Position numbers and translations under genes: made by a program. This document shows positions 1-64,000 of a stretch of 64,000 nucleotides of DNA, piece by piece (position 1 is the stretch's first letter; each line of letters begins with the position of its first letter). This stretch comes from Rhodococcus erythropolis NBRC 15567 (GTDB taxonomy: Bacteria; Actinomycetota; Actinomycetes; Mycobacteriales; Mycobacteriaceae), in contig NZ_BCRM01000001.1 of NCBI RefSeq assembly GCF_001552595.1, positions 682,001-746,000 on the forward strand. The letters are read 5' to 3'. The notes under the pieces were generated by a model. The model saw nothing but the letters and a program-made list of their open reading frames with translations. It was not told the origin of the DNA and ran no database searches.

Positions 1-327
1 CATCATGCCGATACCGGCGTTGGCCAGGACGATGTCGAGGCTGCCCAACACTGCCATACCTTCGGATACCGCAGCTCCCAGCGCGGGTAAATCGCGAACG
101 TCGACTTCTCGCGCGACGACATTTCGCCCGAGAGCCTCGATCATTGCCGTTGTCTGCCTCAAATCCTCGGCGGTACCCATCGGGTAGGCCACCGATTCGA
201 TCTGGCGGCAGATGTCGAGTGCAATGATGTCCGCACCCTCCTGCGCCAATCGCACGGCATGGCTTCGGCCCTGACCTCGGGCGGCTCCGGTGATCAGTGC
301 GGTTTTGCCTTCCAACTGTCCGGGCAT
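1..327 (-). CDS. Mycofactocin-coupled SDR family oxidoreductase (3' end outside window)
   Basis: This is the N-terminal part (about 109 residues) of a short-chain dehydrogenase/reductase read leftwards off the window edge. The start codon is at 327 and the protein begins [20 protein letters not shown], a Rossmann nucleotide-binding glycine motif. An insert follows after the second strand ([19 protein letters not shown], then VEALGR-like text), and NAG follows later. That insert is typical of the TIGR03971 SDRs that use non-exchangeable NAD and pass electrons to mycofactocin. The substrate is probably a secondary alcohol, but it cannot be told from this fragment. The catalytic YxxxK lies beyond the edge. 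Confidence 0.85.
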
Positions 328-462
328 GGGTGCTCCGTCTGTCGTGAATCATGAGTACTCGGTCATGAGTACTGACTCGAGGGGACGGCGAAACTCGTCG
401 CCGGCGACGTAGTCTGAGTTCATATACAGCGGGAACTCGCTTCGGAAGAGAAGAGGCTCGGT

Positions 463-645
463 ATGTCCGATTGGGAGAAGAAGTTCGAAGCTGAAGCCAA
501 GGGCCTCCTGGCCGAGGTTGAAGAAGAGCTGACCGTCCTCGAAGGTGTCGACACCATCGATCCGTTTGGTGAAGACGATCCGGACCCGGTTGCTGGAGAC
601 GATCCGTCAGCGGGAGATGACGACACCAAGCCGGCCTCGGACTGA
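463..645 (+). CDS. Small very acidic protein, unknown function
   Basis: This is a 60-residue ORF with a good ribosome-binding site (AGAAGAGG, six bases before ATG). The first half is predicted helical (WEKKFEAEAKGLLAEVEEEL) and the C-terminal tail is Asp/Pro-rich and disordered. It has no Cys and no membrane segment. It sits alone between an SDR and a converging HNH gene. Codon use is only moderately GC-biased, so it may be a recent or weakly expressed gene. I do not recognise the family. Reality as a gene is likely but not certain. Confidence 0.5.
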   Translation: MSDWEKKFEAEAKGLLAEVEEELTVLEGVDTIDPFGEDDPDPVAGDDPSAGDDDTKPASD

Positions 646-683
646 CCCTGCGACACGTCGACCTGACCCTGCGACACGTCGAC
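642..683 (+). repeat. 21-bp tandem direct repeat, two copies
   Basis: Positions 642-662 and 663-683 are identical 21-mers starting CTGACCCTGCGACACG. The first copy contains the stop codon of the small acidic ORF. The repeat lies between that stop and the end of the converging HNH gene. Function is unknown; it could be a slippage duplication. Confidence 0.8.
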
Positions 684-706
684 GCGCCTCGACGCCGCTC
701 GGTATC

Positions 707-2203
707 TCAGAACGGTGGCGGGTCGTCCCCGTAGTCGATGGGTTCTCGGTGGGCTCGCGGTGATTTCCGCCGCTTGCATTGAACGTGCTCCTCAGCTCGT
801 TTCTGTATCCGTCGGCGTTGACGATTGCGTTCGGACTGGATACGGGCGGCCTTGTTCTCCGCCTGGGTCCGCCGATCTCGACCGCACTGCGGCGGCATCG
901 GGCCGTGCGGCCCGGCCATCAACCCTGCGGGGCGTGTTCGGTAGCAATGCCCAGTCGGCGATGTCAGCGACATGGTCCGATCCTGGTTCGACGCGAATTG
1001 CCACCGGTCGGAATGCTTGAGGCGATGGTGGTTGCGGCAGAACGCACTCATATTCGATTCGACTGTCTTGCCGCCGCGTTCGGGGTCGCCATGATGGAAC
1101 GGTTCATTGTGGTCCAGATCGGAATTCCAGGCCGGGACATCACAATGCAGCCATTGGCAGCTGCCCGCGATGATCCGCAACCAGGTATCGAGAACTGAAC
1201 CCGGCCGGTAGACGTACGCCGAAGCAAGCACCGGTTCGGTGGCGGCATCTGCGGGTACTCGGACGTTTCGAATTACGGCGTCTTGGGCGATGTCGCGAGC
1301 ATGCTCAGCGCTGATCACCCCGTACCCGTCGAGGTGAGCGGGCTCGCCGCCTCCGCGCAGAGTGGAATCAGTCATCACGACGTGAACCACGGGCCGACGA
1401 ACGACAACACCACCGCTACGATCCTGCGGGCAATCATCTCGGTCACAGTTGCACGGCAAGAACGGTGATCCGTTGGTCAACTCGAAGAGCGCGTCGGCTC
1501 GTCGCTGCTCGTATGTTCGAGAGTCGTTTCGGCATACCGACATTGCCAACTCGCGTAGTCGGCCGTCGAATGCCCGAGCCTGCTCTGCCGGAATGCTGCC
1601 CAAGATCTTTGCCATCCCGTCCTCGGCAGCGCTGACCCCGACGAACCGATCGGTGAGAGCACGGCGTCGACGTTCTCGCATACCTTCCGGGTCCACCATC
1701 GCCACGATCCGATCGATCGCCGCTGTCAGTCGCCTTCCCGTCAAGCCCGTTCCGCCGGCTACTGGTGGGGCGAGAACCTGCTCGAGCAGTAGTCGTTCCA
1801 CTTCGTCGATCAATTCGTCTTTCACGTTCGCGGTCGCGGAATCGATCAAACCAACTCGGTACAGATCCAACTCGCCACGCGCCATCGCCGCTCGAGTGCG
1901 ATGCAAACGAGTCTTCAACGAGAACCCCAACCCGATCAGCTTGCCTGCAGCCGCGCGGCCCATCGTCAGTGACGCACCGACTTCCGATTCAGCCAACTCG
2001 TGTGCGGTCGACGACCACGCACCACTGGCGGCATGCTCTGAGCTTCGCCGCGAAAAGAACTCGGCAATCACAGCGAGCTTGCGTTCGACCAGCATCGCCT
2101 CACATGCGTGCAGATCTGTCATGAGATCAACCAGCGCACAATCAGTTTCGGTACCGGTCAGCTGCGCTGAGATACCGAAGAGCTCTGTTGTCGGGTTGAA
2201 CAT
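707..2203 (-). CDS. DUF222 / HNH endonuclease domain protein (13E12 family)
   Basis: A 498-residue protein with an N-terminal DUF222-type helical region (about residues 20-290) and a C-terminal HNH nuclease domain (about 360-410). The HNH domain has zinc-type CxxxxC (CQWLHC), the DHN metal and catalytic core (SDLDHNEPF) and a closing CRNHHRLKH. The C-terminal tail is Arg/Lys-rich. This is the family of the mycobacterial REP13E12 proteins. A LexA-like box lies 14 bp upstream of the start, which suggests induction by DNA damage. The exact nuclease role of the family is not established. A paralogue with the same promoter arrangement lies at 48104-49342. Confidence 0.9.
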   Translation of the reverse strand: MFNPTTELFGISAQLTGTETDCALVDLMTDLHACEAMLVERKLAVIAEFFSRRSSEHAASGAWSSTAHELAESEVGASLTMGRAAAGKLIGLGFSLKTRLHRTRAAMARGELDLYRVGLIDSATANVKDELIDEVERLLLEQVLAPPVAGGTGLTGRRLTAAIDRIVAMVDPEGMRERRRRALTDRFVGVSAAEDGMAKILGSIPAEQARAFDGRLRELAMSVCRNDSRTYEQRRADALFELTNGSPFLPCNCDRDDCPQDRSGGVVVRRPVVHVVMTDSTLRGGGEPAHLDGYGVISAEHARDIAQDAVIRNVRVPADAATEPVLASAYVYRPGSVLDTWLRIIAGSCQWLHCDVPAWNSDLDHNEPFHHGDPERGGKTVESNMSAFCRNHHRLKHSDRWQFASNQDRTMSLTSPTGHCYRTRPAGLMAGPHGPMPPQCGRDRRTQAENKAARIQSERNRQRRRIQKRAEEHVQCKRRKSPRAHREPIDYGDDPPPF

Positions 2204-2216
2204 GCATCCATTCTAT

Positions 2217-2232
2217 TCGAATGTGTGTTCGA
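2217..2232 (-). promoter_or_regulatory. LexA-like SOS box upstream of HNH gene
   Basis: The plus strand reads TCGAATGTGTGTTCGA. This matches the actinobacterial SOS consensus TCGAAC-N4-GTTCGA at 11 of 12 defined bases. It lies 14-29 bp before the start codon of the leftward HNH gene, where a repressor would block transcription. Confidence 0.7.
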
Positions 2233-2281
2233 TATGAACTGAATTCTCAAATCAGTCGGAATAGTCCTAGTTTTCTGATTC

Positions 2282-2797
2282 TCAGCGAATTTCCAAGGCC
2301 TGTCGTAGTGCGCTCAGAGGATCCGAGGCGTCACGACGCCCACGCGGACCAGGCCCTTCGGGGTTGACGAAGCGGCCCTCGTCCGAGCGAGTCCACTCTC
2401 GTACGGCCCATCGCTCCTTGATCGCCCAGCGACCGTTGCGACGCTCCATGTGGTCGATGAATCGCGCACCGCTGGTGAAGTTGATCATCCCGATGCCTTC
2501 GGGCCCACCCCAGTGTGTGGACATCGAATACGCCTCGCTGATCGCGTGGTCGCCGTGCAGTTCGACCAGGTGGTTGCCGATGTGATGCATCGTGCCGCCG
2601 ATCGCCGAGAGTTTTGGTGTCACCCAGGCGATGTACTCGTCGATGTTGCCGTCGAATCCGGTGTGATGGTCGATCGCATCAGGGTGGTAGGCGCTGCGGA
2701 CGAGATCGAAGTCGAGGCGGTCGATGCCACGGCAGTACGTCAGAACCACCTCACGGATTGCCTGCTTGTCGATGAGATCTTGCAGTGCCCGGTCCAT
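2282..2797 (-). CDS. SnoaL-like / NTF2-fold protein
   Basis: A 171-residue single-domain NTF2-like protein. The N-terminal pattern (DKQAIREVVLTYCRGIDRLD, then YHPDAIDHH) is typical of SnoaL_4-type enzymes, which catalyse hydration, isomerisation or cyclisation of ring substrates, or bind them. Histidines at HPDAIDHH and GGTMHHIGNH line the presumed pocket. It is the last gene of a four-gene leftward operon (acyl-CoA synthetase, SnoaL, LLM, SnoaL), one base after the LLM stop. The context implies a step on a CoA-activated, probably cyclic substrate. The actual reaction is unknown. Confidence 0.85.
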   Translation of the reverse strand: MDRALQDLIDKQAIREVVLTYCRGIDRLDFDLVRSAYHPDAIDHHTGFDGNIDEYIAWVTPKLSAIGGTMHHIGNHLVELHGDHAISEAYSMSTHWGGPEGIGMINFTSGARFIDHMERRNGRWAIKERWAVREWTRSDEGRFVNPEGPGPRGRRDASDPLSALRQALEIR

Positions 2798-2798
2798 G

Positions 2799-3695
2799 TC
2801 ACGCCTCCTTGATGCTGGTCATCCAGTCGAGTAGTTCTGGTAGTTCTTCGGCAGCGCAATCGAATACGGCGGGTCGAAAAACGACGACGGACGCGCCGCG
2901 GGCGAACCAGTCCCGGGCCTTGTCTGCGGTTGCCGAGAGGTCGACGGACCCGTTGTCGCGTCGAACCGGCGCCGCAGACACTTGCACGCGCGCCGACTCC
3001 GGGTCACGTTGGTGGGCTTCGAACGTGTTGCGCAACAGTGCAACACTGTCGGTGAACGTTCCCAGATCGGTCGGGTTCACGGTCCAGCCGTCTGCGACGC
3101 GTGCGATGCGGTCGAAGTTCCGCCGGCTTGGTCCGAAACCGAAGAGCACCGGTATTCGGGGTTGGATCGGCAGCGGGAGGCTGTGGTAGTTCTCGAAAGC
3201 GAAGTCGCGGCCCTTGAAGGTGGCCGGTGCATTGGTCCACAGTTCGCGGCAGGCTGCGACGGTCTCCTCCATGCGCCCGAATCGCGCGTCGAAAGGCATG
3301 TTGGTGGCGGTGTATTCAGCTTCTTGCCATCCAACGCCGAAACCCATGACAGTTCGACCTTCGGACAATGAGTCGAGAGTGGCAACCTGCTTTGCAAGCA
3401 GGGCCGCCGGGCGAACAGTGGCGATCAGAACCGATACTCCGAGGCGAGCTCGTTCCGTCACCGCGGCGATCGAAGACAGAAATGAAATCGGTTCGTACCA
3501 AGGGTGATCCAACGGGAACAGGAAGTTGTGTTCGACTACCCGCTGGGCGTGAGCGTCGGCATTGAACCCGAGGTGGTCGCCGGTGCAGATCAGATCGATC
3601 CCGGCACTGTCAGCACCCGCGGCGAAGTCCAAGACCGGGCGGACCTTGCCGTCGAACAGGGCCTCGAGACCCAAAACGTTGACACCGATTTCCAC
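2799..3695 (-). CDS. LLM-class (probably F420-dependent) oxidoreductase
   Basis: A 298-residue luciferase-like TIM-barrel protein. I chose the GTG at 3695, which is preceded by AGGAA and starts VEIGVNVLGLEALF. An upstream extension would run into the SnoaL gene. Seen motifs are ICTGDHLGF near residue 40, RARLGVSVLIATVRPAALLAKQ, the family loop TLDSLSEGRTVMGFGVGWQ and a C-terminal IARVADGW. Family members in Rhodococcus usually use F420, less often FMN. It lies 10 bp after a SnoaL gene and 1 bp before another in the fadD-led operon. It would act as a dehydrogenase, reductase or monooxygenase on a CoA ester or ketone; the substrate is unknown. Confidence 0.85.
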   Translation of the reverse strand: MEIGVNVLGLEALFDGKVRPVLDFAAGADSAGIDLICTGDHLGFNADAHAQRVVEHNFLFPLDHPWYEPISFLSSIAAVTERARLGVSVLIATVRPAALLAKQVATLDSLSEGRTVMGFGVGWQEAEYTATNMPFDARFGRMEETVAACRELWTNAPATFKGRDFAFENYHSLPLPIQPRIPVLFGFGPSRRNFDRIARVADGWTVNPTDLGTFTDSVALLRNTFEAHQRDPESARVQVSAAPVRRDNGSVDLSATADKARDWFARGASVVVFRPAVFDCAAEELPELLDWMTSIKEA

Positions 3696-3705
3696 AGTCG
3701 TTCCT

Positions 3706-4176
3706 CTACAGTGCCCGCTTGGCATGAGCGGACATGTCGCCCATGTTGTCCAAACAGAAGAGCCTCGAGCTGAACTGCCAGGACCCGTCGATGCACGAGA
3801 AGCGATCGAAGTAGCGTCCCGACAAAATAGGTTGCAGGGCAAGATCTTCGGTACCTTGTATGACCGTGACGTACGAGAGTGCGGACGCCGATTCGTCGTC
3901 GACCACGATCCGCGTGTTGGTCAGCAGATGCTTGGTTCGTGGAACCGGCGGATCTCCGTACATCCGAATGAAGCCGCTGCAGGCTGCGAACACTGCGTCG
4001 GCGTCGGACGAAATGAGAGTGGTGGCAACCCCGTCCGGTCCGCACTGCCCGTAGTCGGACTGGGCGAACAATGCAGCGACTTCACCCAATCTGCCCTGAT
4101 CGATCAGATGCGTGTACTCACAGAGCAGGTCACGGATCGCAGACTCGGCGACGATCCGTGACAGCTCCGCGGTCAT
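3706..4176 (-). CDS. SnoaL-like / NTF2-fold protein
   Basis: A 156-residue protein starting [21 protein letters not shown]. The ATG overlaps the stop of the upstream acyl-CoA synthetase gene (ATGA), so the two are translationally coupled. It has NTF2 features: an N-terminal helix with [13 protein letters not shown], then ALFAQSDY, and a C-terminal WQFSSR strand. It is the second gene of the leftward operon. It could be an isomerase, hydratase or dehydratase for a CoA-activated substrate. Homology alone gives the fold, not the reaction. Confidence 0.85.
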
Positions 4177-5834
4177 ACGGTGATCTCGCGCCGAACCATC
4201 TTGCCGGTTGCGTTGCGAGGCAACAGATCGCTGGTGATGCGCCACTTCGACGGCACCTTGAAGTAGGAAAGTCGCTCGGCGGCGTAGTCACGCAACTCCG
4301 CCTCCGTGGTGGCAGCCCCGGGGCGCAGTACAACCACGGCGGACACTTCCTGGCCGAGGTCGGGGTGCGGCATGCCGATGACAGCGCACTCGATCACGTC
4401 GGGGTGTTCGTCGAGCGTCTGCTCGATCTCGGTGGGGTAGACGTTCTCGCCACCACGCAGGATCAGGTCGGAACGACGACCGGTGAGACGGAGACGTCCG
4501 TTCTCGATGACGCCGAAATCGCCGGTGCGGAGCCAGCGTCCAGGTGCAATTGCAGACTCGGTCGCCTCGTCGTTCTCCCAGTATCCGAGCATGACGAACG
4601 GGCTGCGCACGCACACTTCACCTTCGATGCCGTCCGGCAGCCACTCGCCGAAGGGATCGCGAATCTCCATCGAGACGGTGATGATCGGACGTCCGAGAGT
4701 GCCTGGGAACTCTTCGAGTTCGGCGCCGACGGCGACCGCAATTGCGGTGCTGCATTCGGTGAGGCCGTAGCTGTCGACCAGAGCATTGCGTGCGAACGGC
4801 ACCTGCTCCTTGAGGCGTTCTTTGAACGCGGGCGACGACGGCGCAGACGCCAGCGAGAATGCAGTCAACGAAGAGACGTCGTACTTGGCGATGTTGCCGT
4901 GTTCGAGTAGCCGCGATGCCATCGTGGGGACAGCACCCCAGTTGGTGACGCGCTCGCGTTCGACCAGCCCGAGCACCTTGTCGACGTCGAATCCGCCCTC
5001 GGTCAGGATGACGGCACTGCCCGTCGCGAGACGGGGGACCACCAGATTGTGCAGGCTGGCGATGTGGAAGAGCGGGGAGGTGAGTAGATAACGCAGTGGG
5101 CTCGGCTTGGAAGCGTCGTACTCACGGCCGGTGAATGCAGCGCCGATCGCGTCGCTGTACTTGTGGTAGTCGACGACGGCCATCACGTTGCGGTGCGAGT
5201 GGAGTGCGCCCTTGGGGCGGCCACTGGTACCGCTGGTGAACAGGATGACGGCGGGGTCGTCCTCGTCGATGTCGGTGCTCGGCACGTCGGAGCCTGCATA
5301 TTCCGCGATGAGCGCGGGCAGATCCTCTTCCATGGTGAGGACCGTGATGTCTGCCGGCAGTTCGGGGAGGGCGGCGCCGCGCTTGGCGTCCACGACCAGA
5401 ACCTTCGGACGTGAGAGCTCGATCCCGTGGGTGACCTCGCGCGGAACCCACCAACCGTTGAGACCGACAGCGATCGCGCCGAGCGCCTGCGTCGCGAAGA
5501 ACGTCATGACCCATTCGGGAGTGTTGGCAGCGAGGATGCCCACACGGTCGCCCTTGCGGACTCCGTACTTGTCCCGCAGAGCAGTTGCCAGCGCGGCGAC
5601 GGAATCAGCGTGCTCGGTGAACGAGATTCGACGATCGCTGGTGACGAGATAGTCGCCGTCGCCCCAGGCGCGAGATGCCGAGATGAGTTCACCGATGGCG
5701 TGACCACGGTTCTTCATCACGGGCATTATGGTGCCGAGAACCTCTTCTTCGACGATCTCGAATGGCCCACCTGGACCGGTGAGGCGTGAGACCGCCTGGT
5801 CCAGAAGCAACTGCGGATCTGCGGGGGCAGTCAT
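4173..5834 (-). CDS. Acyl-CoA synthetase (class I adenylate-forming)
   Basis: A 553-residue ATP-dependent acyl-CoA ligase of the ANL superfamily. Motifs run in the expected order: P-loop-like [17 protein letters not shown] (about residue 200), DSYGLTECS (about 360), [20 protein letters not shown] and the hinge region, then [11 protein letters not shown], and the C-terminal catalytic lysine in [11 protein letters not shown]. It leads a leftward operon with two SnoaL proteins and an LLM oxidoreductase. It therefore probably activates the pathway's carboxylic-acid substrate to its CoA thioester. It is divergent from a second acyl-CoA synthetase operon. Confidence 0.92.
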
Positions 5835-5948
5835 GGAATGGCCTTTCGTATTGTGGCGCTTTTCACGTCACAAAATCTCACGAGAAAATCATATCTGTGG
5901 CGGCGGTTACCACTGAGCGAGACTGGGACGGTTCCGGCATTGAGGCGT

Positions 5949-5969
5949 CGATACGTTCGAGTCGTATCG
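5949..5969. promoter_or_regulatory. Inverted repeat between divergent acyl-CoA synthetase operons
   Basis: Perfect 7-bp arms CGATACG and CGTATCG are separated by 7 bp. It sits in the 182-bp gap (5835-6016) shared by the two divergent fadD-led operons, 48 bp before the rightward start codon. The size and place suit a regulator operator, but no matching regulator gene is adjacent. Nothing else was recognised in the gap. Confidence 0.4.
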
Positions 5970-6016
5970 CAGTTGGAGTAATCGACATTCCGATATCGAC
6001 TAGGACACAGGACACG

Positions 6017-7720
6017 ATGACGAACACCGCCACCGAAGCATCCTCGAATGCAGCTCTTGCAGCTCCTCAGCGCGAGGACGTCGCGCAGATGTTGATCGAC
6101 CGTCTCGGTGATCAGCACCTGGGTCTGCGGACGCGGACGCAGGACTGGAGCTGGGACGAGGTGGTGCGCGAGAGCGCAGCGCGCGGCTCGCTTGCGAAGT
6201 CGCTTCGCGCGCCTGGACCGTTTCACATCGGAGTACTTCTGGAGAACGATCCCGAGTTCCTGTTCTGGCTCGGCGGCGCGGCACTGACCGGGGCCACGAT
6301 CGTCGGCATCAATCCGACCAGGCGTGGAGCTGAACTCGAGGCTGAGGTTCGGTACGTCGACTGCCAGCTGATCGTCACCGACAAAGCGGGCTACGAGAAG
6401 TTGTCCGGCCTTGACCTCGGACTGACCGAAGATCGTTTTGTTCTGGTCGACGACGCGTCATACCCGGACAAGATTTCCGCTCACCAGGTCGAGTCGCCTC
6501 AGATCGACCTCGGCGTCGACGCGTCGACGCTGTTCTTGCTTCTCTTCACCTCGGGCACCACCGGAATGTCCAAGGCAGTGCGGTGCAGCCAGGGGCGTCT
6601 GACGCGGTTGGCCTACGCGAACTGCGCCAAGTACGACATCGACCGCGACGACGTCTGCTACTGCTGCATGCCGCTCTTCCACGGCAACGCGTTGATGGCT
6701 CTGTGGGCGCCGGCCCTTTCGCAGGGAGCTACGGTCTGCCTCGTTCGTAAGTTCACCGCCTCGGGATTCATGCCGGACGTTCGGTTCTACGGCGCAACAT
6801 ATTTCACCTACGTCGGTAAGGCTTTGGGGTATCTCATGGCGACGCCGGAACTGCCCGACGACATCGACAACACCCTCACGCACGGCTTCGGGACCGAGGC
6901 GTCGCCGGGGGACAAGGCAGAGTTCATCCGACGTTTCGGTGCACAGCTTTTCGAGGGATACGGTTCGAGTGAAGGTGCCGGTTCGGTCGTACTAGATCCG
7001 AACCAACCTGCCGGCGCGCTTGGCCGTCCCGCGAGCGAGAACATCGTCATCGTCGATCCCGATACCCGCGAAGAGCGACCCCGCGCGATTCTCGACGAGC
7101 ACGGTCACGTGCTGAACCCCGACGAATCCATCGGCGAGATGGTCGACAAGGCCGGATCGAAGAAGTTCGAGGGGTACTACAAGAACGAAGACGCCATTGC
7201 CGAGAAGATTCGCCACGGTTGGTACTGGACAGGCGATCTCGGCTACGTCGACGAGGCCGGGTTCATCTACTTCGCCGGACGTAAGGGTGACTGGATCCGC
7301 GTCGACGGTGAGAACACCTCGGCTTTGATGATCGAGCACATCTTGCGTCGGCACCCCAAAGTGATTGCCACGGGTGTCTTCGCGGTACCGGATCCGCGTT
7401 CGGGCGATCAGGTGATGGCAGCTGTCGAGGTCGCCGACTTTGCCGATTTCGATCCGGCCGAGTTCGCCGCCTACCTTGCCGCGCAGGCGGATTTGGGTAC
7501 CAAGGCAGCGCCGCGATTTGTTCGTGTTTCGACTGATCTGCCCGTCACGGGCTCCAACAAGGTACTCAAACGTGAACTTCAAGCCGACCGCTGGCGGACC
7601 GACGAACCAGTGTTCCACTGGGTGGGCCGCGGTACTCCCGAATACACGTTGATGACCGAAGCTGACGTGGTGAACCTGGAGAAGGAGTTCGAGACTCACG
7701 GCCGCACGCGGTTCCTATGA
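6017..7720 (+). CDS. Acyl-CoA synthetase, FadD17/FadD19-like
   Basis: A 567-residue adenylate-forming enzyme. The start at ATG 6017 removes an implausible basic leader encoded upstream. Motifs are LLFTSGTTGMSKAVRCSQ (an unusual Ser-Lys where most have Pro-Lys), FEGYGSSEGAG, WYWTGDLGYVDEAGFIYF and GRKGDWIRVDGEN, and the C-terminal lysine in TGSNKVLKREL. This pattern is that of the mycobacterial steroid-associated FadD17/FadD19 group, which activates sterol side-chain acids. Its stop overlaps the next gene's start (ATGA). It would start the rightward pathway of SDR and LLM oxidoreductase. Confidence 0.88.
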   Translation: MTNTATEASSNAALAAPQREDVAQMLIDRLGDQHLGLRTRTQDWSWDEVVRESAARGSLAKSLRAPGPFHIGVLLENDPEFLFWLGGAALTGATIVGINPTRRGAELEAEVRYVDCQLIVTDKAGYEKLSGLDLGLTEDRFVLVDDASYPDKISAHQVESPQIDLGVDASTLFLLLFTSGTTGMSKAVRCSQGRLTRLAYANCAKYDIDRDDVCYCCMPLFHGNALMALWAPALSQGATVCLVRKFTASGFMPDVRFYGATYFTYVGKALGYLMATPELPDDIDNTLTHGFGTEASPGDKAEFIRRFGAQLFEGYGSSEGAGSVVLDPNQPAGALGRPASENIVIVDPDTREERPRAILDEHGHVLNPDESIGEMVDKAGSKKFEGYYKNEDAIAEKIRHGWYWTGDLGYVDEAGFIYFAGRKGDWIRVDGENTSALMIEHILRRHPKVIATGVFAVPDPRSGDQVMAAVEVADFADFDPAEFAAYLAAQADLGTKAAPRFVRVSTDLPVTGSNKVLKRELQADRWRTDEPVFHWVGRGTPEYTLMTEADVVNLEKEFETHGRTRFL

Positions 7721-8547
7721 GTGGTGTTGCGCTGGTTACCGGCGCTTCCCGGGGGATCGGCCGTGAGTGCGCGCTGGCATTCGCGCGCGCCGGATTCGAC
7801 GTTGCAATCACTGCTCGCACCGTTCGTGAAGGCGAAGGGCGGGCGGCCCCGCGAACGAGGCAGGGGGAGCGGGTCATTCCGGTACCCGGCAGTCTGGAGA
7901 CGACGGTTGCCGAGATCGAGTCCTTCGGTGTGCGCGCCTTGGCCGTTCCGATGAACCTGCTCGATCTGGCCTCCGTCCGCGGCGCCGGTGAACGGGTGCT
8001 GGCGGAGTGGGGACATGTCGACGTGTTGGTGAACAACGCCTACGCACAGACGGTCGGAAACATGGACCGGGTGCTCGACATCGAGATCGACGACGCCCAG
8101 GCGATGGCGATCGGCAACTATCTGCACCAGCTTGCGTTGATTCAGGTGATACTGCCGTCGATGATCAAGAGCGGCAACGGGGTTGTCGTCAACCTCGCAT
8201 CTGGTTCGGCGACCCTGGATCCGCCTGCGCCTCCCGGCGAGGGTGGTTGGGGTTTGTCGTACGCCGCGTCGAAGGCGTCGTTCGGACGTATCGCCGGAGC
8301 GATCAACTCGGAGTATCGAGGCGCCGGAGTCAAAGCGTTCAACCTGAGTCCGGGATTTGTCATCACGGAATCAGGGAAAGCCCGTGGTGGCGCGGACGCG
8401 ATAGTGGAAGCCGGATTTGCGGCCACACCGGCATCCGTGCCCGCCGCTGCTGCGGTGTGGCTTGCAACAGATCCGGATGCGGACCGGTTCCTCGGTCGCG
8501 TCGTGGACGGTCCGAAATTGATGGCGACACTGGAGGAAACGGTATGA
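7717..8547 (+). CDS. SDR family oxidoreductase
   Basis: A 276-residue short-chain dehydrogenase. The Rossmann motif is VTGASRGIGRECALAFARAG, followed by NNAYAQ (a variant of NNAG), Ser in NLASGSA, and the catalytic SYAASK (YxxxK). A 20-residue insert rich in Arg and Pro follows the second strand. The C-terminus, LGRVVDGPKL, is typical of actinobacterial steroid-cluster SDRs. It overlaps both neighbours by four bases (ATGA), so it is translationally coupled to the acyl-CoA synthetase before it and the LLM oxidoreductase after it. It probably oxidises a hydroxyacyl-CoA or an alcohol. Confidence 0.88.
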   Translation: MSGVALVTGASRGIGRECALAFARAGFDVAITARTVREGEGRAAPRTRQGERVIPVPGSLETTVAEIESFGVRALAVPMNLLDLASVRGAGERVLAEWGHVDVLVNNAYAQTVGNMDRVLDIEIDDAQAMAIGNYLHQLALIQVILPSMIKSGNGVVVNLASGSATLDPPAPPGEGGWGLSYAASKASFGRIAGAINSEYRGAGVKAFNLSPGFVITESGKARGGADAIVEAGFAATPASVPAAAAVWLATDPDADRFLGRVVDGPKLMATLEETV

Positions 8548-9425
8548 AGCTCGGCGTAGTTGTTCCGGTCGAATTGGGTCGAAGTGGAGATCCCGACTGG
8601 ATTCTGCAATTCGCCCGTGCCGCCGAATCGTTGGGTTTCGACGAGATCTCGGCCGTGGAGCACTCGGTTGTCATCGCGGATACGGCGAGCGAATACCCGT
8701 ACTCTCCGACCGGAAAATCTCACCTACCCGATGACTGTGACATCCCGGATCCACTGGAACTACTGTCATTTGTTGCCGGCGCCACAACGACTTTGGGTCT
8801 GTCCACCGGAGTTCTGGTGCTTCCCAACCACAATCCGGTAGTGCTTGCCAAGCGCTTGGCGACGCTGGATCGACTTTCGGGTGGGCGATTGCGCATCTGT
8901 CTCGGTCTGGGCTGGATGAAGGAAGAGATCGAAGCGTGCGGCGGTGACTTCGAGCGCCGCGGCAAGGTAGCCGATGAGGCCATCGCGGTGATGCGTTCAC
9001 TCTGGGAGGGCAAGGAAGCAGTCGATTTCGACGGCGATTACTTCTCGTTCAAGGGTGCGTACAGCTGGCCGAAGCCGCACCGCGAATCCGGAGTTCCGCT
9101 CTACATCGGTGGACACAGTCTCGCTGCTGCTCGGCGAGCAGGCCGGTTGGGTGATGGTTTCCAGCCGCTGGGACTGGCCGGTGAAGATCTCGACAAGGCT
9201 GTAGCGGCGATGAAAGCGGCTGCGGTGAAGGCAGATCGAGATCCTGCCGACGTATCGCTGGTACTCGGTGCGACACTGCCCAGACTCGACGAAGCGAAAC
9301 TCGAGTGGGCACGCGGGTTGGGAGCCGATCGAATCGTGTTGTCCGCGAGCCGTCGTGGCACGTCGTTGGAATTGATCATCGACGAAATGGCTGAATGCTC
9401 GAAGCGGCTGGGGCTCGGCGCGTAG
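8544..9425 (+). CDS. LLM-class (probably F420-dependent) oxidoreductase, TIGR03619-like
   Basis: A 293-residue luciferase-like TIM-barrel enzyme starting MKLGVVVPVELGRSGDPDW. It shows LGFDEISAVEHSV, GLSTGVLVLPNHNPVVLAKRL, the loop TLDRLSGGRLRICLGLGWMKEE and a C-terminal GRLGDGFQPLG. These are standard features of F420-dependent LLM enzymes in actinobacteria. It is the last gene of a three-gene operon (FadD, SDR, LLM). The divergent operon has its own LLM enzyme, so the locus holds a pair of them. No terminator-like hairpin was seen in the 85 bp after it. Confidence 0.88.
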   Translation: MKLGVVVPVELGRSGDPDWILQFARAAESLGFDEISAVEHSVVIADTASEYPYSPTGKSHLPDDCDIPDPLELLSFVAGATTTLGLSTGVLVLPNHNPVVLAKRLATLDRLSGGRLRICLGLGWMKEEIEACGGDFERRGKVADEAIAVMRSLWEGKEAVDFDGDYFSFKGAYSWPKPHRESGVPLYIGGHSLAAARRAGRLGDGFQPLGLAGEDLDKAVAAMKAAAVKADRDPADVSLVLGATLPRLDEAKLEWARGLGADRIVLSASRRGTSLELIIDEMAECSKRLGLGA

Positions 9426-9510
9426 TCCTTTCTCTGATCAGGGATGCGCCAGCCCGTTCAGGACCATCGCGCCACGAAGCGCGAGCGATCGGGTGCGTCG
9501 ATCCGGGACG

Positions 9511-10074
9511 TCAGTCGAGGGCGGTGGCGTCGGTTGTCGGCGTCTTCGTGCCGGGTGTCGCTTCGATGTCGAGAACGACCTGGCTGTCGGTGGCTTCTTC
9601 GGGGAAGACGTACCGACGCATGGCCCACCAGCGGAAGGCCGTCGCCAGCAGGGTCCCGATGATCGATCCGCTGATGAAGTCCGCGAAGTTCTCCATCAAC
9701 ACCGACACCTCGGGTTGACGCAGGTGGAACACGTACCTGGAGGTCCAGAGAGGTACCTGGTTGATGGCCAAACCGATACCCGCGACGATGAAGAACAGAG
9801 CGGCCTCGTGATGGCGCTGTCGACCACCGCGCTGAGCAAACGACCATTCGCGGTTGAGGACGTAAGACAGAACCGTCGCGATCAGGACCGCAAGGATGTT
9901 GGCCGTCACCGGGTGCTGAGGCAGAACCGTCCACTTGATGCCGAAGAACAGCACCGTGGTGACGATGAAGGCGATGCCGCCGACCACCAGGAACTTGAGC
10001 ATTTCTGCGTGCGGCAGGACGCGCACGAGAACCCGCTCAGGAAGCCTATTGACCATCTTTTCGACAAACGCCAT
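9511..10074 (-). CDS. GtrA-like membrane protein
   Basis: A 187-residue integral membrane protein with four predicted hydrophobic segments: FLVVGGIAFIVTTVLFFGI, a second near ANILAVLIATVLSYVLN, a third near ALFFIVAGIGLAINQV, and a fourth near SGSIIGTLLATAFRWW. It has the NREWSF sequence characteristic of GtrA. GtrA-family proteins are thought to flip or help flip lipid-linked sugars for cell-wall or surface polysaccharide synthesis. It has no glycosyltransferase partner next door. The C-terminal 25 residues are Thr/Ala-rich and disordered. Confidence 0.85.
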   Translation of the reverse strand: MAFVEKMVNRLPERVLVRVLPHAEMLKFLVVGGIAFIVTTVLFFGIKWTVLPQHPVTANILAVLIATVLSYVLNREWSFAQRGGRQRHHEAALFFIVAGIGLAINQVPLWTSRYVFHLRQPEVSVLMENFADFISGSIIGTLLATAFRWWAMRRYVFPEEATDSQVVLDIEATPGTKTPTTDATALD

Positions 10075-10139
10075 TGTTCGAGGCTAACCCTGAATACGAC
10101 CGACGGCACAAATCGTCGATGCCCGTGTCGGCAAGATCA

Positions 10140-11363
10140 TCAGAATCCGTACCCGAGAATTGCGGGCTTCTCTGCGTTGAAGGCGAAGTCGAAATTCCGG
10201 ATTTCCCGCGGATCGGACGCGTGGAGTCGGTGCGCCGCCGCGAAGGTCTTGGCCTGGTGCTCGCCCAGGTACAAGCTGCTCAGGACATCAGAGGGCATCG
10301 TGATCGCGGGCTCCGCGTCAGTGGCCGTACAGGTGGCCTTGCCACCCTTGACCTGAAGTGCAAAAGTTCCGCCGGCCTTCAGGAACGGATCTTCGACCTT
10401 GATGACGGTGTCCAGGTCAGCAGCATATTCGCGAGCCTCGAGAGCCGCGGGCACGTCCATGATGCGCAGCCACAGTCGATCGGAGCGCGTCGTCGTTCGG
10501 GCAAGGCGGTAGTCCGTCAGCATCAGCCGGAGTGGATCGGCAGGATGTTGGCGTGTCTCGATCCGGGTGACGAGGTCGAGGCCGCAGATCGTGCGCCACA
10601 GCGCCGCGTGCGCGTCTTCGGTGATCGTCACGAACTCGTCGATCTGGGCGATGCTGTCGCGGCCCTCGCTCGTGTGCCGGTAAGCGATGTATCCGTCCGC
10701 GTGTGTCAGAAAGAACAGTCCGGAGGCGCCGTCACGATCCTCGGACGGGTCGGCGAACATGTGGTCCCAGAGCGGTTGCGGACGCAATTGAGCGCCGGGT
10801 GTCAGCAGTCGCCAGCGGTCGTAGATCTCGGGTAGAAGCGTCGAGGCAGCTTTGACGTCGACGATCGACACGCCACCGTTGTCGGGCACCTCGGGGCGGA
10901 ACCGCGCGAAGCGGCGATCGAGGGTGATGCCCTCGCTGAAGGTGGCCGGGCCGTATCCGAAGCGGTTGTAGATGCCGGCCTCGCTGGCCGTCAGGGCGGC
11001 AAGTGGTGCTCCGGTCGACTCGATGTGGGCGTGAAGTGCAGTGAACATCGAGCGTAGGACGCCACGGCGACGGTGAGTCGGGGCGACGGATACCCAGGTG
11101 ATTCCGCGCGTGGGGAGTTGGCGTCCGCCGGGCACGGTGAATTCCATGTCGATTTCGATGGCCACGCCGACGGGTAGGTCACCGTCGACGGCGAGGATGA
11201 TGTCCTCGGGCTTGTAGAGAGCCTTCGTCAGTTCGCTGACCGCGGGAGACGGGTGAAAACCGAACCCCACCGAGTCGAGTAGTTGGAGAGCCGGCCAGTC
11301 GCTCTCGGTAGCGGTGCGGATGGTGATCTTGTTTTCGGGGCTCACGTATATCGACTTTGGCAT
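10140..11363 (-). CDS. Eis-like GNAT N-acetyltransferase
   Basis: A 407-residue protein close to the usual Eis length (about 400). The start at 11363 gives MPKSIYVSPENKITIRTA; upstream codons would add a non-conserved leader. The N-terminal GNAT domain contains WVSVAPTHRRRGVLRSMF, the acetyl-CoA pyrophosphate-binding motif. A second GNAT-like region follows, then a C-terminal SCP2-like domain, with the final residues ILGYGF. Eis enzymes acetylate amino groups of aminoglycosides and other amines and use the free C-terminal carboxylate in catalysis, which is consistent with the conserved C-terminus seen here. It is divergent from the desaturase gene. Confidence 0.88.
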   Translation of the reverse strand: MPKSIYVSPENKITIRTATESDWPALQLLDSVGFGFHPSPAVSELTKALYKPEDIILAVDGDLPVGVAIEIDMEFTVPGGRQLPTRGITWVSVAPTHRRRGVLRSMFTALHAHIESTGAPLAALTASEAGIYNRFGYGPATFSEGITLDRRFARFRPEVPDNGGVSIVDVKAASTLLPEIYDRWRLLTPGAQLRPQPLWDHMFADPSEDRDGASGLFFLTHADGYIAYRHTSEGRDSIAQIDEFVTITEDAHAALWRTICGLDLVTRIETRQHPADPLRLMLTDYRLARTTTRSDRLWLRIMDVPAALEAREYAADLDTVIKVEDPFLKAGGTFALQVKGGKATCTATDAEPAITMPSDVLSSLYLGEHQAKTFAAAHRLHASDPREIRNFDFAFNAEKPAILGYGF

Positions 11364-11478
11364 AGATTGCGTGAAGACGCACATGAATATCGGGGCTGAC
11401 GTTTCCGCACCGGCTCCCAGGGGTACCGCCCGACGGACCAGTCCTGCGGCACGGAGAAAACCGATACGGAGAAACACT

Positions 11479-12699
11479 GTGGCGATCACCGACATCAAGG
11501 AATATGCCCATCTCACCGAGGAAGACGTCGAAGCGCTCGGGCGCGAGTTGGACGCCATTCGGCTCGACATCGAGGAGAAGCGCGGCGCGCACGATGCTCG
11601 ATATATCCAGCGGACGATCGCGTTTCAACGCTCTCTGATGGTGGCCGGCCGCATCGTCTTGTTCGCCAGCAAGAAGAAGCCTGCCTGGATTCTGGGGACT
11701 GCGCTGCTGGGGGTCGGCAAGATCATCGAGAACATGGAACTCGGCCACAACATCATCCACGGTCAGTGGGACTGGATGAACGATCCCGAGATTCACTCGA
11801 GCAACTGGGAGTGGGACAACACCTGCCCGTCCTCGGGATGGAAGCACTCGCACAACTTCACTCATCACAAGTTCACCAACATCGTCGGCCTCGACAACGA
11901 TGTCGGCTACGGCATCATGCGCGTCACGCGCGATCAGAAGTGGCACGCCGACTATCTCTTCCAACCGATCACGAATTTCGTGCTGGCGACCCTCTTCGAG
12001 TGGGGCGTCGCACTGCATCACCTCGAGACCGACAAGCTTCGCAAGGGCGAGGTGAAGTGGTCCGAGAAATCGGAGATGGCCAAGGACGTCGGAAAGAAGA
12101 TCGCGCGACAGGTGGCGAAGGATTACATCCTGTTCCCCGCCCTGACCGGCCCGGCGTGGAAGACCACGTTGACGGCCAACGCCGTTGCAAATCTCATCCG
12201 CAACTATTGGAGTTACGCCGTCATCTTCTGCGGGCACTTCCCCGACGGTGCCGAGAAGTTCACGCTCGAGGAATTCGAGAACGAATCCCGCGCTCAGTGG
12301 TACTTACGACAGATGCTGGGGTCCGCCAACTTTCATGCCGGCCCCGTCATGGCCTTCATGAGCGGCAACCTCTGCTACCAGATCGAGCATCACTGCTTCC
12401 CTGACCTGCCGAGCAATCGGTACTCGGAAATCGCGGTGCCGCTGCGGGACTTGTGTGACAAGTACGACCTCCCGTACACCACCGGGCCGCTGTGGAAGCA
12501 GTACGGATTGACGCTGAGGACCATCTGGAAGTTGTCGCTGCCCAACAGGTTTCTCTCCGCGTCCCAGGACGATGCTCCGGAGACGCACTCGGAGTTGAAG
12601 TTCCGCATCCGCGGCGGAATCAAGGAAGTCTTCGGCGTCGATCCGCAGACCGGTAAGCGGCGCGGCCTGCGAACTGCGATCGCGATGGTGTCGAGCTGA
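11479..12699 (+). CDS. Membrane fatty-acid desaturase, DesA3 type
   Basis: A 406-residue diiron acyl-CoA/lipid desaturase. The GTG at 11479 (VAITDIKEYAHL) is preceded by CGGAGAA. All three histidine boxes are present: GHNIIHGQW, HSHNFTHHKF and QIEHHCFP. Hydrophobic stretches between the first and third boxes match the membrane topology of the family. Mycobacterial DesA3 makes oleic acid with an oxidoreductase partner; no such partner is adjacent here. The C-terminus is basic. It runs towards the metI gene with only four bases between stops. Confidence 0.9.
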   Translation: MAITDIKEYAHLTEEDVEALGRELDAIRLDIEEKRGAHDARYIQRTIAFQRSLMVAGRIVLFASKKKPAWILGTALLGVGKIIENMELGHNIIHGQWDWMNDPEIHSSNWEWDNTCPSSGWKHSHNFTHHKFTNIVGLDNDVGYGIMRVTRDQKWHADYLFQPITNFVLATLFEWGVALHHLETDKLRKGEVKWSEKSEMAKDVGKKIARQVAKDYILFPALTGPAWKTTLTANAVANLIRNYWSYAVIFCGHFPDGAEKFTLEEFENESRAQWYLRQMLGSANFHAGPVMAFMSGNLCYQIEHHCFPDLPSNRYSEIAVPLRDLCDKYDLPYTTGPLWKQYGLTLRTIWKLSLPNRFLSASQDDAPETHSELKFRIRGGIKEVFGVDPQTGKRRGLRTAIAMVSS

Positions 12700-12703
12700 T
12701 CGG

Positions 12704-13372
12704 TTACCGCTTGTGGGCCATCGAACGAACTACGAGATCGCCGGTCGACTGGATTGCTTGAACCAACACGATCAAGATCACGACAGCGACGAACAACACC
12801 GGGGTGTTGAATCGTTGGTAGCCGTACTTGATCGCGAAGTCACCGAGACCGCCGGCGCCGATGGCGCCTGCCATGGCCGAGAAACCGATCAGCATCACCG
12901 CCGTCAGGGTTGCTCCGGCTACCAATCCCGGAACTGATTCGGGCAGTAGCACTTTGACGATGATGTCCTTGTCGGTGGCGCCCATGGATCGTGCTGCTTC
13001 GACGCGTCCGGAATCGACCTCACGTAGCGCGTTCTCGACGACGCGAGCGAAGAAGGGCACCGAGCCGATGGTCAGCGGGACGATCGCTGCCGTCGCCCCG
13101 AGCGCTGTTCCGACGATCGCCCGCGTCGCCGGGATGAGGAGGACCAACAGAATCACGAACGGCAGCGAACGGCCGATGTTCACCACGGTGCCCAGTACCG
13201 AATTGAGAACGCGGTTCGGACGGATTCCGTCGGGCGCGCTCGCGTGCAACAGAACGCCGAGGGCGATACCGATGATCACGGTGAGCACGAACGAGACGCC
13301 GACCATGTAGAGCGTGTCGAGTAGGGCTTCCCATGCTTCGCCCAGGGAATCCTGCCAGGACGTCTTGTTCAT
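12704..13372 (-). CDS. metI: Methionine ABC transporter permease MetI
   Basis: A 222-residue inner-membrane permease with five or six hydrophobic helices. It has the ABC-permease coupling loop VEAARSMGATDKDIIVKVLLP and a typical GAIGAGGLGDFAIKYGYQRF end. It is the third gene of the leftward metQ-metN-metI operon; its start overlaps the MetN stop by four bases. It imports D- and L-methionine or related sulfur compounds. Confidence 0.95.
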   Translation of the reverse strand: MNKTSWQDSLGEAWEALLDTLYMVGVSFVLTVIIGIALGVLLHASAPDGIRPNRVLNSVLGTVVNIGRSLPFVILLVLLIPATRAIVGTALGATAAIVPLTIGSVPFFARVVENALREVDSGRVEAARSMGATDKDIIVKVLLPESVPGLVAGATLTAVMLIGFSAMAGAIGAGGLGDFAIKYGYQRFNTPVLFVAVVILIVLVQAIQSTGDLVVRSMAHKR

Positions 13373-14370
13373 GAGAACGTCACCTTCACTCCGCGCTGCG
13401 AAAGATGTTCTTCGACAGACTTTCTTGTCTCTTCGTCGTTGGCGAGTCCGGTGTGCGAGGCGAACTCCACGCGAAGGCGGCCGACCTGATGGGCTCCGAT
13501 GTCCTCGATACCGCCGGAGATCACGGTGACGTCGACATCGAGATCACGCGAGAGTTGGGAAATCACGGGCGAGGTCGACAGCGAATCGACAAAGGTGAGG
13601 AGTGCCGGAATTCCGGTCGGGGACGTTCGCACCGTTCCGGTCGGCAGTAGCGCCTCGCCGAGGGGTGAGTCCGGGTCCGCAACCAGTTCGGTGAGCGTTC
13701 CCTCGTCGACGATACGTCCCTGGTCGATCAGGGCGGCGCGGTGACAGATCCGTCGAACCACGTTGAGCTCGTGGGTGATCAGAACGATGGTCACACCCAG
13801 ACGTCGATTGAGGTCGGCGAGCAGGTCGAGGATCGAATCGGTCGTATCCGAGTCGAGGGCGCTCGTGGCTTCGTCGCACAGGAGGACATCGGGAGAAGCC
13901 GCCAAGGCCCTCGCGATCCCGACCCGTTGTTTCTGTCCGCCGGACAGTTGCGAAGGGAAGGCGTCACGTCGGTCTTCCAGGCCGACCAACTCGATCAGCT
14001 CGTCGACGCGGGCACGGCGATCTGCCCGCGAGTACCCCGCCACTTCGAGAGGAAAGGCGATGTTGGCGGCGACCGAGCGGGAGTGCAGCAGGTTGAAATG
14101 CTGGAACACGACACCGATCCGCTTGCGTGCATCGCGCAACTGCGCCGGGCTCAACGCGGTCAGATCGGTGTCACCCAACAGAATCCGGCCACTGGTCGGG
14201 CGTTCGAGCAGGTTGAGGCAGCGCAGCAGAGTCGATTTACCGGCGCCGCTCTTGCCGATGATGCCGAAGATTTCGCCGTCTTCGATTTTCAGGGACACGG
14301 AATCGAGTGCATGCAGAACCTTTGTGCCGCTGCGGTATTCCTTGGAGACCGATTCGATCGAGAAGACCAT
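13369..14370 (-). CDS. metN: Methionine ABC transporter ATP-binding protein MetN
   Basis: A 333-residue ATPase with Walker A GIIGKSGAGKSTLLRC, signature LSGGQKQRVGIARAL, Walker B DVLLCDEATSALD and the H-loop ITHEL. The C-terminal 90 residues form a NIL domain, which in MetN proteins binds methionine and shuts transport down when internal methionine is high. It sits 12 bases after metQ and overlaps metI by four. Confidence 0.95.
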   Translation of the reverse strand: MVFSIESVSKEYRSGTKVLHALDSVSLKIEDGEIFGIIGKSGAGKSTLLRCLNLLERPTSGRILLGDTDLTALSPAQLRDARKRIGVVFQHFNLLHSRSVAANIAFPLEVAGYSRADRRARVDELIELVGLEDRRDAFPSQLSGGQKQRVGIARALAASPDVLLCDEATSALDSDTTDSILDLLADLNRRLGVTIVLITHELNVVRRICHRAALIDQGRIVDEGTLTELVADPDSPLGEALLPTGTVRTSPTGIPALLTFVDSLSTSPVISQLSRDLDVDVTVISGGIEDIGAHQVGRLRVEFASHTGLANDEETRKSVEEHLSQRGVKVTFS

Positions 14371-14382
14371 GACGGGTCTCGA

Positions 14383-15240
14383 TCAGGTAGCGCTGGCCGG
14401 AATGACCGAGCCCTGGTAGGTCTGCTCGATGAACGTCGCGACGTCGGTGGACGTCAACGCCTCGGCCAACTTCTGCACTCGCGCATCGTTTTCGAGGGAG
14501 GTACGAACCGTCAGGACGTTGGCGTACGGGTTGCCCTCGGCCTTCTCGAGCACCAGTGCGTCCTTGGCGGGATTGAGGCCGCCTTCGATTGCGTAGTTGC
14601 CGTTGATGATTGCAAGATCGACATTTCCGTCGTCGAGAGTGCGCGGAAGCTGCGGGGGATCGACCTGGGTGAACGTGAGTCCCTTGGGGTTGTCGATGAT
14701 GTTCTTCTCGCTGATCTGCGTGATGTCGGTGCCGGGGGCGCCCAACTGCTGATCGAGCTTGATCAAACCGGCCTGCTGCAGCAGGTACAGCCCACGGGCG
14801 AAGTTCGTCACGTTGTTGGACAACGCGACCGTTGCGCCCTGGCGCAGGTCGGCCACGTTGGTGACCTTCTTGGAATATGCACCGAGGGGCTCGACGTGGA
14901 CCTTCGCCACGGCGACCAGGTCGTCGACGCCCTTTTCCTTCGACCACGATTCCTGGTACGGCACGTGCTGGAAGAAGTTGGCGTCGGTGTCGCCCGCTTC
15001 GAGCACCTCGTTGGCGTCGAGGTCGCCGGTGATCTCGCTGACCTCGATCTTGGTGTCGCCGAGCAGGCCCTTTTCTTCGACGAACTTCAAGATCTCGGCG
15101 TGCGGAACCGAAGAAGCGACGATGCGAAGGGGCGCGTTCTCATCGGAAGAGTTGTCGCTCGAGCACGCTGCGACGGTTCCGACTGCGACGGCGGCCACTG
15201 CGAAGGCAGCGAGGAATCTTCTGGTGCGCGAGCGTGACAT
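14383..15240 (-). CDS. metQ: Methionine-binding lipoprotein MetQ
   Basis: A 285-residue NlpA-family substrate-binding lipoprotein. The start at 15240 follows a GGAGAT site. The signal peptide ends in the lipobox VAAC with the acylated cysteine at about residue 26. Seen family motifs are VPHAEILKF, ANFFQHVPY and YAIEGGLNPAKDAL. It captures methionine outside the membrane for MetNI. An inverted repeat in its leader (15266-15286) may control the operon. Confidence 0.95.
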   Translation of the reverse strand: MSRSRTRRFLAAFAVAAVAVGTVAACSSDNSSDENAPLRIVASSVPHAEILKFVEEKGLLGDTKIEVSEITGDLDANEVLEAGDTDANFFQHVPYQESWSKEKGVDDLVAVAKVHVEPLGAYSKKVTNVADLRQGATVALSNNVTNFARGLYLLQQAGLIKLDQQLGAPGTDITQISEKNIIDNPKGLTFTQVDPPQLPRTLDDGNVDLAIINGNYAIEGGLNPAKDALVLEKAEGNPYANVLTVRTSLENDARVQKLAEALTSTDVATFIEQTYQGSVIPASAT

Positions 15241-15265
15241 GTGAATCTCCAAGACATAGCCGAAC

Positions 15266-15286
15266 GTCACGCCGAGATGGCGTGAC
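15266..15286 (-). promoter_or_regulatory. Inverted repeat in metQ leader
   Basis: Perfect 8-bp arms GTCACGCC and GGCGTGAC with a 5-bp centre lie 26 bp before the metQ start. It could be a repressor operator or an RNA hairpin. It lacks a U-run, so it is not a simple terminator, and I could not fit a known SAM riboswitch to the leader. Confidence 0.45.
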
Positions 15287-15355
15287 AGTTGCTGAACGCT
15301 AGCCCGGTAAACCTCCCGTGAGGAGATACAGAATCACCGCGATTTTTTCCTGTAC

Positions 15356-15814
15356 CTATTGTCCGAGCAGGATGACCGGAACGTCCTCGGCAAAATCGAC
15401 TACCAATTCACGACGCGAGAACAACCAGGTGCCGTCGACCTTTTCGAAGCTGTCCTGATAACGAATCTCGATCCGGTTGTCCCGGTGGCCCTCGCCCCGC
15501 GGATAGATGTGGTGAGCGGAGCAGTAGGCCTCACCGTGCGCGGTGGTGGGGCTGTCGAGGTCGAGGATCTGCTGCTCGACGATGTGCCGGGTCGAGTGCA
15601 GATGTGAGACGGCATCGACCACCGAACTGCTGACGACGGTGTTCCCACGTATCTCCGTCGGCGCATCCGTTCCGTTCAATGCCGGCGGCAAGACGAATGC
15701 CACGTCGTCAGTGAAGAGAGCCGCAAGCGCGGTGGTGTTTCGGCGGTCGACGGCCTGTGCATACCTGGCGGCCAAGTCGGTGAGAGCGACGCGATCCGAG
15801 GAGTCCATGCGCAT
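15356..15814 (-). CDS. SnoaL-like / NTF2-fold protein
   Basis: A 152-residue NTF2-like protein (also startable at 15808). The N-terminal pattern DLAARYAQAVDRRN and LAALFTDDVAFVLPP, the central HLHSTRHIV, and the terminal WLFSRREL are SnoaL_4-like. It is transcribed away from the ChsE-like operon and shares its 130-bp promoter region. It may be a hydratase, isomerase or ketosteroid-isomerase-like protein for the same pathway. It is one of five NTF2-like proteins in the first 25 kb. Confidence 0.83.
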   Translation of the reverse strand: MRMDSSDRVALTDLAARYAQAVDRRNTTALAALFTDDVAFVLPPALNGTDAPTEIRGNTVVSSSVVDAVSHLHSTRHIVEQQILDLDSPTTAHGEAYCSAHHIYPRGEGHRDNRIEIRYQDSFEKVDGTWLFSRRELVVDFAEDVPVILLGQ

Positions 15815-15944
15815 ATCTCACCCTATGTGACGCCGCTCATGTTTCGGCTTCCCGCTCAACGAGACATTCACAGCGCCCACCTGGGCATCTGGTTAGCGTC
15901 CAGACCAAGAGTTGCCAGCCATGAATGCCATAGGAGAAACAGCG

Positions 15945-17111
15945 ATGGATCTGAGGGAATCGCCCGAGCAGCAGGAGCTCCGCAAGGAGTTGCGCGCGTA
16001 CTTCGCGGCGCTGCTGCCGGAAGAGAAGCGTCGCGCGGCCGGCGAGCAAGGTGTGGGCGGCGAGTACTTCCGCGAGATCGTGAAGTTGCTGGGTAAGGAC
16101 GGCTGGCTCGGCATCGGTTGGCCCAAGGAATTCGGTGGACAGGGCCGCTCCATCGAAGAACAGTTCGTGTTCTTCGACGAGGTTCAGCGCGCGGGACTGC
16201 CGTTCCCCTTCGTGACGGTCAATACCGTCGGACCGACGTTGATGAAGTACGGCACCGAAGAGCAGAAGGAACGATTCCTGCCCGGCATTCTTGCCGGCGA
16301 CATCGTCTTCGCCATCGGCTACACCGAGCCCGAGGCCGGCACCGACCTCGCATCACTCAAGACTCGTGCGGTTCTCGACGGTGACGAGTGGATCGTCGAC
16401 GGCAACAAGATCTTCACCAGTGGCGCAAACACTGCCGACTACGTGTGGCTGGCCTGCCGCACCGACGCGGACGCCCCCAAGCACAAGGGCATCTCGATCC
16501 TGATCGTCCCCACCGAGGACGCAGGCTTCGAGTGGTCACCGATCAACACCGTCGGCGGTTTGATGGTGACGTCGACGTACTACTCCGGCATTCGTGTTCC
16601 GTCGAAGGACGTTGTCGGCGAGGTCAACGGCGGCTGGCAGCTCATCACGGCTCAGCTCAATCATGAGCGAATCGGCTTGGCGGCCATCGGTGGTCGCACT
16701 TACGGTCTGTGGAACCTGGTTCTGGACTGGGCCAAGGAAAATGGTGCCATCAACATCCCGTGGGTACAGCAGGACTTCGCTCGTACACACGCCAAGCTCG
16801 AGGCCATGCGCCTGCTGAACTGGAAGATGACGGCAGCCGTCGCACAGGACACGCTCTCCGGAGCCGACGCCGGCGCTACCAAGACGTACGGGACCGAGAC
16901 TCACGTCGACGTCTACCGCACCCTGCTCGGAATTCTCGGCTCCGCCGGACGCATCCGCCCCGAGTCTCCGGGCGCTTTGCTTGCCGGTCAGATCGAGCAG
17001 ATCTCGCGTCAGGGTGTCGTGAACACCTTCGGCGGCGGCGTCAACGAGGTTCTGCGTGACATGGTCGGCACCATCGGCTTGGGACTCGTTCGCGAAAAGA
17101 GGGTCAAGTGA
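15945..17111 (+). CDS. Acyl-CoA dehydrogenase, FadE29/ChsE2-like
   Basis: A 388-residue flavin-dependent acyl-CoA dehydrogenase. The ATG at 15945 is preceded by AGGAGA. Motifs include GIGWPKEFGGQGRS, AIGYTEPEAGTDLASLKTRA (FAD and substrate region), and a C-terminal FGGGVNEVLRDMVG. The length matches M. tuberculosis FadE29 (387). In that organism FadE28 and FadE29 form a heterotetramer that desaturates the steroid 3-carbon side-chain CoA ester. Here it is the first gene of a six-gene, mostly overlapping operon and is followed by ChsH2-like and second FadE genes. The steroid assignment is by context and length. Confidence 0.9.
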   Translation: MDLRESPEQQELRKELRAYFAALLPEEKRRAAGEQGVGGEYFREIVKLLGKDGWLGIGWPKEFGGQGRSIEEQFVFFDEVQRAGLPFPFVTVNTVGPTLMKYGTEEQKERFLPGILAGDIVFAIGYTEPEAGTDLASLKTRAVLDGDEWIVDGNKIFTSGANTADYVWLACRTDADAPKHKGISILIVPTEDAGFEWSPINTVGGLMVTSTYYSGIRVPSKDVVGEVNGGWQLITAQLNHERIGLAAIGGRTYGLWNLVLDWAKENGAINIPWVQQDFARTHAKLEAMRLLNWKMTAAVAQDTLSGADAGATKTYGTETHVDVYRTLLGILGSAGRIRPESPGALLAGQIEQISRQGVVNTFGGGVNEVLRDMVGTIGLGLVREKRVK

Positions 17112-18055
17112 GCGACATTTCGGCGCAACTCGACGCTTTTGTCGGCCAGACGCTTGTTCCCACAACCTGGGGACCCGACGAGGTCAACATCCCCATGATC
17201 CGGCATTGGGCCGAGACCATGGGCGATACCAACCCCGTCTACCTCGACGACGACGCTGCCCGCGCCACCGGCCGTGACGGCGTCGTCGCTCCCGCTCAGA
17301 TGCTCCAGGTCTGGATCATGCGGACGTTCACCGACAAGATGGCGGGCAACGACCCGTCGCAGGTGTGGACCGATCTGATCGCCACCCTCGACGCAGCGGG
17401 CTACAGCTCCGTCGTGGCCACCGATTCCGATCAGGAGTTCTTCGCCGAACTGCGCCCAGGCGATCGCGTGAACTACACCGAGGTCATCGAGTCGATTTCC
17501 CCGGAGAAGAAGACCGGCCTCGGCGTCGGACACTTTGTCACGACGCTCAAGACGTACCGCAACGGCGACGACGAAGTTGTCGGCACCCAACGGTGGCGGA
17601 CACTGCGGTTCAAGCCTCAGGAAGCTGCTGCACCGGAGGCGCCGCGCGCTCTGCGTCCGCGTCCGGCTCTCAACGCGGACAACGCTTTCTGGTTCGAAGC
17701 GGCCAAAGAGCATCGTCTGGTGATCCAGCGCTGCACGTCCTGCAAGACGTTGCGTCATCCCACCGGCCCGATGTGCGGGGAGTGCCAGTCACTCGAGTGG
17801 GACACGATCGACGCGTCGGGGCGGGGCACGGTGTTCAGCTTCGTGGTCAATCATCACCCCAAGATCGACGCGTTCGACTACCCGCTCATCGTTGCGGTAA
17901 TCGAACTCGAAGAGGGAACCCGATTGATCGCCAACATGGTGGGTATCGCGCCCGAAGATGTCGTGGTCGACATGCCCGTGGAACTTGACTGGATCGACGC
18001 CGACCCGGATCTGACGCTTCCCGCGTTCCGGCCGGCCGTACGCGAGGAGCACTGA
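17108..18055 (+). CDS. ChsH2-like fused MaoC hydratase / DUF35 OB-fold protein
   Basis: A 315-residue two-domain protein. The N-terminal half is a MaoC-like hotdog (about residues 10-180, with ETMGDTNPVYLDDDAA). The C-terminal half is a DUF35 domain with a rubredoxin-like zinc ribbon (CTSCKTLRHPTGPMCGEC) and an OB fold. M. tuberculosis ChsH2 (311 residues) has this architecture. Its MaoC half pairs with ChsH1 to hydrate the steroid enoyl-CoA, and its DUF35 half binds the Ltp2 aldolase. Start GTG overlaps the FadE stop (GTGA). Finding ChsH1- and Ltp2-like genes next supports the assignment. Confidence 0.9.
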   Translation: MSDISAQLDAFVGQTLVPTTWGPDEVNIPMIRHWAETMGDTNPVYLDDDAARATGRDGVVAPAQMLQVWIMRTFTDKMAGNDPSQVWTDLIATLDAAGYSSVVATDSDQEFFAELRPGDRVNYTEVIESISPEKKTGLGVGHFVTTLKTYRNGDDEVVGTQRWRTLRFKPQEAAAPEAPRALRPRPALNADNAFWFEAAKEHRLVIQRCTSCKTLRHPTGPMCGECQSLEWDTIDASGRGTVFSFVVNHHPKIDAFDYPLIVAVIELEEGTRLIANMVGIAPEDVVVDMPVELDWIDADPDLTLPAFRPAVREEH

Positions 18056-19170
18056 TGGACTTCAATTTCAGCGAAGAGCAGGACGCGATTCGCTCACTGG
18101 CCGACGAGGTCTTCACCAGCAAGGCAACGATCGAGCGCACCAAGGAGATCGAACTCTCCGCCGAGCGCGTCGACCGTGAACTGTGGCGAGAACTCGCGAC
18201 CACCGGCCTGCTCGGTATCGCCCTGCCCGAGGGGTTCGGCGGCGGCGGACTCGGCTTGTCCGAGCTGTACGCACTGCTGGAGGAGCAGGGCCGTCACGTT
18301 GCGGCCGTGCCGATCTGGGAAACGACCCTTGCGGCATTGGCTGTCAATGAATTCGGTTCCGATTCCCTTCGTGCCGAGCTCCTTCCGAGTGTTGCCGACG
18401 GCAGTCGATTCCTGACCGTCGGTCTCGAAGAGTTCGGTCCGTACACGGGCGGCGACCCACTGACCACGGCCGAGCAGGACGCCGACGGCAACTGGACCGT
18501 GACGGGTGAGAAGGCAGTAGTGCCGATGACTCACGTCGCAAACCTTGCTCTCGTTTCGGCAACCGCTTCCACCGGTACGGCACTGCTGCTTGTGGATCTG
18601 AGCGCCGAAGGAGTGACGCTCGAACAGACGCAGTCCACCAACTGGGAGATCTGTGCCAACGTCACCTTTGCCGGTGCCCCCGCGCAGCTGATCGGTGCGG
18701 CCGATGGTACGACGGTTCCGTGGCTGATCGACCGAGTTGAACTGGCGTTGGCAGCAATTCAATGGGGTGTCGGCTCGGGTGCAGTCGCACAGGCTGTCAC
18801 GTACCTGAACGGCCGCAAGCAGTTCGGCCGTCCGCTGGCGACCTTCCAGGCCGTCAATCATCAACTCGCTGACTGCTACATCGATCTCGAAGCGATGAGG
18901 GTGACACTGTGGCAGGCCGCCTGGCGTATCTCCGAGGGATTGGATCTCGGCACCTCGGTACTGGTCGCCAAGTGGTGGGCAACCGACGGCGGACAGCGCG
19001 TCGTGCATCGCACCACGCATGTTCACGGCGGTATGGGCGTCGACACCGACTACCCGGTTCACCGTCACCTCTTGTGGGGCAAGCAGATTGCTGCCACCCT
19101 CGGCGGTTCCAGCTCCGATCTCGCGCGTCTGGGTGCGCAGCTCGCATCCGGTGTGGAGGTGCTCGCATGA
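18055..19170 (+). CDS. Acyl-CoA dehydrogenase, FadE28/ChsE1-like
   Basis: A 371-residue acyl-CoA dehydrogenase, shorter and more divergent than its partner, as in FadE28 (339 residues). Seen motifs are GIALPEGFGGGGLGLSELY, NGRKQFGRPLATFQAVNHQLAD and the C-terminal HRTTHVHGGMGVDTDYPVHRH. The usual YCxTEPxxGSD-like FAD loop is not recognisable, as expected for the half of a heterotetramer that shares flavin sites. It is placed between chsH2 and chsH1 homologues, a gene order unlike the mycobacterial operon. It overlaps the previous stop by one base. Confidence 0.87.
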   Translation: MDFNFSEEQDAIRSLADEVFTSKATIERTKEIELSAERVDRELWRELATTGLLGIALPEGFGGGGLGLSELYALLEEQGRHVAAVPIWETTLAALAVNEFGSDSLRAELLPSVADGSRFLTVGLEEFGPYTGGDPLTTAEQDADGNWTVTGEKAVVPMTHVANLALVSATASTGTALLLVDLSAEGVTLEQTQSTNWEICANVTFAGAPAQLIGAADGTTVPWLIDRVELALAAIQWGVGSGAVAQAVTYLNGRKQFGRPLATFQAVNHQLADCYIDLEAMRVTLWQAAWRISEGLDLGTSVLVAKWWATDGGQRVVHRTTHVHGGMGVDTDYPVHRHLLWGKQIAATLGGSSSDLARLGAQLASGVEVLA

Positions 19171-19595
19171 CCGTTCTTGCCGGTCGTAGCTACGCAGACG
19201 TCGTTGTCGGAGAGGCATTGCCCGAGTTGGCGATCCCGTTGACCCGTACGTTGATCGTCGCCACCGCAATCGCCACTCGCGATTTTCAGGACGTGCACCA
19301 CGATCCGAGCCTGGCCCAGGAGCGCGGATCCAAGGATGTCTTCATGAACATCCTCACGAGCAACGGTCTTGTCGGTCGATACGTCACGGACTGGGCCGGA
19401 TCTGCATCGACCTTGCGCCGCATCGCCATTCGTCTCGGGGCGCCCAACTACCCGGGTGACACCATGACGATGACCGGTGAGGTCGTGTCCAAGGAAGATG
19501 GAGTGGTCGTGGTCAAGGTGCAGGGTGCAAACAGCCTCGGCAACCATGCATCCGGCACCGTCGCAGTCGCTTTCAAGGAAGAGGAGAGGCTCTGA
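19167..19595 (+). CDS. ChsH1-like MaoC hydratase subunit
   Basis: A 142-residue single hotdog-fold protein starting MTVLAGRSYADVVVGEALPE. The active-site segment is IATRDFQDVHHDPSLAQE, with the Asp and His expected of R-specific enoyl-CoA hydratases. In mycobacteria ChsH1 (129 residues) supplies the catalytic half of the ChsH1-ChsH2 hydratase. ATG overlaps the FadE stop (ATGA), and its own stop overlaps the aldolase start. Confidence 0.88.
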   Translation: MTVLAGRSYADVVVGEALPELAIPLTRTLIVATAIATRDFQDVHHDPSLAQERGSKDVFMNILTSNGLVGRYVTDWAGSASTLRRIAIRLGAPNYPGDTMTMTGEVVSKEDGVVVVKVQGANSLGNHASGTVAVAFKEEERL

Positions 19596-20773
19596 TGGCG
19601 ATCAGCCCACTCTCGGGAGCCGCCGCCATCGTCGGCATCGGATCCACCGAGTTCTCCAAGAACTCCGGCCGCACCGAACTGCAGTTGGCGTGTGAGGCCA
19701 TCGTCGCGGCACTCGCTGACGCCGGTATCGACCCGTCCGAGGTCGACGGTCTGTCCACCTACACGTCGGAGACGAACGGCGAAGCCATTGTGGCTCGCAA
19801 CTGTGGCCTCGGCGAGCTGAAGTTCTTCTCGCGCATTCACTACGGCGGCGGCGCCGCGTGTGCCACCGTGCAGCAGGCGGCCATGGCAGTTGCGACGGGT
19901 GTTGCCGACGTCGTGGTTTGTTACCGCGCCTTCAACGAGCGCTCCGGTGTGCGCTACGGCCTTGGGCAGCACGATCGACCCATGGACAGCACCGCGGATC
20001 GCGCGGCATATGCGTGGATGACTCCGCAGGGATTGTCGACTCCCGCTCAGTGGGTCGCCATGTTCGCCCGCCGTTACATGCACCAGTACGGTGCGACGAG
20101 TGAGGACTTCGGACGAGTTGCAGTGGTGGCGCGCAAGCATGCCGCCAACAACCCGGCTGCCTGGTTCTACGAGCGTCCGATCACACTCGAGGACCATCAG
20201 AACTCGCGCTGGATCGCCGAGCCTCTGCACCTGCTCGACTGCTGCCAGGAAACCGACGGCGGCCAGGCATTGGTCATCGTCTCTGCCGAGCGCGCAAAGG
20301 ATCTGGCCAACAAGCCCGTCATCATCAAGGGCGCCGCTCAGGGCAGTAGCAAGGATCAGCACATGATGACCAGCTACTACCGTCCTGACATCTCGGGTAT
20401 CCCGGAGATGGGCCTGGTTGCTCGTCAGTTGTACGGCCAGAGCGGCCTGACCCCTGATGACATCAACGCCGCGATTCTGTACGACCACTTCACCCCGTTG
20501 GTGCTTCCGCAGCTCGAAGAACTGGGCTTCTGCAAGCCAGGCGAAGCCAAGGACTTCATTCGCGAAGGCAACCTCGAGATCGGTGGACGCTTGCCGTCCA
20601 ACACTCACGGTGGTCAGGTCGGCGAGGCATACCTGCACGGCGTCAACGGAATTGCCGAAGGTGTGCGACTGGTCCGAGGAACGTCGACCAATCAGCCCGA
20701 CGGCGTCGAAAACGTCTTGGTCACAGCCGGAACGGCAGTGCCCACCAGCGGTCTCGTTCTGGGCGCTGTTTAA
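19595..20773 (+). CDS. Ltp2-like thiolase-fold lipid-transfer protein / aldolase
   Basis: A 392-residue SCP-x/thiolase-fold protein, near Ltp2 length (386). Seen features are AAIVGIGSTEFSKNSGRTE, LACEAIVAALADAG, GGGAACATVQQAAMAVATGVAD, and the C-terminal GGRLPSNTHGGQVGEAYLHG. In Ltp2 this fold works as a retro-aldolase that removes the last side-chain carbons from a 17-hydroxy steroid CoA ester, docked on the DUF35 domain of ChsH2. Its position directly after ChsH1 and in the same operon as ChsH2 fits that role. A true thiolase role is less likely. Confidence 0.9.
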   Translation: MAISPLSGAAAIVGIGSTEFSKNSGRTELQLACEAIVAALADAGIDPSEVDGLSTYTSETNGEAIVARNCGLGELKFFSRIHYGGGAACATVQQAAMAVATGVADVVVCYRAFNERSGVRYGLGQHDRPMDSTADRAAYAWMTPQGLSTPAQWVAMFARRYMHQYGATSEDFGRVAVVARKHAANNPAAWFYERPITLEDHQNSRWIAEPLHLLDCCQETDGGQALVIVSAERAKDLANKPVIIKGAAQGSSKDQHMMTSYYRPDISGIPEMGLVARQLYGQSGLTPDDINAAILYDHFTPLVLPQLEELGFCKPGEAKDFIREGNLEIGGRLPSNTHGGQVGEAYLHGVNGIAEGVRLVRGTSTNQPDGVENVLVTAGTAVPTSGLVLGAV

Positions 20774-20787
20774 GAGAGGAAATGACA

Positions 20788-21609
20788 GTGACAACTTCGG
20801 AAGCTGCGAAGACCGCCGGCGATTGGCGCGGAGCCGATCTCGGTACCCGCACCGTGGCGTACACCGAGCGCGACGCGATCTTGTACGCACTCGCCGTGGG
20901 CGCCAAGGCAACCGAGCTGGACCTCGTCTTCGAGGATCAGCTTCGGGTACTGCCGACTTTTGCTCTCACACTGGCACAGTGGGCTCCCGACGCTCTGGGT
21001 TCGGCGGGCGCCTTCGACACCTCGACGGCACTGCACGGCTCGCAAGAGTTGAAAGTGCTTGCTCCGCTTCCGCGTAGCGGTGAGGTGACGTTGAAGGCTT
21101 CGGTCGGCGAGGTGTGGGACAAGGGTGCTGCGGCCGTTTTCGAAGTGAAGGTGGAGTGCGAATACTTCGTCGCGACCTGGTCACTTTTTGCTCCCGGTGC
21201 CGGCGGATTCGGCGGAGAACGTGGACCCTCACGTCCGGCGGAGCCGACCGGTGAGCCTTCGTTGACCGGTGTGCTGACCACAGCGGAGAACCAGACGGCG
21301 ATGTACCGGCTCCTGGGCGACAAACACCACATCCACATCGATCCCGAGGCTGCGGCGCGGATCAACCAGCCGCGTCCGATCATGCACGGGCTGTGCACGT
21401 TGGCCGCCAGCACACTCGAGCTTGCTCGGATCGCCGGAGTGCATCCGGCTGATCTTGTCAGTCTCGAGGGCCGATTCGCTGCGGCGATCCATCCGGGTGA
21501 GTCGCCGTCCATCGTTGCGTGGGGAACTCCCGACGACCTGGCCTTCCAGGTCACCAAGGGTGATCAGGTAGCGATTTCCGGTGCACGAGTGAGCTTCTCC
21601 GCTCACTAG
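20788..21609 (+). CDS. Double-hotdog enoyl-CoA hydratase 2 (MaoC), ChsH3/Hsd4B-like
   Basis: A 273-residue protein with two hotdog folds. The C-terminal fold has the hydratase 2 motif (YRLLGDKHHIHIDPEAA, then PRPIMHGLCTLA) with the catalytic Asp and His. The N-terminal fold (about residues 20-150) is the non-catalytic substrate cap. GTG at 20788 has an ideal 7-bp gap from AGAGAGGA; an ATG six bases earlier is too close. The length and architecture match mycobacterial Rv3538-type steroid hydratases. It ends the six-gene operon before two strong hairpins. Confidence 0.87.
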   Translation: MTTSEAAKTAGDWRGADLGTRTVAYTERDAILYALAVGAKATELDLVFEDQLRVLPTFALTLAQWAPDALGSAGAFDTSTALHGSQELKVLAPLPRSGEVTLKASVGEVWDKGAAAVFEVKVECEYFVATWSLFAPGAGGFGGERGPSRPAEPTGEPSLTGVLTTAENQTAMYRLLGDKHHIHIDPEAAARINQPRPIMHGLCTLAASTLELARIAGVHPADLVSLEGRFAAAIHPGESPSIVAWGTPDDLAFQVTKGDQVAISGARVSFSAH

Positions 21610-21622
21610 TCCCTCCAGACTC

Positions 21623-21661
21623 AACTGCGGGGTGCTTGACCCCTTGTCGCGCCCCGCAGTT
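21623..21661 (+). terminator. Inverted repeat after catabolic operon
   Basis: Ten-bp arms AACTGCGGGG and CCCCGCAGTT around a 19-base loop lie 14 bp after the hydratase stop. It is the first of two consecutive hairpins and probably contributes to termination. Confidence 0.6.
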
Positions 21662-21674
21662 GTTTGCACGAAGA

Positions 21675-21707
21675 AGCAGCCCCTGAGCGATTCGCTCAGG
21701 GGCTGCT
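21675..21707. terminator. Bidirectional intrinsic terminator
   Basis: A perfect 15-bp stem (AGCAGCCCCTGAGCG with its complement) closes a 3-base loop. It lies between the converging hydratase and SDR genes, so it can serve both strands. Confidence 0.85.
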
Positions 21708-21719
21708 CTGTGCTTGTGT

Positions 21720-22496
21720 TCAGTCCTGATGGGTCGCCATGTAGCGAGCCGGGTACTCACCGCCGCCGTGAACGGCGATGTCGGCGCCGTTGACGTACGA
21801 GGAGAGTGGGCTCGCCAGGAACAGGCAGGAGTTTGCGATATCGGCCGGGACGGCCATGCGCTCCATCGGAATGGTCCTGGTGACCGCCGCGCCGCCGTCG
21901 GCGCCGTAGACCTCGGCGGCAGCCTCGGTACGGATCAGGCCGGTGGTGATGTGGTTGATCCGGACCTTCGGCGCCCATTCGAGGGCCAATGCCTTGGTCA
22001 GAACGAGGAGGCCGGCCTTGGCTGCGCTGTACGCCGCGGTTCCGGGCTGCGGATCGATTGCCGAGACACTGCCGATGTTGATGATGGCACCGCCGTCGTC
22101 CTGAGTCTGCATCACTGCGTTGGCGGCCTGGGCAACGTTGAAGGGTGCCAACAGGTTCAGCGCCACGATCTTCTCGACGAAGCGGGGTGACACCGTCGCA
22201 GCATCGGCATCGGGGGAGCCGCCGGCGTTGTTGACCAGGACGTCCAGACGGCCGAAGCGCTCGACGGCATCCTGGACGAGGGCTGCGGCGTCGGCGGGAT
22301 CGCGGACGTCCGTGGCGCGAAAGGCTGCGCTACGGCCGTCGGCGGTGGGTAGGTTTTCGGGCTCGTTACGGCCACAGACCAGCACGTTCGCACCCGCGGC
22401 GAGGAAGGTTTCGGCGATGACGTAGCCGATGCCTTTGGTGCCGCCGGTGACGATCACCGAGCGTCCGCTGAAATCGACGGGGTTGGGCAGTGTCAC
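21720..22496 (-). CDS. SDR family oxidoreductase
   Basis: A 258-residue classical short-chain dehydrogenase. I chose GTG at 22496 (VTLPNPVDFSG), which follows AGGAAGG; longer frames add an unconserved leader. Motifs are VTGGTKGIGYVIAETFL, VNNAGG, Ser in NIGSVSA, YSAAK, and a typical C-terminal SSYVNGADIAVHGGGEY. It diverges from another SDR across a 198-bp gap that holds a KstR2-like palindrome. A role in steroid ring or side-chain catabolism is likely but the substrate is unknown. Confidence 0.87.
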   Translation of the reverse strand: MTLPNPVDFSGRSVIVTGGTKGIGYVIAETFLAAGANVLVCGRNEPENLPTADGRSAAFRATDVRDPADAAALVQDAVERFGRLDVLVNNAGGSPDADAATVSPRFVEKIVALNLLAPFNVAQAANAVMQTQDDGGAIINIGSVSAIDPQPGTAAYSAAKAGLLVLTKALALEWAPKVRINHITTGLIRTEAAAEVYGADGGAAVTRTIPMERMAVPADIANSCLFLASPLSSYVNGADIAVHGGGEYPARYMATHQD

Positions 22497-22577
22497 GGTG
22501 GAGCCTTCCTGGTGCGGTGCCGAGCTGAATTGCCGCCCAATGTGATTGACGCGACGTGGTCGCACACCTTAGGGTCA

Positions 22578-22591
22578 AGCAAGTGCTTGGT
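22578..22591. promoter_or_regulatory. KstR2-like operator
   Basis: AGCAAGTGCTTGGT matches the KstR2 consensus AnCAAGnnCTTGnT at every fixed base. It sits between two divergent SDR genes, 82 bp from the leftward start and 104 bp from the rightward start. KstR2 represses genes for degradation of the steroid C/D-ring remnant and is relieved by its CoA thioester. The kstR2 gene itself is not in the window. Other TetR regulators also use CAAG-N2-CTTG cores. Confidence 0.65.
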
Positions 22592-22694
22592 TGTTTTGTA
22601 GGTCGAGTGTAGACGACAAACGGCGGCAGTCACCAGAATCGACCGGTCCTTCCCGCAAAGGGACCTCTGCGTCGACAGACATTGGAGTAGTCAC

Positions 22695-23456
22695 ATGGGC
22701 AAGCTCGAAGGCAAAGTTGCACTCATCACGGGTGCGGGTCAGGGAATCGGGCAGGGGATTGCCTTGGCCTTGGCCAAAGAGGGCGCCGTGATCGCCGTTG
22801 CCGGTCGCACCGAATCCAAGTTGCACACCACATGCGGACTACTCGCTGACATCGGTGCGCGCGGTGAGGCCGTGGTTTGTGACGTCAGCAAGAAGGACGA
22901 CATCACGGCGGCCGTGGACCGAACCGTCGAACTGTTCGGCGGAATCGACATCCTGGTCAACAACGCCAACGACTGCAAGCCAGGCCCGCTCTTGAGCGTG
23001 CTGGACGAAGACTTCGAGCGTTCCTTCGCGACGGGCCCACTCGCCACCCTGCGCATGATGCAGGCGTCGTACCCGCACATGAACAGTCGTGGGGGCGGCG
23101 TCATCATCAACATGGTCACCTCGGCGGCCGTGCGCTGGGATGCCAGTAACTACGGCGCTTACGGTTCCATCAAGGAAGGCATGCGCTCGTTGACCCGCGC
23201 TGCCGCCTGCGAATGGGGCAAGGACAACATCCGCGTTCTCAATGTTGCACCGCACGCCAAGACCCCTGCGTTGCAGTGGTGGATGGACAAGAATCCGGAA
23301 GAGGCGGCGGCTTTTGTCGCGGGTATCCCGCTGGGACGCGTCGGAGATCCCGAGACCGACATCGGTCGTGCCGTCGTCTTCCTCGTCAGCGAAGACGCCG
23401 GTTACCTGACGGGTGCCACGATCCCGCTCGACGGCGGTCAGTCGCGCTGGGGCTGA
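22695..23456 (+). CDS. SDR family oxidoreductase
   Basis: A 253-residue classical SDR starting MGKLEGKVALITGAGQGIGQG. Other motifs are NNANDCKPGP, TSAAVRW (Ser), YGAYGSIKEG (catalytic YxxxK), and LTGATIPLDGGQSRWG at the end. It is downstream of the KstR2-like site and divergent from another SDR. It is probably a hydroxyacyl-CoA or hydroxysteroid dehydrogenase in the local catabolic pathway. It converges on a third SDR with 15 bp between stops. Confidence 0.87.
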   Translation: MGKLEGKVALITGAGQGIGQGIALALAKEGAVIAVAGRTESKLHTTCGLLADIGARGEAVVCDVSKKDDITAAVDRTVELFGGIDILVNNANDCKPGPLLSVLDEDFERSFATGPLATLRMMQASYPHMNSRGGGVIINMVTSAAVRWDASNYGAYGSIKEGMRSLTRAAACEWGKDNIRVLNVAPHAKTPALQWWMDKNPEEAAAFVAGIPLGRVGDPETDIGRAVVFLVSEDAGYLTGATIPLDGGQSRWG

Positions 23457-23471
23457 CCGCCATCGACTCGA

Positions 23472-24248
23472 TCAGGTCATCACGGCGCCGCCGTCGACGG
23501 CAATCGTCTGCCCGGTGACGTTGCGAGCCTTGTCGCTGAGCAAGAACGCGACCATCTCGGCGATGTCTCCGGGCGTCTGGGCTCGACCCATCGGAACCAT
23601 TTGGGCAACAAAAGAATCGAAGACATCAGCATCGGAAACGCCCGCTAGTGCAGCATCGCGCCGACGCAGTTCCTTGATGGTTCGCAGCCACATGTCGGTG
23701 AGGATCAGCCCGGGCATGACCGTGTTCGAACGGAGCCCTCGAGTCGCGCCGATCCGGGCGACGCTGTGACTCATCTCGATCACGGCGGCCTTCGACGGCC
23801 CGTAGTGCGCGAGCGTGTCACCGCCCAAGCGGGCACCGATCGACGCAATGTTGACGATCGCTGCCGGACCTTCGGTTCTACTGACGAATTCGCGGCACAT
23901 CAGGAAGCTGCCCTTGGTGTTCACTGCAAAGGTGTTGTCCCACTGGTCTTCGGTGATCTCGAGGAACGGCGTGAAGACGCCGATGCCGGCACCGTTGACG
24001 AGCGCAGTCGGACTTCCGACCGACGCAGCCACGTCGAACGCGTTCTTGACGTCGCCTTCACGTCGAACGTCGCATCGTGCCGTGTGGACTGCTACGCCAA
24101 GGCTTTCCAGGCGTGCTGCGGTGTCGGCGAGTGCAGCCTCTTCGATGTCGAGTAGAAGCAGGGTGCCGAAGTCCTCGGCAAGCCGCTCGGCAATAGCGGC
24201 GCCCAACCCGGCCGCTGCGCCGGTGACAATGGCTACGGGCGCGCTCAC
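23472..24248 (-). CDS. SDR family oxidoreductase
   Basis: A 258-residue SDR starting at GTG 24248, overlapping the stop of the upstream NTF2-like gene (GTGA). Motifs are VTGAAAGLGAAIAERLAEDF, VNGAGIGVF, Ser in NIASIGA, YGPSKAA and VTGQTIAVDGGAVMT. It forms a two-gene operon with the NTF2-like protein, which is a common pairing in isoprenoid and steroid catabolic loci. It likely acts on the same substrate set as the flanking SDRs. Confidence 0.87.
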   Translation of the reverse strand: MSAPVAIVTGAAAGLGAAIAERLAEDFGTLLLLDIEEAALADTAARLESLGVAVHTARCDVRREGDVKNAFDVAASVGSPTALVNGAGIGVFTPFLEITEDQWDNTFAVNTKGSFLMCREFVSRTEGPAAIVNIASIGARLGGDTLAHYGPSKAAVIEMSHSVARIGATRGLRSNTVMPGLILTDMWLRTIKELRRRDAALAGVSDADVFDSFVAQMVPMGRAQTPGDIAEMVAFLLSDKARNVTGQTIAVDGGAVMT

Positions 24249-24883
24249 GGCAGGTGCGTTTCGAGCAGTGGGGCAAGCAGTTCGGCTGCGCGCGCTGCCG
24301 TGATGACCTCGCTCGGGTCCACCTTGGTGACGACTTTCGAAGCAGAATCTTCGTAGACGTGCTCACCGATGAGTCGGCCCTGCTCGTCGTACGGCCAGAC
24401 GAATGCCAAGGTCCGACGCACGAGATACCAACCGTCGGAGTCGATGCCCGACGACTGTTCGGGGGCTGCGGACGTGGATCCGCCCGATTCGTGCACCGCG
24501 CCGAACACCCCGTCTCCGAGGATCGATCCAGGAACGAATTGACTGAAGAGTGTCTCACCCGAGAACCCGCTGTCCGATACCGCGAAGTCGGACTTCCCGG
24601 TCCACATGACAAGGGTGTCCGTCTCGGCGAGTGACTGGTAGAAGTTGGTGACGGCGTCCATGCCGTCGAGGACAATCGACTGGCCGTCTTCGAACAACCG
24701 GTAGACGGGTTCTTCGACGGTCATGTCCGGCGAGAGGATTTCCTTGTAGCGGCCGGAGACCTCGAGCAACGCGTGGCGTCGGTAGTTACGGAGGATCTTC
24801 TGGTGCCGCGGATTGTCGATGGTTTCCAATTGCTTTTCGACGCCATCCATCATGTGGACGAATTCGTGCTCGTACTTGCTCAT
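24245..24883 (-). CDS. NTF2-like protein
   Basis: A 212-residue protein starting MSKYEHEFVHMMDGVEKQL after a GGAGATG site. It is longer than the SnoaL proteins in this window. The N-terminal 55 residues are helical and charged, and the NTF2-type core begins about residue 50 (EVSGRYKEILSPDMTVEEPVYRLF). The central part has LVMWTGKSDFAVSDSG. It is co-transcribed with the SDR that follows and divergent from a LysR gene. A catalytic role is unclear; it could bind or isomerise a ring intermediate. Confidence 0.72.
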   Translation of the reverse strand: MSKYEHEFVHMMDGVEKQLETIDNPRHQKILRNYRRHALLEVSGRYKEILSPDMTVEEPVYRLFEDGQSIVLDGMDAVTNFYQSLAETDTLVMWTGKSDFAVSDSGFSGETLFSQFVPGSILGDGVFGAVHESGGSTSAAPEQSSGIDSDGWYLVRRTLAFVWPYDEQGRLIGEHVYEDSASKVVTKVDPSEVITAARAAELLAPLLETHLP

Positions 24884-25071
24884 CACATCTCCTGGTTTCG
24901 CAGATTCGGCGGGCTGTCCGGATCTGCGACAACTGTGACCTGGCGAGGCATTCGCTGTACATGTAGATCTTCGTTCGAGAATTGCCAGTTTGCTTAACTC
25001 CGCTGTTCAGGTACCGTGATGGTCGTCACTTTAAGTCGAGCGGCGGGTCGAAAACAACCGAATGGACGGTA

Positions 25072-25971
25072 ATGAAGAAGGCGAGAAGAGGCGAAGATCT
25101 GAATCTGCGTTTGGTGTCCTCGTTGCTCGTCGTCGTGGCGGAAGGGCACTTCGGGCGAGCGGCAGACCGGCTGTTCGTCACCGCGCCCGCCCTCAGTCAG
25201 CAGATTCGACGACTCGAGGAGCAGGTGGGAGTCGAGTTGGTCGATCGCAGTTCGCATCCGGTGGTGCTCACCGCCGCGGGTGAGGTGTTCGTCGCGGATG
25301 CGCGGCCCGCTCTCGAGTTTGCCGTTCGCGCGATGAACGGTCTCGACGCACTCGAGCGTCGGCGGGCCAGGCGGTTGCGGATCGGATTCATCAACGGGGC
25401 TGCCGGGAGTTTGGGGCGTGCGGTGATCGATTCGTTGCATGCGGAGGTGGAGCTCGTCCAGTTGGATTGGTCCCAACAGGTTTCGGCGGTGGCGAGCGCG
25501 ACCGTCGACGCGGCATTCGTGCGACCGCCACTGCCGGTGCTCGACGGTGTGGTGCTCGAACGGATAGGCGTCGAACCGCGGGTGGTGGCTCTGCCTCGAG
25601 GGCACCAACTGGCGGGTCGCGCGAGCATCGAAATTTCTGAAATAGATGGGACTGTGCAGGTTTCGAGTGACGGCGCACCATCCGAATGGGTGAAATGGTG
25701 GTCGGTGGACCCGCGCCCGAGTGGTGTACCCGTCCGGTACGGTCCCTCGGTCCGCACGATGGACGAAGCACTCGAGGTTGTCGCCAACGGTCGGGCGGTG
25801 GTGATAACGGCAGCAACCATTGCCGAGTACTACACCCGCTCGGATATTAGTTTCGTGCGCATTTCCGACATCGAGCAGTGTTCGATCGATCTGTGTACCC
25901 GTGAGGGCGACAGCAGTCCGGCAGTGATCGAGCTACGCAAAGCTGTTTCGGCCCTCGGTGCCGGCAGGTGA
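25072..25971 (+). CDS. LysR-family transcriptional regulator
   Basis: A 299-residue LTTR. The start at ATG 25072 gives MKKARRGEDLNLRLVSSLL. The N-terminal winged helix is canonical (VAEGHFGRAADRLFVTAPALSQQIRRLE). The effector-binding domain fills the rest (about residues 95-295). It is divergent from the NTF2-SDR operon across a 188-bp gap (24884-25071), the usual LTTR arrangement, so it probably activates that operon and represses itself. An 8-bp palindrome TACATGTA at 24958-24965 is a weak operator candidate. Confidence 0.88.
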   Translation: MKKARRGEDLNLRLVSSLLVVVAEGHFGRAADRLFVTAPALSQQIRRLEEQVGVELVDRSSHPVVLTAAGEVFVADARPALEFAVRAMNGLDALERRRARRLRIGFINGAAGSLGRAVIDSLHAEVELVQLDWSQQVSAVASATVDAAFVRPPLPVLDGVVLERIGVEPRVVALPRGHQLAGRASIEISEIDGTVQVSSDGAPSEWVKWWSVDPRPSGVPVRYGPSVRTMDEALEVVANGRAVVITAATIAEYYTRSDISFVRISDIEQCSIDLCTREGDSSPAVIELRKAVSALGAGR

Positions 25972-26020
25972 TTGCCGTGTCCTGATGTGATGCGCATGTA
26001 CTCGGATGGAATACGCATTC

Positions 26021-26055
26021 TTGCCGTCTTCGTTTTAGTCGGTTAGACTAAAACC
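26021..26055 (+). promoter_or_regulatory. Promoter with overlapping 23-bp operator, leaderless start
   Basis: A -35 TTGCCG (26021-26026) and a -10 TAGACT (26044-26049) are spaced 17 bp, which places transcription start at or next to the ATG at 26056. A perfect inverted repeat, GTTTTAGTC (26032-26040) and GACTAAAAC (26046-26054) with 5 bp between, covers the spacer and the whole -10. There is no Shine-Dalgarno site, so the transcript is probably leaderless. The TAGTC/GACTA half-sites resemble NrtR boxes, and an NrtR-like protein is the last gene of this operon. Confidence 0.75.
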
Positions 26056-27087
26056 ATGAAAACGATCAGCACGGCACTTGAAATCGTCGAGGCAGCACGA
26101 GTTTCGGCCGATGTGTTCGGGGGAGACTCCAGCGATCTCGACACCCGTCGCGCTGCGAAGCGTCGTTTTCATCGGCTCGCCTCCGCCATTCATCCGGACC
26201 GGGCGAAGCCCGAAGATCGGGTGCGATACTCGGCCGCAACATCTCGGTTGAACGAGCTTTACCGCAGTTGGGCAGCGGAGTTCGAGCCGGCAGATTCTCG
26301 ACCCGTTTATGTCGGCGAGCGGGGCGAGTACACGTTGGGTGGACTGGTAGCGCGCGGCTCGGTCGCTAACCTGTACCGGTCCGATGCCGGTGTCGTACTG
26401 AAGATTCCGCGAAACCCTCGGGCGAACTCGATGATCGAGGCCGAACGGAATGTGTTGACGGACATCGAGAATTCGTGCGAAGCCGGTTGGGCAGTCTCGT
26501 ACTTCCCGCGATTGATCGATCGAATCACCCATGTGGGCAGCGGCACGAGACGTCAGATCGATGTGTTGGACGATCTGACCGAAGGTTTTGTGAGTCTCGC
26601 CGACGTCCGTGAGGCGTATCCAGGTGGCCTCGATCCACGGGACTGGGCGTGGATGCACCGACGGCTACTTCGGGCTCTGGCAGCAGCGCATGCGACTGGT
26701 TGGGTGCACACGGCGATTACCGCGGAGAACGTGCTGATCGAGCCTGATCGGCACGGGGTGGTGCTGGTCGGCTGGTCCTTTGCCACCCGTACGGGCAGCC
26801 GCCCGGTGGCGACGATCGGTTCCGATCGTGATTCGTACCCAACGGAACTCGGCGAAGGAGCGTCTCCGGCCTGGGACGTCTACATGGCTCATCATTTGAT
26901 GCTCCGAATGCTGGGCGAGCAGGCCCACGAACGGATGAAGGCGTTTGCCGACGGCTGCATGCAGGACAACCCGAGATTGCGTCCCGACGCGGTCGACCTA
27001 CTTGGCGAGTTCGACGAACTCCTCGATCTTCTCTATGGCCAGCGGACATTTCGTCCGTTCGCCGTTCCATCCACGAAAGGACAGTGA
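26056..27087 (+). CDS. J-domain / pseudokinase fusion protein
   Basis: A 343-residue protein of unusual architecture. Residues about 5-75 form a J-domain with the diagnostic HPD at 46-48, which in this family stimulates Hsp70 (DnaK) ATPase. Residues about 90-330 form a protein-kinase-like fold. The ATP lysine is kept (VLKIPR, Lys116). The catalytic loop is HTAITAEN, so the HRD aspartate is Ala220, and the DFG motif is GWS (239-241). It should therefore be a pseudokinase, possibly a nucleotide or partner-protein sensor. It is the first gene of a four-gene operon and starts directly at the promoter-operator. The function is unknown. Confidence 0.8.
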   Translation: MKTISTALEIVEAARVSADVFGGDSSDLDTRRAAKRRFHRLASAIHPDRAKPEDRVRYSAATSRLNELYRSWAAEFEPADSRPVYVGERGEYTLGGLVARGSVANLYRSDAGVVLKIPRNPRANSMIEAERNVLTDIENSCEAGWAVSYFPRLIDRITHVGSGTRRQIDVLDDLTEGFVSLADVREAYPGGLDPRDWAWMHRRLLRALAAAHATGWVHTAITAENVLIEPDRHGVVLVGWSFATRTGSRPVATIGSDRDSYPTELGEGASPAWDVYMAHHLMLRMLGEQAHERMKAFADGCMQDNPRLRPDAVDLLGEFDELLDLLYGQRTFRPFAVPSTKGQ

Positions 27088-27092
27088 TTGTC

Positions 27093-28079
27093 ATGGGCTA
27101 CGGATACTGGGACGACAATACCTATTTGGCGGGCAAGACTTTTCGTGCCGCACGCGGTGTCGACGATTTCGGTTACACCGATTCGCTTCGGTCGCGTCCG
27201 CGAAGCAGTTGGAAAGCGGACCCGACCCTCGACCCCTTCGGCGTCGACAAGCGTGAATGCCGAGACTCGGACGGGCACCCCGATTCTCTCCCGATAGCAG
27301 TGCTTTTCGATGTCACCGGCTCGATGGGCGCCGTTCCTCGAATCATGCAGGACAAGCTCGGAAAGCTGCACGGGCTGCTGCAACGCAAGGGATATGCGGA
27401 TGATCCGCAGATCCTGTTCGGTGGTATCGGCGACGCCGATTCCGATCAGGTGCCACTACAAGTCGGCCAGTTCGAGTCGGGTAACGCGATGGACGAGCAG
27501 CTTCGGACGATCTTCCTCGAGGGCAACGGTGGTGGACAGAAGTCGGAAAGCTATGAATTGGCAGCGTATTTCATGGCGCGCCACACCAGTACGGATGCCT
27601 GGGAGAAGCGTGGAAGAAAAGGCTACCTCTTCATCATCGGTGACGAGCTGAACAAGCCGCGGCTCTCGGCTCGTCACATCCGTTCGGTGATCGGGGACAA
27701 GGTACGTCAGGACGTGTCGGTTCCGTCGATCTACCGTGAACTCGAAGAAAGATGGAATGTCTACTTCGTTCTGCCCGATCAGTCGTCGTACTTCAACGAT
27801 CCGGAAATCGCGGATCACTGGAAGACGTTGCTCGGTGAACGTTTCGTCAAACTCGACGATCCCGCCGCGGTGTGCGAACTGATCGCGCTGACGGTCGGAA
27901 TCGGCGAGGACCGCATCGACCTGCGTGACGGACTGGCGGATCTCCGCGACATCGGTTCAAGAGCTGAAGCCGAGACTGTCGGCAAGGCTCTCGCCCTGAT
28001 CCCAGGGCGCAGCACCGCGACGGTGGCCGGGTTGCCCCGCGATCTCGGAACCGGCACGGACGATGTCGATTTCGCCTAG
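27093..28079 (+). CDS. von Willebrand factor A domain protein
   Basis: A 328-residue protein. I prefer ATG 27093, with AAAGGA upstream, over a GTG overlapping the previous stop. After about 65 residues rich in Arg, Asp and Tyr comes a vWA core: LPIAVLFDVTGSMGAV, a MIDAS metal site of the DxTxS type at residues 73-77, then GGIGDADSDQV, and KGYLFIIGDELN. The last 40 residues are Ala/Gly-rich. vWA proteins are usually metal-dependent protein-binding scaffolds, often paired with chaperones, AAA ATPases or kinases. Here the pairing is with a J-domain pseudokinase five bases upstream. Confidence 0.8.
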   Translation: MGYGYWDDNTYLAGKTFRAARGVDDFGYTDSLRSRPRSSWKADPTLDPFGVDKRECRDSDGHPDSLPIAVLFDVTGSMGAVPRIMQDKLGKLHGLLQRKGYADDPQILFGGIGDADSDQVPLQVGQFESGNAMDEQLRTIFLEGNGGGQKSESYELAAYFMARHTSTDAWEKRGRKGYLFIIGDELNKPRLSARHIRSVIGDKVRQDVSVPSIYRELEERWNVYFVLPDQSSYFNDPEIADHWKTLLGERFVKLDDPAAVCELIALTVGIGEDRIDLRDGLADLRDIGSRAEAETVGKALALIPGRSTATVAGLPRDLGTGTDDVDFA

Positions 28080-28091
28080 AAGGAGAACATG

Positions 28092-29378
28092 ATGGAGCCG
28101 TTCGAAGACCGCGATATCGTCGTCGTAGACCTCGGGTTCGGAGATGCAGGGAAGGGAGCAACCGTCGATTGGCTTTGCTCCGATCGAGCCGATCTGAATG
28201 TGGCCGCAGTGGTCCGCTTCAACGGTGGGGCACAGGCAGCGCACAACGTGACGGTCGGCGAGCGCCACCACACGTTTTCGCAGTTCGGCTCGGGAACGCT
28301 GTCCGGCGTCCCGACGTTTCTCTCGAGATTCGTGTTGGTCGAACCCATCGCGCTCGCACGGGAAGCGCGTGCACTGGAAGCGCTCGGAGTTCGAAATCCG
28401 TTCGACCTGATACGGATCGACGCGCGCGCACTGTTGACGACGCCGATCCACGTGGCCGCCAACAGGGCCCGTGAGGATGCTCGCGGCGGTAACCGACACG
28501 GCTCGTGTGGCAAGGGGATCGGTGAGACCGCGGCGTATGCGCTCGAAGTTGCCGATGCGCCGACGGTGGGAGACTGCCGGCGACCTGAGTCCTTGCGTCG
28601 TAAGTTGTCGGCGTTGGCCACATTCTACGGACCGTTGATCGCGGAGAGTCGCCACGGTTTTCCGCCGATCGACGACATGGTCGACATGTACGCGGAATTC
28701 GGTGCCGTCGTGGACATCTCCGACCCGGATGCGCTGGGCGCGTTGGGTGCCGGTGGTCGTCTGGTGTTCGAGGGGGCACAAGGTGTCCTTCTCGACGAAT
28801 GGCGGGGGTTTCACCCACACACCACGTGGTCGACGGTCGAGCCGTCCAACGCGCGAGCGATGATCGACGAGTTGGGCCGGGACAGTTACGTACTCGGCGT
28901 CACCCGCACGTACATGACACGACACGGAGCTGGGCCGTTCCCGACGGAGGATCCGGAGCTGGCGAAGGTGTTGCCCGAGCTGCACAACGGGACGGGTGAG
29001 TATCAAGGCGGATTCCGGACGGGTCACTTCGACGAGTTGTTGTTGCACTACGCAATCGAGGTGAGCGGTGGCGTCGACGGCTTAGCGCTTACTCATCTCG
29101 ACGCGATGGATCGCGCGCGGGCTGCAGGCATCCCGATCCACGGGGTGCACGCGTACGAAGGATTGCCGTTCGTTCCCGTCGGAGAGTGGAAGGATCTCGA
29201 TCACCAGCAGGCGCTGACAGATTCCCTGAAAGCCGTAGGGGTCGTGCCCAAGGAACTTCCGGCCGACCCGGAGGATTTCGCCCGGTATCTGAGCGAGGAA
29301 ATGGGTGCGCCGGTAGTGCTGACCGCGAACGGTGCCGACCGGGTCGATCGTCAGGTGCGATGCCCAGTGCCTGCATGA
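28092..29378 (+). CDS. Divergent adenylosuccinate synthetase (PurA) paralogue
   Basis: A 428-residue PurA-fold GTPase-ligase (ATG 28092 lies six bases from AAGGAG; another ATG is three bases earlier). Retained features are GDAGKG with the catalytic Asp at 18, the His equivalent at about 51 (GGAQAAH in place of GGHNAGH), GSCGKGIGETAAY, FEGAQGVLLD and MTRHGAGPFPTED. The aspartate-binding stretch is replaced: usual PurA has a loop with TTGRPRRCGWFD, whereas here it reads GEYQGGFRTGHFDE and is about four residues shorter. It is unlikely to be the housekeeping purine enzyme. It probably couples a phosphorylated nucleotide to a different amine or acid. The stop overlaps the Nudix gene by four bases. 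Confidence 0.8.
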   Translation: MEPFEDRDIVVVDLGFGDAGKGATVDWLCSDRADLNVAAVVRFNGGAQAAHNVTVGERHHTFSQFGSGTLSGVPTFLSRFVLVEPIALAREARALEALGVRNPFDLIRIDARALLTTPIHVAANRAREDARGGNRHGSCGKGIGETAAYALEVADAPTVGDCRRPESLRRKLSALATFYGPLIAESRHGFPPIDDMVDMYAEFGAVVDISDPDALGALGAGGRLVFEGAQGVLLDEWRGFHPHTTWSTVEPSNARAMIDELGRDSYVLGVTRTYMTRHGAGPFPTEDPELAKVLPELHNGTGEYQGGFRTGHFDELLLHYAIEVSGGVDGLALTHLDAMDRARAAGIPIHGVHAYEGLPFVPVGEWKDLDHQQALTDSLKAVGVVPKELPADPEDFARYLSEEMGAPVVLTANGADRVDRQVRCPVPA

Positions 29379-30025
29379 TGGACGGTGTGGACCAGTCACT
29401 TGTCTCGATCGATGTCATCGCGCTCCGGTTCGGCAATCCGGAACCCGGGATGTTGCGATTTGCCGTCACTCCGCGGCAGGCGGAGCCGTACACCGGGCAG
29501 TTGGCGCTGCCCGGTGTACTGCTGGGCGCCGGTGAGCGGTTGCAGGACGCCGCCAGGCGAGCCGTGACCACCAAGCTCGGAATTCCCGACGAGAAGATCC
29601 TCGTCAGCGGTCAATTGACCGTGTTCGACGAACCCAATCGCGACCCCCGCGGTCCGACGCTCTCGGTGACCATGTGGGCAGTGATCTCGTCGGACGAGGT
29701 GCCGGGTTCGGCCGAATGGGTGAGCTGGGACAACCCGGGAGACCTTGCGTTCGACCACAATCGGATAGTCGCCGATACCCGCCCGATCCTTGCTGACACC
29801 CTGTTGTGGCGAGATCAGGCTTTCACGCGTGCACTACTGGGTCCGTCGTTTCCGGCGTCGTACGCGCTGGCCGTGGCGGAGGAGCTTTCCGGTGTGCGTC
29901 CGGACCCGGGCAACTTGAACCGGACGCTCAAAGCGTTGCCAGGGCTGGAACGTACGGACGAACGAGTCCGGGTCAGTGCCACCGGGCGACCCGCGGTGGT
30001 CTGGGCGTGGACCGAAAACAGCTGA
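29375..30025 (+). CDS. NrtR-like degenerate Nudix / winged-helix regulator
   Basis: A 216-residue protein starting at ATG 29375 (ATGA overlap with the previous stop). An N-terminal Nudix fold (about residues 10-140) carries the box GVLLGAGERLQDAARRAV and then TTKLGI. All three catalytic glutamates of REUxEExGU are replaced, so hydrolysis is unlikely. The C-terminal 70 residues resemble the NrtR winged helix (ALAVAEELSGVRPDPGNLNR, then LKALPGLERT and GRPAVVWAW). NrtR proteins bind ADP-ribose and repress NAD genes. The operon's operator has NrtR-like half-sites, so autoregulation by a nucleotide ligand is the simplest reading. Confidence 0.8.
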   Translation: MMDGVDQSLVSIDVIALRFGNPEPGMLRFAVTPRQAEPYTGQLALPGVLLGAGERLQDAARRAVTTKLGIPDEKILVSGQLTVFDEPNRDPRGPTLSVTMWAVISSDEVPGSAEWVSWDNPGDLAFDHNRIVADTRPILADTLLWRDQAFTRALLGPSFPASYALAVAEELSGVRPDPGNLNRTLKALPGLERTDERVRVSATGRPAVVWAWTENS

Positions 30026-30031
30026 CCTGCC

Positions 30032-31318
<1,287 letters not shown>

Positions 31319-31432
31319 TCAGAGGTTGGGTAGTCAACGGAGGTAGTTGAAAGTAGACACAGCGCCGGAATGCGAAGATGGTGGCACTGTTTTGTAGGCA
31401 ATTTGCATAGTTGAACGACGAGTGGAGCAGAC

Positions 31433-31945
31433 GTGAATCTCGACGCAGTGGATCTGGCTCTGTTGGACGCGATGAACAAGCACCCGAGAGCCGGTGCGTT
31501 GGAGCTTTCGCGTCAGGTCAAGGTTGCGCGGGCGACAGTGCAGGCGAGATTGAAAAGGATGGAAGATGCGGGCGTCATCGCCGGATACGCGCCGCACATC
31601 AATTTGGCTGCAGCGGGTTTCGGAGTACAAGCATTCGTGACTTTGCAGATCGCCCAGGGGGCGCTCGACACCGTCACCGCGGAACTCGAGGCAATCCCCG
31701 GTGTGCTCGAAGCCTTTGCCACCACAGGCTCCGGCGACGTGCTGTGCCGGATTGCCGCTGCGTCGCACGAGGATTTACAAGCGACGCTGCTCGAACTGAA
31801 TCGGTCGGGGATAGCCACCCGGTCGACCAGCGTCATGGTTCTCTCGGTTGTGGTGCCGCTCCGGTCGATGCCCCTACTGCAGACTCTGCAATCGGAGCAG
31901 ACGACCAAGGCCCCGGCATACCGACGAGGCGGTCAGTCTCGCTGA
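31433..31945 (+). CDS. Lrp/AsnC-family transcriptional regulator
   Basis: A 170-residue regulator starting at GTG 31433 (MNLDAVDLALLDAMNKHPRAG). An N-terminal helix-turn-helix (ELSRQVKVARATVQARLKRM) is followed by a RAM-type ligand domain (VLEAFATTGSGDVLCRI). It is divergent from hpd and probably controls it in response to an aromatic amino acid. Direct repeats of GGTAGT near 31329-31347 lie in the shared gap. The 3' end overlaps the converging MFS gene by 13 bp. Confidence 0.9.
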   Translation: MNLDAVDLALLDAMNKHPRAGALELSRQVKVARATVQARLKRMEDAGVIAGYAPHINLAAAGFGVQAFVTLQIAQGALDTVTAELEAIPGVLEAFATTGSGDVLCRIAAASHEDLQATLLELNRSGIATRSTSVMVLSVVVPLRSMPLLQTLQSEQTTKAPAYRRGGQSR

Positions 31946-33450
31946 CGACCCGGAGCCCAGAATCCCAGAACGATCGCGGATACCCACATGATCGCGGCGA
32001 GCGTGAGTGCTCCTTGATCCATGCCTTTGATGAAGGCTTCACGGGCGAATTCGGCCAACTGGGCACCCTGCGGCCCGGCTGCTTCGGCGACATGGAGAGC
32101 GGCGGCCAGAGAACCGGATACCGGTTCCTTGGCGGGTTCGGGCAGCAAGTCGACCGCGGGCTGGACGTGATTGCCATAGCCGGCGGCGAGGATACTTCCC
32201 GCCAGTGCAACGCCGATGGCAGAGCCGATCTCACGGGTTGCGTCGTTGACTGCTGAGGCAACACCCTGTTTGGAGTCTGGTGCGTTGGAGACGATGGCAG
32301 CAGTGGCGGGGGTTGTCGACAAGCCCAATCCGATAGCGGCGACTACCAAGGGGACACAGACTTCGGCGTAGGTCGAACTGGCGTCCAAGCGCGTCAAAAG
32401 CGCAATTCCGGTTCCGAGGAAGGCAACACCGGTGGCGGTGAGAGCGCGAAGGCCGATACGCGGAATCAGTAGGGGCGCAACCACGGACAGCGCCATCACC
32501 GGCACAGCGATCGGCATGAGGGCGAGCGCCGATTGCAGGGGGGAGTAGTCGAGCACCAGTTGGAGATACTGCACGATCAGGAAGAACAAGCCGAAAGTCG
32601 CCAGGAATTGCAGGGTCAGTGACGCTGCGCCGCTGCCGAATGCGCGATTGGCGAACAGCCTCACGTCCAGAAGTGGATGGCGAGTATGTAATTCGACCCA
32701 GCTGAATACCGCGGCCATGGCAATTCCGCCGACCAGCAACGCGAGAACTACCGGATCGAGCCAACCACGGGCCGGCGCCTCGATCATCCCCAGGACGAAC
32801 AGTCCGATCGAGCCGGCGATCAGCGCTGTACCAGGTAGATCGAGTGGAGTTGCCTCCGTGTCCTTCGACGTCACGATCGTGAACGACACCACGAGGATGA
32901 GGACCGAGACGACGGCCAGGCTGACGAAAATCGAATGCCAGGACCATTTTTCGAGGAGTAGCCCGGAGACGACGAGTCCGGCGATTGCACCGGAGCCTGC
33001 GACGCCGGACCAGACTCCGACGGCACGGGCACGCTGCGCCGGCGGGAAACCTGCAGTGAGTAGAGACAGCGTCGCCGGCATGACAAATGCGGCGCCGACG
33101 CCGGAGATCACGCGGGAGACGATGATCCACGACGGTTCGTCCGCGAAGACCGGAATCGACGAGCCGGCAGCAAAAACGAGTAGTCCGAACATGAGCAGTT
33201 CTCGTCGACCGTATCGATCGCCGAGTGCGCCCGCCGGCAACAAGAGACAAGCCAGCGTGAGCGTGTACCCGTCCACGATCCACGTGAGCTGGCTCTGTGT
33301 TGCACCGGTATCGCGGGCCAAGTCGGGAAGGGCCGTGTTGAGAGCGGCCATCGCTGCGACGACCAGCGCGACGGCGCAGCACGCGACCGTCAGCATCCAG
33401 ATCTGTCGGATGGTCCACGTGGACTGTTCGAGCGTCGTATCGCTACTCAC
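31933..33450 (-). CDS. MFS drug transporter, DHA2 (EmrB/QacA) type
   Basis: A 505-residue membrane transporter with about 14 predicted helices. GTG at 33450 follows GGGAGG. It shows the DHA2 motifs LTWIVDGYTLTLACLLLPAG and GALGDRYGRRELL (motif A) and GVGAAFVMPATLSLL (motif C). It would export drugs or metabolites by proton antiport. The divergent TetR gene at 33516 is its likely repressor. Confidence 0.92.
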   Translation of the reverse strand: MSSDTTLEQSTWTIRQIWMLTVACCAVALVVAAMAALNTALPDLARDTGATQSQLTWIVDGYTLTLACLLLPAGALGDRYGRRELLMFGLLVFAAGSSIPVFADEPSWIIVSRVISGVGAAFVMPATLSLLTAGFPPAQRARAVGVWSGVAGSGAIAGLVVSGLLLEKWSWHSIFVSLAVVSVLILVVSFTIVTSKDTEATPLDLPGTALIAGSIGLFVLGMIEAPARGWLDPVVLALLVGGIAMAAVFSWVELHTRHPLLDVRLFANRAFGSGAASLTLQFLATFGLFFLIVQYLQLVLDYSPLQSALALMPIAVPVMALSVVAPLLIPRIGLRALTATGVAFLGTGIALLTRLDASSTYAEVCVPLVVAAIGLGLSTTPATAAIVSNAPDSKQGVASAVNDATREIGSAIGVALAGSILAAGYGNHVQPAVDLLPEPAKEPVSGSLAAALHVAEAAGPQGAQLAEFAREAFIKGMDQGALTLAAIMWVSAIVLGFWAPGRQRD

Positions 33451-33503
33451 GAAACCTCCCGATAGAAACAAGACCATCAGTATCGTTACAAGATCAGCAG
33501 TTC

Positions 33504-33536
33504 CACAACCCCCAAGTGGGTATAACTGAGGTTGTG
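33504..33536. promoter_or_regulatory. Candidate TetR operator between efflux and TetR genes
   Basis: Arms CACAACC (33504-33510) and GGTTGTG (33530-33536) are separated by 19 bp. The repeat overlaps the possible TetR starts and lies 54 bp from the MFS start codon, so one protein could control both genes. Confidence 0.45.
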
Positions 33537-34184
33537 ACGGCGGGAATCGACAAGCAGGAAATCGACAAGCAGGTCAGCGACGAGGATCCGCGTAAACAGC
33601 GTTCCAGGTCCAGGTTGCTCGACGCGGCGACCAAGCTGCTGGCAGAAGGCGGCGTGGACGCGGTGACGATCGATGCCGTCACCAAATTGGCCAACGTCGC
33701 ACGTGCGACGCTGTATCGGCATTTCGACAGCGGCACGGAGTTACTCGCCGCGGCATTTGCTCGCCTCTTACCGCCGGTGCCCGAGATGTCCGGGGAAGGT
33801 GACCTCCGCGCGCAATTGCTCGAGTTGTTGACCAGTCAGGCCAAGGCCATCGAAAGCGCACCGATCCAGGTGACGGCCATGTGCTGGCTCGGCTTGGGGC
33901 CGGAGCTGAAGGGCTACTCGAGCGTCGACGCGCTGTCGACGGACAAGCCCGAATTGCGATCGTTGCGCCAGACGGTCTTCGAGCAGTACCGTCACGCGTT
34001 CGATCGGATCCTGCGCTCGCCGGATGCGATCGAAGCGTTGGGGGAGTACGACTACGACGTCGCACTTGCTCAGTTGGTCGGACCTTTGGTGCTCACCAAG
34101 CTGGCCACGCTGACGCCTCTCGGGGAGGCCGCGTGTGAGCAGATCGTGGACGATTTTCTGGCTGCACGCGGAGTGTCGAGCTGA
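33534..34184 (+). CDS. TetR-family transcriptional regulator
   Basis: A regulator of about 216 residues; the GTG at 33534 is my choice and an in-frame GTG at 33516 is also possible. The N-terminal helix-turn-helix is clear (RLLDAATKLLAEGGVDAVTI, then TKLANVARATLYRHFDSG). The C-terminal ligand domain has no recognised specificity. Divergence from the DHA2 efflux gene suggests that it represses that pump. It converges with the adenylate cyclase gene (4 bp apart). Confidence 0.88.
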   Translation: MTAGIDKQEIDKQVSDEDPRKQRSRSRLLDAATKLLAEGGVDAVTIDAVTKLANVARATLYRHFDSGTELLAAAFARLLPPVPEMSGEGDLRAQLLELLTSQAKAIESAPIQVTAMCWLGLGPELKGYSSVDALSTDKPELRSLRQTVFEQYRHAFDRILRSPDAIEALGEYDYDVALAQLVGPLVLTKLATLTPLGEAACEQIVDDFLAARGVSS

Positions 34185-34188
34185 CAGC

Positions 34189-35289
34189 TCACGGCTCCAG
34201 ATTGCGTCGTAGCACGTACTGCTCGAGGCGGTCGATGCCGCGCACTCGTCGCGGACGAAGGTGTCGCAGTTTGAAATTGGCGTCCGAGCCGAGCTGGGTG
34301 GCCAGCTCGGAGTCGATCAGCACGGTGCCGGGGCGAGCGGAGCTGGTCAGGCGCGCGGCCTTGTTGACCACCGAACCGTAGAGATCTCCGAAGCGAACCA
34401 ACGTCGGACCCATGGCCAGACCTACCCGAAGCTGTGGATCGTCGTGATCGGCGAGGACCGCCTGCTGGATCTGCAAGGCGATCTCGGCGGCGTGATGAGG
34501 ACTCTCGGCGGCAAACATGACCTCGTCACCGACGGTCTTGACCACCCAGCCGTAGTTGCGTCCGATGATTTCGGTGGACGCGGACTCGAACCGCTCGAGC
34601 AGATCGTTGAGTTCGGCGGAGTCGAGTCCGCGAGTCAGCGAGGTGTACCCGACGATGTCGGCGAAACCCACCACCAGAACACGACTCGCGACTTCTTCGC
34701 CCGGGTTTCCCACGTTGCGGCCCGTCGACGACGCGACGTGACGCTTCCATACGTACGTCTGCAGAGATTCGACAGCGGGAATGATCTCGGCGCCGAGGCT
34801 CAGAACGACATTTCTGATGGCGTCGGGTTCGTGATCCACCGAGTCCGCAAGCTGATCGATGATGTGTGTGCTGATCAGCGATACCTGCCACTCCGCCAAC
34901 CTCGACATCGACTGTCCGAGAGAACGGGCAGCTGCCACCTCACTGTTCTGCGAGATGACGCCTCGATTGACCATGTCGGTGATGGTCTTGAGGGCGTCGG
35001 CGTCTTGCTGCGTGAACATGACCGCGTCGGGATCCTCGTCGACGGCAAAGCCCATCGCCACCCACAGACGATCGGCGCGCTCGCGTGTCACCCCGGCGAA
35101 TTCCGCGATCTGCGACTGTGTGAAGCAGCGCGGTCCGCCGAGGAGGGACTCCTCGATGTCGGCTTGAATCCGGCTGAGCAGATGAGCATCGACGTCGATC
35201 GGCTCAGCAGCGTGAGATTCAGCAGCGTTAGATTCAGCAGGGGCGGGTTCGGTGACCTCGTCGATCCACTCTGACTCCGAACTGCTCAC
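34189..35289 (-). CDS. Class III adenylate cyclase with N-terminal regulatory domain
   Basis: A 366-residue cytosolic protein. GTG at 35289 follows AGAAGGAG. After a tail with three near-repeats of AESNA/AESHA/AEP, residues about 30-190 form an HTH-like helical regulatory domain similar to mycobacterial Rv2212/Rv1264-type cyclases. The catalytic domain (about 200-360) has metal aspartates in VGFADIVGYTSL and TVGDEVMFAA, the substrate Asp in FGDLYG, and the transition-state Asn and Arg in VNKAARL. It should make cAMP. No membrane segment is seen. Confidence 0.9.
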   Translation of the reverse strand: MSSSESEWIDEVTEPAPAESNAAESHAAEPIDVDAHLLSRIQADIEESLLGGPRCFTQSQIAEFAGVTRERADRLWVAMGFAVDEDPDAVMFTQQDADALKTITDMVNRGVISQNSEVAAARSLGQSMSRLAEWQVSLISTHIIDQLADSVDHEPDAIRNVVLSLGAEIIPAVESLQTYVWKRHVASSTGRNVGNPGEEVASRVLVVGFADIVGYTSLTRGLDSAELNDLLERFESASTEIIGRNYGWVVKTVGDEVMFAAESPHHAAEIALQIQQAVLADHDDPQLRVGLAMGPTLVRFGDLYGSVVNKAARLTSSARPGTVLIDSELATQLGSDANFKLRHLRPRRVRGIDRLEQYVLRRNLEP

Positions 35290-35495
35290 CGTGCTCCTTC
35301 TTGCCGCAACGAATTTCTGTCCACCATCTTCCACGCGGTGCCCCGAGAACAGTACTGAATTGGCCGAACCGCCTACGGATCCTCGGGCCCAGGCGGGCGG
35401 TGAGAGTCAACACGTCGGTGGCTTGTGCAAGAGTTGCCCCGAGAAAAGCACTGTCGATACTGAAATGCACGAGATACTTCTGAAAGGACCTGCGC

Positions 35496-36215
35496 ATGCC
35501 ACCCCGTAGACGTTCCGGCGCTGCCGCATCAACGCCGGATCACCTCACTGCGGACAATCTGGCAGCGCTCGCCACGGCTGTCGCCGAAGGCAAGCGCGCC
35601 ACCGTCTATCTGCGCGAGGCGACTCCCAGCCTGGGGATCGAAGCCGGTACCTCGGCGAAAGTCGTGTCGGTGGACGGCAACACCGTGATGATTCGCCCCA
35701 AGGGCGTGAACGACGAATTGCCTTTCGAGGCAGAGGAATTGCGCATCAACCGCGTCTCCGCGGCACCGGCCAAACCGGCGCCACGGCCCAAACCAGTTGT
35801 GGAGTCCGAGCCCCTGATGGAGCCACTCGTAGAGCCTGTTCGACCGAAGCCGCGTGCGCAGCCTGCACCCGCTCCGGTACCGACTACCACTGCTGCCCCT
35901 GCCGCGACACCTCGTCCGGCCGTCAAGCGTGCGAAGAAACTGCCGGCCGGCATCAGCGTCACCATCCATGCGGGCGCGGACAACGACTGGAGCGTGACGG
36001 TCACACAGGGCGCCAAGCGTCCGGGCAAAGCAGTTCCGGTCGCACCCGATGCAGTCGAGCGAGCTGTCCGCGAGTTGGGTGAGCCCACCGCCATCGAAGC
36101 TGTCGAGTCCATCATCGTCGCTGCACGGGACATGGCTGCAGCGCGAGTCGACGAGTTGAGTCGCCAGCTCGAGGAGGCACGCAAGATGCTCGAAGCGCTC
36201 GGAGCTACCGACTAG
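35496..36215 (+). CDS. Conserved actinobacterial hypothetical protein (DUF6319-like)
   Basis: A 239-residue cytosolic protein. Residues about 15-90 form a small beta-rich domain (ATVYLREATPSLGIEAG, then NTVMIRPKGVNDELPFEAEEL), next a Pro/Ala-rich linker (95-150), then a C-terminal domain (KLPAGISVTIHAGADNDWSV) ending in a coiled coil (MAAARVDELSRQLEEARKML). I do not know a function. The arrangement suggests a nucleic-acid or protein-binding adaptor. Confidence 0.7.
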   Translation: MPPRRRSGAAASTPDHLTADNLAALATAVAEGKRATVYLREATPSLGIEAGTSAKVVSVDGNTVMIRPKGVNDELPFEAEELRINRVSAAPAKPAPRPKPVVESEPLMEPLVEPVRPKPRAQPAPAPVPTTTAAPAATPRPAVKRAKKLPAGISVTIHAGADNDWSVTVTQGAKRPGKAVPVAPDAVERAVRELGEPTAIEAVESIIVAARDMAAARVDELSRQLEEARKMLEALGATD

Positions 36216-36289
36216 AAACGCTGCGTAGGTCCGCACTTTCCGGGGTATGCGTTTTTTGCAGCGGGGAGATTACCGGCGGAGAGATTGTG

Positions 36290-36946
36290 ATGTTGCAGCG
36301 AATTGTTTCGGCTCTGGCAGCGTTGGTCTTGGCACTCGGACTCGGGTTCATCGTCAGCAGCAACGCGGTTGCTGCACCCACGCCCATGGGTGGTGGTTCG
36401 GGCATCATCATCGACAATCAGCTGGTCTGCACGTTGACCACTATCGGGCACGACAACGGCGGCAGACTCGTGGGTATCACCGCAGGTCACTGCGGTGGTC
36501 CTGGATCGTTCGTGATCCCGGAAAGCAACGAGGACGCAGGCGTGGTCGGCACGTTCGTCGAGTCGAACCCGGACCTGGACTACGGGGTCATCCAGTTCGA
36601 TCCGGGCAAGGTCACACCAGTTCGAACGGTGGGCGCGGCAACCATCACCTCGATCGGCGCTCCGGCCAGCTTCCCGGCTACAGCCTGCAAGGAAGGCCGT
36701 ACGACGGGCACGACCTGCGGCGTCGTCTGGGGAGACCTGAGCGCCGACGCATCCACCTGGACTCAGATCTGCGTCGACCACGGTGATTCGGGAGCCCCGG
36801 TCACGGTCGGCACGACGCTGGTCGCGATGGTCAACGCCTACCTCTGGGTACCGTGCCTGGGGCCGGAACTCGGCACCAACATGACCTCCATCGTGGACAC
36901 GATCAATGCCCACGGAGGCGTCGGCGCCGGGTACCGGCCCATCTAG
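36290..36946 (+). CDS. Secreted trypsin-like serine protease
   Basis: A 218-residue S1-family protease with a Sec signal peptide (about residues 1-29, ending NAVAA). The catalytic triad can be placed: His in GITAGHCGG, Asp in ESNPDLDYGVIQF, and Ser in VDHGDSGAPV. Four or more cysteines suggest disulfides. The substrate is unknown. It converges with ilvD with 13 bp between stops. Confidence 0.88.
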   Translation: MLQRIVSALAALVLALGLGFIVSSNAVAAPTPMGGGSGIIIDNQLVCTLTTIGHDNGGRLVGITAGHCGGPGSFVIPESNEDAGVVGTFVESNPDLDYGVIQFDPGKVTPVRTVGAATITSIGAPASFPATACKEGRTTGTTCGVVWGDLSADASTWTQICVDHGDSGAPVTVGTTLVAMVNAYLWVPCLGPELGTNMTSIVDTINAHGGVGAGYRPI

Positions 36947-36959
36947 CAGCGAGCTGGGA

Positions 36960-38654
36960 TCAGCCGCACACTGCTCCACCCGAGGCTGATCCCACGAGCT
37001 TGGAGTACTTGGCCAACACACCACGTGTGTAGCGAGGCGGCAACGGCTCCCAGCCCTTCTTGCGGGCTTCCAATTCGGAGTCGTCGACCAACAATTCGAG
37101 TTGTCCGGTACCCACGTCGAGCCGGATCTGGTCGCCGTCGCGAACGAACGCGATGGGACCGCCGTCGACGGCCTCGGGCGCAACGTGTCCGACACACAGG
37201 CCGGTGGTGCCGCCCGAGAATCGTCCGTCCGTCAACAGCAGGACGTCCTTGCCGAGACCCGCACCCTTGATCGCGCCCGTGATGGCCAGCATCTCACGCA
37301 TTCCGGGACCGCCCTTCGGGCCCTCGTAGCGGATGACAACGACGTCGCCACCAGTGATGGTCCCGTCTTCGAGCGCGTCCATTGCGGCACGTTCACGTTC
37401 GAAAACCCGTGCAGTGCCGACGAATACATCAGACTCGAATCCTGCCGACTTGACCACCGCGCCGCCGGGCGCAAGTGACCCCTTCAGGATCGTGATGCCT
37501 CCGGTCGGGTGAATCGGCTTGTTCATCGCCCGCAGGACCTTGCCGTCCGGATCGGGCGGGGTGATGTGCGCCAGGTTCTCCGCAACAGTCTTGCCGGTGA
37601 CGGTCAGGCAATCTCCGTGCATGAGTCCCGCGTCGAGCAATGCCTTCATGATGACGGGGACGCCGCCGATACGGTCGACGTCCGTCATGACGTGCTTTCC
37701 GAAGGGCTTGACGTCGGCGAGGTGCGGGACCTTCGCGCCGACGCGGGCGAAATCGTCGAGCGTCAGCGGGACGTACGCTTCGTGCGCGATCGCGAGGAGA
37801 TGGAGCACCGCATTGGTGGATCCGCCGAACGCCATGACCACCGCGATGGCGTTCTCGAACGCTTCCTTGGTGAGGATGTCCCTGGCGGTGATGCCCCGAC
37901 GAAGGAGTTCGACAACGGCTTTGCCGCTCTCGCGGGCGAATCCGTCGCGGCGACGGTCCGGCGCGGGCGGTGAAGCGCTGCCGGGCAGCGACATTCCCAT
38001 GGCCTCGGCGGCGCTGGCCATCGTGTTTGCGGTGTACATGCCGCCGCACGCGCCTTCGCCCGGGCAGATCGCCCGTTCGATGGTGTCGACGTCGGCGCGG
38101 CTCATCAGTCCGCGCGAGCAGGCGCCCACAGCCTCGAACGCGTCGATGACGGTGACTTCCCGCTCGCTGCCGTCGGAAAGTTTGGCGACGCCGGGGAGGG
38201 TGGAACCGGCGTAGAGGAACACGCTGGCGAGGTCGAGGCGGGCCGCCGCCATCATCATGCCGGGCAACGACTTGTCGCAGCCGGCGAGAAGAACCGATCC
38301 GTCGAGGCGCTCGGCCTGCATGACGGTCTCGACGCTGTCCGCGATCACTTCACGGGAGACGAGGGAGAAGTGCATGCCCTCGTGACCCATCGAAATGCCG
38401 TCGGAAACGGAGATGGTGCCGAATTCGAGGGGGAATCCACCGGCCTCCCGGACACCTTCCTTGACGGCCTTGGCCAGGCGATCGAGGGACAGGTTGCACG
38501 GCGTGATCTCGTTCCAGGACGAGGCGACGCCGATCTGCGACTTGACCCAGTCGTCGTCACCCATTCCTACTGCACGCAACATGCCGCGCGCTGCGGTCTT
38601 TTCGAGTCCGTCGGTGACGTCACGACTTCTGGGCTTGATGTCGGGTTCGGTCAT
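36960..38654 (-). CDS. ilvD: Dihydroxy-acid dehydratase
   Basis: A 564-residue Fe-S dehydratase of valine, leucine and isoleucine synthesis. The start at 38654 gives [20 protein letters not shown]; longer frames add a basic leader. Seen motifs are [28 protein letters not shown] (cluster cysteine), [14 protein letters not shown] and [17 protein letters not shown]. The C-terminus ends in Cys-Gly. Confidence 0.96.
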
Positions 38655-38796
38655 TTTCCAAGCATAGGCGTCAGCAGGATGTCTTTCCGGCAGACGAGCG
38701 ACTCGAGTTGCCAACAGACGTCGTCCGTCGTGAATAGACTCGTCGCATCGCAGTCGGGGCTGAGTGTGCAGGTGATTGACGTACAGGGGGATTCAG

Positions 38797-39138
38797 GTGG
38801 AGTCGGAACTGATTTCAGCTTTCGGGTTTGCAGTTCTGGCGGCCGTCTTGACCGGTAGTGGTGTCTTCCTGGTTGTTCTGACGGTTCTGCACGAGATTGC
38901 CCGGTGGAAGGGCCGCTTCGTATCGGTGTGGGTGACTTTCTTTGCCGCACTGCTGATACTGCCTGTGCTGTTCGGTGCGTTGATCGCCGGCTATTCCGCG
39001 TTCTCCGAGATCGACGGGTCCGAGGCTCTGATTCCGCCGGCGTTCTGGATCCTGATCGCGGCCGGGGGTGCACTCGGCGGTTACATCGGAGTCAAGGTCG
39101 GTGTGGTTCGAGGCTCGGCCCTCGACTACCGGTTGTGA
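38797..39138 (+). CDS. Small three-helix membrane protein, unknown function
   Basis: A 113-residue protein with three predicted membrane helices (GFAVLAAVLTGSGVFLVVL, then WVTFFAALLILPVLFGALIAGY, then IPPAFWILIAAGGALGGYIG). GTG at 38797 lies 6 bp after GGGGG. No family was recognised. Confidence 0.68.
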   Translation: MESELISAFGFAVLAAVLTGSGVFLVVLTVLHEIARWKGRFVSVWVTFFAALLILPVLFGALIAGYSAFSEIDGSEALIPPAFWILIAAGGALGGYIGVKVGVVRGSALDYRL

Positions 39139-39207
39139 TCGGGATCGACTCGGTCAAACTTTCAGAGAATCGCAGGCGAAGCCTGGGTGAACATCCCGAA
39201 GCTCTCT

Positions 39208-39221
39208 TGAACGGCCGTTCA
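39208..39221. promoter_or_regulatory. 14-bp palindrome upstream of phoD
   Basis: TGAACGGCCGTTCA is a perfect palindrome 20 bp before the phoD start. Two more half-sites (TGAAC at 39188-39192, GTTCA at 39229-39233) flank it. It is a candidate regulator site; PhoP boxes use GTTCAC repeats but as direct repeats. Confidence 0.4.
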
Positions 39222-39241
39222 GGTGCGGGTTCACTCCTAGC

Positions 39242-40930
39242 GTGCACACGAATGCCTTCGATCGAATATCCAGACGTGGCCTACTGCAGGGATCGGCGGC
39301 TCTCGCCGGCGCAGTAGGTCTCGGTGTCGCTTCGGCGAGCCACGCCGGTGCCGAGGTTCCGGGTGGCAGCCCGGGATTCGCGCACGGCGTGGCATCCGGT
39401 GACCCGTTGCCGGATGCCGTGATCATCTGGACCCGCATCACCCCAACGGCAGACGCAACGCCAGGTTCGGGCGTCGGGGCGGCGGTGACGCTCAACTGGC
39501 AGGTCGCGACCGATGAGGGGTTCGCGAGCGTTGTGGCGTCGGGAAGTGTTGCTGCTTCGGCAGAATCCGATCACACCGCGAAGGTCGACGTCACCGGACT
39601 CGATTCGTCGACGACGTACTGGTACCGATTCACTGCGGGTTCGGCTGTTTCTCCGGTGGGACGCACCCGCACGGCTCCGTCGAACTCGGCAGATCTCGAT
39701 CGTCTCCGCTTCGGCGTCGTGTCCTGCTCCAACTGGGAAGCAGGATATTTCGGTGCTTATCGCCACCTCGCATTCCGCGAAGACCTCGACGCGATCATTC
39801 ATCTCGGTGACTACATCTACGAGTACGGGCAGGGGGAGTACGGCGCGCGGAACGGATCCGTTCGCCTTCACGAGCCGGCCCACGAGATCATTTCGCTGGC
39901 CGACTACCGAATTCGGCACGCGCAGTACAAGACCGACCCGGATCTGGCTGCTCTTCACCTGAAACTCCCGTTCATCACTACGTGGGACGATCACGAATCG
40001 GCCGACAACGCGTACCGGGACGGCGCCGAAAATCACACTCCCGGTATCGAAGGCGATTGGGCAGATCGAAAGGCGAACTCGGCCAAGGCATATTTCGAGT
40101 GGATGCCTGTCCGCCCGTCGGGTAGTGGTTCGAGCGTTCAGCTGTATCGACGGTTCCGCTTCGGGAATCTGGCCGAGATCTCGATGCTCGACCTGCGTAC
40201 CTACCGCGACGAGCAGCCGACGATGAAGCAGGTCGACGATCCGTCACGCACCATTACCGGACGCGCACAGATGGATTGGTTGACCAGCGGAATCGTCACC
40301 TCCCCGACGCAGTGGAACATCGTCGGCAATCCGGTCATGATCACGCCCTGCGTGTTCCCGCCGCTGGAACCGGCGACCACCGCGGCGTTGACCGAACTGG
40401 TGGGAGTGCCGCAGGCCGGTGTCCCGTACAACACGGATCAGTGGGACGGGTACACCGCCGACCGCACCAGGCTTTTCGATGCGATCACCTCGAACGGTGT
40501 GGACAACACCGTCTTCATCACCGGTGACATCCACACGTCGTGGGCTTGCGACCTACCGACCAATGCCGCGAATTACCCAGGCGGGCCGACTGTCGGCGCC
40601 GAGTTCGTCGTCCCGTCGGTGACGTCGCCCAACATCGACGACATGCTGAAAGTGCCGCCGCGAACGGTAACCGTTGCGGCAGAAGAAGCATTCAAGGCAG
40701 TGAACCGACATGTGCGGTACGTCGAACTGGATTCGCACGGCTTCGGCGTATTCGAAATCGCCCGCGAAGGTACTCAGATGGATTGGTACTACGTCGACGA
40801 TCTCACCAATCCACAGAGCAATGCGCACTATGCCGTGAGCTACCGTCTACCGGCAGGCGCGGGCAGTAGAGTCTCGCCCACTTCGGCCGCCCTCGATCAG
40901 GCCTCGTACCGACCAGGAGTCGACCAGTGA
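39242..40930 (+). CDS. phoD: Tat-exported alkaline phosphatase D
   Basis: A 562-residue PhoD-family phosphatase starting at GTG 39242. A twin-arginine signal is present (SRRGLLQGSAALAGAVGLG). The enzyme core begins FAHGVASGDPLPDAVIIWTR, with an N-terminal Ig-like domain and metallophosphatase residues in FGVVSCSNWE, HLGDYIYEYGQ, TWDDHESADNAY and VFITGDIHTSW. It hydrolyses phosphate mono- and diesters outside the membrane with Ca/Fe. The next gene overlaps by four bases. Confidence 0.93.
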   Translation: MHTNAFDRISRRGLLQGSAALAGAVGLGVASASHAGAEVPGGSPGFAHGVASGDPLPDAVIIWTRITPTADATPGSGVGAAVTLNWQVATDEGFASVVASGSVAASAESDHTAKVDVTGLDSSTTYWYRFTAGSAVSPVGRTRTAPSNSADLDRLRFGVVSCSNWEAGYFGAYRHLAFREDLDAIIHLGDYIYEYGQGEYGARNGSVRLHEPAHEIISLADYRIRHAQYKTDPDLAALHLKLPFITTWDDHESADNAYRDGAENHTPGIEGDWADRKANSAKAYFEWMPVRPSGSGSSVQLYRRFRFGNLAEISMLDLRTYRDEQPTMKQVDDPSRTITGRAQMDWLTSGIVTSPTQWNIVGNPVMITPCVFPPLEPATTAALTELVGVPQAGVPYNTDQWDGYTADRTRLFDAITSNGVDNTVFITGDIHTSWACDLPTNAANYPGGPTVGAEFVVPSVTSPNIDDMLKVPPRTVTVAAEEAFKAVNRHVRYVELDSHGFGVFEIAREGTQMDWYYVDDLTNPQSNAHYAVSYRLPAGAGSRVSPTSAALDQASYRPGVDQ

Positions 40931-42201
40931 GTATCGAAGTTTCGCGTCGTAGCGTTCTGATCGGTGGAAGTGTTGTCGCCGGAACGGCATTGCTCGGAAC
41001 GCCCGCTCGCGCGAGCGTTCCCACCAGCGCAGGCATCCCAGACCTGGACGTGCATGTCATCGTCGTCGACGGCATGCGTCCGGACGAGCTGCGATCGGAG
41101 CTCACCCCGACGCTGACCGGGCTTGCGGCCGGCGGTATTCACTACCCGGACGCCAGCGCCATCACGATCGCGGAGACGCTGCCGAATCACACGGCGATGA
41201 TGACGGGAGTGCTGCCGGCGCGTTCGGGAGTGCCTGCAAACTCCGTCTACGATCCGTCCATCGACAAGAAGCGTGACCTCGATCGGCCTTCCGACCTGCA
41301 GGCATCGACGGTTCTGGATCGGGTGCGCACCGAACTCGGATTGACCACTGCGAGTGTGCTGTCGAAGCACTACCTCCACGGGCTGTTCGGTGACCGCGCC
41401 TCACTGGTGTGGGATCCCCAGCCGCTCGTTCCCGGCACGGAGCACGCGCCGGACAACTTCACGATCGACGCCTTGATCCGTATCGTCGGCGGGAACTCGC
41501 CGCGGCTCTCGTTCACCAACCTCGGTGACGTCGATCGGGTTGGGCACCTGGATCTGTCCGGTCCGTCCATCCGGATCGCTCGCACGGCCGCACTTCAGAA
41601 CACCGACAACCAGGTTCGCCGCTTCGTCGACTTCCTTCATGACACGGGTCGCTGGAATCGGAGCATTCTGATCGTGTTGGCCGACCACTCCATGGACTGG
41701 TCGGAGCCCGCGCGGCTCATCGGACTCGATCGACCGCTGAACGCGGACCCGTTGCTGGCAGGCAAGATTCGAATCGCCCAGAACGGTGGCGCAGACCTGA
41801 TCTACTTCGTCGGACCCGATGGCGAACGGGCGGAAGCCGTCAGCCGGATTCAGCAGATCGTGGATGGTGTGGACGGCGTCGAATCCAGCCACCTCCCCGC
41901 CGAATTCGATCTCGGCACCAATGCCGGTGACGTCGTTGCGTTTTGCGCTCAGGGCTGGCGGTTCAGTGATCCGACTCCACTGTCCAACCCGATTCCCGGC
42001 AACCACGGCCATTTCGTGACACTGCCCATCCCGTTCTTCCTCAGCGGCGGGCATCCCGCTCTCGACGGTGGACGGAAGATCGACACGCAGGCTCGCACGA
42101 TCGACGTCGCGCCGACGGTTGCGGCTCTGCTCGGCCTCGGTGCACCTGCCGGCGGCTGGGACGGCGTCGCCCGCACGACGGGCGTGACGCTGAACGTCTA
42201 A
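40927..42201 (+). CDS. Tat-exported alkaline-phosphatase-superfamily phosphodiesterase
   Basis: A 424-residue protein with a Tat-like signal (VSRRSVLIGGSVVAGTALLG). The nucleotide pyrophosphatase/phosphodiesterase fold is supported by VIVVDGMRPDEL (metal), ETLPNHTAMMTGVLPARSG (nucleophile Thr region), NLGDVDRVGH, LADHSMDW and GNHGHF. It probably releases phosphate from nucleotide or lipid esters, in tandem with PhoD (GTGA overlap). It overlaps the converging maleylpyruvate-isomerase-like gene by four bases. Confidence 0.88.
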   Translation: MSIEVSRRSVLIGGSVVAGTALLGTPARASVPTSAGIPDLDVHVIVVDGMRPDELRSELTPTLTGLAAGGIHYPDASAITIAETLPNHTAMMTGVLPARSGVPANSVYDPSIDKKRDLDRPSDLQASTVLDRVRTELGLTTASVLSKHYLHGLFGDRASLVWDPQPLVPGTEHAPDNFTIDALIRIVGGNSPRLSFTNLGDVDRVGHLDLSGPSIRIARTAALQNTDNQVRRFVDFLHDTGRWNRSILIVLADHSMDWSEPARLIGLDRPLNADPLLAGKIRIAQNGGADLIYFVGPDGERAEAVSRIQQIVDGVDGVESSHLPAEFDLGTNAGDVVAFCAQGWRFSDPTPLSNPIPGNHGHFVTLPIPFFLSGGHPALDGGRKIDTQARTIDVAPTVAALLGLGAPAGGWDGVARTTGVTLNV

Positions 42202-42755
42202 CGAGGATCGCGGCCGGTCAGGGCAATCAGCTTGTCCTGCAACGACGCATCGTCAGGAAGATCGACGGGAGCGGAGAACAGGCCGCTCTCGGCGAGCATG
42301 TCGCGCTGCCCGTCGAGGTCGGACCAGACGGCCTCGACGAGGTCTGGATCGAGTCGCTCGTCTGCTCCGACCGCTCGCGCGAGATCCCAGGTGTGGATCG
42401 TGACGTCCGAGGTCTGCTGGCGCAGATAGGGTTCCACCTTCACCGTGCCGTACGAGAGGTGAACGTGGGCACTGAGGTCCGTCGATTTCCACGCTTTGAT
42501 GGCGGCATCGGAGTACTTCTGCCATTCGGTCCACAGGTCGTCCCCGACGGGAACGATGTCCGGTGTCGCCTCGCCGACCGTCAGTCCGGCCAGGAGCGGC
42601 GGTACCCACTGCTGCTCCTCGATGACGTGGCGGACGAGGTGTTCGACGTGCCAGTCGGAGTCGGGCGTGGGTGCGTTCCAGTCCTCGACTGCGGCGAGTC
42701 GTGAACCGAATTCGCGGTGGGCGGTGAGCACGAGTTCGAGCCAATCGAATGCCAT
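42198..42755 (-). CDS. TIGR03086-type mycothiol-dependent DinB-fold protein
   Basis: A 185-residue four-helix-bundle metal-binding protein. His residues suited to metal are in WHVEHLVRHV and VTIHTWDLARAVG. The family includes mycothiol-dependent maleylpyruvate isomerase and mycothiol S-transferases. The exact substrate is unknown. Confidence 0.85.
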   Translation of the reverse strand: MAFDWLELVLTAHREFGSRLAAVEDWNAPTPDSDWHVEHLVRHVIEEQQWVPPLLAGLTVGEATPDIVPVGDDLWTEWQKYSDAAIKAWKSTDLSAHVHLSYGTVKVEPYLRQQTSDVTIHTWDLARAVGADERLDPDLVEAVWSDLDGQRDMLAESGLFSAPVDLPDDASLQDKLIALTGRDPR

Positions 42756-42856
42756 CACTCGAGGGTAACCCGATCAGCGTGACGTTAATCGGTGCGTGAG
42801 GCTTCGATTCGGTGAAGACTGTCGAGGTTGTCGCTTAGTCGAATCGAGGAGTTTTC

Positions 42857-43852
42857 ATGACCGTCCCCACCGTCACTCTGGCCGAAGGTCTCACTGTCAG
42901 CGCCCAGGGATACGGCGCGATGTCCGTCGCCCCTGTCTACGGCCCGGTGGATCCGGCCGAGGCGCTTGCCACATTGCACCATGCGGTGGACATCGGGATC
43001 ACGTTCATCGACACCGCCAACGTGTACGGCGAGGGCTCGAGCGAGCGTGCGGTGGGAGAGCTTCTCAAAGACCGCCGGGACGAAGTGCAGTTGGCGACGA
43101 AGTTCGGTCTGGTCGGCAACATCGCCAACGGTCAGCGCGGGATCAACGGAGACCCGGCCTACGTACCGCAGGCACTCGACGAGTCTCTGGGACGACTCGG
43201 CGTCGATCATGTCGACCTCTACTACTTGCACCGGGTCGACCCGAACGTTCCGATCGAAGACACCGTCGGCGCGATCGCAGAGCAGGTGAAGGCGGGCAAG
43301 GTCCGCAACATCGGCCTGTCCGAGGCGACCGGCGATGAACTGCGTCGTGCGTACGGGGTGCATCCGATCGCGGCGATCCAGTCGGAATGGAGCATCTGGA
43401 GTCGGGACGTCGAGAACAAGGTAGTACCCACCGCCGCGGAACTCGGAGTCGGATTCGTGCCCTTCTCACCTGTGGGCCGAGGCTTCCTGGCGGGATCGTT
43501 CGATGCGGAGACGCTCGGTGACAACGACCTGCGCCGACGCTTCCCACGCTTCTCGGACTCCGCGCTCCCTGCTAATCAGAAGGTTCTCGACGTGGTCCGC
43601 GCCGTCGGTGAGGAGCTCGGCGCGACGCCTGCACAGGTTTCCCTGGCATGGCTCGATGCCAAGGGCCGTCAGTACGGGTTGCCTTCCGTTTCGATTCCCG
43701 GCACGCGGTTCGCTGCACGAGTCACCGAAAACGCCGGAGCGTTGGACATCGTTCTGAGCGAAGACCAGATCGCTCGCCTCGACTCCCTCGCCGCGATCAC
43801 CGAAGGCTTCCGTTCGGCTGATTTGAATTGGGTCTCTCAGGGCCGCGAATAA
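42857..43852 (+). CDS. Aldo/keto reductase
   Basis: A 331-residue NADPH-dependent TIM-barrel reductase. The ATG follows GAGGAG. The catalytic tetrad is visible: Asp and Tyr in DTANVYGEGSSE, Lys in LATKFG and His in YYLHRVDP. The C-terminal IPGTRFAARVTENAGAL binds cofactor. It belongs to the AKR12/13-like group that reduces carbonyls broadly. Confidence 0.92.
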   Translation: MTVPTVTLAEGLTVSAQGYGAMSVAPVYGPVDPAEALATLHHAVDIGITFIDTANVYGEGSSERAVGELLKDRRDEVQLATKFGLVGNIANGQRGINGDPAYVPQALDESLGRLGVDHVDLYYLHRVDPNVPIEDTVGAIAEQVKAGKVRNIGLSEATGDELRRAYGVHPIAAIQSEWSIWSRDVENKVVPTAAELGVGFVPFSPVGRGFLAGSFDAETLGDNDLRRRFPRFSDSALPANQKVLDVVRAVGEELGATPAQVSLAWLDAKGRQYGLPSVSIPGTRFAARVTENAGALDIVLSEDQIARLDSLAAITEGFRSADLNWVSQGRE

Positions 43853-43897
43853 TCATGTCCTGAGCCTTGCGAAAGACAGGAGTAACATACAGACCCG

Positions 43898-45169
43898 ATG
43901 AAAAAAGTGTGGTTGGTCTGGGGTGTCGGTGTTTTTGCCTACGTGATCGCCGTGCTTCACCGCACTTCGTTCGGTGTCTCGGGTCTGTCTGCTGCTGATC
44001 GGTTCTCGATCTCGCCCAGCGTTCTGTCGAGCTTCGTCGTGCTGCAGATCGTCGTGTACGCCGGTATGCAGATTCCGGCGGGAGTTCTCCTTGACCGCTA
44101 CGGTTCGCGGATCATGATCGCAGTCGGTGCGTTCATCATGATGTCCGCGCAGTTGGCTCTCGCCTTCACCGAATCGCTGCCCGTCGCGATCGGTGCACGT
44201 ATTGCCGTCGGTGCCGGGGATGCACTCACCTTCATCTCGGTGTTGCGGTTGGTACCGCAGTGGTTCCCGCCCCGGCAGGTGCCGTTGGTCTCGCAGTTCA
44301 CGGGCATCCTCGGTCAGCTGGGCCAGGTGATGTCTGCGCTTCCGTTCATGTTGCTGTTGTCCGGACCGGGCTGGACTTTTGCCTACGGCAGCGCTGCCGC
44401 CGTCGGACTGTTGGCGTTTGCACTGGCGTTGAGTGTCATCCGCGACGCGCCTCCCGGTGCCGACGTGGTCGCCGTGCCGGCCGGCGCCAAGGAGATCGGG
44501 CGACAGATCAAGACGGTGTGGATGCGGCCCGGCACCCGCCTCGGGTTCTTCAGCCACATGGGGACTCAGTTCTCGATCACGACGTTCGCGCTGCTGTGGG
44601 GCGTGCCGTATCTGAAATCGGCTCAGGGCCTCGATTCCGCGACCGTCGGCTCGCTGCTGACGCTGTCGGTCATCTCGGCAATCGTGGCCGGTCCGATACT
44701 CGGCATTCTCACCGGTCGCTATCCCATGCGTCGATCGTGGTTGGTTCTCACCATCATGGTCGCCAGCGCGCTCATGTGGACGATCGTGCTTTCACGAAGC
44801 GAACCGTCTCCGCTCTGGTTGTTGACGATCCTGGTGGTCGTCATCTCGGTGGGTGGGCCGGGTTCGGTGATCGGCTTCGACTACGCGCGTACGTCCAACC
44901 CGAGTTCGGCGATGGGCACCGCACAGGGCATGGTCAACATCGGTGGATTCCTCGCTTCCCTCATCGTGATTCAAGTGATGGGCGTAATCCTCGGACACAT
45001 GGGCGGGTACACGTTCGACGGATTCCGCGTCGCCTGGATGGTGCAATATCCGGTCTGGATTCTCGGCATCGTCGGTGTGCTCGTCACCCGAGGCAAAGCC
45101 CGGCGAGCCCTCGCGGCAGAAGGCGTACACGTACGGCCGATTCGCGAAGTCATTCGTCGCAACAAATAA
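43898..45169 (+). CDS. MFS transporter
   Basis: A 423-residue membrane protein with about 12 predicted helices. It starts MKKVWLVWGVGVFAYVIAVL. Motif A occurs in VLLDRYGSRIMIAVGAF. No substrate family was recognised; nitrate/nitrite-like or sugar-phosphate-like antiporters share the fold. The neighbours give no clear hint. Confidence 0.88.
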   Translation: MKKVWLVWGVGVFAYVIAVLHRTSFGVSGLSAADRFSISPSVLSSFVVLQIVVYAGMQIPAGVLLDRYGSRIMIAVGAFIMMSAQLALAFTESLPVAIGARIAVGAGDALTFISVLRLVPQWFPPRQVPLVSQFTGILGQLGQVMSALPFMLLLSGPGWTFAYGSAAAVGLLAFALALSVIRDAPPGADVVAVPAGAKEIGRQIKTVWMRPGTRLGFFSHMGTQFSITTFALLWGVPYLKSAQGLDSATVGSLLTLSVISAIVAGPILGILTGRYPMRRSWLVLTIMVASALMWTIVLSRSEPSPLWLLTILVVVISVGGPGSVIGFDYARTSNPSSAMGTAQGMVNIGGFLASLIVIQVMGVILGHMGGYTFDGFRVAWMVQYPVWILGIVGVLVTRGKARRALAAEGVHVRPIREVIRRNK

Positions 45170-45239
45170 CTCGATCGCATCGGGTAATTCATCCCCTGCG
45201 GGTGAGGTTCCCAAGCGTCCGAGCCACCAGGCTTGATGG

Positions 45240-45668
45240 ATGAACGACGCAATGAACATCGGACCGGTCGAGCTCGTGGTGCTGGCATTCCCAGGTTCCA
45301 CTGTGGATCCTGAAGCCGTCGCCGCGCTGCAAAACGTGGTGGAACGAGGTTTTGTCACCCTGCTCGACCTCGTGTACATCGCCAAGGACGCCGACGGACA
45401 GGTGTCACAGATCGACGTCGACGAAGATCTCACAGAGATCGGACTGGCGATTCTGTCCATCGAAGCCAAGGCATTGATCAGTGACGAGGATCTGGACGTG
45501 GTCCGTGAGTCACTCGAACCAGGAACGTCCGCCGCAGTCATCGTCTACGAGCAGACGTGGGCGCGTGAGCTCGCGTCGACGGTTCGCGGCGGCGGCGGCG
45601 ATGTAGTGCTTCACGTTCAGGTACCGCGCGAGGTAGTCGTCGCAGCGGTCGAAGCAGCATTTCAGTAG
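45240..45668 (+). CDS. DUF6325-family protein
   Basis: A 142-residue cytosolic protein with repeated alpha/beta units (VELVVLAFPGSTVDPEAVAAL, then GFVTLLDLVYIAKDADG, and SSAAVIVYEQTWAREL-like text). It is 24 bp before a SHOCT-domain gene, an arrangement found often in actinobacteria. Function is unknown; a stress or membrane-related role is only guessed from that pairing. Confidence 0.75.
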   Translation: MNDAMNIGPVELVVLAFPGSTVDPEAVAALQNVVERGFVTLLDLVYIAKDADGQVSQIDVDEDLTEIGLAILSIEAKALISDEDLDVVRESLEPGTSAAVIVYEQTWARELASTVRGGGGDVVLHVQVPREVVVAAVEAAFQ

Positions 45669-45692
45669 CGACAATTACCCAAGGAGTTCGGC

Positions 45693-46013
45693 ATGGTTTT
45701 TCGAGGTGGACGCAGAGGGCGGCCGGGGTTGCTCGGCACGGTGGCGCGCACTGCGGTAGTGGCTGGAACCGCAAAAGCGACGTCCAACGCCATGGATCGA
45801 CGGAGTCAACGGAAGGCCAGCGAGCAGCAGCAGGAATACCAGCAGGAGTACCAGCAGCAACAGCCGCCGCCGCAGGTCGCACCCGTGCAGTCCGTTCCCC
45901 CTTCTGGCGCGGACGATCTGGTCTCCAAGCTGCAGGAGCTGGGTCAGCTTCATCAGTCCGGCGTGTTGACCGACGCGGAGTTCGCCGCGGCAAAGTCGCA
46001 GTTGCTGAGCTAG
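45693..46013 (+). CDS. SHOCT-domain protein
   Basis: A 106-residue protein. A basic, Gly/Arg-rich N-terminus precedes a Gln/Pro-rich linker (QQQEYQQEYQQQQ). The C-terminal SHOCT motif is LVSKLQELGQLHQSGVLTDAEF. The SHOCT module mediates oligomerisation. It follows the DUF6325 gene by 24 bp with a clear AAGGAG site. Confidence 0.8.
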   Translation: MVFRGGRRGRPGLLGTVARTAVVAGTAKATSNAMDRRSQRKASEQQQEYQQEYQQQQPPPQVAPVQSVPPSGADDLVSKLQELGQLHQSGVLTDAEFAAAKSQLLS

Positions 46014-46081
46014 TGCCTGCTGGTTCTTGAAGCCTTGAACGGGTTTACCACACTGGACAATTGAGCATGAAAGGCTGATCT

Positions 46082-47989
46082 ATGATCGACCCACGCGCAG
46101 CATCGGCCGCAATCGAAGCGGCGAACTCCCGAGTCACCGAGACCCTGCCGTTCTCCGACAAGACCGATTTCACCGATGCCGAGCGCGGGTTCATCGGCGC
46201 GCTCGATCCCGGCGTGGTAACCGGACCCGACGGAAAAGTGCTGTGGGACAACGACTCGTACTCATTCCTGGATGAAGAGTGCCCGCCGACCGTCAATCCG
46301 AGCTTGTGGCGTCAATCGAGGTTGGTGGCCAAGCAAGGACTATTTGCGGTGACGGATTCGATCTATCAGATACGCGGCCTCGATCTGTCGAATATGACCC
46401 TTATCGAGGGGGAGAGCGGGATCATCGTCATCGATCCACTGATTTCTCGGGAAACCGCGGCCGCCGGTCTTGCGTTGTATCGGGCGCATCGTGGTGATCG
46501 ACCGGTTGTCGCGGTGATCTACACGCATTCGCATATCGACCATTTCGGTGGGGTCAAGGGGGTGACCACCGACGACGACGTCGCTGCCGGGCGATGCGTG
46601 ATCTTTGCGCCAACGGGGTTCGTAGAGCATGCCGTCGAGGAAAACGTCTATGCGGGAACGGCAATGGCTCGACGTGCGGCATACATGTACGGGGCGGCAT
46701 TGCCTCGAGGTCCTCGAGGTGGCGTCGGTGCAGGATTGGGCCAGACCACCTCCACCGGTACACCGACGCTGATTTCACCGACGGTGTCGATCTCGAAGAC
46801 TGGTCATACAGAGACGATCGACGGCGTTCGGATCGAGTTCCAGATGACCCCAGGCACCGAGGCGCCGTCCGAGATGAACTTCTACTTCCCGGACTTTCGC
46901 GCACTGTGCATGGCGGAGAACGCAACTCATAATCTGCACAACCTGCTCACACTTCGTGGAGCGTTGGTGCGAGATCCGCATGTGTGGTCGGCGTACCTGA
47001 CCGAATCGATCAATCGCTACGCCTCACGATCCGATGTCGTGTTTGCATCCCACCATTGGCCGACGTGGGGGACCGAACGGCTCACCGAGTTCATGTCATT
47101 GCAGCGCGATCTCTACGGGTACCTTCACGATCAGACACTTCGTCGAATCAATCAGGGGTGGACCGGTCTAGAGATCGCCGAATCCATCGAACTGCCAGCC
47201 GCCTTGGCGCAGGCGTGGCACACACACGGGTACTACGGTTCCGTCAGTCACAACGTCAAAGCCATCTACCAGCGCTACATGGGATGGTTCGACGGCAACC
47301 CAGCGCACCTGTGGGAGCATCCACCCGTCGAATCGGCCAAGCGTCACGTGGAGTTCATGGGCGGATCGGCAGAGGTGCTCCGAAAAGCTCGGGAATCGTA
47401 CGAGAGCGGAGACTTTCGGTGGGTCGCGCATGTGGTGAACTACGTCATCTTTGCTGAACCGGACAACGCGGAGGCCAAGACCCTGCAGGCCGATACCTTC
47501 GAGCAACTCGGGTACGGCGCAGAGAACGGCACCTGGCGAAACTTCTACCTCACGGGTGCATACGAACTGCGCAACGGTTCGGTGGGTACGCCCACAGTTG
47601 CTGCAGCTCCTGATATCACCGCAGCGTTGTCGGTGAAGCAGGTGTTCGACGCTGTGTCGCTCCGCGTGGACGGAGTGAGTGCAGCGAATTCCCACATCGT
47701 CATCGATTGGAACATCACCGACGAAAACATCGTGCACCGAACGGAACTGAGCAACGGAGTGCTGATCCATTTCGACGTGGAAGGTGGGTCTGCAGATGCT
47801 GGGTCTGTGGATGCGACGTTCAGTTTGAGTCGTCTCGGCTTACTCGGTGTGCTGCTCGGTGGTGCGGACCTGGGCGCCGAGATTGCGAATGGCAGTATCA
47901 CGGTGGCCGGCGACCCGGCGAAGCTCGCAGAACTTGCGGGGCACCTCGACGAGCCTGATCCGAACTTTGCGATAGTCACGCCGACGTAG
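46082..47989 (+). CDS. Alkyl sulfatase (SdsA1-like metallo-beta-lactamase fold)
   Basis: A 635-residue protein with the zinc-binding HxHxDH motif in THSHIDHFGGVKG and further ligands in EAPSEMNFYFPDFRALCMAEN. A middle helical dimerisation region follows (RYMGWFDGNPAHLWEHPP), then a C-terminal SCP2-like domain that binds the alkyl tail. It cleaves primary alkyl sulfates to alcohol and sulfate. No signal peptide is seen, so it is probably cytosolic. Confidence 0.93.
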   Translation: MIDPRAASAAIEAANSRVTETLPFSDKTDFTDAERGFIGALDPGVVTGPDGKVLWDNDSYSFLDEECPPTVNPSLWRQSRLVAKQGLFAVTDSIYQIRGLDLSNMTLIEGESGIIVIDPLISRETAAAGLALYRAHRGDRPVVAVIYTHSHIDHFGGVKGVTTDDDVAAGRCVIFAPTGFVEHAVEENVYAGTAMARRAAYMYGAALPRGPRGGVGAGLGQTTSTGTPTLISPTVSISKTGHTETIDGVRIEFQMTPGTEAPSEMNFYFPDFRALCMAENATHNLHNLLTLRGALVRDPHVWSAYLTESINRYASRSDVVFASHHWPTWGTERLTEFMSLQRDLYGYLHDQTLRRINQGWTGLEIAESIELPAALAQAWHTHGYYGSVSHNVKAIYQRYMGWFDGNPAHLWEHPPVESAKRHVEFMGGSAEVLRKARESYESGDFRWVAHVVNYVIFAEPDNAEAKTLQADTFEQLGYGAENGTWRNFYLTGAYELRNGSVGTPTVAAAPDITAALSVKQVFDAVSLRVDGVSAANSHIVIDWNITDENIVHRTELSNGVLIHFDVEGGSADAGSVDATFSLSRLGLLGVLLGGADLGAEIANGSITVAGDPAKLAELAGHLDEPDPNFAIVTPT

Positions 47990-48074
47990 CAGCGTGTGGC
48001 AGTTGAATGAGGCTGTATTTCAACGAGTCTCGAGTTCTGGGCGCTCGTGAAGTTGTCCGTTTTGTCTCTGGTTA

Positions 48075-48090
48075 TCGAAAGTGTGTTCGA
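48075..48090 (+). promoter_or_regulatory. LexA-like SOS box upstream of second HNH gene
   Basis: TCGAAAGTGTGTTCGA matches TCGAAC-N4-GTTCGA at 11 of 12 fixed bases and lies 13 bp before the ATG at 48104. Its spacing to the start codon closely matches that of the HNH gene at 707-2203. Confidence 0.72.
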
Positions 48091-48103
48091 TTAAACTTTC
48101 GGT

Positions 48104-49342
48104 ATGAACAGTCGGGAAGCGTGGCAGCTGGATGGTGAGGACCTCAAGAGTGAGGTTCTCGATCTGGTGCGCGCCCGGCACGAGTTGCAGTCGCGGATGG
48201 TGATGCTGATCGTGGAGATGTTTTCCCGTGAGGTTCTCGGCGGGAAGGGTTTTCGGGCGATCGCGCAGTGGTTGCACGGTTCGACGAATCTGGAGATCGG
48301 TGAGTGCAGTCTGCTGGTCGGGTTGGCGCGGTTGTTGATGCTCGAACCCGTTGTGGGCGATGCGTTTCACCGTGGCGATGTGGATGCGTTGAAAGCCCGG
48401 CAGGTGGCGTCGTTTTGTCAGCATCCGCCCAAGAACATGACCCTGGCGGATGTGGATAAGGCCCGCGGGATTCTGCTCGGGTTGGCGTCGAAGAACATCG
48501 CGGATTGTGATGCGGTGCGGGCAGCGATTCGGCGGATCGAGAAGCAGTACGGAAAACGCGAGGATGGCGTTCCGGTCGGGGAAGATTCGGAGCGGAATGA
48601 GTTCTACGCCTCGAAAGGCTTGTACGGGCGGGTGACTGTGAAGGGCGACCTAGATGCTGTGAACGGGGCGCGGTTGATCACGTTGTTGTCGAGTTTGTCG
48701 GCGCCGACGCCGGAGAAGGATGGCGTGAAGGACACCCGTACTCCGGCGCTACGGCGGGCGGACGGGTTTTGCGAATTGTTGCGCCGGTACGAGCGGGCGG
48801 GGTTGGGTCCGATCGAGGGCGGGGTGAAACCACACATCACGGTCACCGCATCGGCGAAAGACATGACGGACCTTAAAGTTCTGAAAGACCTGTTGCCGTC
48901 CACCGAGGAGCTGGGATTTGCGTGGACGGATTGGGTAGGGCCGATCAGTCTCGACACTGCCCGGATGCTGGCGTGCGACTGCACCGTCACCCGGATCCTC
49001 CTGGACGAGAACGGTGTTCCGCTCGTCTGCGGTAAGGAAGCGAGAACGGCGACGGTGCCGCAGCGGCGGGCGTTGGCGGTTCGTGATGGCGGGTGTGCAT
49101 TTCCGGGGTGTGGGACTCCGTCGGGGTGGTGCGATGCCCATCATATTGTTCACTGGGGTGATGGTGGCCCAACAGATCTCGACAACCTGATCTTGTTGTG
49201 TGGTCATCACCACCGGACGGTGCACCACACCGAGTGGCGGGTGGAGATCGGCCCGGATCGGAAGACGGTGTTCTATCCGCCGATGTCGATCGATCCGTAT
49301 CAGCAGCCGATCGGCGGGAACAGCCCACCGACAGCAGCCTGA
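48104..49342 (+). CDS. DUF222 / HNH endonuclease domain protein (13E12 family)
   Basis: A 412-residue protein. An N-terminal DUF222 domain occupies about residues 20-290. The C-terminal HNH domain is canonical: CAFPGCGTPSGWCDAHHIVHW, then GGPTDLDNLILLCGHHHRTVHH. The LexA-like box implies SOS induction. It is a paralogue of the HNH protein at 707-2203, but its HNH domain is better preserved. A strong hairpin terminator follows. Confidence 0.92.
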   Translation: MNSREAWQLDGEDLKSEVLDLVRARHELQSRMVMLIVEMFSREVLGGKGFRAIAQWLHGSTNLEIGECSLLVGLARLLMLEPVVGDAFHRGDVDALKARQVASFCQHPPKNMTLADVDKARGILLGLASKNIADCDAVRAAIRRIEKQYGKREDGVPVGEDSERNEFYASKGLYGRVTVKGDLDAVNGARLITLLSSLSAPTPEKDGVKDTRTPALRRADGFCELLRRYERAGLGPIEGGVKPHITVTASAKDMTDLKVLKDLLPSTEELGFAWTDWVGPISLDTARMLACDCTVTRILLDENGVPLVCGKEARTATVPQRRALAVRDGGCAFPGCGTPSGWCDAHHIVHWGDGGPTDLDNLILLCGHHHRTVHHTEWRVEIGPDRKTVFYPPMSIDPYQQPIGGNSPPTAA

Positions 49343-49360
49343 AGTGAAATAACTCGAGAC

Positions 49361-49395
49361 GCGAGCACCGGGCACAACCATGCCCCGGTGCTCGC
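49361..49395. terminator. Bidirectional intrinsic terminator
   Basis: A perfect 12-bp stem, GCGAGCACCGGG with CCCGGTGCTCGC, encloses an 11-base loop between the converging HNH and EEP genes. Confidence 0.8.
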
Positions 49396-49411
49396 TCAAT
49401 CCAGGATTTAG

Positions 49412-50407
49412 TCAAGACAACGTGATGTCGGCAATCAGGCCGTGGTGATCGGATCCCTTGATCTCGATCCGTTCCAAGGATGTCGCCACGGCGCCTTTGG
49501 TGATTATGTGGTCGATACCGACCACCGCCGGATACCACTTGTCGGTCGGGTACGTCGGGATCAGGCCGGAACCCAATTGATCGGCGGCGCTGGTGTATCC
49601 GTTGCTGAGGAGATTCCGGAACTGTTTGTTCGAGTACGACGCATTGAAATCGCCGCTGACTATCACATTGTCCATCCCGGCGACTTCGTCCATGTAAGAC
49701 CCAAGCTTCTGCTGCTCGGCCGCCCACACCGAAGCCGGCGAGATGTACGCAGGTGCCGGATGCACGGCGAACAATGTGACTGGCTGCGCCAAGCCGACAT
49801 TCAGCTCTGCGGACAGCGTTTCGGGTGAGAACCCGTCGAGGCTACGTGGATTGGAGAGAGGAAAGCGACTGTAGATTCCGGCCCCGCCACCGCCGTCGGC
49901 GTAGGGGATCAGGAACTGGTGGCTCAGAACCTCTTCAAGCCCGGCGGCTTCGAGCGCCTCGGCTTCCTGGTACGTCAACTCCTGGACCGTCACCACGTCG
50001 ACGTTGCGTTCGCGGACCATCGCCACAAGCGACTCCGGATCCGCTGCACCGACCATCAAGTTGGCCTGCATCAACCGAATCGATGGACCGTTCGCAGACG
50101 TCGACTCCCCAGTTCCGCCGATGTACAGCGGGCTCACAGACCATCCGAACAGTGCAAGGACGACAAGGGATGCGGCACATACGATCCACTGAAGCCCGAT
50201 ACCCGAGACGACGGCACCGATCAGCGGAGCAATCATCAACAAGGGTGCCACTGACGCCAGAACGATCACGATGTTGTGATCGACGTCCAGCTGAGTTGCG
50301 ATCAAGGCAACCAAACCCGTCACGATTCCGGCCACACCAACCACGGCCGAAAGGCGGCGAAGAACCAGTCGACGAGGGGTCACGGTATCGGGTTGCATGA
50401 CATCCAT
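49412..50407 (-). CDS. Membrane-anchored endonuclease/exonuclease/phosphatase-family protein
   Basis: A 331-residue protein starting MDVMQPDTVTPRRLVLRRLS (start uncertain; longer frames overlap prpR). Three N-terminal hydrophobic segments (about residues 15-100) anchor it. The EEP domain follows, with IRLMQANLMVGA, VVTVQELTYQE, VSGDFNASYSN and GSDHHGLIADI, the usual metal and catalytic residues. It would act outside the membrane on phosphodiesters; the substrate is unknown. Confidence 0.85.
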   Translation of the reverse strand: MDVMQPDTVTPRRLVLRRLSAVVGVAGIVTGLVALIATQLDVDHNIVIVLASVAPLLMIAPLIGAVVSGIGLQWIVCAASLVVLALFGWSVSPLYIGGTGESTSANGPSIRLMQANLMVGAADPESLVAMVRERNVDVVTVQELTYQEAEALEAAGLEEVLSHQFLIPYADGGGGAGIYSRFPLSNPRSLDGFSPETLSAELNVGLAQPVTLFAVHPAPAYISPASVWAAEQQKLGSYMDEVAGMDNVIVSGDFNASYSNKQFRNLLSNGYTSAADQLGSGLIPTYPTDKWYPAVVGIDHIITKGAVATSLERIEIKGSDHHGLIADITLS

Positions 50408-50474
50408 CGAAGCAGAAAGGCGCCGTAGCTCCGGGGAAGCGCAGGTGGAGTCGGTGCGCCCTATTGTTTGCGCC

Positions 50475-51896
50475 CTACTGTTGCGGATACGGCAGATGGC
50501 TGCTGCTGTTCTGACTGACGGAGATCGAGCGGCCGAGTTGGGGGAAGGCGCGTTGAGAGCACGCCGGTCTGTCACAGACTTTGCACCCCGCGCCGATCGG
50601 CACGATGGTCGCGGGGTCGTCCGTCTGGATTCCGTGGGAGTAGACCATGCGATCGGCGTAGCCGATGTCGCAACCGAGTCCGACGGCGAAGTTCCGCTCG
50701 GGGGCGAGGTACCCGAGCCCGCCGCTGTGGGTAGTGCGCGCCACCCAGAGGTATGTCCGGCCGTCGGGCATCTTCGCGACCTGGGTGAGGATGCGCCCTG
50801 GGCTCGCGAACGCCTCGTGGATGACCCACAGCGGGCAACTGCCGCCGACTCTGGAGAAGTGAAAAGCGGTAGCGGACTGTCTCTTCGAGATGTTTCCGGC
50901 GCGATCGGTTCTGACGAAGAAGAAGGGAATGCCGCGCTGGCCGTGCCGTTGGAGTGTGGACAACCGGTGGCAGACGGTCTCGAAGCCGACCTCGAACTTG
51001 AGGCTCAGCAGATCGATGTCGTATCGCAAGGCCTCAGCGGATTCCAGGAATTGGGTGTACGGCAGTAGTAGCGCGCCGGCGAAGTAATGCGCGAGTCCGA
51101 TGCGGGCGAGAGCTGCGGATTCGGCACTCAATGATTCATCCTCGGCGACAAGAGAATCGATCACGTCGGCTTGGGTGAAGAAGGCCAACTGCATCGCGAT
51201 CTGGAACGCGCGTTGCCCTGCCGACAGACGACGGGCGAGGGTGAGTACCGACTTGTCCGGATCGTAGAAACGCTTGGGGCCGAGCTTGTCTGGTTCGTCG
51301 GTACGGATCGTCACGGTGACGCCGTGCTGATCGCGAAGTAGTCGTGCCAGTTGCAAATCCACTGCGCCAACGGACAATCCGTTGTCCACGAACATCTGCT
51401 CGGCAGCGTCGTCCAGAACGGCGATGTGATTCTTTCGGTCGTAGAAGAAGTCCCGAACCTCCTCGTATGGCATGGGTACGAGCGACACATCAGATGCGGC
51501 CTCGCCGGACAATTGCGTCGAGAACTGGTCCAACTGCTCGGTTGCGGCGTGCAAACGACGGTGCAACATCACGAGGGTGCGTCCGACCGCGGGCATTCGG
51601 GCCACCAATTCGTCCACCTCGGCCAGCGATACGTCCCCGGATTCCGAGGTTTCGGCCAAGGCGTGATGAACGTCAGCCACGAGGCGTGCGTCGGAATCGG
51701 AGGCGAAGAATTGCACGTCGAGATCGAACTCGGCGTTGAGCTTGAGAAGGACGGGGACCGTCAGCGGTCGTTGATCGTTCTCTAGTTGATTGACATAGCT
51801 GGGGGAGAGTTCGAGTGCCTTCGCCAGTGCGGACTGTGACAGGTTTCGTTCTTCCCGCAGCCGTCGCAGCCGCGCTCCCGCGTACATCTTCTTCAT
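50475..51896 (-). CDS. prpR: PrpR-type XRE/ScfR transcriptional regulator of the methylcitrate cycle
   Basis: A 473-residue regulator. An N-terminal XRE helix-turn-helix (LRRLREERNLSQSALAKALEL, then SPSYVNQLEN) precedes an IrrE/DUF955-like region and a DUF2083 C-terminal domain. The C-terminus has cysteines in GAGCKVCDRPACSQRAFP, which fit the Fe-S cluster of mycobacterial PrpR. It is divergent from prpD, so it probably activates prpDBC and senses propionyl-CoA. RamB is the close alternative; position favours PrpR. Confidence 0.92.
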   Translation of the reverse strand: MKKMYAGARLRRLREERNLSQSALAKALELSPSYVNQLENDQRPLTVPVLLKLNAEFDLDVQFFASDSDARLVADVHHALAETSESGDVSLAEVDELVARMPAVGRTLVMLHRRLHAATEQLDQFSTQLSGEAASDVSLVPMPYEEVRDFFYDRKNHIAVLDDAAEQMFVDNGLSVGAVDLQLARLLRDQHGVTVTIRTDEPDKLGPKRFYDPDKSVLTLARRLSAGQRAFQIAMQLAFFTQADVIDSLVAEDESLSAESAALARIGLAHYFAGALLLPYTQFLESAEALRYDIDLLSLKFEVGFETVCHRLSTLQRHGQRGIPFFFVRTDRAGNISKRQSATAFHFSRVGGSCPLWVIHEAFASPGRILTQVAKMPDGRTYLWVARTTHSGGLGYLAPERNFAVGLGCDIGYADRMVYSHGIQTDDPATIVPIGAGCKVCDRPACSQRAFPQLGRSISVSQNSSSHLPYPQQ

Positions 51897-51939
51897 CGAA
51901 TCTCCTCGGTGCCGATCGCGTTCACCCTACCGAGGAGCC

Positions 51940-51992
51940 ATTCGCAACATTCGCAAGATTGCAGGATTGTTATTGCACAAATAGGCAATTGC
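51940..51992. promoter_or_regulatory. Candidate PrpR-type sites between prpR and prpD
   Basis: ATTCGCAA occurs twice with 9-bp phasing (51940-51947, 51949-51956), then ATTGCA at 51958-51963 and 51972-51977, and a perfect GCAATTGC palindrome at 51985-51992. These TTCGCAA/TTGCA elements resemble RamB/PrpR-type sites. Confidence 0.55.
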
Positions 51993-52063
51993 GAGGGCCT
52001 ATCCCGAGGTGAACGAGCTGCGTAGCGTGCAAATAGATACCGAAGCACGTGAGAAGAGGATCG

Positions 52064-53566
52064 ATGAAGACGCATCTCGTACGCACCCACCGCTCTGCCG
52101 AAGAGTTCCCCAAGGAAGACCACCTCGCGTGGAAGATCGCGGAAGTTGCGACGGATTCCGTCGAGGTCACCGACGCCACGTCCGACATGATCGTCAACCG
52201 GATAATCGACAACGCGGCAGTTGCCGCAGCTTCCCTGGTGCGCCGCCCCGTAGTGAATGCGCGTGCACAGGCGCAGTCACATCCGTACACGCCCGGGTCC
52301 ACCGTGTTCGGTATCTCGGGTACTTTCTCGCCCGAGTGGGCCGCCTGGGCGAACGGCGTCGCGGTTCGTGAACTCGACTTCCACGACACGTTCCTCGCCG
52401 CCGAGTACTCGCACCCCGGTGACAACATCCCGCCGATCCTTGCCGTCGCTCAGCACACCGGCCGTGACGGTAAGGACCTGATTCGTGGTCTCGCAACCGG
52501 CTACGAGATCCAGATCGACCTGGTTCGGGCTATCTGTCTGCACGAGCACAAGATCGACCACGTCGCACACCTCGGCCCCTCGGCTGCGGCAGGTATCGGA
52601 ACCTTGCTCGGCCTGGGCACCGAGACGGTCTACCAGGCAATCGGCCAGGCGCTGCACCTCACGACGGCTACACGGCAGTCCCGCAAGGGCGAGATCTCCA
52701 GCTGGAAGGCCTACGCGCCCGCGCTGGCCGGCAAGGTTGCCGTCGAGGCAGTCGACCGTGCGATGCGCGGTGAAGGTGCGCCGTCACCGATCTGGGAAGG
52801 CGAAGACGGCGTGATCGCCTGGCTGCTCGGTGGCCCGGACAAGGAGTACCACGTTCCGCTTCCAGGTTCTGGTGAGGCGAAGCGCGCCATCCTCGACTCG
52901 TACACCAAGGAACACTCCGCGGAGTACCAGAGCCAGGCGCCGATCGACCTCGCTCGCCGGATGCGTTCTCGCGTCGGTGATCTCGACCAGATCGCCTCGA
53001 TCGTCTTGCATACCAGTCACCACACCCACGTCGTGATCGGCACCGGTTCCGGCGATCCGCAGAAGTTCGACCCCACCGCATCGCGTGAAACTCTCGACCA
53101 CTCGGTGATGTACATCTTTGCCGTTGCGCTGCAGGACGGTACGTGGCACCACGAGCATTCCTACGCGCCAGAGCGTGCACAGCGCCCCGACACGATCGAG
53201 CTGTGGAACAAGATCTCCACGCGCGAAGATCCCGAATGGACACGCCGTTACCACTCGACGGATCCGGACGAGAAGGCTTTCGGTGCTCGCGCCGAGATCA
53301 CCTTGAAGAGCGGCGAGGTCATCGTCGACGAGCTTGCGGTGGCTGATGCGCACCCGCTCGGCGCACGTCCGTTCGCTCGCGATCAGTACGTCGCGAAGTT
53401 CCGCACCCTCGCCGAGGGCGTCATCGAGCCGAGCGAACAGGACCGCTTCCTCGACGCGGCGCAGCGCACCGCCGAATTGAAGGCAGGCGAACTGGATCAG
53501 CTGACCTTCACCGTTTCCGAAGACGTTCTCGCTCGGGCTCCCAAGGTCGCCAAGGGACTCTTCTGA
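52064..53566 (+). CDS. prpD: 2-Methylcitrate dehydratase PrpD
   Basis: A 500-residue MmgE/PrpD-family enzyme. ATG at 52064 follows AGAAGAGG; an upstream GTG is poorer. Motifs are [50 protein letters not shown] and [19 protein letters not shown]. It converts 2-methylcitrate to 2-methyl-cis-aconitate or 2-methylisocitrate in propionyl-CoA oxidation. prpB follows, overlapping by one base. Confidence 0.95.
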
Positions 53567-54483
53567 TGACGGGCCTCATTGCCGCATCGACGTCTGTAGC
53601 CGACAAGCGGATTGCCTTCCGGGCCGGGCTGACGTCCGGAAAGATTCAACGACTCCCCGGTGCGATCAATCCGTTGACAGCCAAGCTCATTCAGGAAATC
53701 GGGTTCGAAGGTGTCTACGTTTCGGGTGGTGCGTATTCCGCCGGATTGGCGCTTCCCGACATCGGGCTGACCACGTTGACCGAGGTCGCCGCCCACAGCA
53801 AGCAGATCGCGCGGGTCACCGACCTCCCGACGCTCATCGACGCCGACACCGGTTTCGGTGAACCCATGAGCGCTGCCCGCACGGTCACGATCTTCGAGGA
53901 CGACGGTATAGCCGGCCTGCACCTCGAGGATCAGATCAACCCCAAGCGCTGTGGGCACCTCGACGGCAAAGCGATCGTGCCCACCGAAGACATGGTTCGC
54001 CGAGTTCGTGCTGCAGTCTCGGCACGTCGCGACCCGAACTTCGTCATCTGCGCGCGCACCGATGCTGCCGGAATCGACGGTATCGACGCAGCGATCGAGC
54101 GAGCAAAGGCCTACACAGATGCCGGTGCCGATCTGATCTTCACCGAAGCTCTTGCCACCGAAGGAGACTTCGAGAAGTTCCGCGCAGCAGTCGACACTCC
54201 GTTGCTCGCCAACATGACCGAGTTCGGGAAGTCGAATCTCATTTCGGCGAAGACGTTGGAAGAGATCGGTTTCAACGCCGTCATCTACCCCGTGACCACT
54301 CTTCGGTTGGCGATGTTCGCCATCGAAAAGGGCCTGCGCGAGATTTTTGCGGAGGGCACGCAAGAAGGGCTGCTCGGTGAGATGCAGCACCGCAGCAGGT
54401 TGTACGAGATTCTCGAGTACGAGCGTTACAACGAATTCGACAGTGGCATTTTCAATTTCAGCTTGGAGGGGAGTAGGACATGA
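53566..54483 (+). CDS. prpB: 2-Methylisocitrate lyase PrpB
   Basis: A 305-residue PEP-mutase-fold lyase that splits 2-methylisocitrate into pyruvate and succinate. Motifs are PGAINPLTAKLIQEIGFEG, DADTGFGEP (metal), and the catalytic cysteine in NPKRCGHLDGK. It is in the same operon as prpD and prpC. Confidence 0.96.
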   Translation: MTGLIAASTSVADKRIAFRAGLTSGKIQRLPGAINPLTAKLIQEIGFEGVYVSGGAYSAGLALPDIGLTTLTEVAAHSKQIARVTDLPTLIDADTGFGEPMSAARTVTIFEDDGIAGLHLEDQINPKRCGHLDGKAIVPTEDMVRRVRAAVSARRDPNFVICARTDAAGIDGIDAAIERAKAYTDAGADLIFTEALATEGDFEKFRAAVDTPLLANMTEFGKSNLISAKTLEEIGFNAVIYPVTTLRLAMFAIEKGLREIFAEGTQEGLLGEMQHRSRLYEILEYERYNEFDSGIFNFSLEGSRT

Positions 54484-55601
54484 CCGAACAGATTCCGACG
54501 ATCTACAAGGGCTTGGCCGGAGTTGTCGTCGACACGACGGCTATCTCCAAGGTAGTGCCCGAGACGAATTCGTTGACGTATCGCGGTTACGCAGTGCAGG
54601 ACCTCGCCGCGAATTGTAGCTTCGAAGAAGTTGCGCACCTGCTGTGGTACGGCGAACTGCCGACACCCGAGCAGCTCGAATTGCTCTGTCTGCGTGAGCG
54701 TGCGGCTCGCCGTGCCGATCGATCACTGCTCTCGCTCCTGACCAAGATGCCGGACAACTGCCACCCCATGGATGTGGTCCGTACGGCGATCAGCTACCTC
54801 GGCGCCGAGGATCCGGCGGAGGACGACAACTCGGAGAAGGCCAATCTGGCCAAGGCACTGCGGATGACGGCTGTGCTTCCGACCATCGTCGCAGCCGATT
54901 TCCGCCGCCGGCGCGGCCAGGATCCCATCGCGCCGCAGTCGGACCTGGGTTTCGCCGAAAACTTCTTGAACATGTGCTTCGGTGCTGTTCCGGAGCCGGC
55001 GATCGTAAAGGCCTTCGAGGTCTCGCTGATCCTGTATGCGGAGCACTCCTTCAACGCCTCGACGTTTGCCGCTCGTGTTGTGACGTCCACACTTTCGGAC
55101 ATCTACAGCGCAGTGACGGCTGCGATCGGCACGCTCAAGGGCTCGTTGCACGGCGGCGCAAACGAAGCTGTCATGCACGACATGCTCGAGATCGACGACC
55201 CCGACCGCGCAGAAGCCTGGATGTCGGAGAAATTGGCTGCCAAAGAGAAGGTCATGGGCTTCGGGCACCGTGTCTACAAGAACGGTGATTCGCGTGTTCC
55301 GACCATGAAGCAGGCGCTCCTCGACGTAGCGGCAGCGACGGACGGCGAGAAGTGGGTGCAGATGTACGAGATCCTCGAGAAGACGATGGTCAGTGCCACC
55401 GGAATCAAGCCGAATCTCGATTTCCCCACGGGCCCTGCGTATTTCCTTATGGGCTTCGACGTCGAGATGTTCACGCCGATCTTCGTGATGAGCCGCATCA
55501 CCGGATGGACGGCGCACATCATCGAGCAGGGGCAGTCGAATGCACTGATCAGGCCGCTGAGTCAGTACTCCGGTGTGCCGCAGCGGACCGTTGTGGCATA
55601 A
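54480..55601 (+). CDS. prpC: 2-Methylcitrate synthase PrpC
   Basis: A 373-residue citrate-synthase-family enzyme joining propionyl-CoA and oxaloacetate. Motifs are YRGYAVQDLAANCSFEEVAHL, YAEHSFNASTFAARV, GGANEAVMHDM and VMGFGHRVYKNGDSR (active-site His). ATG overlaps the prpB stop (ATGA), completing prpDBC. Confidence 0.96.
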   Translation: MTEQIPTIYKGLAGVVVDTTAISKVVPETNSLTYRGYAVQDLAANCSFEEVAHLLWYGELPTPEQLELLCLRERAARRADRSLLSLLTKMPDNCHPMDVVRTAISYLGAEDPAEDDNSEKANLAKALRMTAVLPTIVAADFRRRRGQDPIAPQSDLGFAENFLNMCFGAVPEPAIVKAFEVSLILYAEHSFNASTFAARVVTSTLSDIYSAVTAAIGTLKGSLHGGANEAVMHDMLEIDDPDRAEAWMSEKLAAKEKVMGFGHRVYKNGDSRVPTMKQALLDVAAATDGEKWVQMYEILEKTMVSATGIKPNLDFPTGPAYFLMGFDVEMFTPIFVMSRITGWTAHIIEQGQSNALIRPLSQYSGVPQRTVVA

Positions 55602-55698
55602 CGCTTTCAACAATCGTGGCATGACACCCCACTAATGCTGCGTCGGCGAGGTTCGGTTCTGGCATCACCGTCTCCTGGCCTCGTCGACGCCTCTCCGT

Positions 55699-55735
55699 TC
55701 GCACTATCTGCAACTTCGCACCGAATATTCGCAAA
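55699..55735. promoter_or_regulatory. Three TTCGCA elements upstream of enoyl-CoA hydratase
   Basis: TTCGCA occurs at 55699-55704, 55715-55720 and 55728-55733 (the last as ATTCGCAAA), like the repeats before prpD. They lie 56-92 bp before the hydratase start. It is possible that PrpR acts on this gene too. Confidence 0.4.
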
Positions 55736-55790
55736 GATACTCGAGTGCAATGTGTTTCGTTTGTTCCTTGCCGGTAATAGCGTCAGTGTC

Positions 55791-56573
55791 ATGACTGAAA
55801 CGCACGAAGACATCTCGATCATTCGTCATGGCGACACGCTTGACGTCGTGTTCAACCGGCCGGAAAAACACAACGCATTGACTCCTCAGATGTACGACGC
55901 CATTGCCGGAGCCTGCCGAAGCGCCGACTCCGACCGCGAGATCCGGTTACTCACTCTCCGAGGTGCTGGGGGAGAGGCGTTCTCGGCGGGTTCCGACATA
56001 GGCCATTTTCAGACCTTCTCGAGTTTTCACGACGGGCTCGACTACGAAAGTCGGTTCGTCGGCGTGCTGACCGAACTCGAGAAAGTGCGGGTTCCCACGC
56101 TGGCGGTCATCGACGGTGTGTGCGCGGGAGCCGGGCTGTTGTTAGCGGCAGCGTGCGATGTGCGGATCGCGACGCACGGGTCCCGCTTCTGCCTTCCGAT
56201 CGCGCGCACGCTCGGAAACTCGTTGTCGGTCCATTCCGTGGCGTTGCTGGCGGACAGGATCGGCAGTTCGCGTCTGATGTCGTTGGTCGCTCGGGCGGGG
56301 GTCATGTCGAGCGACGAGGCTCTGCGGAACGGCTTCCTCAGCGACTGTGCAACAGAGACCGAGTTCGCGAGCCTGACTGCCCAGGTATCGCGGGAACTCC
56401 TTGCGGCTGCCCCGATGACCGTGTGGACGATTCGAGAGTCCCTGCGCCGCATCAGGACCCGATCGATCACCGACAACGATGATCTGATGCGCATGATCTA
56501 CAGCAGTGACGACTTCAAAGCCGGTGTCGACGGTTTCCTTCGCGGCGAGCGACCGGTTTGGGCCGGCGTGTAG
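55791..56573 (+). CDS. Enoyl-CoA hydratase/isomerase family protein
   Basis: A 260-residue crotonase-fold protein starting MTETHEDISIIRHGDTLDVV. Motifs are FNRPEKHNALTPQMYDAI, GGEAFSAGSDIGHFQ (oxyanion segment) and VIDGVCAGAGLLLAAACDVRI. The second usual catalytic Glu is not obvious, so isomerase or hydrolase activity is also possible. The upstream TTCGCA repeats link it to the prp locus. Confidence 0.85.
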   Translation: MTETHEDISIIRHGDTLDVVFNRPEKHNALTPQMYDAIAGACRSADSDREIRLLTLRGAGGEAFSAGSDIGHFQTFSSFHDGLDYESRFVGVLTELEKVRVPTLAVIDGVCAGAGLLLAAACDVRIATHGSRFCLPIARTLGNSLSVHSVALLADRIGSSRLMSLVARAGVMSSDEALRNGFLSDCATETEFASLTAQVSRELLAAAPMTVWTIRESLRRIRTRSITDNDDLMRMIYSSDDFKAGVDGFLRGERPVWAGV

Positions 56574-56633
56574 CTCGGCTGTAGAACCAAAGGCTTGCGT
56601 TGGAGCGCGCTCTAACCCCTAGCGTTGCCGACC

Positions 56634-57494
56634 ATGACAACAAAAACCTGGATCATCACTGGAGTTTCTCAGGGTTTCGGCCGCGAGCTTGCAGTGTCCG
56701 CACTTCGAACCGGGGACGCGGTAGTCGCGGCAGTTCGTAGGCCCGAGTCCGTTGCAGATATCGCGTCGGAGCATCCGGATCGGTTCTCGGCGGTGACGTT
56801 CGACGTCCGCGACACCGCGGCGGCACCCAGCGTCGTCGAACATGCGCTCGAGCATTTCGGTCGTGTCGACGTGCTGGTCAACAATGCCGGTCGCGGGATG
56901 GTCGGCGCGGCGGAGATGGTGGACGATTCGACCTTGCGGGATCTCATGGAACTGCACCTGATCGGACCCGCCGCGTTGGTGCGCGCCGTCCTCCCTTCGA
57001 TGCGAGCGCAGGGCAGCGGAACGATCGTGCAGATGAGCAGTCAAGGCGGCCGCATGTCGTTTCCCGGCGTCGGGGCGTATTCGGCGTCCAAATTCGCGAT
57101 TGAAGGCTGGTCGGAGGCCCTTGCCGGTGAGGTCGGGCAGTTCGGCATCCGGGTCATGATCGTCGAGCCCAGCCGATTCCGTACAGCATTCAACACACCT
57201 GGCGTTCTGAGCTTCGCCGAATCATCCTCGGACTACCGTGATTTGCTCGATCCTGTTCTGCGGGACATGGCGGCGGCAGACGGTGTTCAGGAGGGTGATC
57301 CGGAGAAGGCAGCAGAGATCATCACCTCGCTGGTGCACAGCGAGAATGTGCCACTTCGCTTGCCGCTCGGAAAGGAAGCCGTGGAGCGGATATCCGCGTC
57401 GTATCGGAAGAATCTGGCCGAGGTAGCAGTCTGGGCTGATCTGGCTCGCAGTGCCGACTTCGCGGATGCTGCCGGACCCGTCCGTCCGTTCTAG
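56634..57494 (+). CDS. SDR family oxidoreductase
   Basis: A 286-residue classical SDR starting MTTKTWIITGVSQGFGRELA. Other motifs are VNNAGRGM, QMSSQGG, YSASK and a C-terminal extension with IGLP/RLPLGKEAVERI-like text. It is the retinol-dehydrogenase-like group with an atypical tail. It is followed 10 bp later by a MerR gene on the same strand. Confidence 0.88.
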   Translation: MTTKTWIITGVSQGFGRELAVSALRTGDAVVAAVRRPESVADIASEHPDRFSAVTFDVRDTAAAPSVVEHALEHFGRVDVLVNNAGRGMVGAAEMVDDSTLRDLMELHLIGPAALVRAVLPSMRAQGSGTIVQMSSQGGRMSFPGVGAYSASKFAIEGWSEALAGEVGQFGIRVMIVEPSRFRTAFNTPGVLSFAESSSDYRDLLDPVLRDMAAADGVQEGDPEKAAEIITSLVHSENVPLRLPLGKEAVERISASYRKNLAEVAVWADLARSADFADAAGPVRPF

Positions 57495-57504
57495 GCTGAG
57501 AAGC

Positions 57505-57978
57505 ATGGCTACCGAAGACTTGATGCGCAAGGCACTCGAGGCACTTGGGGAAGTGGACGGGCCTATGTCGATCGAGGTGATCCATCGACTCGTCGATACA
57601 GGGGATGTTCAGGACTCGATGTCGATCGCCGAAGTGTCAGACCTTCTGGATGTTTCGGCGCATACCCTGCGCTACTACGAGAAGATCGGCTTGGTTGCGG
57701 TGGATCGTGATTCGAGCGGACATCGTGTGTACGGGCCGGAATCTATTCGCAGGCTGGTGTTTCTGACCCGCATGCGTATCTCGGGCATGGCGATTCGCGA
57801 CCTGCAGCACTACGTTGAACTGGTCGACGCCGGTGAAGGGACAGTTCCGGAGAGGCTCGACATGCTGCTCGAGCACCGGGACACCGTTCGTCGGCAGATC
57901 AAGGAGCTCACATTGTCTTTGGCTGCGACGGAGTACAAGATTGCGACGTACGGCGGGCGGACCGGAGAGCAGAAGTAG
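57505..57978 (+). CDS. MerR-family transcriptional regulator
   Basis: A 157-residue regulator starting MATEDLMRKALEALGEVDGP. A short N-terminal helical extension of about 30 residues precedes the MerR helix-turn-helix (IAEVSDLLDVSAHTLRYYEK). A C-terminal dimerisation helix follows (LLEHRDTVRRQIKELTLSLA). It may control the SDR gene upstream. It has no metal-binding cysteines. Confidence 0.88.
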   Translation: MATEDLMRKALEALGEVDGPMSIEVIHRLVDTGDVQDSMSIAEVSDLLDVSAHTLRYYEKIGLVAVDRDSSGHRVYGPESIRRLVFLTRMRISGMAIRDLQHYVELVDAGEGTVPERLDMLLEHRDTVRRQIKELTLSLAATEYKIATYGGRTGEQK

Positions 57979-57984
57979 CGCGAG

Positions 57985-58494
57985 CTACTTGTCCTGCGTT
58001 CGATCCAGCCCGCCTTCCATGGATAGCGCCAACTGCTCGAGTGCCGCGAGAATTTTTCCGCGGCCCCGTCCGAGTTCGGTGAACAATTCACCGTGAGCGG
58101 CGAGTTCGCGAGGAAAGACATCATCGACGACAGCGTTTCCCTGGATCGTCATCGTGATCAGTGCAGATCGCCTGTCTTCGGGATTTCTCGTGCGGGAGAC
58201 AAGGCCTCGCTTCTCCAATCGTGCGAGTGCCTTGCTGACTCCGGCCCGAGACATACCGAGGCGTTCGGCGAGACGAATCGCGGTGACCGGTTCCTCGGCG
58301 TATCGAAGCGGCACAAGCAGTTCGACTTCCGAAACGGTGAGGTCCGCGGATCGGTACACCGGTTCGACGGCGAGTTCGAGAAGCGCCGTGATCCGCTTGA
58401 GTTGCGCGACAACTTCCATGGGCGACGTGTCGAGGTCAGGATTGTTTTCGGCCCAAAGGTTGCACGTACGGGAGCGGAGTGTTGGTTCGTTCAC
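57985..58494 (-). CDS. MarR-family transcriptional regulator
   Basis: A 169-residue winged-helix regulator with AIRLAERLGMSRAGVSKALARLEKRG and TRNPEDRRSALITMT wing. It is divergent from the thioredoxin-reductase-like gene, so it probably regulates it. The MerR gene converges 6 bp away. Confidence 0.88.
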   Translation of the reverse strand: MNEPTLRSRTCNLWAENNPDLDTSPMEVVAQLKRITALLELAVEPVYRSADLTVSEVELLVPLRYAEEPVTAIRLAERLGMSRAGVSKALARLEKRGLVSRTRNPEDRRSALITMTIQGNAVVDDVFPRELAAHGELFTELGRGRGKILAALEQLALSMEGGLDRTQDK

Positions 58495-58589
58495 GATTCC
58501 TCAGTTTTGTTAACTGGTAAACAAATTTGCTAGATTGCCAGAATAGCTCACCGTCTGGGGTGGGACGAACTGCGGGACTGGGGGAGTGC

Positions 58590-59558
58590 ATGAGGTTCGA
58601 TGTGGTGATTGTCGGTGGCGGTGCGGCGGGGTTGAGTGCCGCGCTTGTTCTGGCTCGGGCTCGGCGGCGAGTGATGATCGTCGATGCTGGTAACCCGCGC
58701 AATGGTGTCTCCGAGCACCTGCACGGGTACCTGACGCGGGACGGGCAGAGTCCGACGCAATTACTTGCGGCCGGACGCAAGGAGGTTCTCGAGTACGGCG
58801 GCGAAATGACGACTGGCACCGCAATCGGAATCGAGCAAACGGAGGACGGTGGATTTCTTGTGCAAACCGACGCGACTGCGTCGCTGGAGGCACGGACTGT
58901 TCTGGTGGCGACGGGGTTACGTGACGAGCTGCCGAACATCGCTGGGCTGCAGGATCGCTGGGGAGTCGACGTTTTGCATTGTCCCTACTGCCACGGGTAC
59001 GAGGTTCGTGATACGCCGATCGGTGTACTCGGGGGTGACAACAGGCCGTTCACCATTCATCAGGCGTCGTTGGTGCGCCAATGGTCGGACGATGTTGTCT
59101 TCTTTCCGAATCGCATCGAGCTGACCGGCACCGAGCGGGAGCGGCTGACTGTGAGGGGGATTCGCATCGTAGAAGGCGACGTGGCCGGGGTCTCGGTGGC
59201 AGACGGTCGATTGGACGGCGTCGAGTTGGCCTCCGGTCAGGTTGTTCCGCGGAGTGTGGTGTTTGTCGGTCCACGGTTTGTTCCACGCGACGCTTTGCTG
59301 ACTGACCTGGGATGTGAAGCTGACGAAAATGGTTGGGTGGTAACTGATCCTGCGGGAAGTACCAGCATGCCTGGTGTATGGGCCGCTGGGAACGTGTCGG
59401 ACTCGCCTGCACAGTTGATCACCGCCGCCGCCGCTGGGTCGAAGGCTGCGATTGCCCTGAATCACTATCTGCTCGAGCAGGATATCGTGCGAGCGGTCGC
59501 GACCGCGACCGAACTTCAGCCGAGTGTGACCGGAAGCAGCCCTCGCGGGGTCTCCTGA
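58590..59558 (+). CDS. NAD(P)/FAD-dependent oxidoreductase, thioredoxin-reductase-like
   Basis: A 322-residue flavoprotein. ATG at 58590 follows GGGGAG. FAD binding is in VVIVGGGAAGLSAALVLARA. The redox-active pair lies in HCPYCHGYE (CPYC), and IGVLGGDNRPF lies where the NADPH-binding fold is expected. The second FAD motif is GVWAAGNVSDSPAQLITAAA. It may reduce a thiol protein or disulfide metabolite rather than standard thioredoxin. The 3' end overlaps the converging epimerase gene by 43 bp. Confidence 0.88.
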   Translation: MRFDVVIVGGGAAGLSAALVLARARRRVMIVDAGNPRNGVSEHLHGYLTRDGQSPTQLLAAGRKEVLEYGGEMTTGTAIGIEQTEDGGFLVQTDATASLEARTVLVATGLRDELPNIAGLQDRWGVDVLHCPYCHGYEVRDTPIGVLGGDNRPFTIHQASLVRQWSDDVVFFPNRIELTGTERERLTVRGIRIVEGDVAGVSVADGRLDGVELASGQVVPRSVVFVGPRFVPRDALLTDLGCEADENGWVVTDPAGSTSMPGVWAAGNVSDSPAQLITAAAAGSKAAIALNHYLLEQDIVRAVATATELQPSVTGSSPRGVS

Positions 59559-60436
59559 GCGATCTGTTCCAGCGCAGACTCCAACGTCGGAAATTGATAC
59601 TGGAAGCCGCTGTCCGCGAGCACCCCTGGTAAAACCCAGCGACTCTTCGTCACCAATTCAGCCTCGGTGCGGATGATTCGTGCGCCGAACTCGAGCATCC
59701 AGCCCGGCGTCGGAAACCCGTATTGTCGGCCAAGTTTCGCTCGTACCATCCGCATCATGTCGGTGTTGGTTACCGGATACGGGGATGCGATATTGACCGG
59801 GCCTGAGATCTCCGGATGCTCGTAGATGTGGATGACCGAGCGAACGACATCGGCGATATGTATCCAACTGAACATTTGTCGTCCGTCGCCCATTCTTCCG
59901 CCGAAGCCTGTTCGGGCCAGGTTCACGAAGGGGTTGATTGCTCCGCCGCCGGCTCCGAGAACGATCGACATTCGTAACGCCACTTTGCGAACGGGGGTTG
60001 GGGCTGAGAACAATTCGTGTTCCCACGCCCGCGCGACCGCGACGGAGAATCCCTTACCCAGCTCTCCGTTCTTCTCGTCCATCGGTCGATCCCGCGCGTC
60101 TCGATAGATCGTGCCGGTACTGGCATTCGCCCAGAGCGAGGGTGGCTGCGGTGTACGGGCCAGTGCGCGACCCAACAGTGCGGTCGTTTCCATGCGGGAG
60201 GAGAAGATTTCGTCGGCATTGTGCTTGTTGTATCGGCAGCTCACAGAGCGTCCGGCGAGGTTGACCAGCAGATCCGCGCCGCTGAGTACGTCGGCGACAC
60301 CTTGCTCGTCGGACCAGGTGGCATCGCTCGTTCCTCGGCGGCCGATCGTCCGAATCTCGACCCCGTTCGATTCGAGCGCTCGAAGGAGAGATTGCCCTAT
60401 GTAACCCGACGCCCCACATACAACGACAGTCTTCAT
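59516..60436 (-). CDS. TIGR01777-family NAD-dependent epimerase/dehydratase
   Basis: A 306-residue extended SDR. The Rossmann motif is VVCGASGYIGQSLLRALESNG, and LVNLAGRSV and WANASTGTIYRDA follow. The family motif FSWIHIADVVR is present. It overlaps the TetR stop by four bases, so it is co-transcribed with and probably controlled by that TetR. Its substrate is unknown. Confidence 0.88.
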   Translation of the reverse strand: MKTVVVCGASGYIGQSLLRALESNGVEIRTIGRRGTSDATWSDEQGVADVLSGADLLVNLAGRSVSCRYNKHNADEIFSSRMETTALLGRALARTPQPPSLWANASTGTIYRDARDRPMDEKNGELGKGFSVAVARAWEHELFSAPTPVRKVALRMSIVLGAGGGAINPFVNLARTGFGGRMGDGRQMFSWIHIADVVRSVIHIYEHPEISGPVNIASPYPVTNTDMMRMVRAKLGRQYGFPTPGWMLEFGARIIRTEAELVTKSRWVLPGVLADSGFQYQFPTLESALEQIAQETPRGLLPVTLG

Positions 60437-61110
60437 GATTTTTTGTTCCGCTCTGGAGAAACGACTTTGGTCATCAGGGCGGCGACGTCGCCGACCAGGC
60501 CGCGGGCCACTGGTAACCGCGCGAGGGTGAGCGCTTTGGCGATGATCGGGACCAGGCCGTCAACCAGGGATCGGGTGCGCGTTTGCCCCGGAGACGAGTC
60601 GGTGACCCAGTGCAGCGTCACGCCCAGATAGCTGAGCCACAAGAGTGTTGGGAGCTGGGTCTCCAAGGACGCCGGCGTCTTCTGCTTCGACGCCGCCAGT
60701 GCTTCGCGCATCAATTCGACGGCCATCGATCTCGCATCACTCGACTCGGCCGAGAACGGGCTGGACGGCGATGCGGTGGGCAGGGCAACGTGCAGAAACG
60801 CGCTACCGAAGCCGTGATAGGGCCCCATGACATCGAGTCCGGTGTGCAGAACGATCGCGAGATTTTCCGCGAGTGAGCCACCTTTGCGCAGGAGTGGGAG
60901 CGCACGCTCTCGGTGATCACGTTGGATGACGAGATACAGCTCGTGAACCAGTTCGTCTTTGCTGGCGAAGTAGTAGTAGGCATTCCCGAGGGAGACACCT
61001 GCCTCAGTCGCGATCTTGCGCATGGTCGTCGCTGCGAAGCCTTCGTCGCGGAAGAGCCGCAAAGCTGTTTCCACCAGCTTTTCCCTGGTTTCGATCCCGC
61101 GACTGCTCAT
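60433..61110 (-). CDS. TetR-family transcriptional regulator
   Basis: A 225-residue regulator starting at ATG 61110 (MSSRGIETREKLVETALRLF). A more upstream ATG at 61137 lies inside the first operator and is less likely. The helix-turn-helix is FAATTMRKIATEAGVSLGNA with YYYFASKDELV. Twin palindromic operators lie just upstream, so autorepression is likely. It is followed by the TIGR01777 gene in the same operon. Confidence 0.9.
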   Translation of the reverse strand: MSSRGIETREKLVETALRLFRDEGFAATTMRKIATEAGVSLGNAYYYFASKDELVHELYLVIQRDHRERALPLLRKGGSLAENLAIVLHTGLDVMGPYHGFGSAFLHVALPTASPSSPFSAESSDARSMAVELMREALAASKQKTPASLETQLPTLLWLSYLGVTLHWVTDSSPGQTRTRSLVDGLVPIIAKALTLARLPVARGLVGDVAALMTKVVSPERNKKS

Positions 61111-61123
61111 GGGTTCCCCTTCT

Positions 61124-61137
61124 TTGAACGTGTTCAA
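61124..61137. promoter_or_regulatory. TetR operator copy 1
   Basis: TTGAACGTGTTCAA has perfect 6-bp arms and lies 14 bp before the TetR start codon. Confidence 0.7.
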
Positions 61138-61157
61138 GTTCAGCGTACGCCCTGAAG

Positions 61158-61171
61158 TTGAACACGTTCAA
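61158..61171. promoter_or_regulatory. TetR operator copy 2
   Basis: TTGAACACGTTCAA is the reverse complement of copy 1. The two centres are 34 bp apart. Confidence 0.7.
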
Positions 61172-61255
61172 GAGTTGATCTGTTGCGAGGAAGATAATAA
61201 GCGCGCATACTAAATTCATGATTGAACTTGCGCTCGGTTAACGAGGGGGTTGGTG

Positions 61256-61660
61256 ATGAGTGCCTGGTTAGGGGTTGTCTCGGCCGAACATGTGCGTCGC
61301 GCAGTGGATCTTGGGATCGCGCAGATCGGGCACGGGAAGAGGTCCGGATTGGCGCGGATGAAGGCGGGCGATGTGCTTGTCTACTATTCGCCGGTCGAGT
61401 CCATTGGTGATCGAGATCCGTTGCGCGAGTTCACAGCCCTCGGTGTGATCGAAGAGGGTGAGATCTGGCAGGCGGACGAGGGGTGCTTCAAGCCGTTTCG
61501 GCGTCGAGTGCGATACGAGCAGTTCACGCCCGTTCCTCTCGGCGACGTACGGAGTCGATTGGCATTGACCTCGACACCGAATTGGGGGTATCAGCTCCGC
61601 CGAGGCTTGATTCCGTTGGATGGCAACGACGTCGAGATTCTGCGCTCGGCCACGAGCTGA
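61256..61660 (+). CDS. EVE-domain protein
   Basis: A 134-residue EVE/PUA-like protein (UPF0310 type) starting MSAWLGVVSAEHVRRAVDLG after GAGGGGG. Seen features are GIAQIGHGKRSGLARMKAGD and LVYYSPVESIGDRDPLREFT. EVE domains bind modified bases or RNA. It is divergent from the TetR gene and 12 bp before a MarR gene. Confidence 0.87.
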   Translation: MSAWLGVVSAEHVRRAVDLGIAQIGHGKRSGLARMKAGDVLVYYSPVESIGDRDPLREFTALGVIEEGEIWQADEGCFKPFRRRVRYEQFTPVPLGDVRSRLALTSTPNWGYQLRRGLIPLDGNDVEILRSATS

Positions 61661-61672
61661 CACACTGACGCT

Positions 61673-62119
61673 GTGGCGAAGAAACTGGAAACCGACTTCG
61701 AGGATGCTGGCGACAGTCCGGGTCTGATGTTGTGGCGTGTCACCAATGCTTGGCAGGCTTCGATTCGCGCGGCGCTGCGGCCTTTCGACCTGACTCACGT
61801 GCAGTTCGTTCTACTCGCCGCACTGACGTGGCTGGACGCGGAAACGCCGATAACTCAACGCGATCTTGCCGAGTATGCGCGCACTGATCCGATGATGACG
61901 TCACAGGTGATACGGACCCTCGAATCCAAGAAATTGGTCGAACGACGTCCACACCCGACCGACGCTCGGGCACGCTCGGTGGTGGTGACCCAGGCGGGTG
62001 CGGCCCTGGCAGGCAAGGCAAATCGTGCGGTCGAAGCATCGGATCGGGAATTCTTTGCCGCTCTCGGGGATCGTCAGGCGGCCTTTGTTGCGATGCTCGG
62101 CGTGCTTGACCGAAAGTAG
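61673..62119 (+). CDS. MarR-family transcriptional regulator
   Basis: A 148-residue regulator starting at GTG 61673. The winged helix has TQRDLAEYARTDPMMTSQVI and a wing with RRPHPTDARARSVVVTQAG. It follows the EVE gene by 12 bp and may be co-transcribed. The target is unknown. Confidence 0.9.
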   Translation: MAKKLETDFEDAGDSPGLMLWRVTNAWQASIRAALRPFDLTHVQFVLLAALTWLDAETPITQRDLAEYARTDPMMTSQVIRTLESKKLVERRPHPTDARARSVVVTQAGAALAGKANRAVEASDREFFAALGDRQAAFVAMLGVLDRK

Positions 62120-62125
62120 CAACCC

Positions 62126-62779
62126 TCAGTTTTCAAGGGATAACTCTGAAGTGGTCTGCAGCAGTGCATATTTGGCTTCCAGCCCGTCCAGCAGGGATTC
62201 CAGCGCGAGTTCGAAACTGGCACCATCGATTTCCGTAGCACGCTCGCGCAACAGATGTGCTCGCGTGAGGTGCGGGTAACGCTCGGCGTAGATCGCCGGA
62301 TCGTCTACGAATCCGCCGGAGAACGTCGCTGTCGCAGCACCCATGACCACGTACTTGACGGAAGCGCCGATCAGCGTTGCCGTGCGCTGCGGCCATCCGG
62401 CCCGCACCAGGCCGCCGTGGATGGCGTTGGCGCGGTCAAGGGCGATGGGCCTGACGCTCGGACCGTAGGCCAAGTAGGGAACGATATTGGGATGCTTGCC
62501 CAGGGCGGCGTGGTAGGACCGCGCCCACGTGCACAGCGCACCGCGCCAATCGTCAGAGTCGAAGCCGCTCACGTCGACGGACTCCATGATGACGTTCGCG
62601 ACGTCGTCGAGTAGCTCGTCCTTGTTGGCGTAATGGCTGTACAGCGATGGTGCTTGCACGCCGAGAACGGTGGCGAGTTTGCGCATCGAGAAGTCGGTCA
62701 AACCGTGCTCGTCGACCAGTTTCAGGGCGGTGTCCCTGATGATCGGCTTGCTCAGTAGTGGAATCCGCGGTCGCGCCAT
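62126..62779 (-). CDS. TetR-family transcriptional regulator
   Basis: A 217-residue regulator. The helix-turn-helix is DFSMRKLATVLGVQAPSLYS with HYANKDELLDDV. The C-terminal ligand domain is TetR_C-like. It is divergent from a MaoC-FadE operon across 93 bp, so it probably represses that operon in response to an acyl-CoA. Confidence 0.9.
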   Translation of the reverse strand: MARPRIPLLSKPIIRDTALKLVDEHGLTDFSMRKLATVLGVQAPSLYSHYANKDELLDDVANVIMESVDVSGFDSDDWRGALCTWARSYHAALGKHPNIVPYLAYGPSVRPIALDRANAIHGGLVRAGWPQRTATLIGASVKYVVMGAATATFSGGFVDDPAIYAERYPHLTRAHLLRERATEIDGASFELALESLLDGLEAKYALLQTTSELSLEN

Positions 62780-62872
62780 CGCACACCCTTTCGTGTGAAA
62801 GTACTGGACAACCTTACACCGTGAGTTTATTATCCAATTAACCTAACAGTGTTCGGGAACGTGGAGGATCAG

Positions 62873-63334
62873 ATGACGCGGGTGTTCGAGAACAAGGCCG
62901 ATCTCCTGGGGGCGGTCGGTGAAACGCTGGGCTCGAGCGAGTGGGTCGAGGTCACCCGCGAGATGGTCCATCAATTTGCCGACGCGACCGGTGACCATCA
63001 GTGGATTCACGTCGACGACGAAAGGGCAAAGCGTGAATCACCTTTCGGCGGTCCGATTGCCCACGGGTATCTGACTCTCTCGCTCCTGCCGCTTCTGTCG
63101 AAGTCCGTGTACCGCATCGACGGGGCGAAGATGGTCATCAACTACGGGTCCGACAAGGTTCGATTCCCGAGTCCCGTGCCGGTTGGAGCCAAGGTTCGAA
63201 ACACTGCAGTGCTCTCTGCGATCGAAGAGTTGCCGAACGGTTCGCTGCAGAGTCAGATCACCAACACCGTCGAGATCGAAGGCGTGGACAAGCCAGCCGT
63301 TGTTGCGCAGACCGTCGCACGAATCTTGTTCTGA
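62873..63334 (+). CDS. MaoC-family dehydratase/hydratase
   Basis: A 153-residue single hotdog-fold protein. ATG at 62873 follows GTGGAGG. The hydratase motif is HQFADATGDHQWIHVDDERA, then GGPIAHGYLTLSLLP, with Asp and His in place. It would hydrate an enoyl-CoA. The acyl-CoA dehydrogenase follows by 28 bp. Confidence 0.9.
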   Translation: MTRVFENKADLLGAVGETLGSSEWVEVTREMVHQFADATGDHQWIHVDDERAKRESPFGGPIAHGYLTLSLLPLLSKSVYRIDGAKMVINYGSDKVRFPSPVPVGAKVRNTAVLSAIEELPNGSLQSQITNTVEIEGVDKPAVVAQTVARILF

Positions 63335-63362
63335 AATCCTGCCAGAAGAAAGCAGACTCCAT

Positions 63363-64000
63363 ATGAATCTCGAATTGACCGGTGAGGAAGTTGCGTTCCG
63401 CGAGGAGATGCGAAAGTTCTTCACCACCGAATTCTCGCCCGAACTTCGTGCACGTGCAGCGGGATTCGGAAAGCTGACGCGTGAAGACATCGTTGCGGGC
63501 CAACAGATTCTGAACGCACACGGACTGGCGGTTCCGCACTGGCCGGTCGAATGGGGTGGCAAGGACTGGACTCCGGTTCAGCGCCACATCTATTCCGAGG
63601 AAATGCAGTTGGCGTCGGTACCCAACCCGTTGCCGTTCAATGTGAGCATGGTTGGACCCGTTATCGCGGCCTTCGGCTCGCAGGAGCAGAAGGAGAAGTT
63701 TCTCCCGGCGACGGCTAACGCCGATATCTGGTGGTGCCAAGGTTTTTCGGAACCAGAAGCCGGTTCGGATCTCGCTTCACTCAAGACGGCTGCTGTCCGT
63801 GACGGCGCGGATTACATCGTCAACGGTCAGAAGACGTGGACTACTCTCGCGCAGCACGCCGAGTGGATCTTCTGTCTGGTTCGGACAGATGCCAGTGCCC
63901 AGAAGCGTCAGGCAGGAATTTCGTTCCTGCTCATCGATTTGGCGACTCCCGGCATCACGATTCGTCCCATCAAACTGATCGACGGCAGCGTCGAGGTCAA
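63363..64000 (+). CDS. Acyl-CoA dehydrogenase, 5' part (runs off right edge)
   Basis: The first 212 residues of an acyl-CoA dehydrogenase starting MNLELTGEEVAFREEMRKFF. Motifs are GLAVPHWPVEWGGKDWTPVQ, CQGFSEPEAGSDLASLKTAA and VNGQKTWTTLAQHAEW. These are typical of steroid-associated FadE proteins. It forms an operon with the MaoC hydratase. Confidence 0.9.
   Translation, partial: MNLELTGEEVAFREEMRKFFTTEFSPELRARAAGFGKLTREDIVAGQQILNAHGLAVPHWPVEWGGKDWTPVQRHIYSEEMQLASVPNPLPFNVSMVGPVIAAFGSQEQKEKFLPATANADIWWCQGFSEPEAGSDLASLKTAAVRDGADYIVNGQKTWTTLAQHAEWIFCLVRTDASAQKRQAGISFLLIDLATPGITIRPIKLIDGSVEV

Follow-up and report, generated by a model that had tools for sequence, protein, structure and literature searches.

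Positions 22576-22591 of the 64-kb stretch of DNA analysed here (the window) almost certainly hold a real and conserved operator of the KstR2 type, as judged from its sequence and from its counterparts in related genomes. We consider it likely that KstR2 represses from this site the two divergent short-chain dehydrogenase genes SDR1 and SDR2 (Table 1), that HIP-CoA lifts the repression, and that SDR1 reduces HIP-CoA. In the absence of steroid, KstR2 would occupy the shared 198-bp promoter region and shut down transcription to either side, of SDR1 and SDR2 alike. Breakdown of a steroid, be it cholesterol, cholate or another, would yield HIP, from which FadD3 would form HIP-CoA, and HIP-CoA would free the operator of KstR2, a release known for KstR2 of other species. 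SDR1 and SDR2 would then be turned on jointly with the ipd and fadE30/fadD3 genes. The most likely task of SDR1 would be that of ScdB in Comamonas, reduction of the HIP-CoA ring ketone, by which the inducer would be removed. A wider reading, which we put forward tentatively and rate just short of even, is that the Rhodococcus cholate cluster has its own ScdB-type HIP-CoA reductase under KstR2, that in the erythropolis lineage this enzyme might have displaced the ipd-linked Rv3549c for all steroids, and that inducer removal might act as a negative feedback tying cholate side-chain removal to C/D-ring breakdown.

Table 1. Coordinates of the features discussed, in window positions.
Feature	Positions	Strand	Remarks
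SnoaL_4-domain protein	15356..15814	-	Conserved edge of the same module as the operon below
casLMNOP-like side-chain operon with MaoC hydratase	15921..21609	+	Convergent with SDR1; module neighbour without a KstR2 site
SDR1	21720..22496	-	Member of the PRK07856 family, of Rv3549c type and, from its gene context, ScdB; probably reduces HIP-CoA; start GTG 22496
Weak possible SDR2 promoter	22546..22575	+	TTGACG, 18 nt, TAGGGT; its end abuts the operator; chance-level match
KstR2-type operator CAAGCAAGTGCTTGGT	22576..22591	.	Two overlapping dyads, (i) and (ii); predicted from sequence
Dyad (ii) of the operator	22576..22589		CAAGC-N4-GCTTG
Dyad (i) of the operator	22578..22591		Fits AnCAAGnnCTTGnT
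SDR2	22695..23456	+	Short-chain dehydrogenase, catalytic motifs complete; invariably paired with SDR1 in divergent orientation

The operator and its setting

A first-pass annotation had described a perfect KstR2 consensus site between divergent SDR genes, and both points hold: the 14-mer AGCAAGTGCTTGGT is an exact fit to AnCAAGnnCTTGnT and the sole match in the window, whether no or up to one mismatch is allowed. By chance, 0.04 exact matches would be expected in the window, and 4 of 100 shuffles contained one. The element conserved on the plus strand, CAAGCAAnTGCTTGGT, is two bases longer than the one first reported, and the operator is better written as the 16-mer of Table 1 than as a 14-mer. 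Its second dyad also has a single match in the window (0.05 expected). The start of SDR1 is most likely the GTG preceded by AGGAAGG and not position 22565, which sets the intergenic length. The operator is in the promoter region near both start codons, at a distance of 81 bp for SDR1 and 103 bp for SDR2, although SDR2 is slightly beyond the 22-82 bp that separate published KstR2 sites from regulated genes in PMC3068626. The possible -35/-10 pair of SDR2 is of a kind expected 0.54 times by chance, and a stricter scan found no good promoter in the SDR1/SDR2 intergenic region.

The genome scan for the motif that the annotation had proposed gave a divided result. The same 14-mer recurs at fadE30/fadD3, but AnCAAGnnCTTGnT has only eight exact places in 6.59 Mb against 17 for the backward-read control, that is, no enrichment, and a consensus match by itself is therefore weak evidence. 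Dyad (ii) behaves alike (12 occurrences genome-wide versus 50 for its control), so that the weight rests on context here too. Four of the eight places fall within long reading frames; the other four are intergenic according to the gene caller, namely the window site, fadE30/fadD3 and two places beside TetR genes on contigs C17 and C18 that encode KstR2 paralogues. Our literature search, which was far from exhaustive, found no published account of the 22576-22591 site.

SDR1 and the PRK07856 family

SDR1 scores 375 bits on PRK07856 (NF005893), for which the curated cut-off is 255, and is the only member of this family in the genome. Among 121 genomes from the order, 39 carry the family, and its neighbourhoods were read in 20 of these 39. 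Most of the 20 share one arrangement: echA20-ipdABC face the PRK07856 gene, which comes first on its side and is followed by an Rv3548c-type gene, and a KstR2 site lies between the divergent genes. This is the position of Rv3549c. Three loci (L113, L115, L116) have the same genes in another layout and lack a site even when one mismatch is tolerated, two (L121, L123) have the PRK07856 gene in other steroid-gene contexts with sites present, and one (L122) has it beside window-type genes with no site. Identity of SDR1 with Rv3548c is ruled out, as the family holds the first position beside the echA20 operator, that of Rv3549c. The ipd locus of the present genome lacks the Rv3549c gene; site and Rv3548c-type gene are both there.

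Rv3549c is an SDR of the KstR2 regulon (PMC5380842). Like the ipd-linked genes of its type, SDR1 lies above the PRK07856 cut-off, but it belongs to a separate clade. A tree of 41 sequences, built without outgroups because these gave long-branch distortion, splits the window-type proteins from the ipd-linked Rv3549c clade, and one common clade was rejected (p-AU 1e-53); identity between the two types is about 46-58%. With score and the loci read used to tell the types apart, ten of 28 congeneric genomes had the window type only, eleven had both, six had the ipd-linked type only and one, 75% complete, had none, while both Prescottella genomes carry both types. The tree split and the status of the window type as sole PRK07856 gene in ten of the 28 genomes indicate that SDR1 is, by sequence, a family member and paralogue of Rv3549c, not its orthologue, and the sole family member in its lineage; paralogy does not assure equal function. 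Relocation of Rv3549c itself is ruled out by the tree and by the genomes that hold both types. SDR1 probably fills the role of Rv3549c in this lineage.

Published work suggests what that role may be. The available part of the 2017 pathway paper leaves the steps of Rv3548c and Rv3549c unassigned and names HIP-CoA as the KstR2 effector (Crowe 2017, PMC5380842). A report of 2026 describes ScdB of Comamonas testosteroni TA441 as an SDR that reduces 9,17-DOHNA-CoA, i.e. HIP-CoA, an assignment made from product accumulation and modest activity, and places scdB and scdH just upstream of chsH2E1H1ltp2chsE2 (PMC13101464). We opened five plasmid regions with PRK07856 genes, two of which, from Vibrio (pVa1) and Novosphingobium, carried usable annotation. 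The pVa1 SDR scores 389.8 bits on PRK07856 and stands in the layout scdH-scdB-chsH2-chsE1-chsH1-ltp2-chsE2 (enoyl-CoA hydratase, SDR, OB-fold/ChsH2, dehydrogenase, MaoC, lipid-transfer protein, dehydrogenase), so that its gene lies beside chs genes as scdB does in TA441. This TA441-type layout suggests that PRK07856 is the ScdB family, an equation based on gene context in which TA441 ORF39 is linked through the Vibrio pVa1 layout and not by direct sequence comparison. In Novosphingobium, the PRK07856 gene is followed by one gene and then a CoA-transferase pair. SDR1 likewise adjoins chsE1E2H1H2ltp2-type genes, in an order and strand arrangement that differ from TA441. A concrete candidate function would thus be at hand for Rv3549c. 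In strain engineering, SDR1 would be the deletion target if HIP is to accumulate in R. erythropolis-like strains, since a second family member was not found there.

SDR2 is the divergent partner of SDR1 in all 23 window-type loci. As a guess, it might act at a hydroxysteroid step on bile-acid-derived intermediates.

A cholate-type module beside the operator

The first-pass annotation had tied the SDR genes, and perhaps a neighbouring igr-like operon, to steroid breakdown. For the SDR genes this is borne out by the presence of KstR2, an operator identical to a canonical one, its conservation in Rhodococcus and Prescottella, and the membership of SDR1 in the Rv3549c family. For the operon it is not: it converges on SDR1, its own promoter is about 6.6 kb from the operator, and the window contains no second KstR2 site with up to one mismatch and so none near 15921. 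Neither did we find a KstR-type palindrome near 15921 with what we take to be the KstR motif, and footprinting upstream of 15921 by sequence comparison of relatives revealed no clear palindrome. With no site near 15921, control of the operon by KstR2 or KstR is not supported, and its link to KstR2 would be one of neighbourhood only. Nor does the operon fit what is presumably the gene order of the igr (cholesterol) operon.

Its order of acyl-CoA dehydrogenase (ACAD), hydratase, ACAD, hydratase and aldolase, with a MaoC hydratase after these, is instead shared with casLMNOP, which are the genes for the C3 side chain in the cholate cluster of R. jostii RHA1 (PMC8399759, Table 1). Large Rhodococcus genomes share the order SnoaL, casLMNOP-like genes, MaoC, SDR1, site and SDR2. 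A ferredoxin-reductase-like gene follows SDR2 in them (as at L165), where RHA1 has kshB3 (PMC8399759, Table 1); unlike RHA1, the present window has no such reductase gene after SDR2. With CasP as RS28460 and KshB3 as RS28480 (PMC8399759), the RHA1 SDR pair would be expected from position near RS28470-28475; it is not described in the cholate table of that paper (Table 1). According to PMC4810484 and PMC8399759, C/D-ring genes are absent from the cholate genes of Rhodococcus; the latter's own table includes a single HIP thiolase that lies away from the cholesterol cluster. SDR1, a C/D-ring gene indicated inside a cholate-type module, would be an exception.

The SnoaL_4 protein at the edge of this module has only weak PDB matches. 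It is ruled out as ScdH, which is an enoyl-CoA hydratase (PMC13101464), and is a candidate for the 12-hydroxyl dehydratase of Rhodococcus bile-acid breakdown. In two genomes (G154 at L171, G085 at L122), SDR1, the two dehydrogenases and MaoC are kept, and the ChsH2, ChsH1 and Ltp2 genes between them are missing.

That the SDR pair is embedded, along with a SnoaL protein, in a cholate module of casLMNOP-like genes also gives substance to a different function, in which SDR1 and SDR2 would be controlled by KstR2 but would have as targets, instead of the HIP-CoA ring ketone, bile-acid-specific hydroxyl or keto groups at position 7 or 12. The RHA1 enzymes for the 12-hydroxyl group are listed as unknown in the cholate table (PMC8399759), and the eleven congeneric and two Prescottella genomes with both PRK07856 types suggest a division of labour. 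On the other hand, in the ten congeneric genomes that have the window type alone, the present one included, this type would have to cover the common step too, and in G049 (L121) a window-type gene stands within an ipd-gene cluster that lacks an ipd-linked-type copy, which argues against a role specific to bile acids. We regard such a function as rather unlikely.

Conservation of the operator and its probable regulator

Among relatives in the named collection, all eight from Rhodococcus and Prescottella have the operator (five exact, three with one mismatch), and a ninth close relative, a Streptomyces, has a form with two mismatches. Our set of window-type promoters comprised 23 loci, from 21 genomes of the genus (counting the present one) and two Prescottella. 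The operator is exact in nine of them, has one mismatch in twelve and two in G133, and is absent in G138; 21 of the 23 loci thus have it with no more than one mismatch, and SDR1 and SDR2 are retained in the other two. In shuffled upstream regions, with the 23 window-type and 19 ipd-linked loci pooled, a match with one mismatch at most arose in 19 of 8400 trials. An alignment of the 23 intergenic regions gave a mean column identity of 0.93 for the 14 dyad columns and of 0.46 elsewhere, and the dyad is the best-conserved stretch.

Exact sites occur in nine of the ten genomes that have the window-type PRK07856 gene alone. The 13 that carry both types have no exact site, and among them are G138 and G133, where the site is lost or weakened. 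This fits selection on the site where the gene stands alone, with the ten genomes forming one kin group and not an independent test. Dyad (ii) is exact in 20 of the 23 window-type promoters and in all 19 ipd-linked promoters of the Rv3549c type (17 from Rhodococcus, two from Prescottella). It is exact as well in the published, EMSA-positive Rv3549c/Rv3550 site, and the published kstR2 and fadE30/fadD3 sites are one base short of it. KstR2 sites before Rv3549c-type genes share this CAAGC-N4-GCTTG form, and the usual 14-mer scan scores them as imperfect or misses them.

The genome is that of a Rhodococcus from the erythropolis/qingshengii group, with R. qingshengii and other Rhodococcus as its closest named relatives. 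Its KstR2 is encoded at C3:163223-163891 and scores 363 bits against PDB 2ibd and 242 bits against KstR2 of M. tuberculosis. It is flanked by fadA6-type and ipdF-type genes, which fadE30 and fadD3 adjoin; the FadD3 family score is 690 bits, and the fadE30/fadD3 promoter on C3 holds a 14-mer identical to that of the window. We built a KstR2 matrix from nine published sites and scanned 302,752 bases of the 6.59 Mb, in which the window and fadE30/fadD3 sites are joint top with 23.34 bits; lower scores were obtained for the Rv3548c/echA20 site (20.47) and for those on C17 (19.07) and C18 (16.66). The window site resembles the KstR2 operators of M. tuberculosis, M. smegmatis and R. jostii RHA1 in its 14-bp palindrome, its divergent promoter and the presence of KstR2 (PMC3068626). 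Its 14-mer is identical to the Rv3560c/Rv3561 and ro04595/ro04596 sites, the first of which, as an EMSA probe, was bound by M. tuberculosis KstR2, and both of its dyads are found in the Rv3549c/Rv3550 site (same source). We infer that KstR2 binds the window operator as well. Unlike the published sites, it lies outside the cholesterol/ipd region and beside cholate-type genes; Kendall 2010 (PMC3068626) predicted no more than three sites in each genome, every one of them close to kstR2. The Rhodococcus KstR2 regulon would thus gain a conserved target away from the cholesterol region.

The TetR proteins on C17 and C18 are the nearest KstR2 paralogues in the genome (34% and 39% identity), have a recognition helix almost that of KstR2 and stand beside CAAG/CTTG palindromes, the C17 one within a side-chain cluster; one of them might bind the operator in response to another steroid or acyl-CoA. 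They are serious rivals, yet we hold this to be improbable. Their sites score below the window site on the KstR2 matrix, and the core of the latter is identical to the fadE30/fadD3 site. Moreover, six of 21 genomes searched (G132, G134, G137, G138, G139, G156; E 1e-18) have a single member of the KstR2 subfamily, which is KstR2 by its neighbours and 81-82% identity, and lack both paralogues. Since the operator is kept in five of these six, G138 being the exception, KstR2 suffices to explain its conservation. It is hardly credible that the palindrome is the hairpin of an intrinsic terminator or arose by chance. A stem of eight pairs at 22573-22592, after which the plus strand reads GTTTTG, and the chance-level genome-wide count of the palindrome are set against the lack of any plus-strand gene ending ahead of the stem, the dyads without a T tract in relatives (L050, L051, L166, L167) and the position of the dyad as a conserved island between two divergent starts.

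Several further loci may deserve attention. At 61124-61171, the window has two palindromes, TTGAACGTGTTCAA and TTGAACACGTTCAA, that are similar to the KstR motif as we assume it to be and lie 34 bp apart from start to start (0.3 expected in the window). Around C17:119000-131000 (L035, L102) there is another side-chain cluster of the chs/Ltp2 kind. It encodes a steroid thiolase (597 bits on PRK07850) and a KstR2 paralogue of its own, and AGCAAGCGCTTGAT at C17:129664 resembles a KstR2 site. At C18:85700-86650 (L036), the other KstR2 paralogue is next to a branched-chain-type ABC transporter and has CAAG/CTTG sites on both sides (C18:85715 and C18:86629).

Follow-up and report, generated by a model that had tools for sequence, protein, structure and literature searches.

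A putative NrtR-family switch with its own palindromic operator at the predicted leaderless promoter of a phage-shared operon in Rhodococcus erythropolis

Introduction

How might a four-gene operon be controlled when a perfect palindrome lies across its promoter and its first start codon stands six bases beyond the -10 element? The question is raised by a stretch of 64,000 nucleotides from Rhodococcus erythropolis NBRC 15567 (hereafter the window, meaning the whole of the DNA analysed). The first-pass annotation of this DNA had proposed a leaderless promoter covered by NrtR-type boxes and autoregulated, in response to a nucleotide ligand, by the NrtR-like product of the last gene of the operon. 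Our analysis supports much of this proposal and revises its identification of the box. Overall, the explanation that we consider very likely is that the Nudix/winged-helix protein encoded by the last gene represses its own operon from the palindrome, with a leaderless transcription start and with release by a ligand. The combination of kinase, VWA, PurA, and Nudix genes in this operon was not found described in any paper in our literature search.

Results

A perfect palindrome overlaps the promoter

The promoter region comprises the following features.

26021-26026, + strand: -35 element TTGCCG, with TTG at 16-18 bp spacing in most relatives
26027-26043: 17-bp spacer between TTGCCG and TAGACT
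26032-26054, no strand: 23-bp predicted operator, a perfect palindrome GTTTTAGTC-N5-GACTAAAAC, identified from a genome scan and 49 orthologous promoters
26044-26049, + strand: -10 element TAGACT, within the palindrome, with TANNNT in nearly all of the 49 promoters
26056-26058, + strand: ATG start codon, leaderless and predicted +1, six bases 3' of the -10

Read in order, the promoter letters are ...cattc TTGCCG tcttcGTTTTAGTCggt TAGACT AAAACc ATG AAAACG..., and the palindrome with its loop written out is GTTTTAGTC-GGTTA-GACTAAAAC. These coordinates agree with the arrangement originally described (TTGCCG, 17 bp, TAGACT, 6 bp, ATG, and no ribosome-binding site), the gap between the -10 and the ATG being too short for any ribosome-binding site. 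The perfect 9-bp inverted repeat reported over the spacer and -10 is also present, and overlaps the 3' 12 bases of the spacer, the entire -10, and, with the exception of a single base, the gap between the -10 and the ATG.

By itself, the palindrome is only modestly unlikely. Perfect repeats with 9-bp arms number 10 in the window (some of them nested duplicates) versus a mean of 2.6 in Markov simulations, and shuffles of the 84-bp gap upstream of the operon yielded such a repeat in 7/4000 cases. The promoter hexamers have 8/12 matches to the sigma-70 consensus, which is below the cut of 9 used in our scan, and the promoter was consequently not flagged. As the single-window statistic is weak and the promoter falls below this cut, we relied on comparative evidence, which we find decisive in indicating that the operator is not a product of chance. 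A genome-wide search for the 23-mer, as the first-pass annotation had suggested, found the operator once in 6.59 Mb at up to 3 mismatches, at this promoter.

Since the palindrome is an inverted repeat between two same-strand genes, it could be read as working at the level of RNA, either as a terminator of the upstream gene or as a 5' hairpin, with the true start lying further upstream. However, the sole terminator-like site in our terminator scan is elsewhere, and on this result we rejected the hairpin or terminator reading. The sequence 5' of the promoter is also not conserved among relatives, whereas TTG and TANNNT are, and the site is retained at loci whose upstream genes differ. An RNA function is thus very improbable, and we continue with the palindrome as a DNA operator.

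The site is conserved and changes symmetrically

Our comparison covered 49 related promoters (45 distinct sequences), taken from Rhodococcus and from further genera in its family. All 49 have the site at the same place, in its original or in a symmetrically altered form. Column counts across the set show the final T of the -10 and most right-arm bases to be invariant, while loop positions 4-5 (TA, the start of TAGACT) are retained in 45/49 and 48/49 promoters and loop positions 1-3, facing TA, are freely variable. The loop TA is needed by the -10 alone and yet is retained, which shows a promoter constraint on top of the symmetric operator. Selection acts on the same bases for both an asymmetric promoter and a symmetric operator.

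Among the most divergent operons (L150-L154, with regulators 44-47% identical), TAGTC..GACTA becomes TACTC..GAGTA, with both arms altered. At another locus (L146) the site is TTTCTAGTC..GACTAGAAA, and several sites have the outer G..C replaced by C..G. Symmetric double changes at three pair positions amount to 11 cells versus 2.0 on average over shuffles of the right arms (0/5000 shuffles reached 11). This control takes no account of relatedness, and five sequences may have inherited the inner-core change from a single event. The recognition helix of the regulator co-varies with the core, such that D-x-G-N-L-N-R occurs with TAGTC and H-R-A-N-L-N-R with TACTC.

Some Nocardia sites are asymmetric in the right arm (TAGCCT, TACACT). 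TTG at 16-18 bp spacing is not retained in the Nocardia-type operons that have a second upstream site, nor in a few others. In these Nocardia-type operons with a poor -35, the second, weaker operator-like site lies 47-48 bp upstream of the main one, or about 4.5 helical turns (L119, L120, L125, L126, L128, L130, L131, L133, L136, L138, and L175).

The site tracks the operon across genomes

We scanned 301 genomes of the family in both directions, and found 27 with a near-perfect site and the VWA gene, 1 with the site only, 11 with the gene only, and 262 with neither. Site and operon therefore co-occur strongly, as 27/28 site genomes hold the operon and 262/273 site-less genomes do not (Fisher p 1.4e-28). 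The site-only genome (G016) is a fragmented assembly in which the site precedes a kinase-like gene, and the 11 gene-only genomes have sites that are either degenerate or altered symmetrically. Orphan sites with a single mismatch, in L139 and L143, appear to be chance matches and were set aside; one in L118 proved to be at prs-nadV, as discussed below.

Two arrangements separate the site from its usual neighbors. At 13 loci the kinase gene is missing, and the site precedes the VWA gene. In G305 the site remains with the VWA-PurA genes, from which the regulator gene is separated by about 455 kb, and that unlinked gene lacks a site. These loci suggest that the site tracks the operon, with the regulator acting in trans and with autoregulation amounting to membership in the same operon. 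For the window, the autoregulation proposed earlier gains support from this linkage, the regulator being the last gene of the operon; judging from G305, autoregulation is not universal.

The same comparison bears on a LysR-type regulator encoded just upstream (25063-25971), which could be imagined to bind the palindrome and control the operon given that its gene adjoins it, on the same strand and 84 bp away. Only the window and the four closest relatives have its gene next to the operon, however, and the site persists without it at other loci. We rejected this candidate for want of co-occurrence; it is largely refuted, and we give it almost no weight.

Transcription is predicted to start at the first codon

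Among kinase-first operons, 35/36 place the ATG 6-7 nt beyond the -10. The sole exception (L051) reads AGG where the start codon would be, and its ATG comes 15 nt past the -10. The 13 VWA-first operons, from which the kinase gene is absent, have the same promoter followed by a leader, with the VWA start codon 21-31 nt past the -10 at those loci whose stretch read contained an ATG. Purine-rich sequences resembling ribosome-binding sites (GAGAGG, GAGAGGAG) are visible in the VWA-first leaders read. The short gap in one group and the leader in the other suggest that transcription starts just after the -10 in both. Leaderless mRNAs constitute about a quarter of mycobacterial transcripts, and an ATG or GTG at the mRNA 5' end suffices for leaderless translation in mycobacteria (PMC4633059). 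From these observations we infer that the operon mRNA is leaderless, with its 5' end on, or immediately beside, the A of the ATG at 26056.

Genes of the operon

The operon encodes four proteins.

26056-27087, + strand: J-domain (HPD) and kinase-like protein, 343 aa, with weak Pfam Pkinase/DnaJ matches and a match to phrog_3043 (kinase)
27084-28079, + strand: VWA-like protein, 331 aa, with a D-x-T-G-S-M motif (DVTGSMG) read from the sequence and a match to phrog_2971
28089-29378, + strand: divergent PurA-like protein, the second PurA homologue of the genome (PF00709, E 6.5e-60)
29375-30025, + strand: NrtR-family regulator with a degenerate Nudix domain and a winged helix, 216 aa, from profile matches to both domains

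The first protein is probably a pseudokinase. Across its orthologs HPD is conserved, HRD is replaced by HTA, and DFG by GWS, such that both aspartates are gone. The VWA-like protein is the most conserved of the operon, and the Pfam search did not find a VWA domain in it. The PurA-like protein scores far below the PurA equivalog cut-offs, and a canonical PurA is encoded elsewhere in the genome. Its catalytic Asp and His positions are present, the TTGRxRR segment involved in aspartate binding is altered, and THLD stands for TKLD; the latter two changes suggest that it may act on something other than the usual substrate. Matches to phage families were obtained for the kinase-like, VWA, and PurA-like genes, and in Rhizobium and Vibrio phages a VWA homologue lies next to a PurA homologue. 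PADLOC returned only weak kinase-type matches. Our guess is that the operon is a nucleotide-processing module for stress or phage conflict.

The last gene encodes an NrtR-family protein

The suggestion that the last gene is NrtR-like is well founded. Its product has a Nudix domain (PF00293, E 1.2e-4), and its family profile matches PDB 3gz5 (SoNrtR, the S. oneidensis NrtR; E 7.9e-14) and PDB 5bs6 (AraR; E 4.2e-18), in each case spanning both domains. The C-terminal part of the profile also matches 7q91 (NadQ), and hhalign gave 99.5% for the regulator against the NrtR of the same genome, in an alignment that reaches the C-terminus. In the Pfam search, PF21906 was not found in the window regulator and was sub-threshold (E 7e-4) in an ortholog (L151). 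A predicted structure was too poor to use (mean pLDDT 49.5) and was set aside. Together, the matches support membership in the NrtR family. With respect to the Nudix signature GX5EX7REUXEEXGU, E54 is present, RAVTTKLG stands instead of REUXEEXG, and the last three glutamates are gone. The domain thus appears catalytically impaired, as expected of a sensor (compare PMC4666351).

The operator is distinct from the NrtR box

The identification of TAGTC/GACTA as NrtR boxes is not supported for actinobacteria by the sources consulted. The published M. smegmatis and mycobacterial NrtR box is GTTTTCGA-N7-TCGAAAAC (PMC6800001), and it occurs in 13/13 NrtR loci checked. These include that of the window genome, whose canonical NrtR adjoins nadABC with its own such box, the nadABC site reading GTTTTCGATCCTAAGTCGAAAAC. 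The 23-bp length and the outer GTTTT/AAAAC are shared between this box and the operon operator, but the cores differ.

The canonical NrtR could nonetheless be supposed to bind the operon site, being of the same family as the operon regulator and having a box of the same length and outer bases. Against this, every NrtR locus checked has the nadABC-type box instead, the operon-type site is seen only together with the operon and its own regulator, and the recognition helices differ (DATNLQR in NrtR versus DPGNLNR in the operon regulator). We consider binding by NrtR highly unlikely. The operon regulator is better viewed as an NrtR-family member with a separate specificity that appears to be orthogonal. 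Its sole site in the Rhodococcus genome is not at an NAD gene, and we do not class it as an NAD regulator there.

A possible link to NAD

Four Nocardia genomes with nadV, of 108 searched, carry a palindrome of this operator type a short distance 5' of a prs-like/nadV operon (L118/L164, L161, L162, and L163), and all four also have the regulator of our operon. In one genome (G439) the operon site and the prs-nadV site share the left half GTTTTGGTT. This use of the same operator type on NAD salvage genes, together with the occurrence of more distant relatives of the regulator (37-41% identical over both domains) in prs-nadV operons of Arthrobacter and Curtobacterium plasmids, makes ADP-ribose, NAD, or a related compound a plausible guess for the ligand.

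At locus L054 (3840-6521), a further NrtR-like Nudix gene of the same genome was seen. By our reading of the sequence, it is divergent from an ADP-ribosylglycohydrolase-like/macro-domain-like gene, with about 27 bp between the two starts.

Discussion

A proposed circuit

We hypothesize that the 29375-30025 product, as a dimer, binds the palindrome at 26032-26054. Bound there, it would cover the -10 and the start point and switch off transcription of the whole four-gene operon, including its own gene. When the site is free, transcription would begin on the A of the ATG at 26056 or on a neighboring base, giving a leaderless mRNA in which translation of the first gene proceeds with no ribosome-binding site. 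The operon would be induced when the impaired Nudix pocket takes up a small ligand, which is probably ADP-ribose, NAD, or a nucleotide related to these, and the regulator leaves the DNA.

The second weaker site 47-48 bp upstream and the weak -35 of the Nocardia-type operons could instead point to an activator or a dual regulator. This is very unlikely, as a protein bound at the main site, which covers the -10 and the predicted start, should block RNA polymerase, and the characterised NrtR proteins are repressors (PMC6800001, PMC4666351). Simple repression is the reading that we retain.

More broadly, and only tentatively, an NrtR-family switch with its own operator may tie a phage-shared cassette to the NAD/ADP-ribose state of the cell. 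The cassette might produce or process an unusual purine compound when required, perhaps under stress or during conflict with phages. In some Nocardia, NAD salvage through prs-nadV might be switched on by this regulator as well. The regulator, operator, and promoter form one testable unit for this phage-shared operon, with a control circuit that can be read from sequence alone thanks to conservation in relatives, and the identity of the releasing ligand would be a pointer to the job of the operon. The kinase-first and VWA-first loci also provide a natural comparison of one promoter serving leaderless and leadered translation. Moreover, the genome encodes a pair of NrtR-family proteins whose operator codes appear to be distinct and to vary together with the recognition helix.

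Comparison with known systems

One of the closest known counterparts is the M. smegmatis NrtR (MSMEG_3198, PMC6800001), which likewise joins a winged helix to a catalytically impaired Nudix domain and has a 23-bp palindrome GTTTT...AAAAC at the promoter of its own gene (nrtR/nadABC). Of its six tested, essential DNA-contact residues (D167, T169, N170, R173, K179, and R196), the D, N, R, and R are also present in the operon regulator as D177, N180, R183, and R205, when aligned by way of the Rhodococcus NrtR. T169 is replaced by G179, and the equivalent of K179 was not placed in this alignment. The systems differ in the operator core (CGA-N7-TCG versus AGTC-N5-GACT here) and in the target, which is nadABC there and a kinase-like/VWA/PurA-like cassette here. 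In R. erythropolis, furthermore, the regulator is the last gene of the controlled operon, and the genome also has a true NrtR. BtAraR, a regulator of arabinose use (PMC4666351), offers a precedent for an NrtR-fold protein recruited to a role other than NAD metabolism; its Nudix signature is likewise impaired, and it has a DNA motif of its own. Unlike the protein described here, it responds to a sugar ligand, controls a catabolic operon through a different motif, and belongs to the Bacteroidetes.

The Nudix regulators of the Arthrobacter and Curtobacterium plasmid prs-nadV operons (L182 and L183) also contain both domains, but their targets are NAD salvage genes and the half-site differs. The sequence upstream of prs in L182 showed no conserved palindrome; L181 contains only a repeat that is longer and different. 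The Curtobacterium operon (L183, 1638-7627) is arranged as prs-TerD-nadV-NADAR-(TnpB)-Nudix regulator and carries a perfect CTGTTTGTC-N5-GACAAACAG, with a second partial copy nearby; this site has the same 9-N5-9 geometry as ours and the inner GTC/GAC.

For the cassette itself, a close likeness is the kinase-hypothetical-PurA block of Bixzunavirus, a group of phages of M. smegmatis. As annotated in Mycobacterium phage Gizmo (L179, genes 267-270), this block is without a Nudix regulator gene and has a small extra gene between the VWA and PurA homologues, but the first three genes of the operon have counterparts there in the same order, 30-44% identical.
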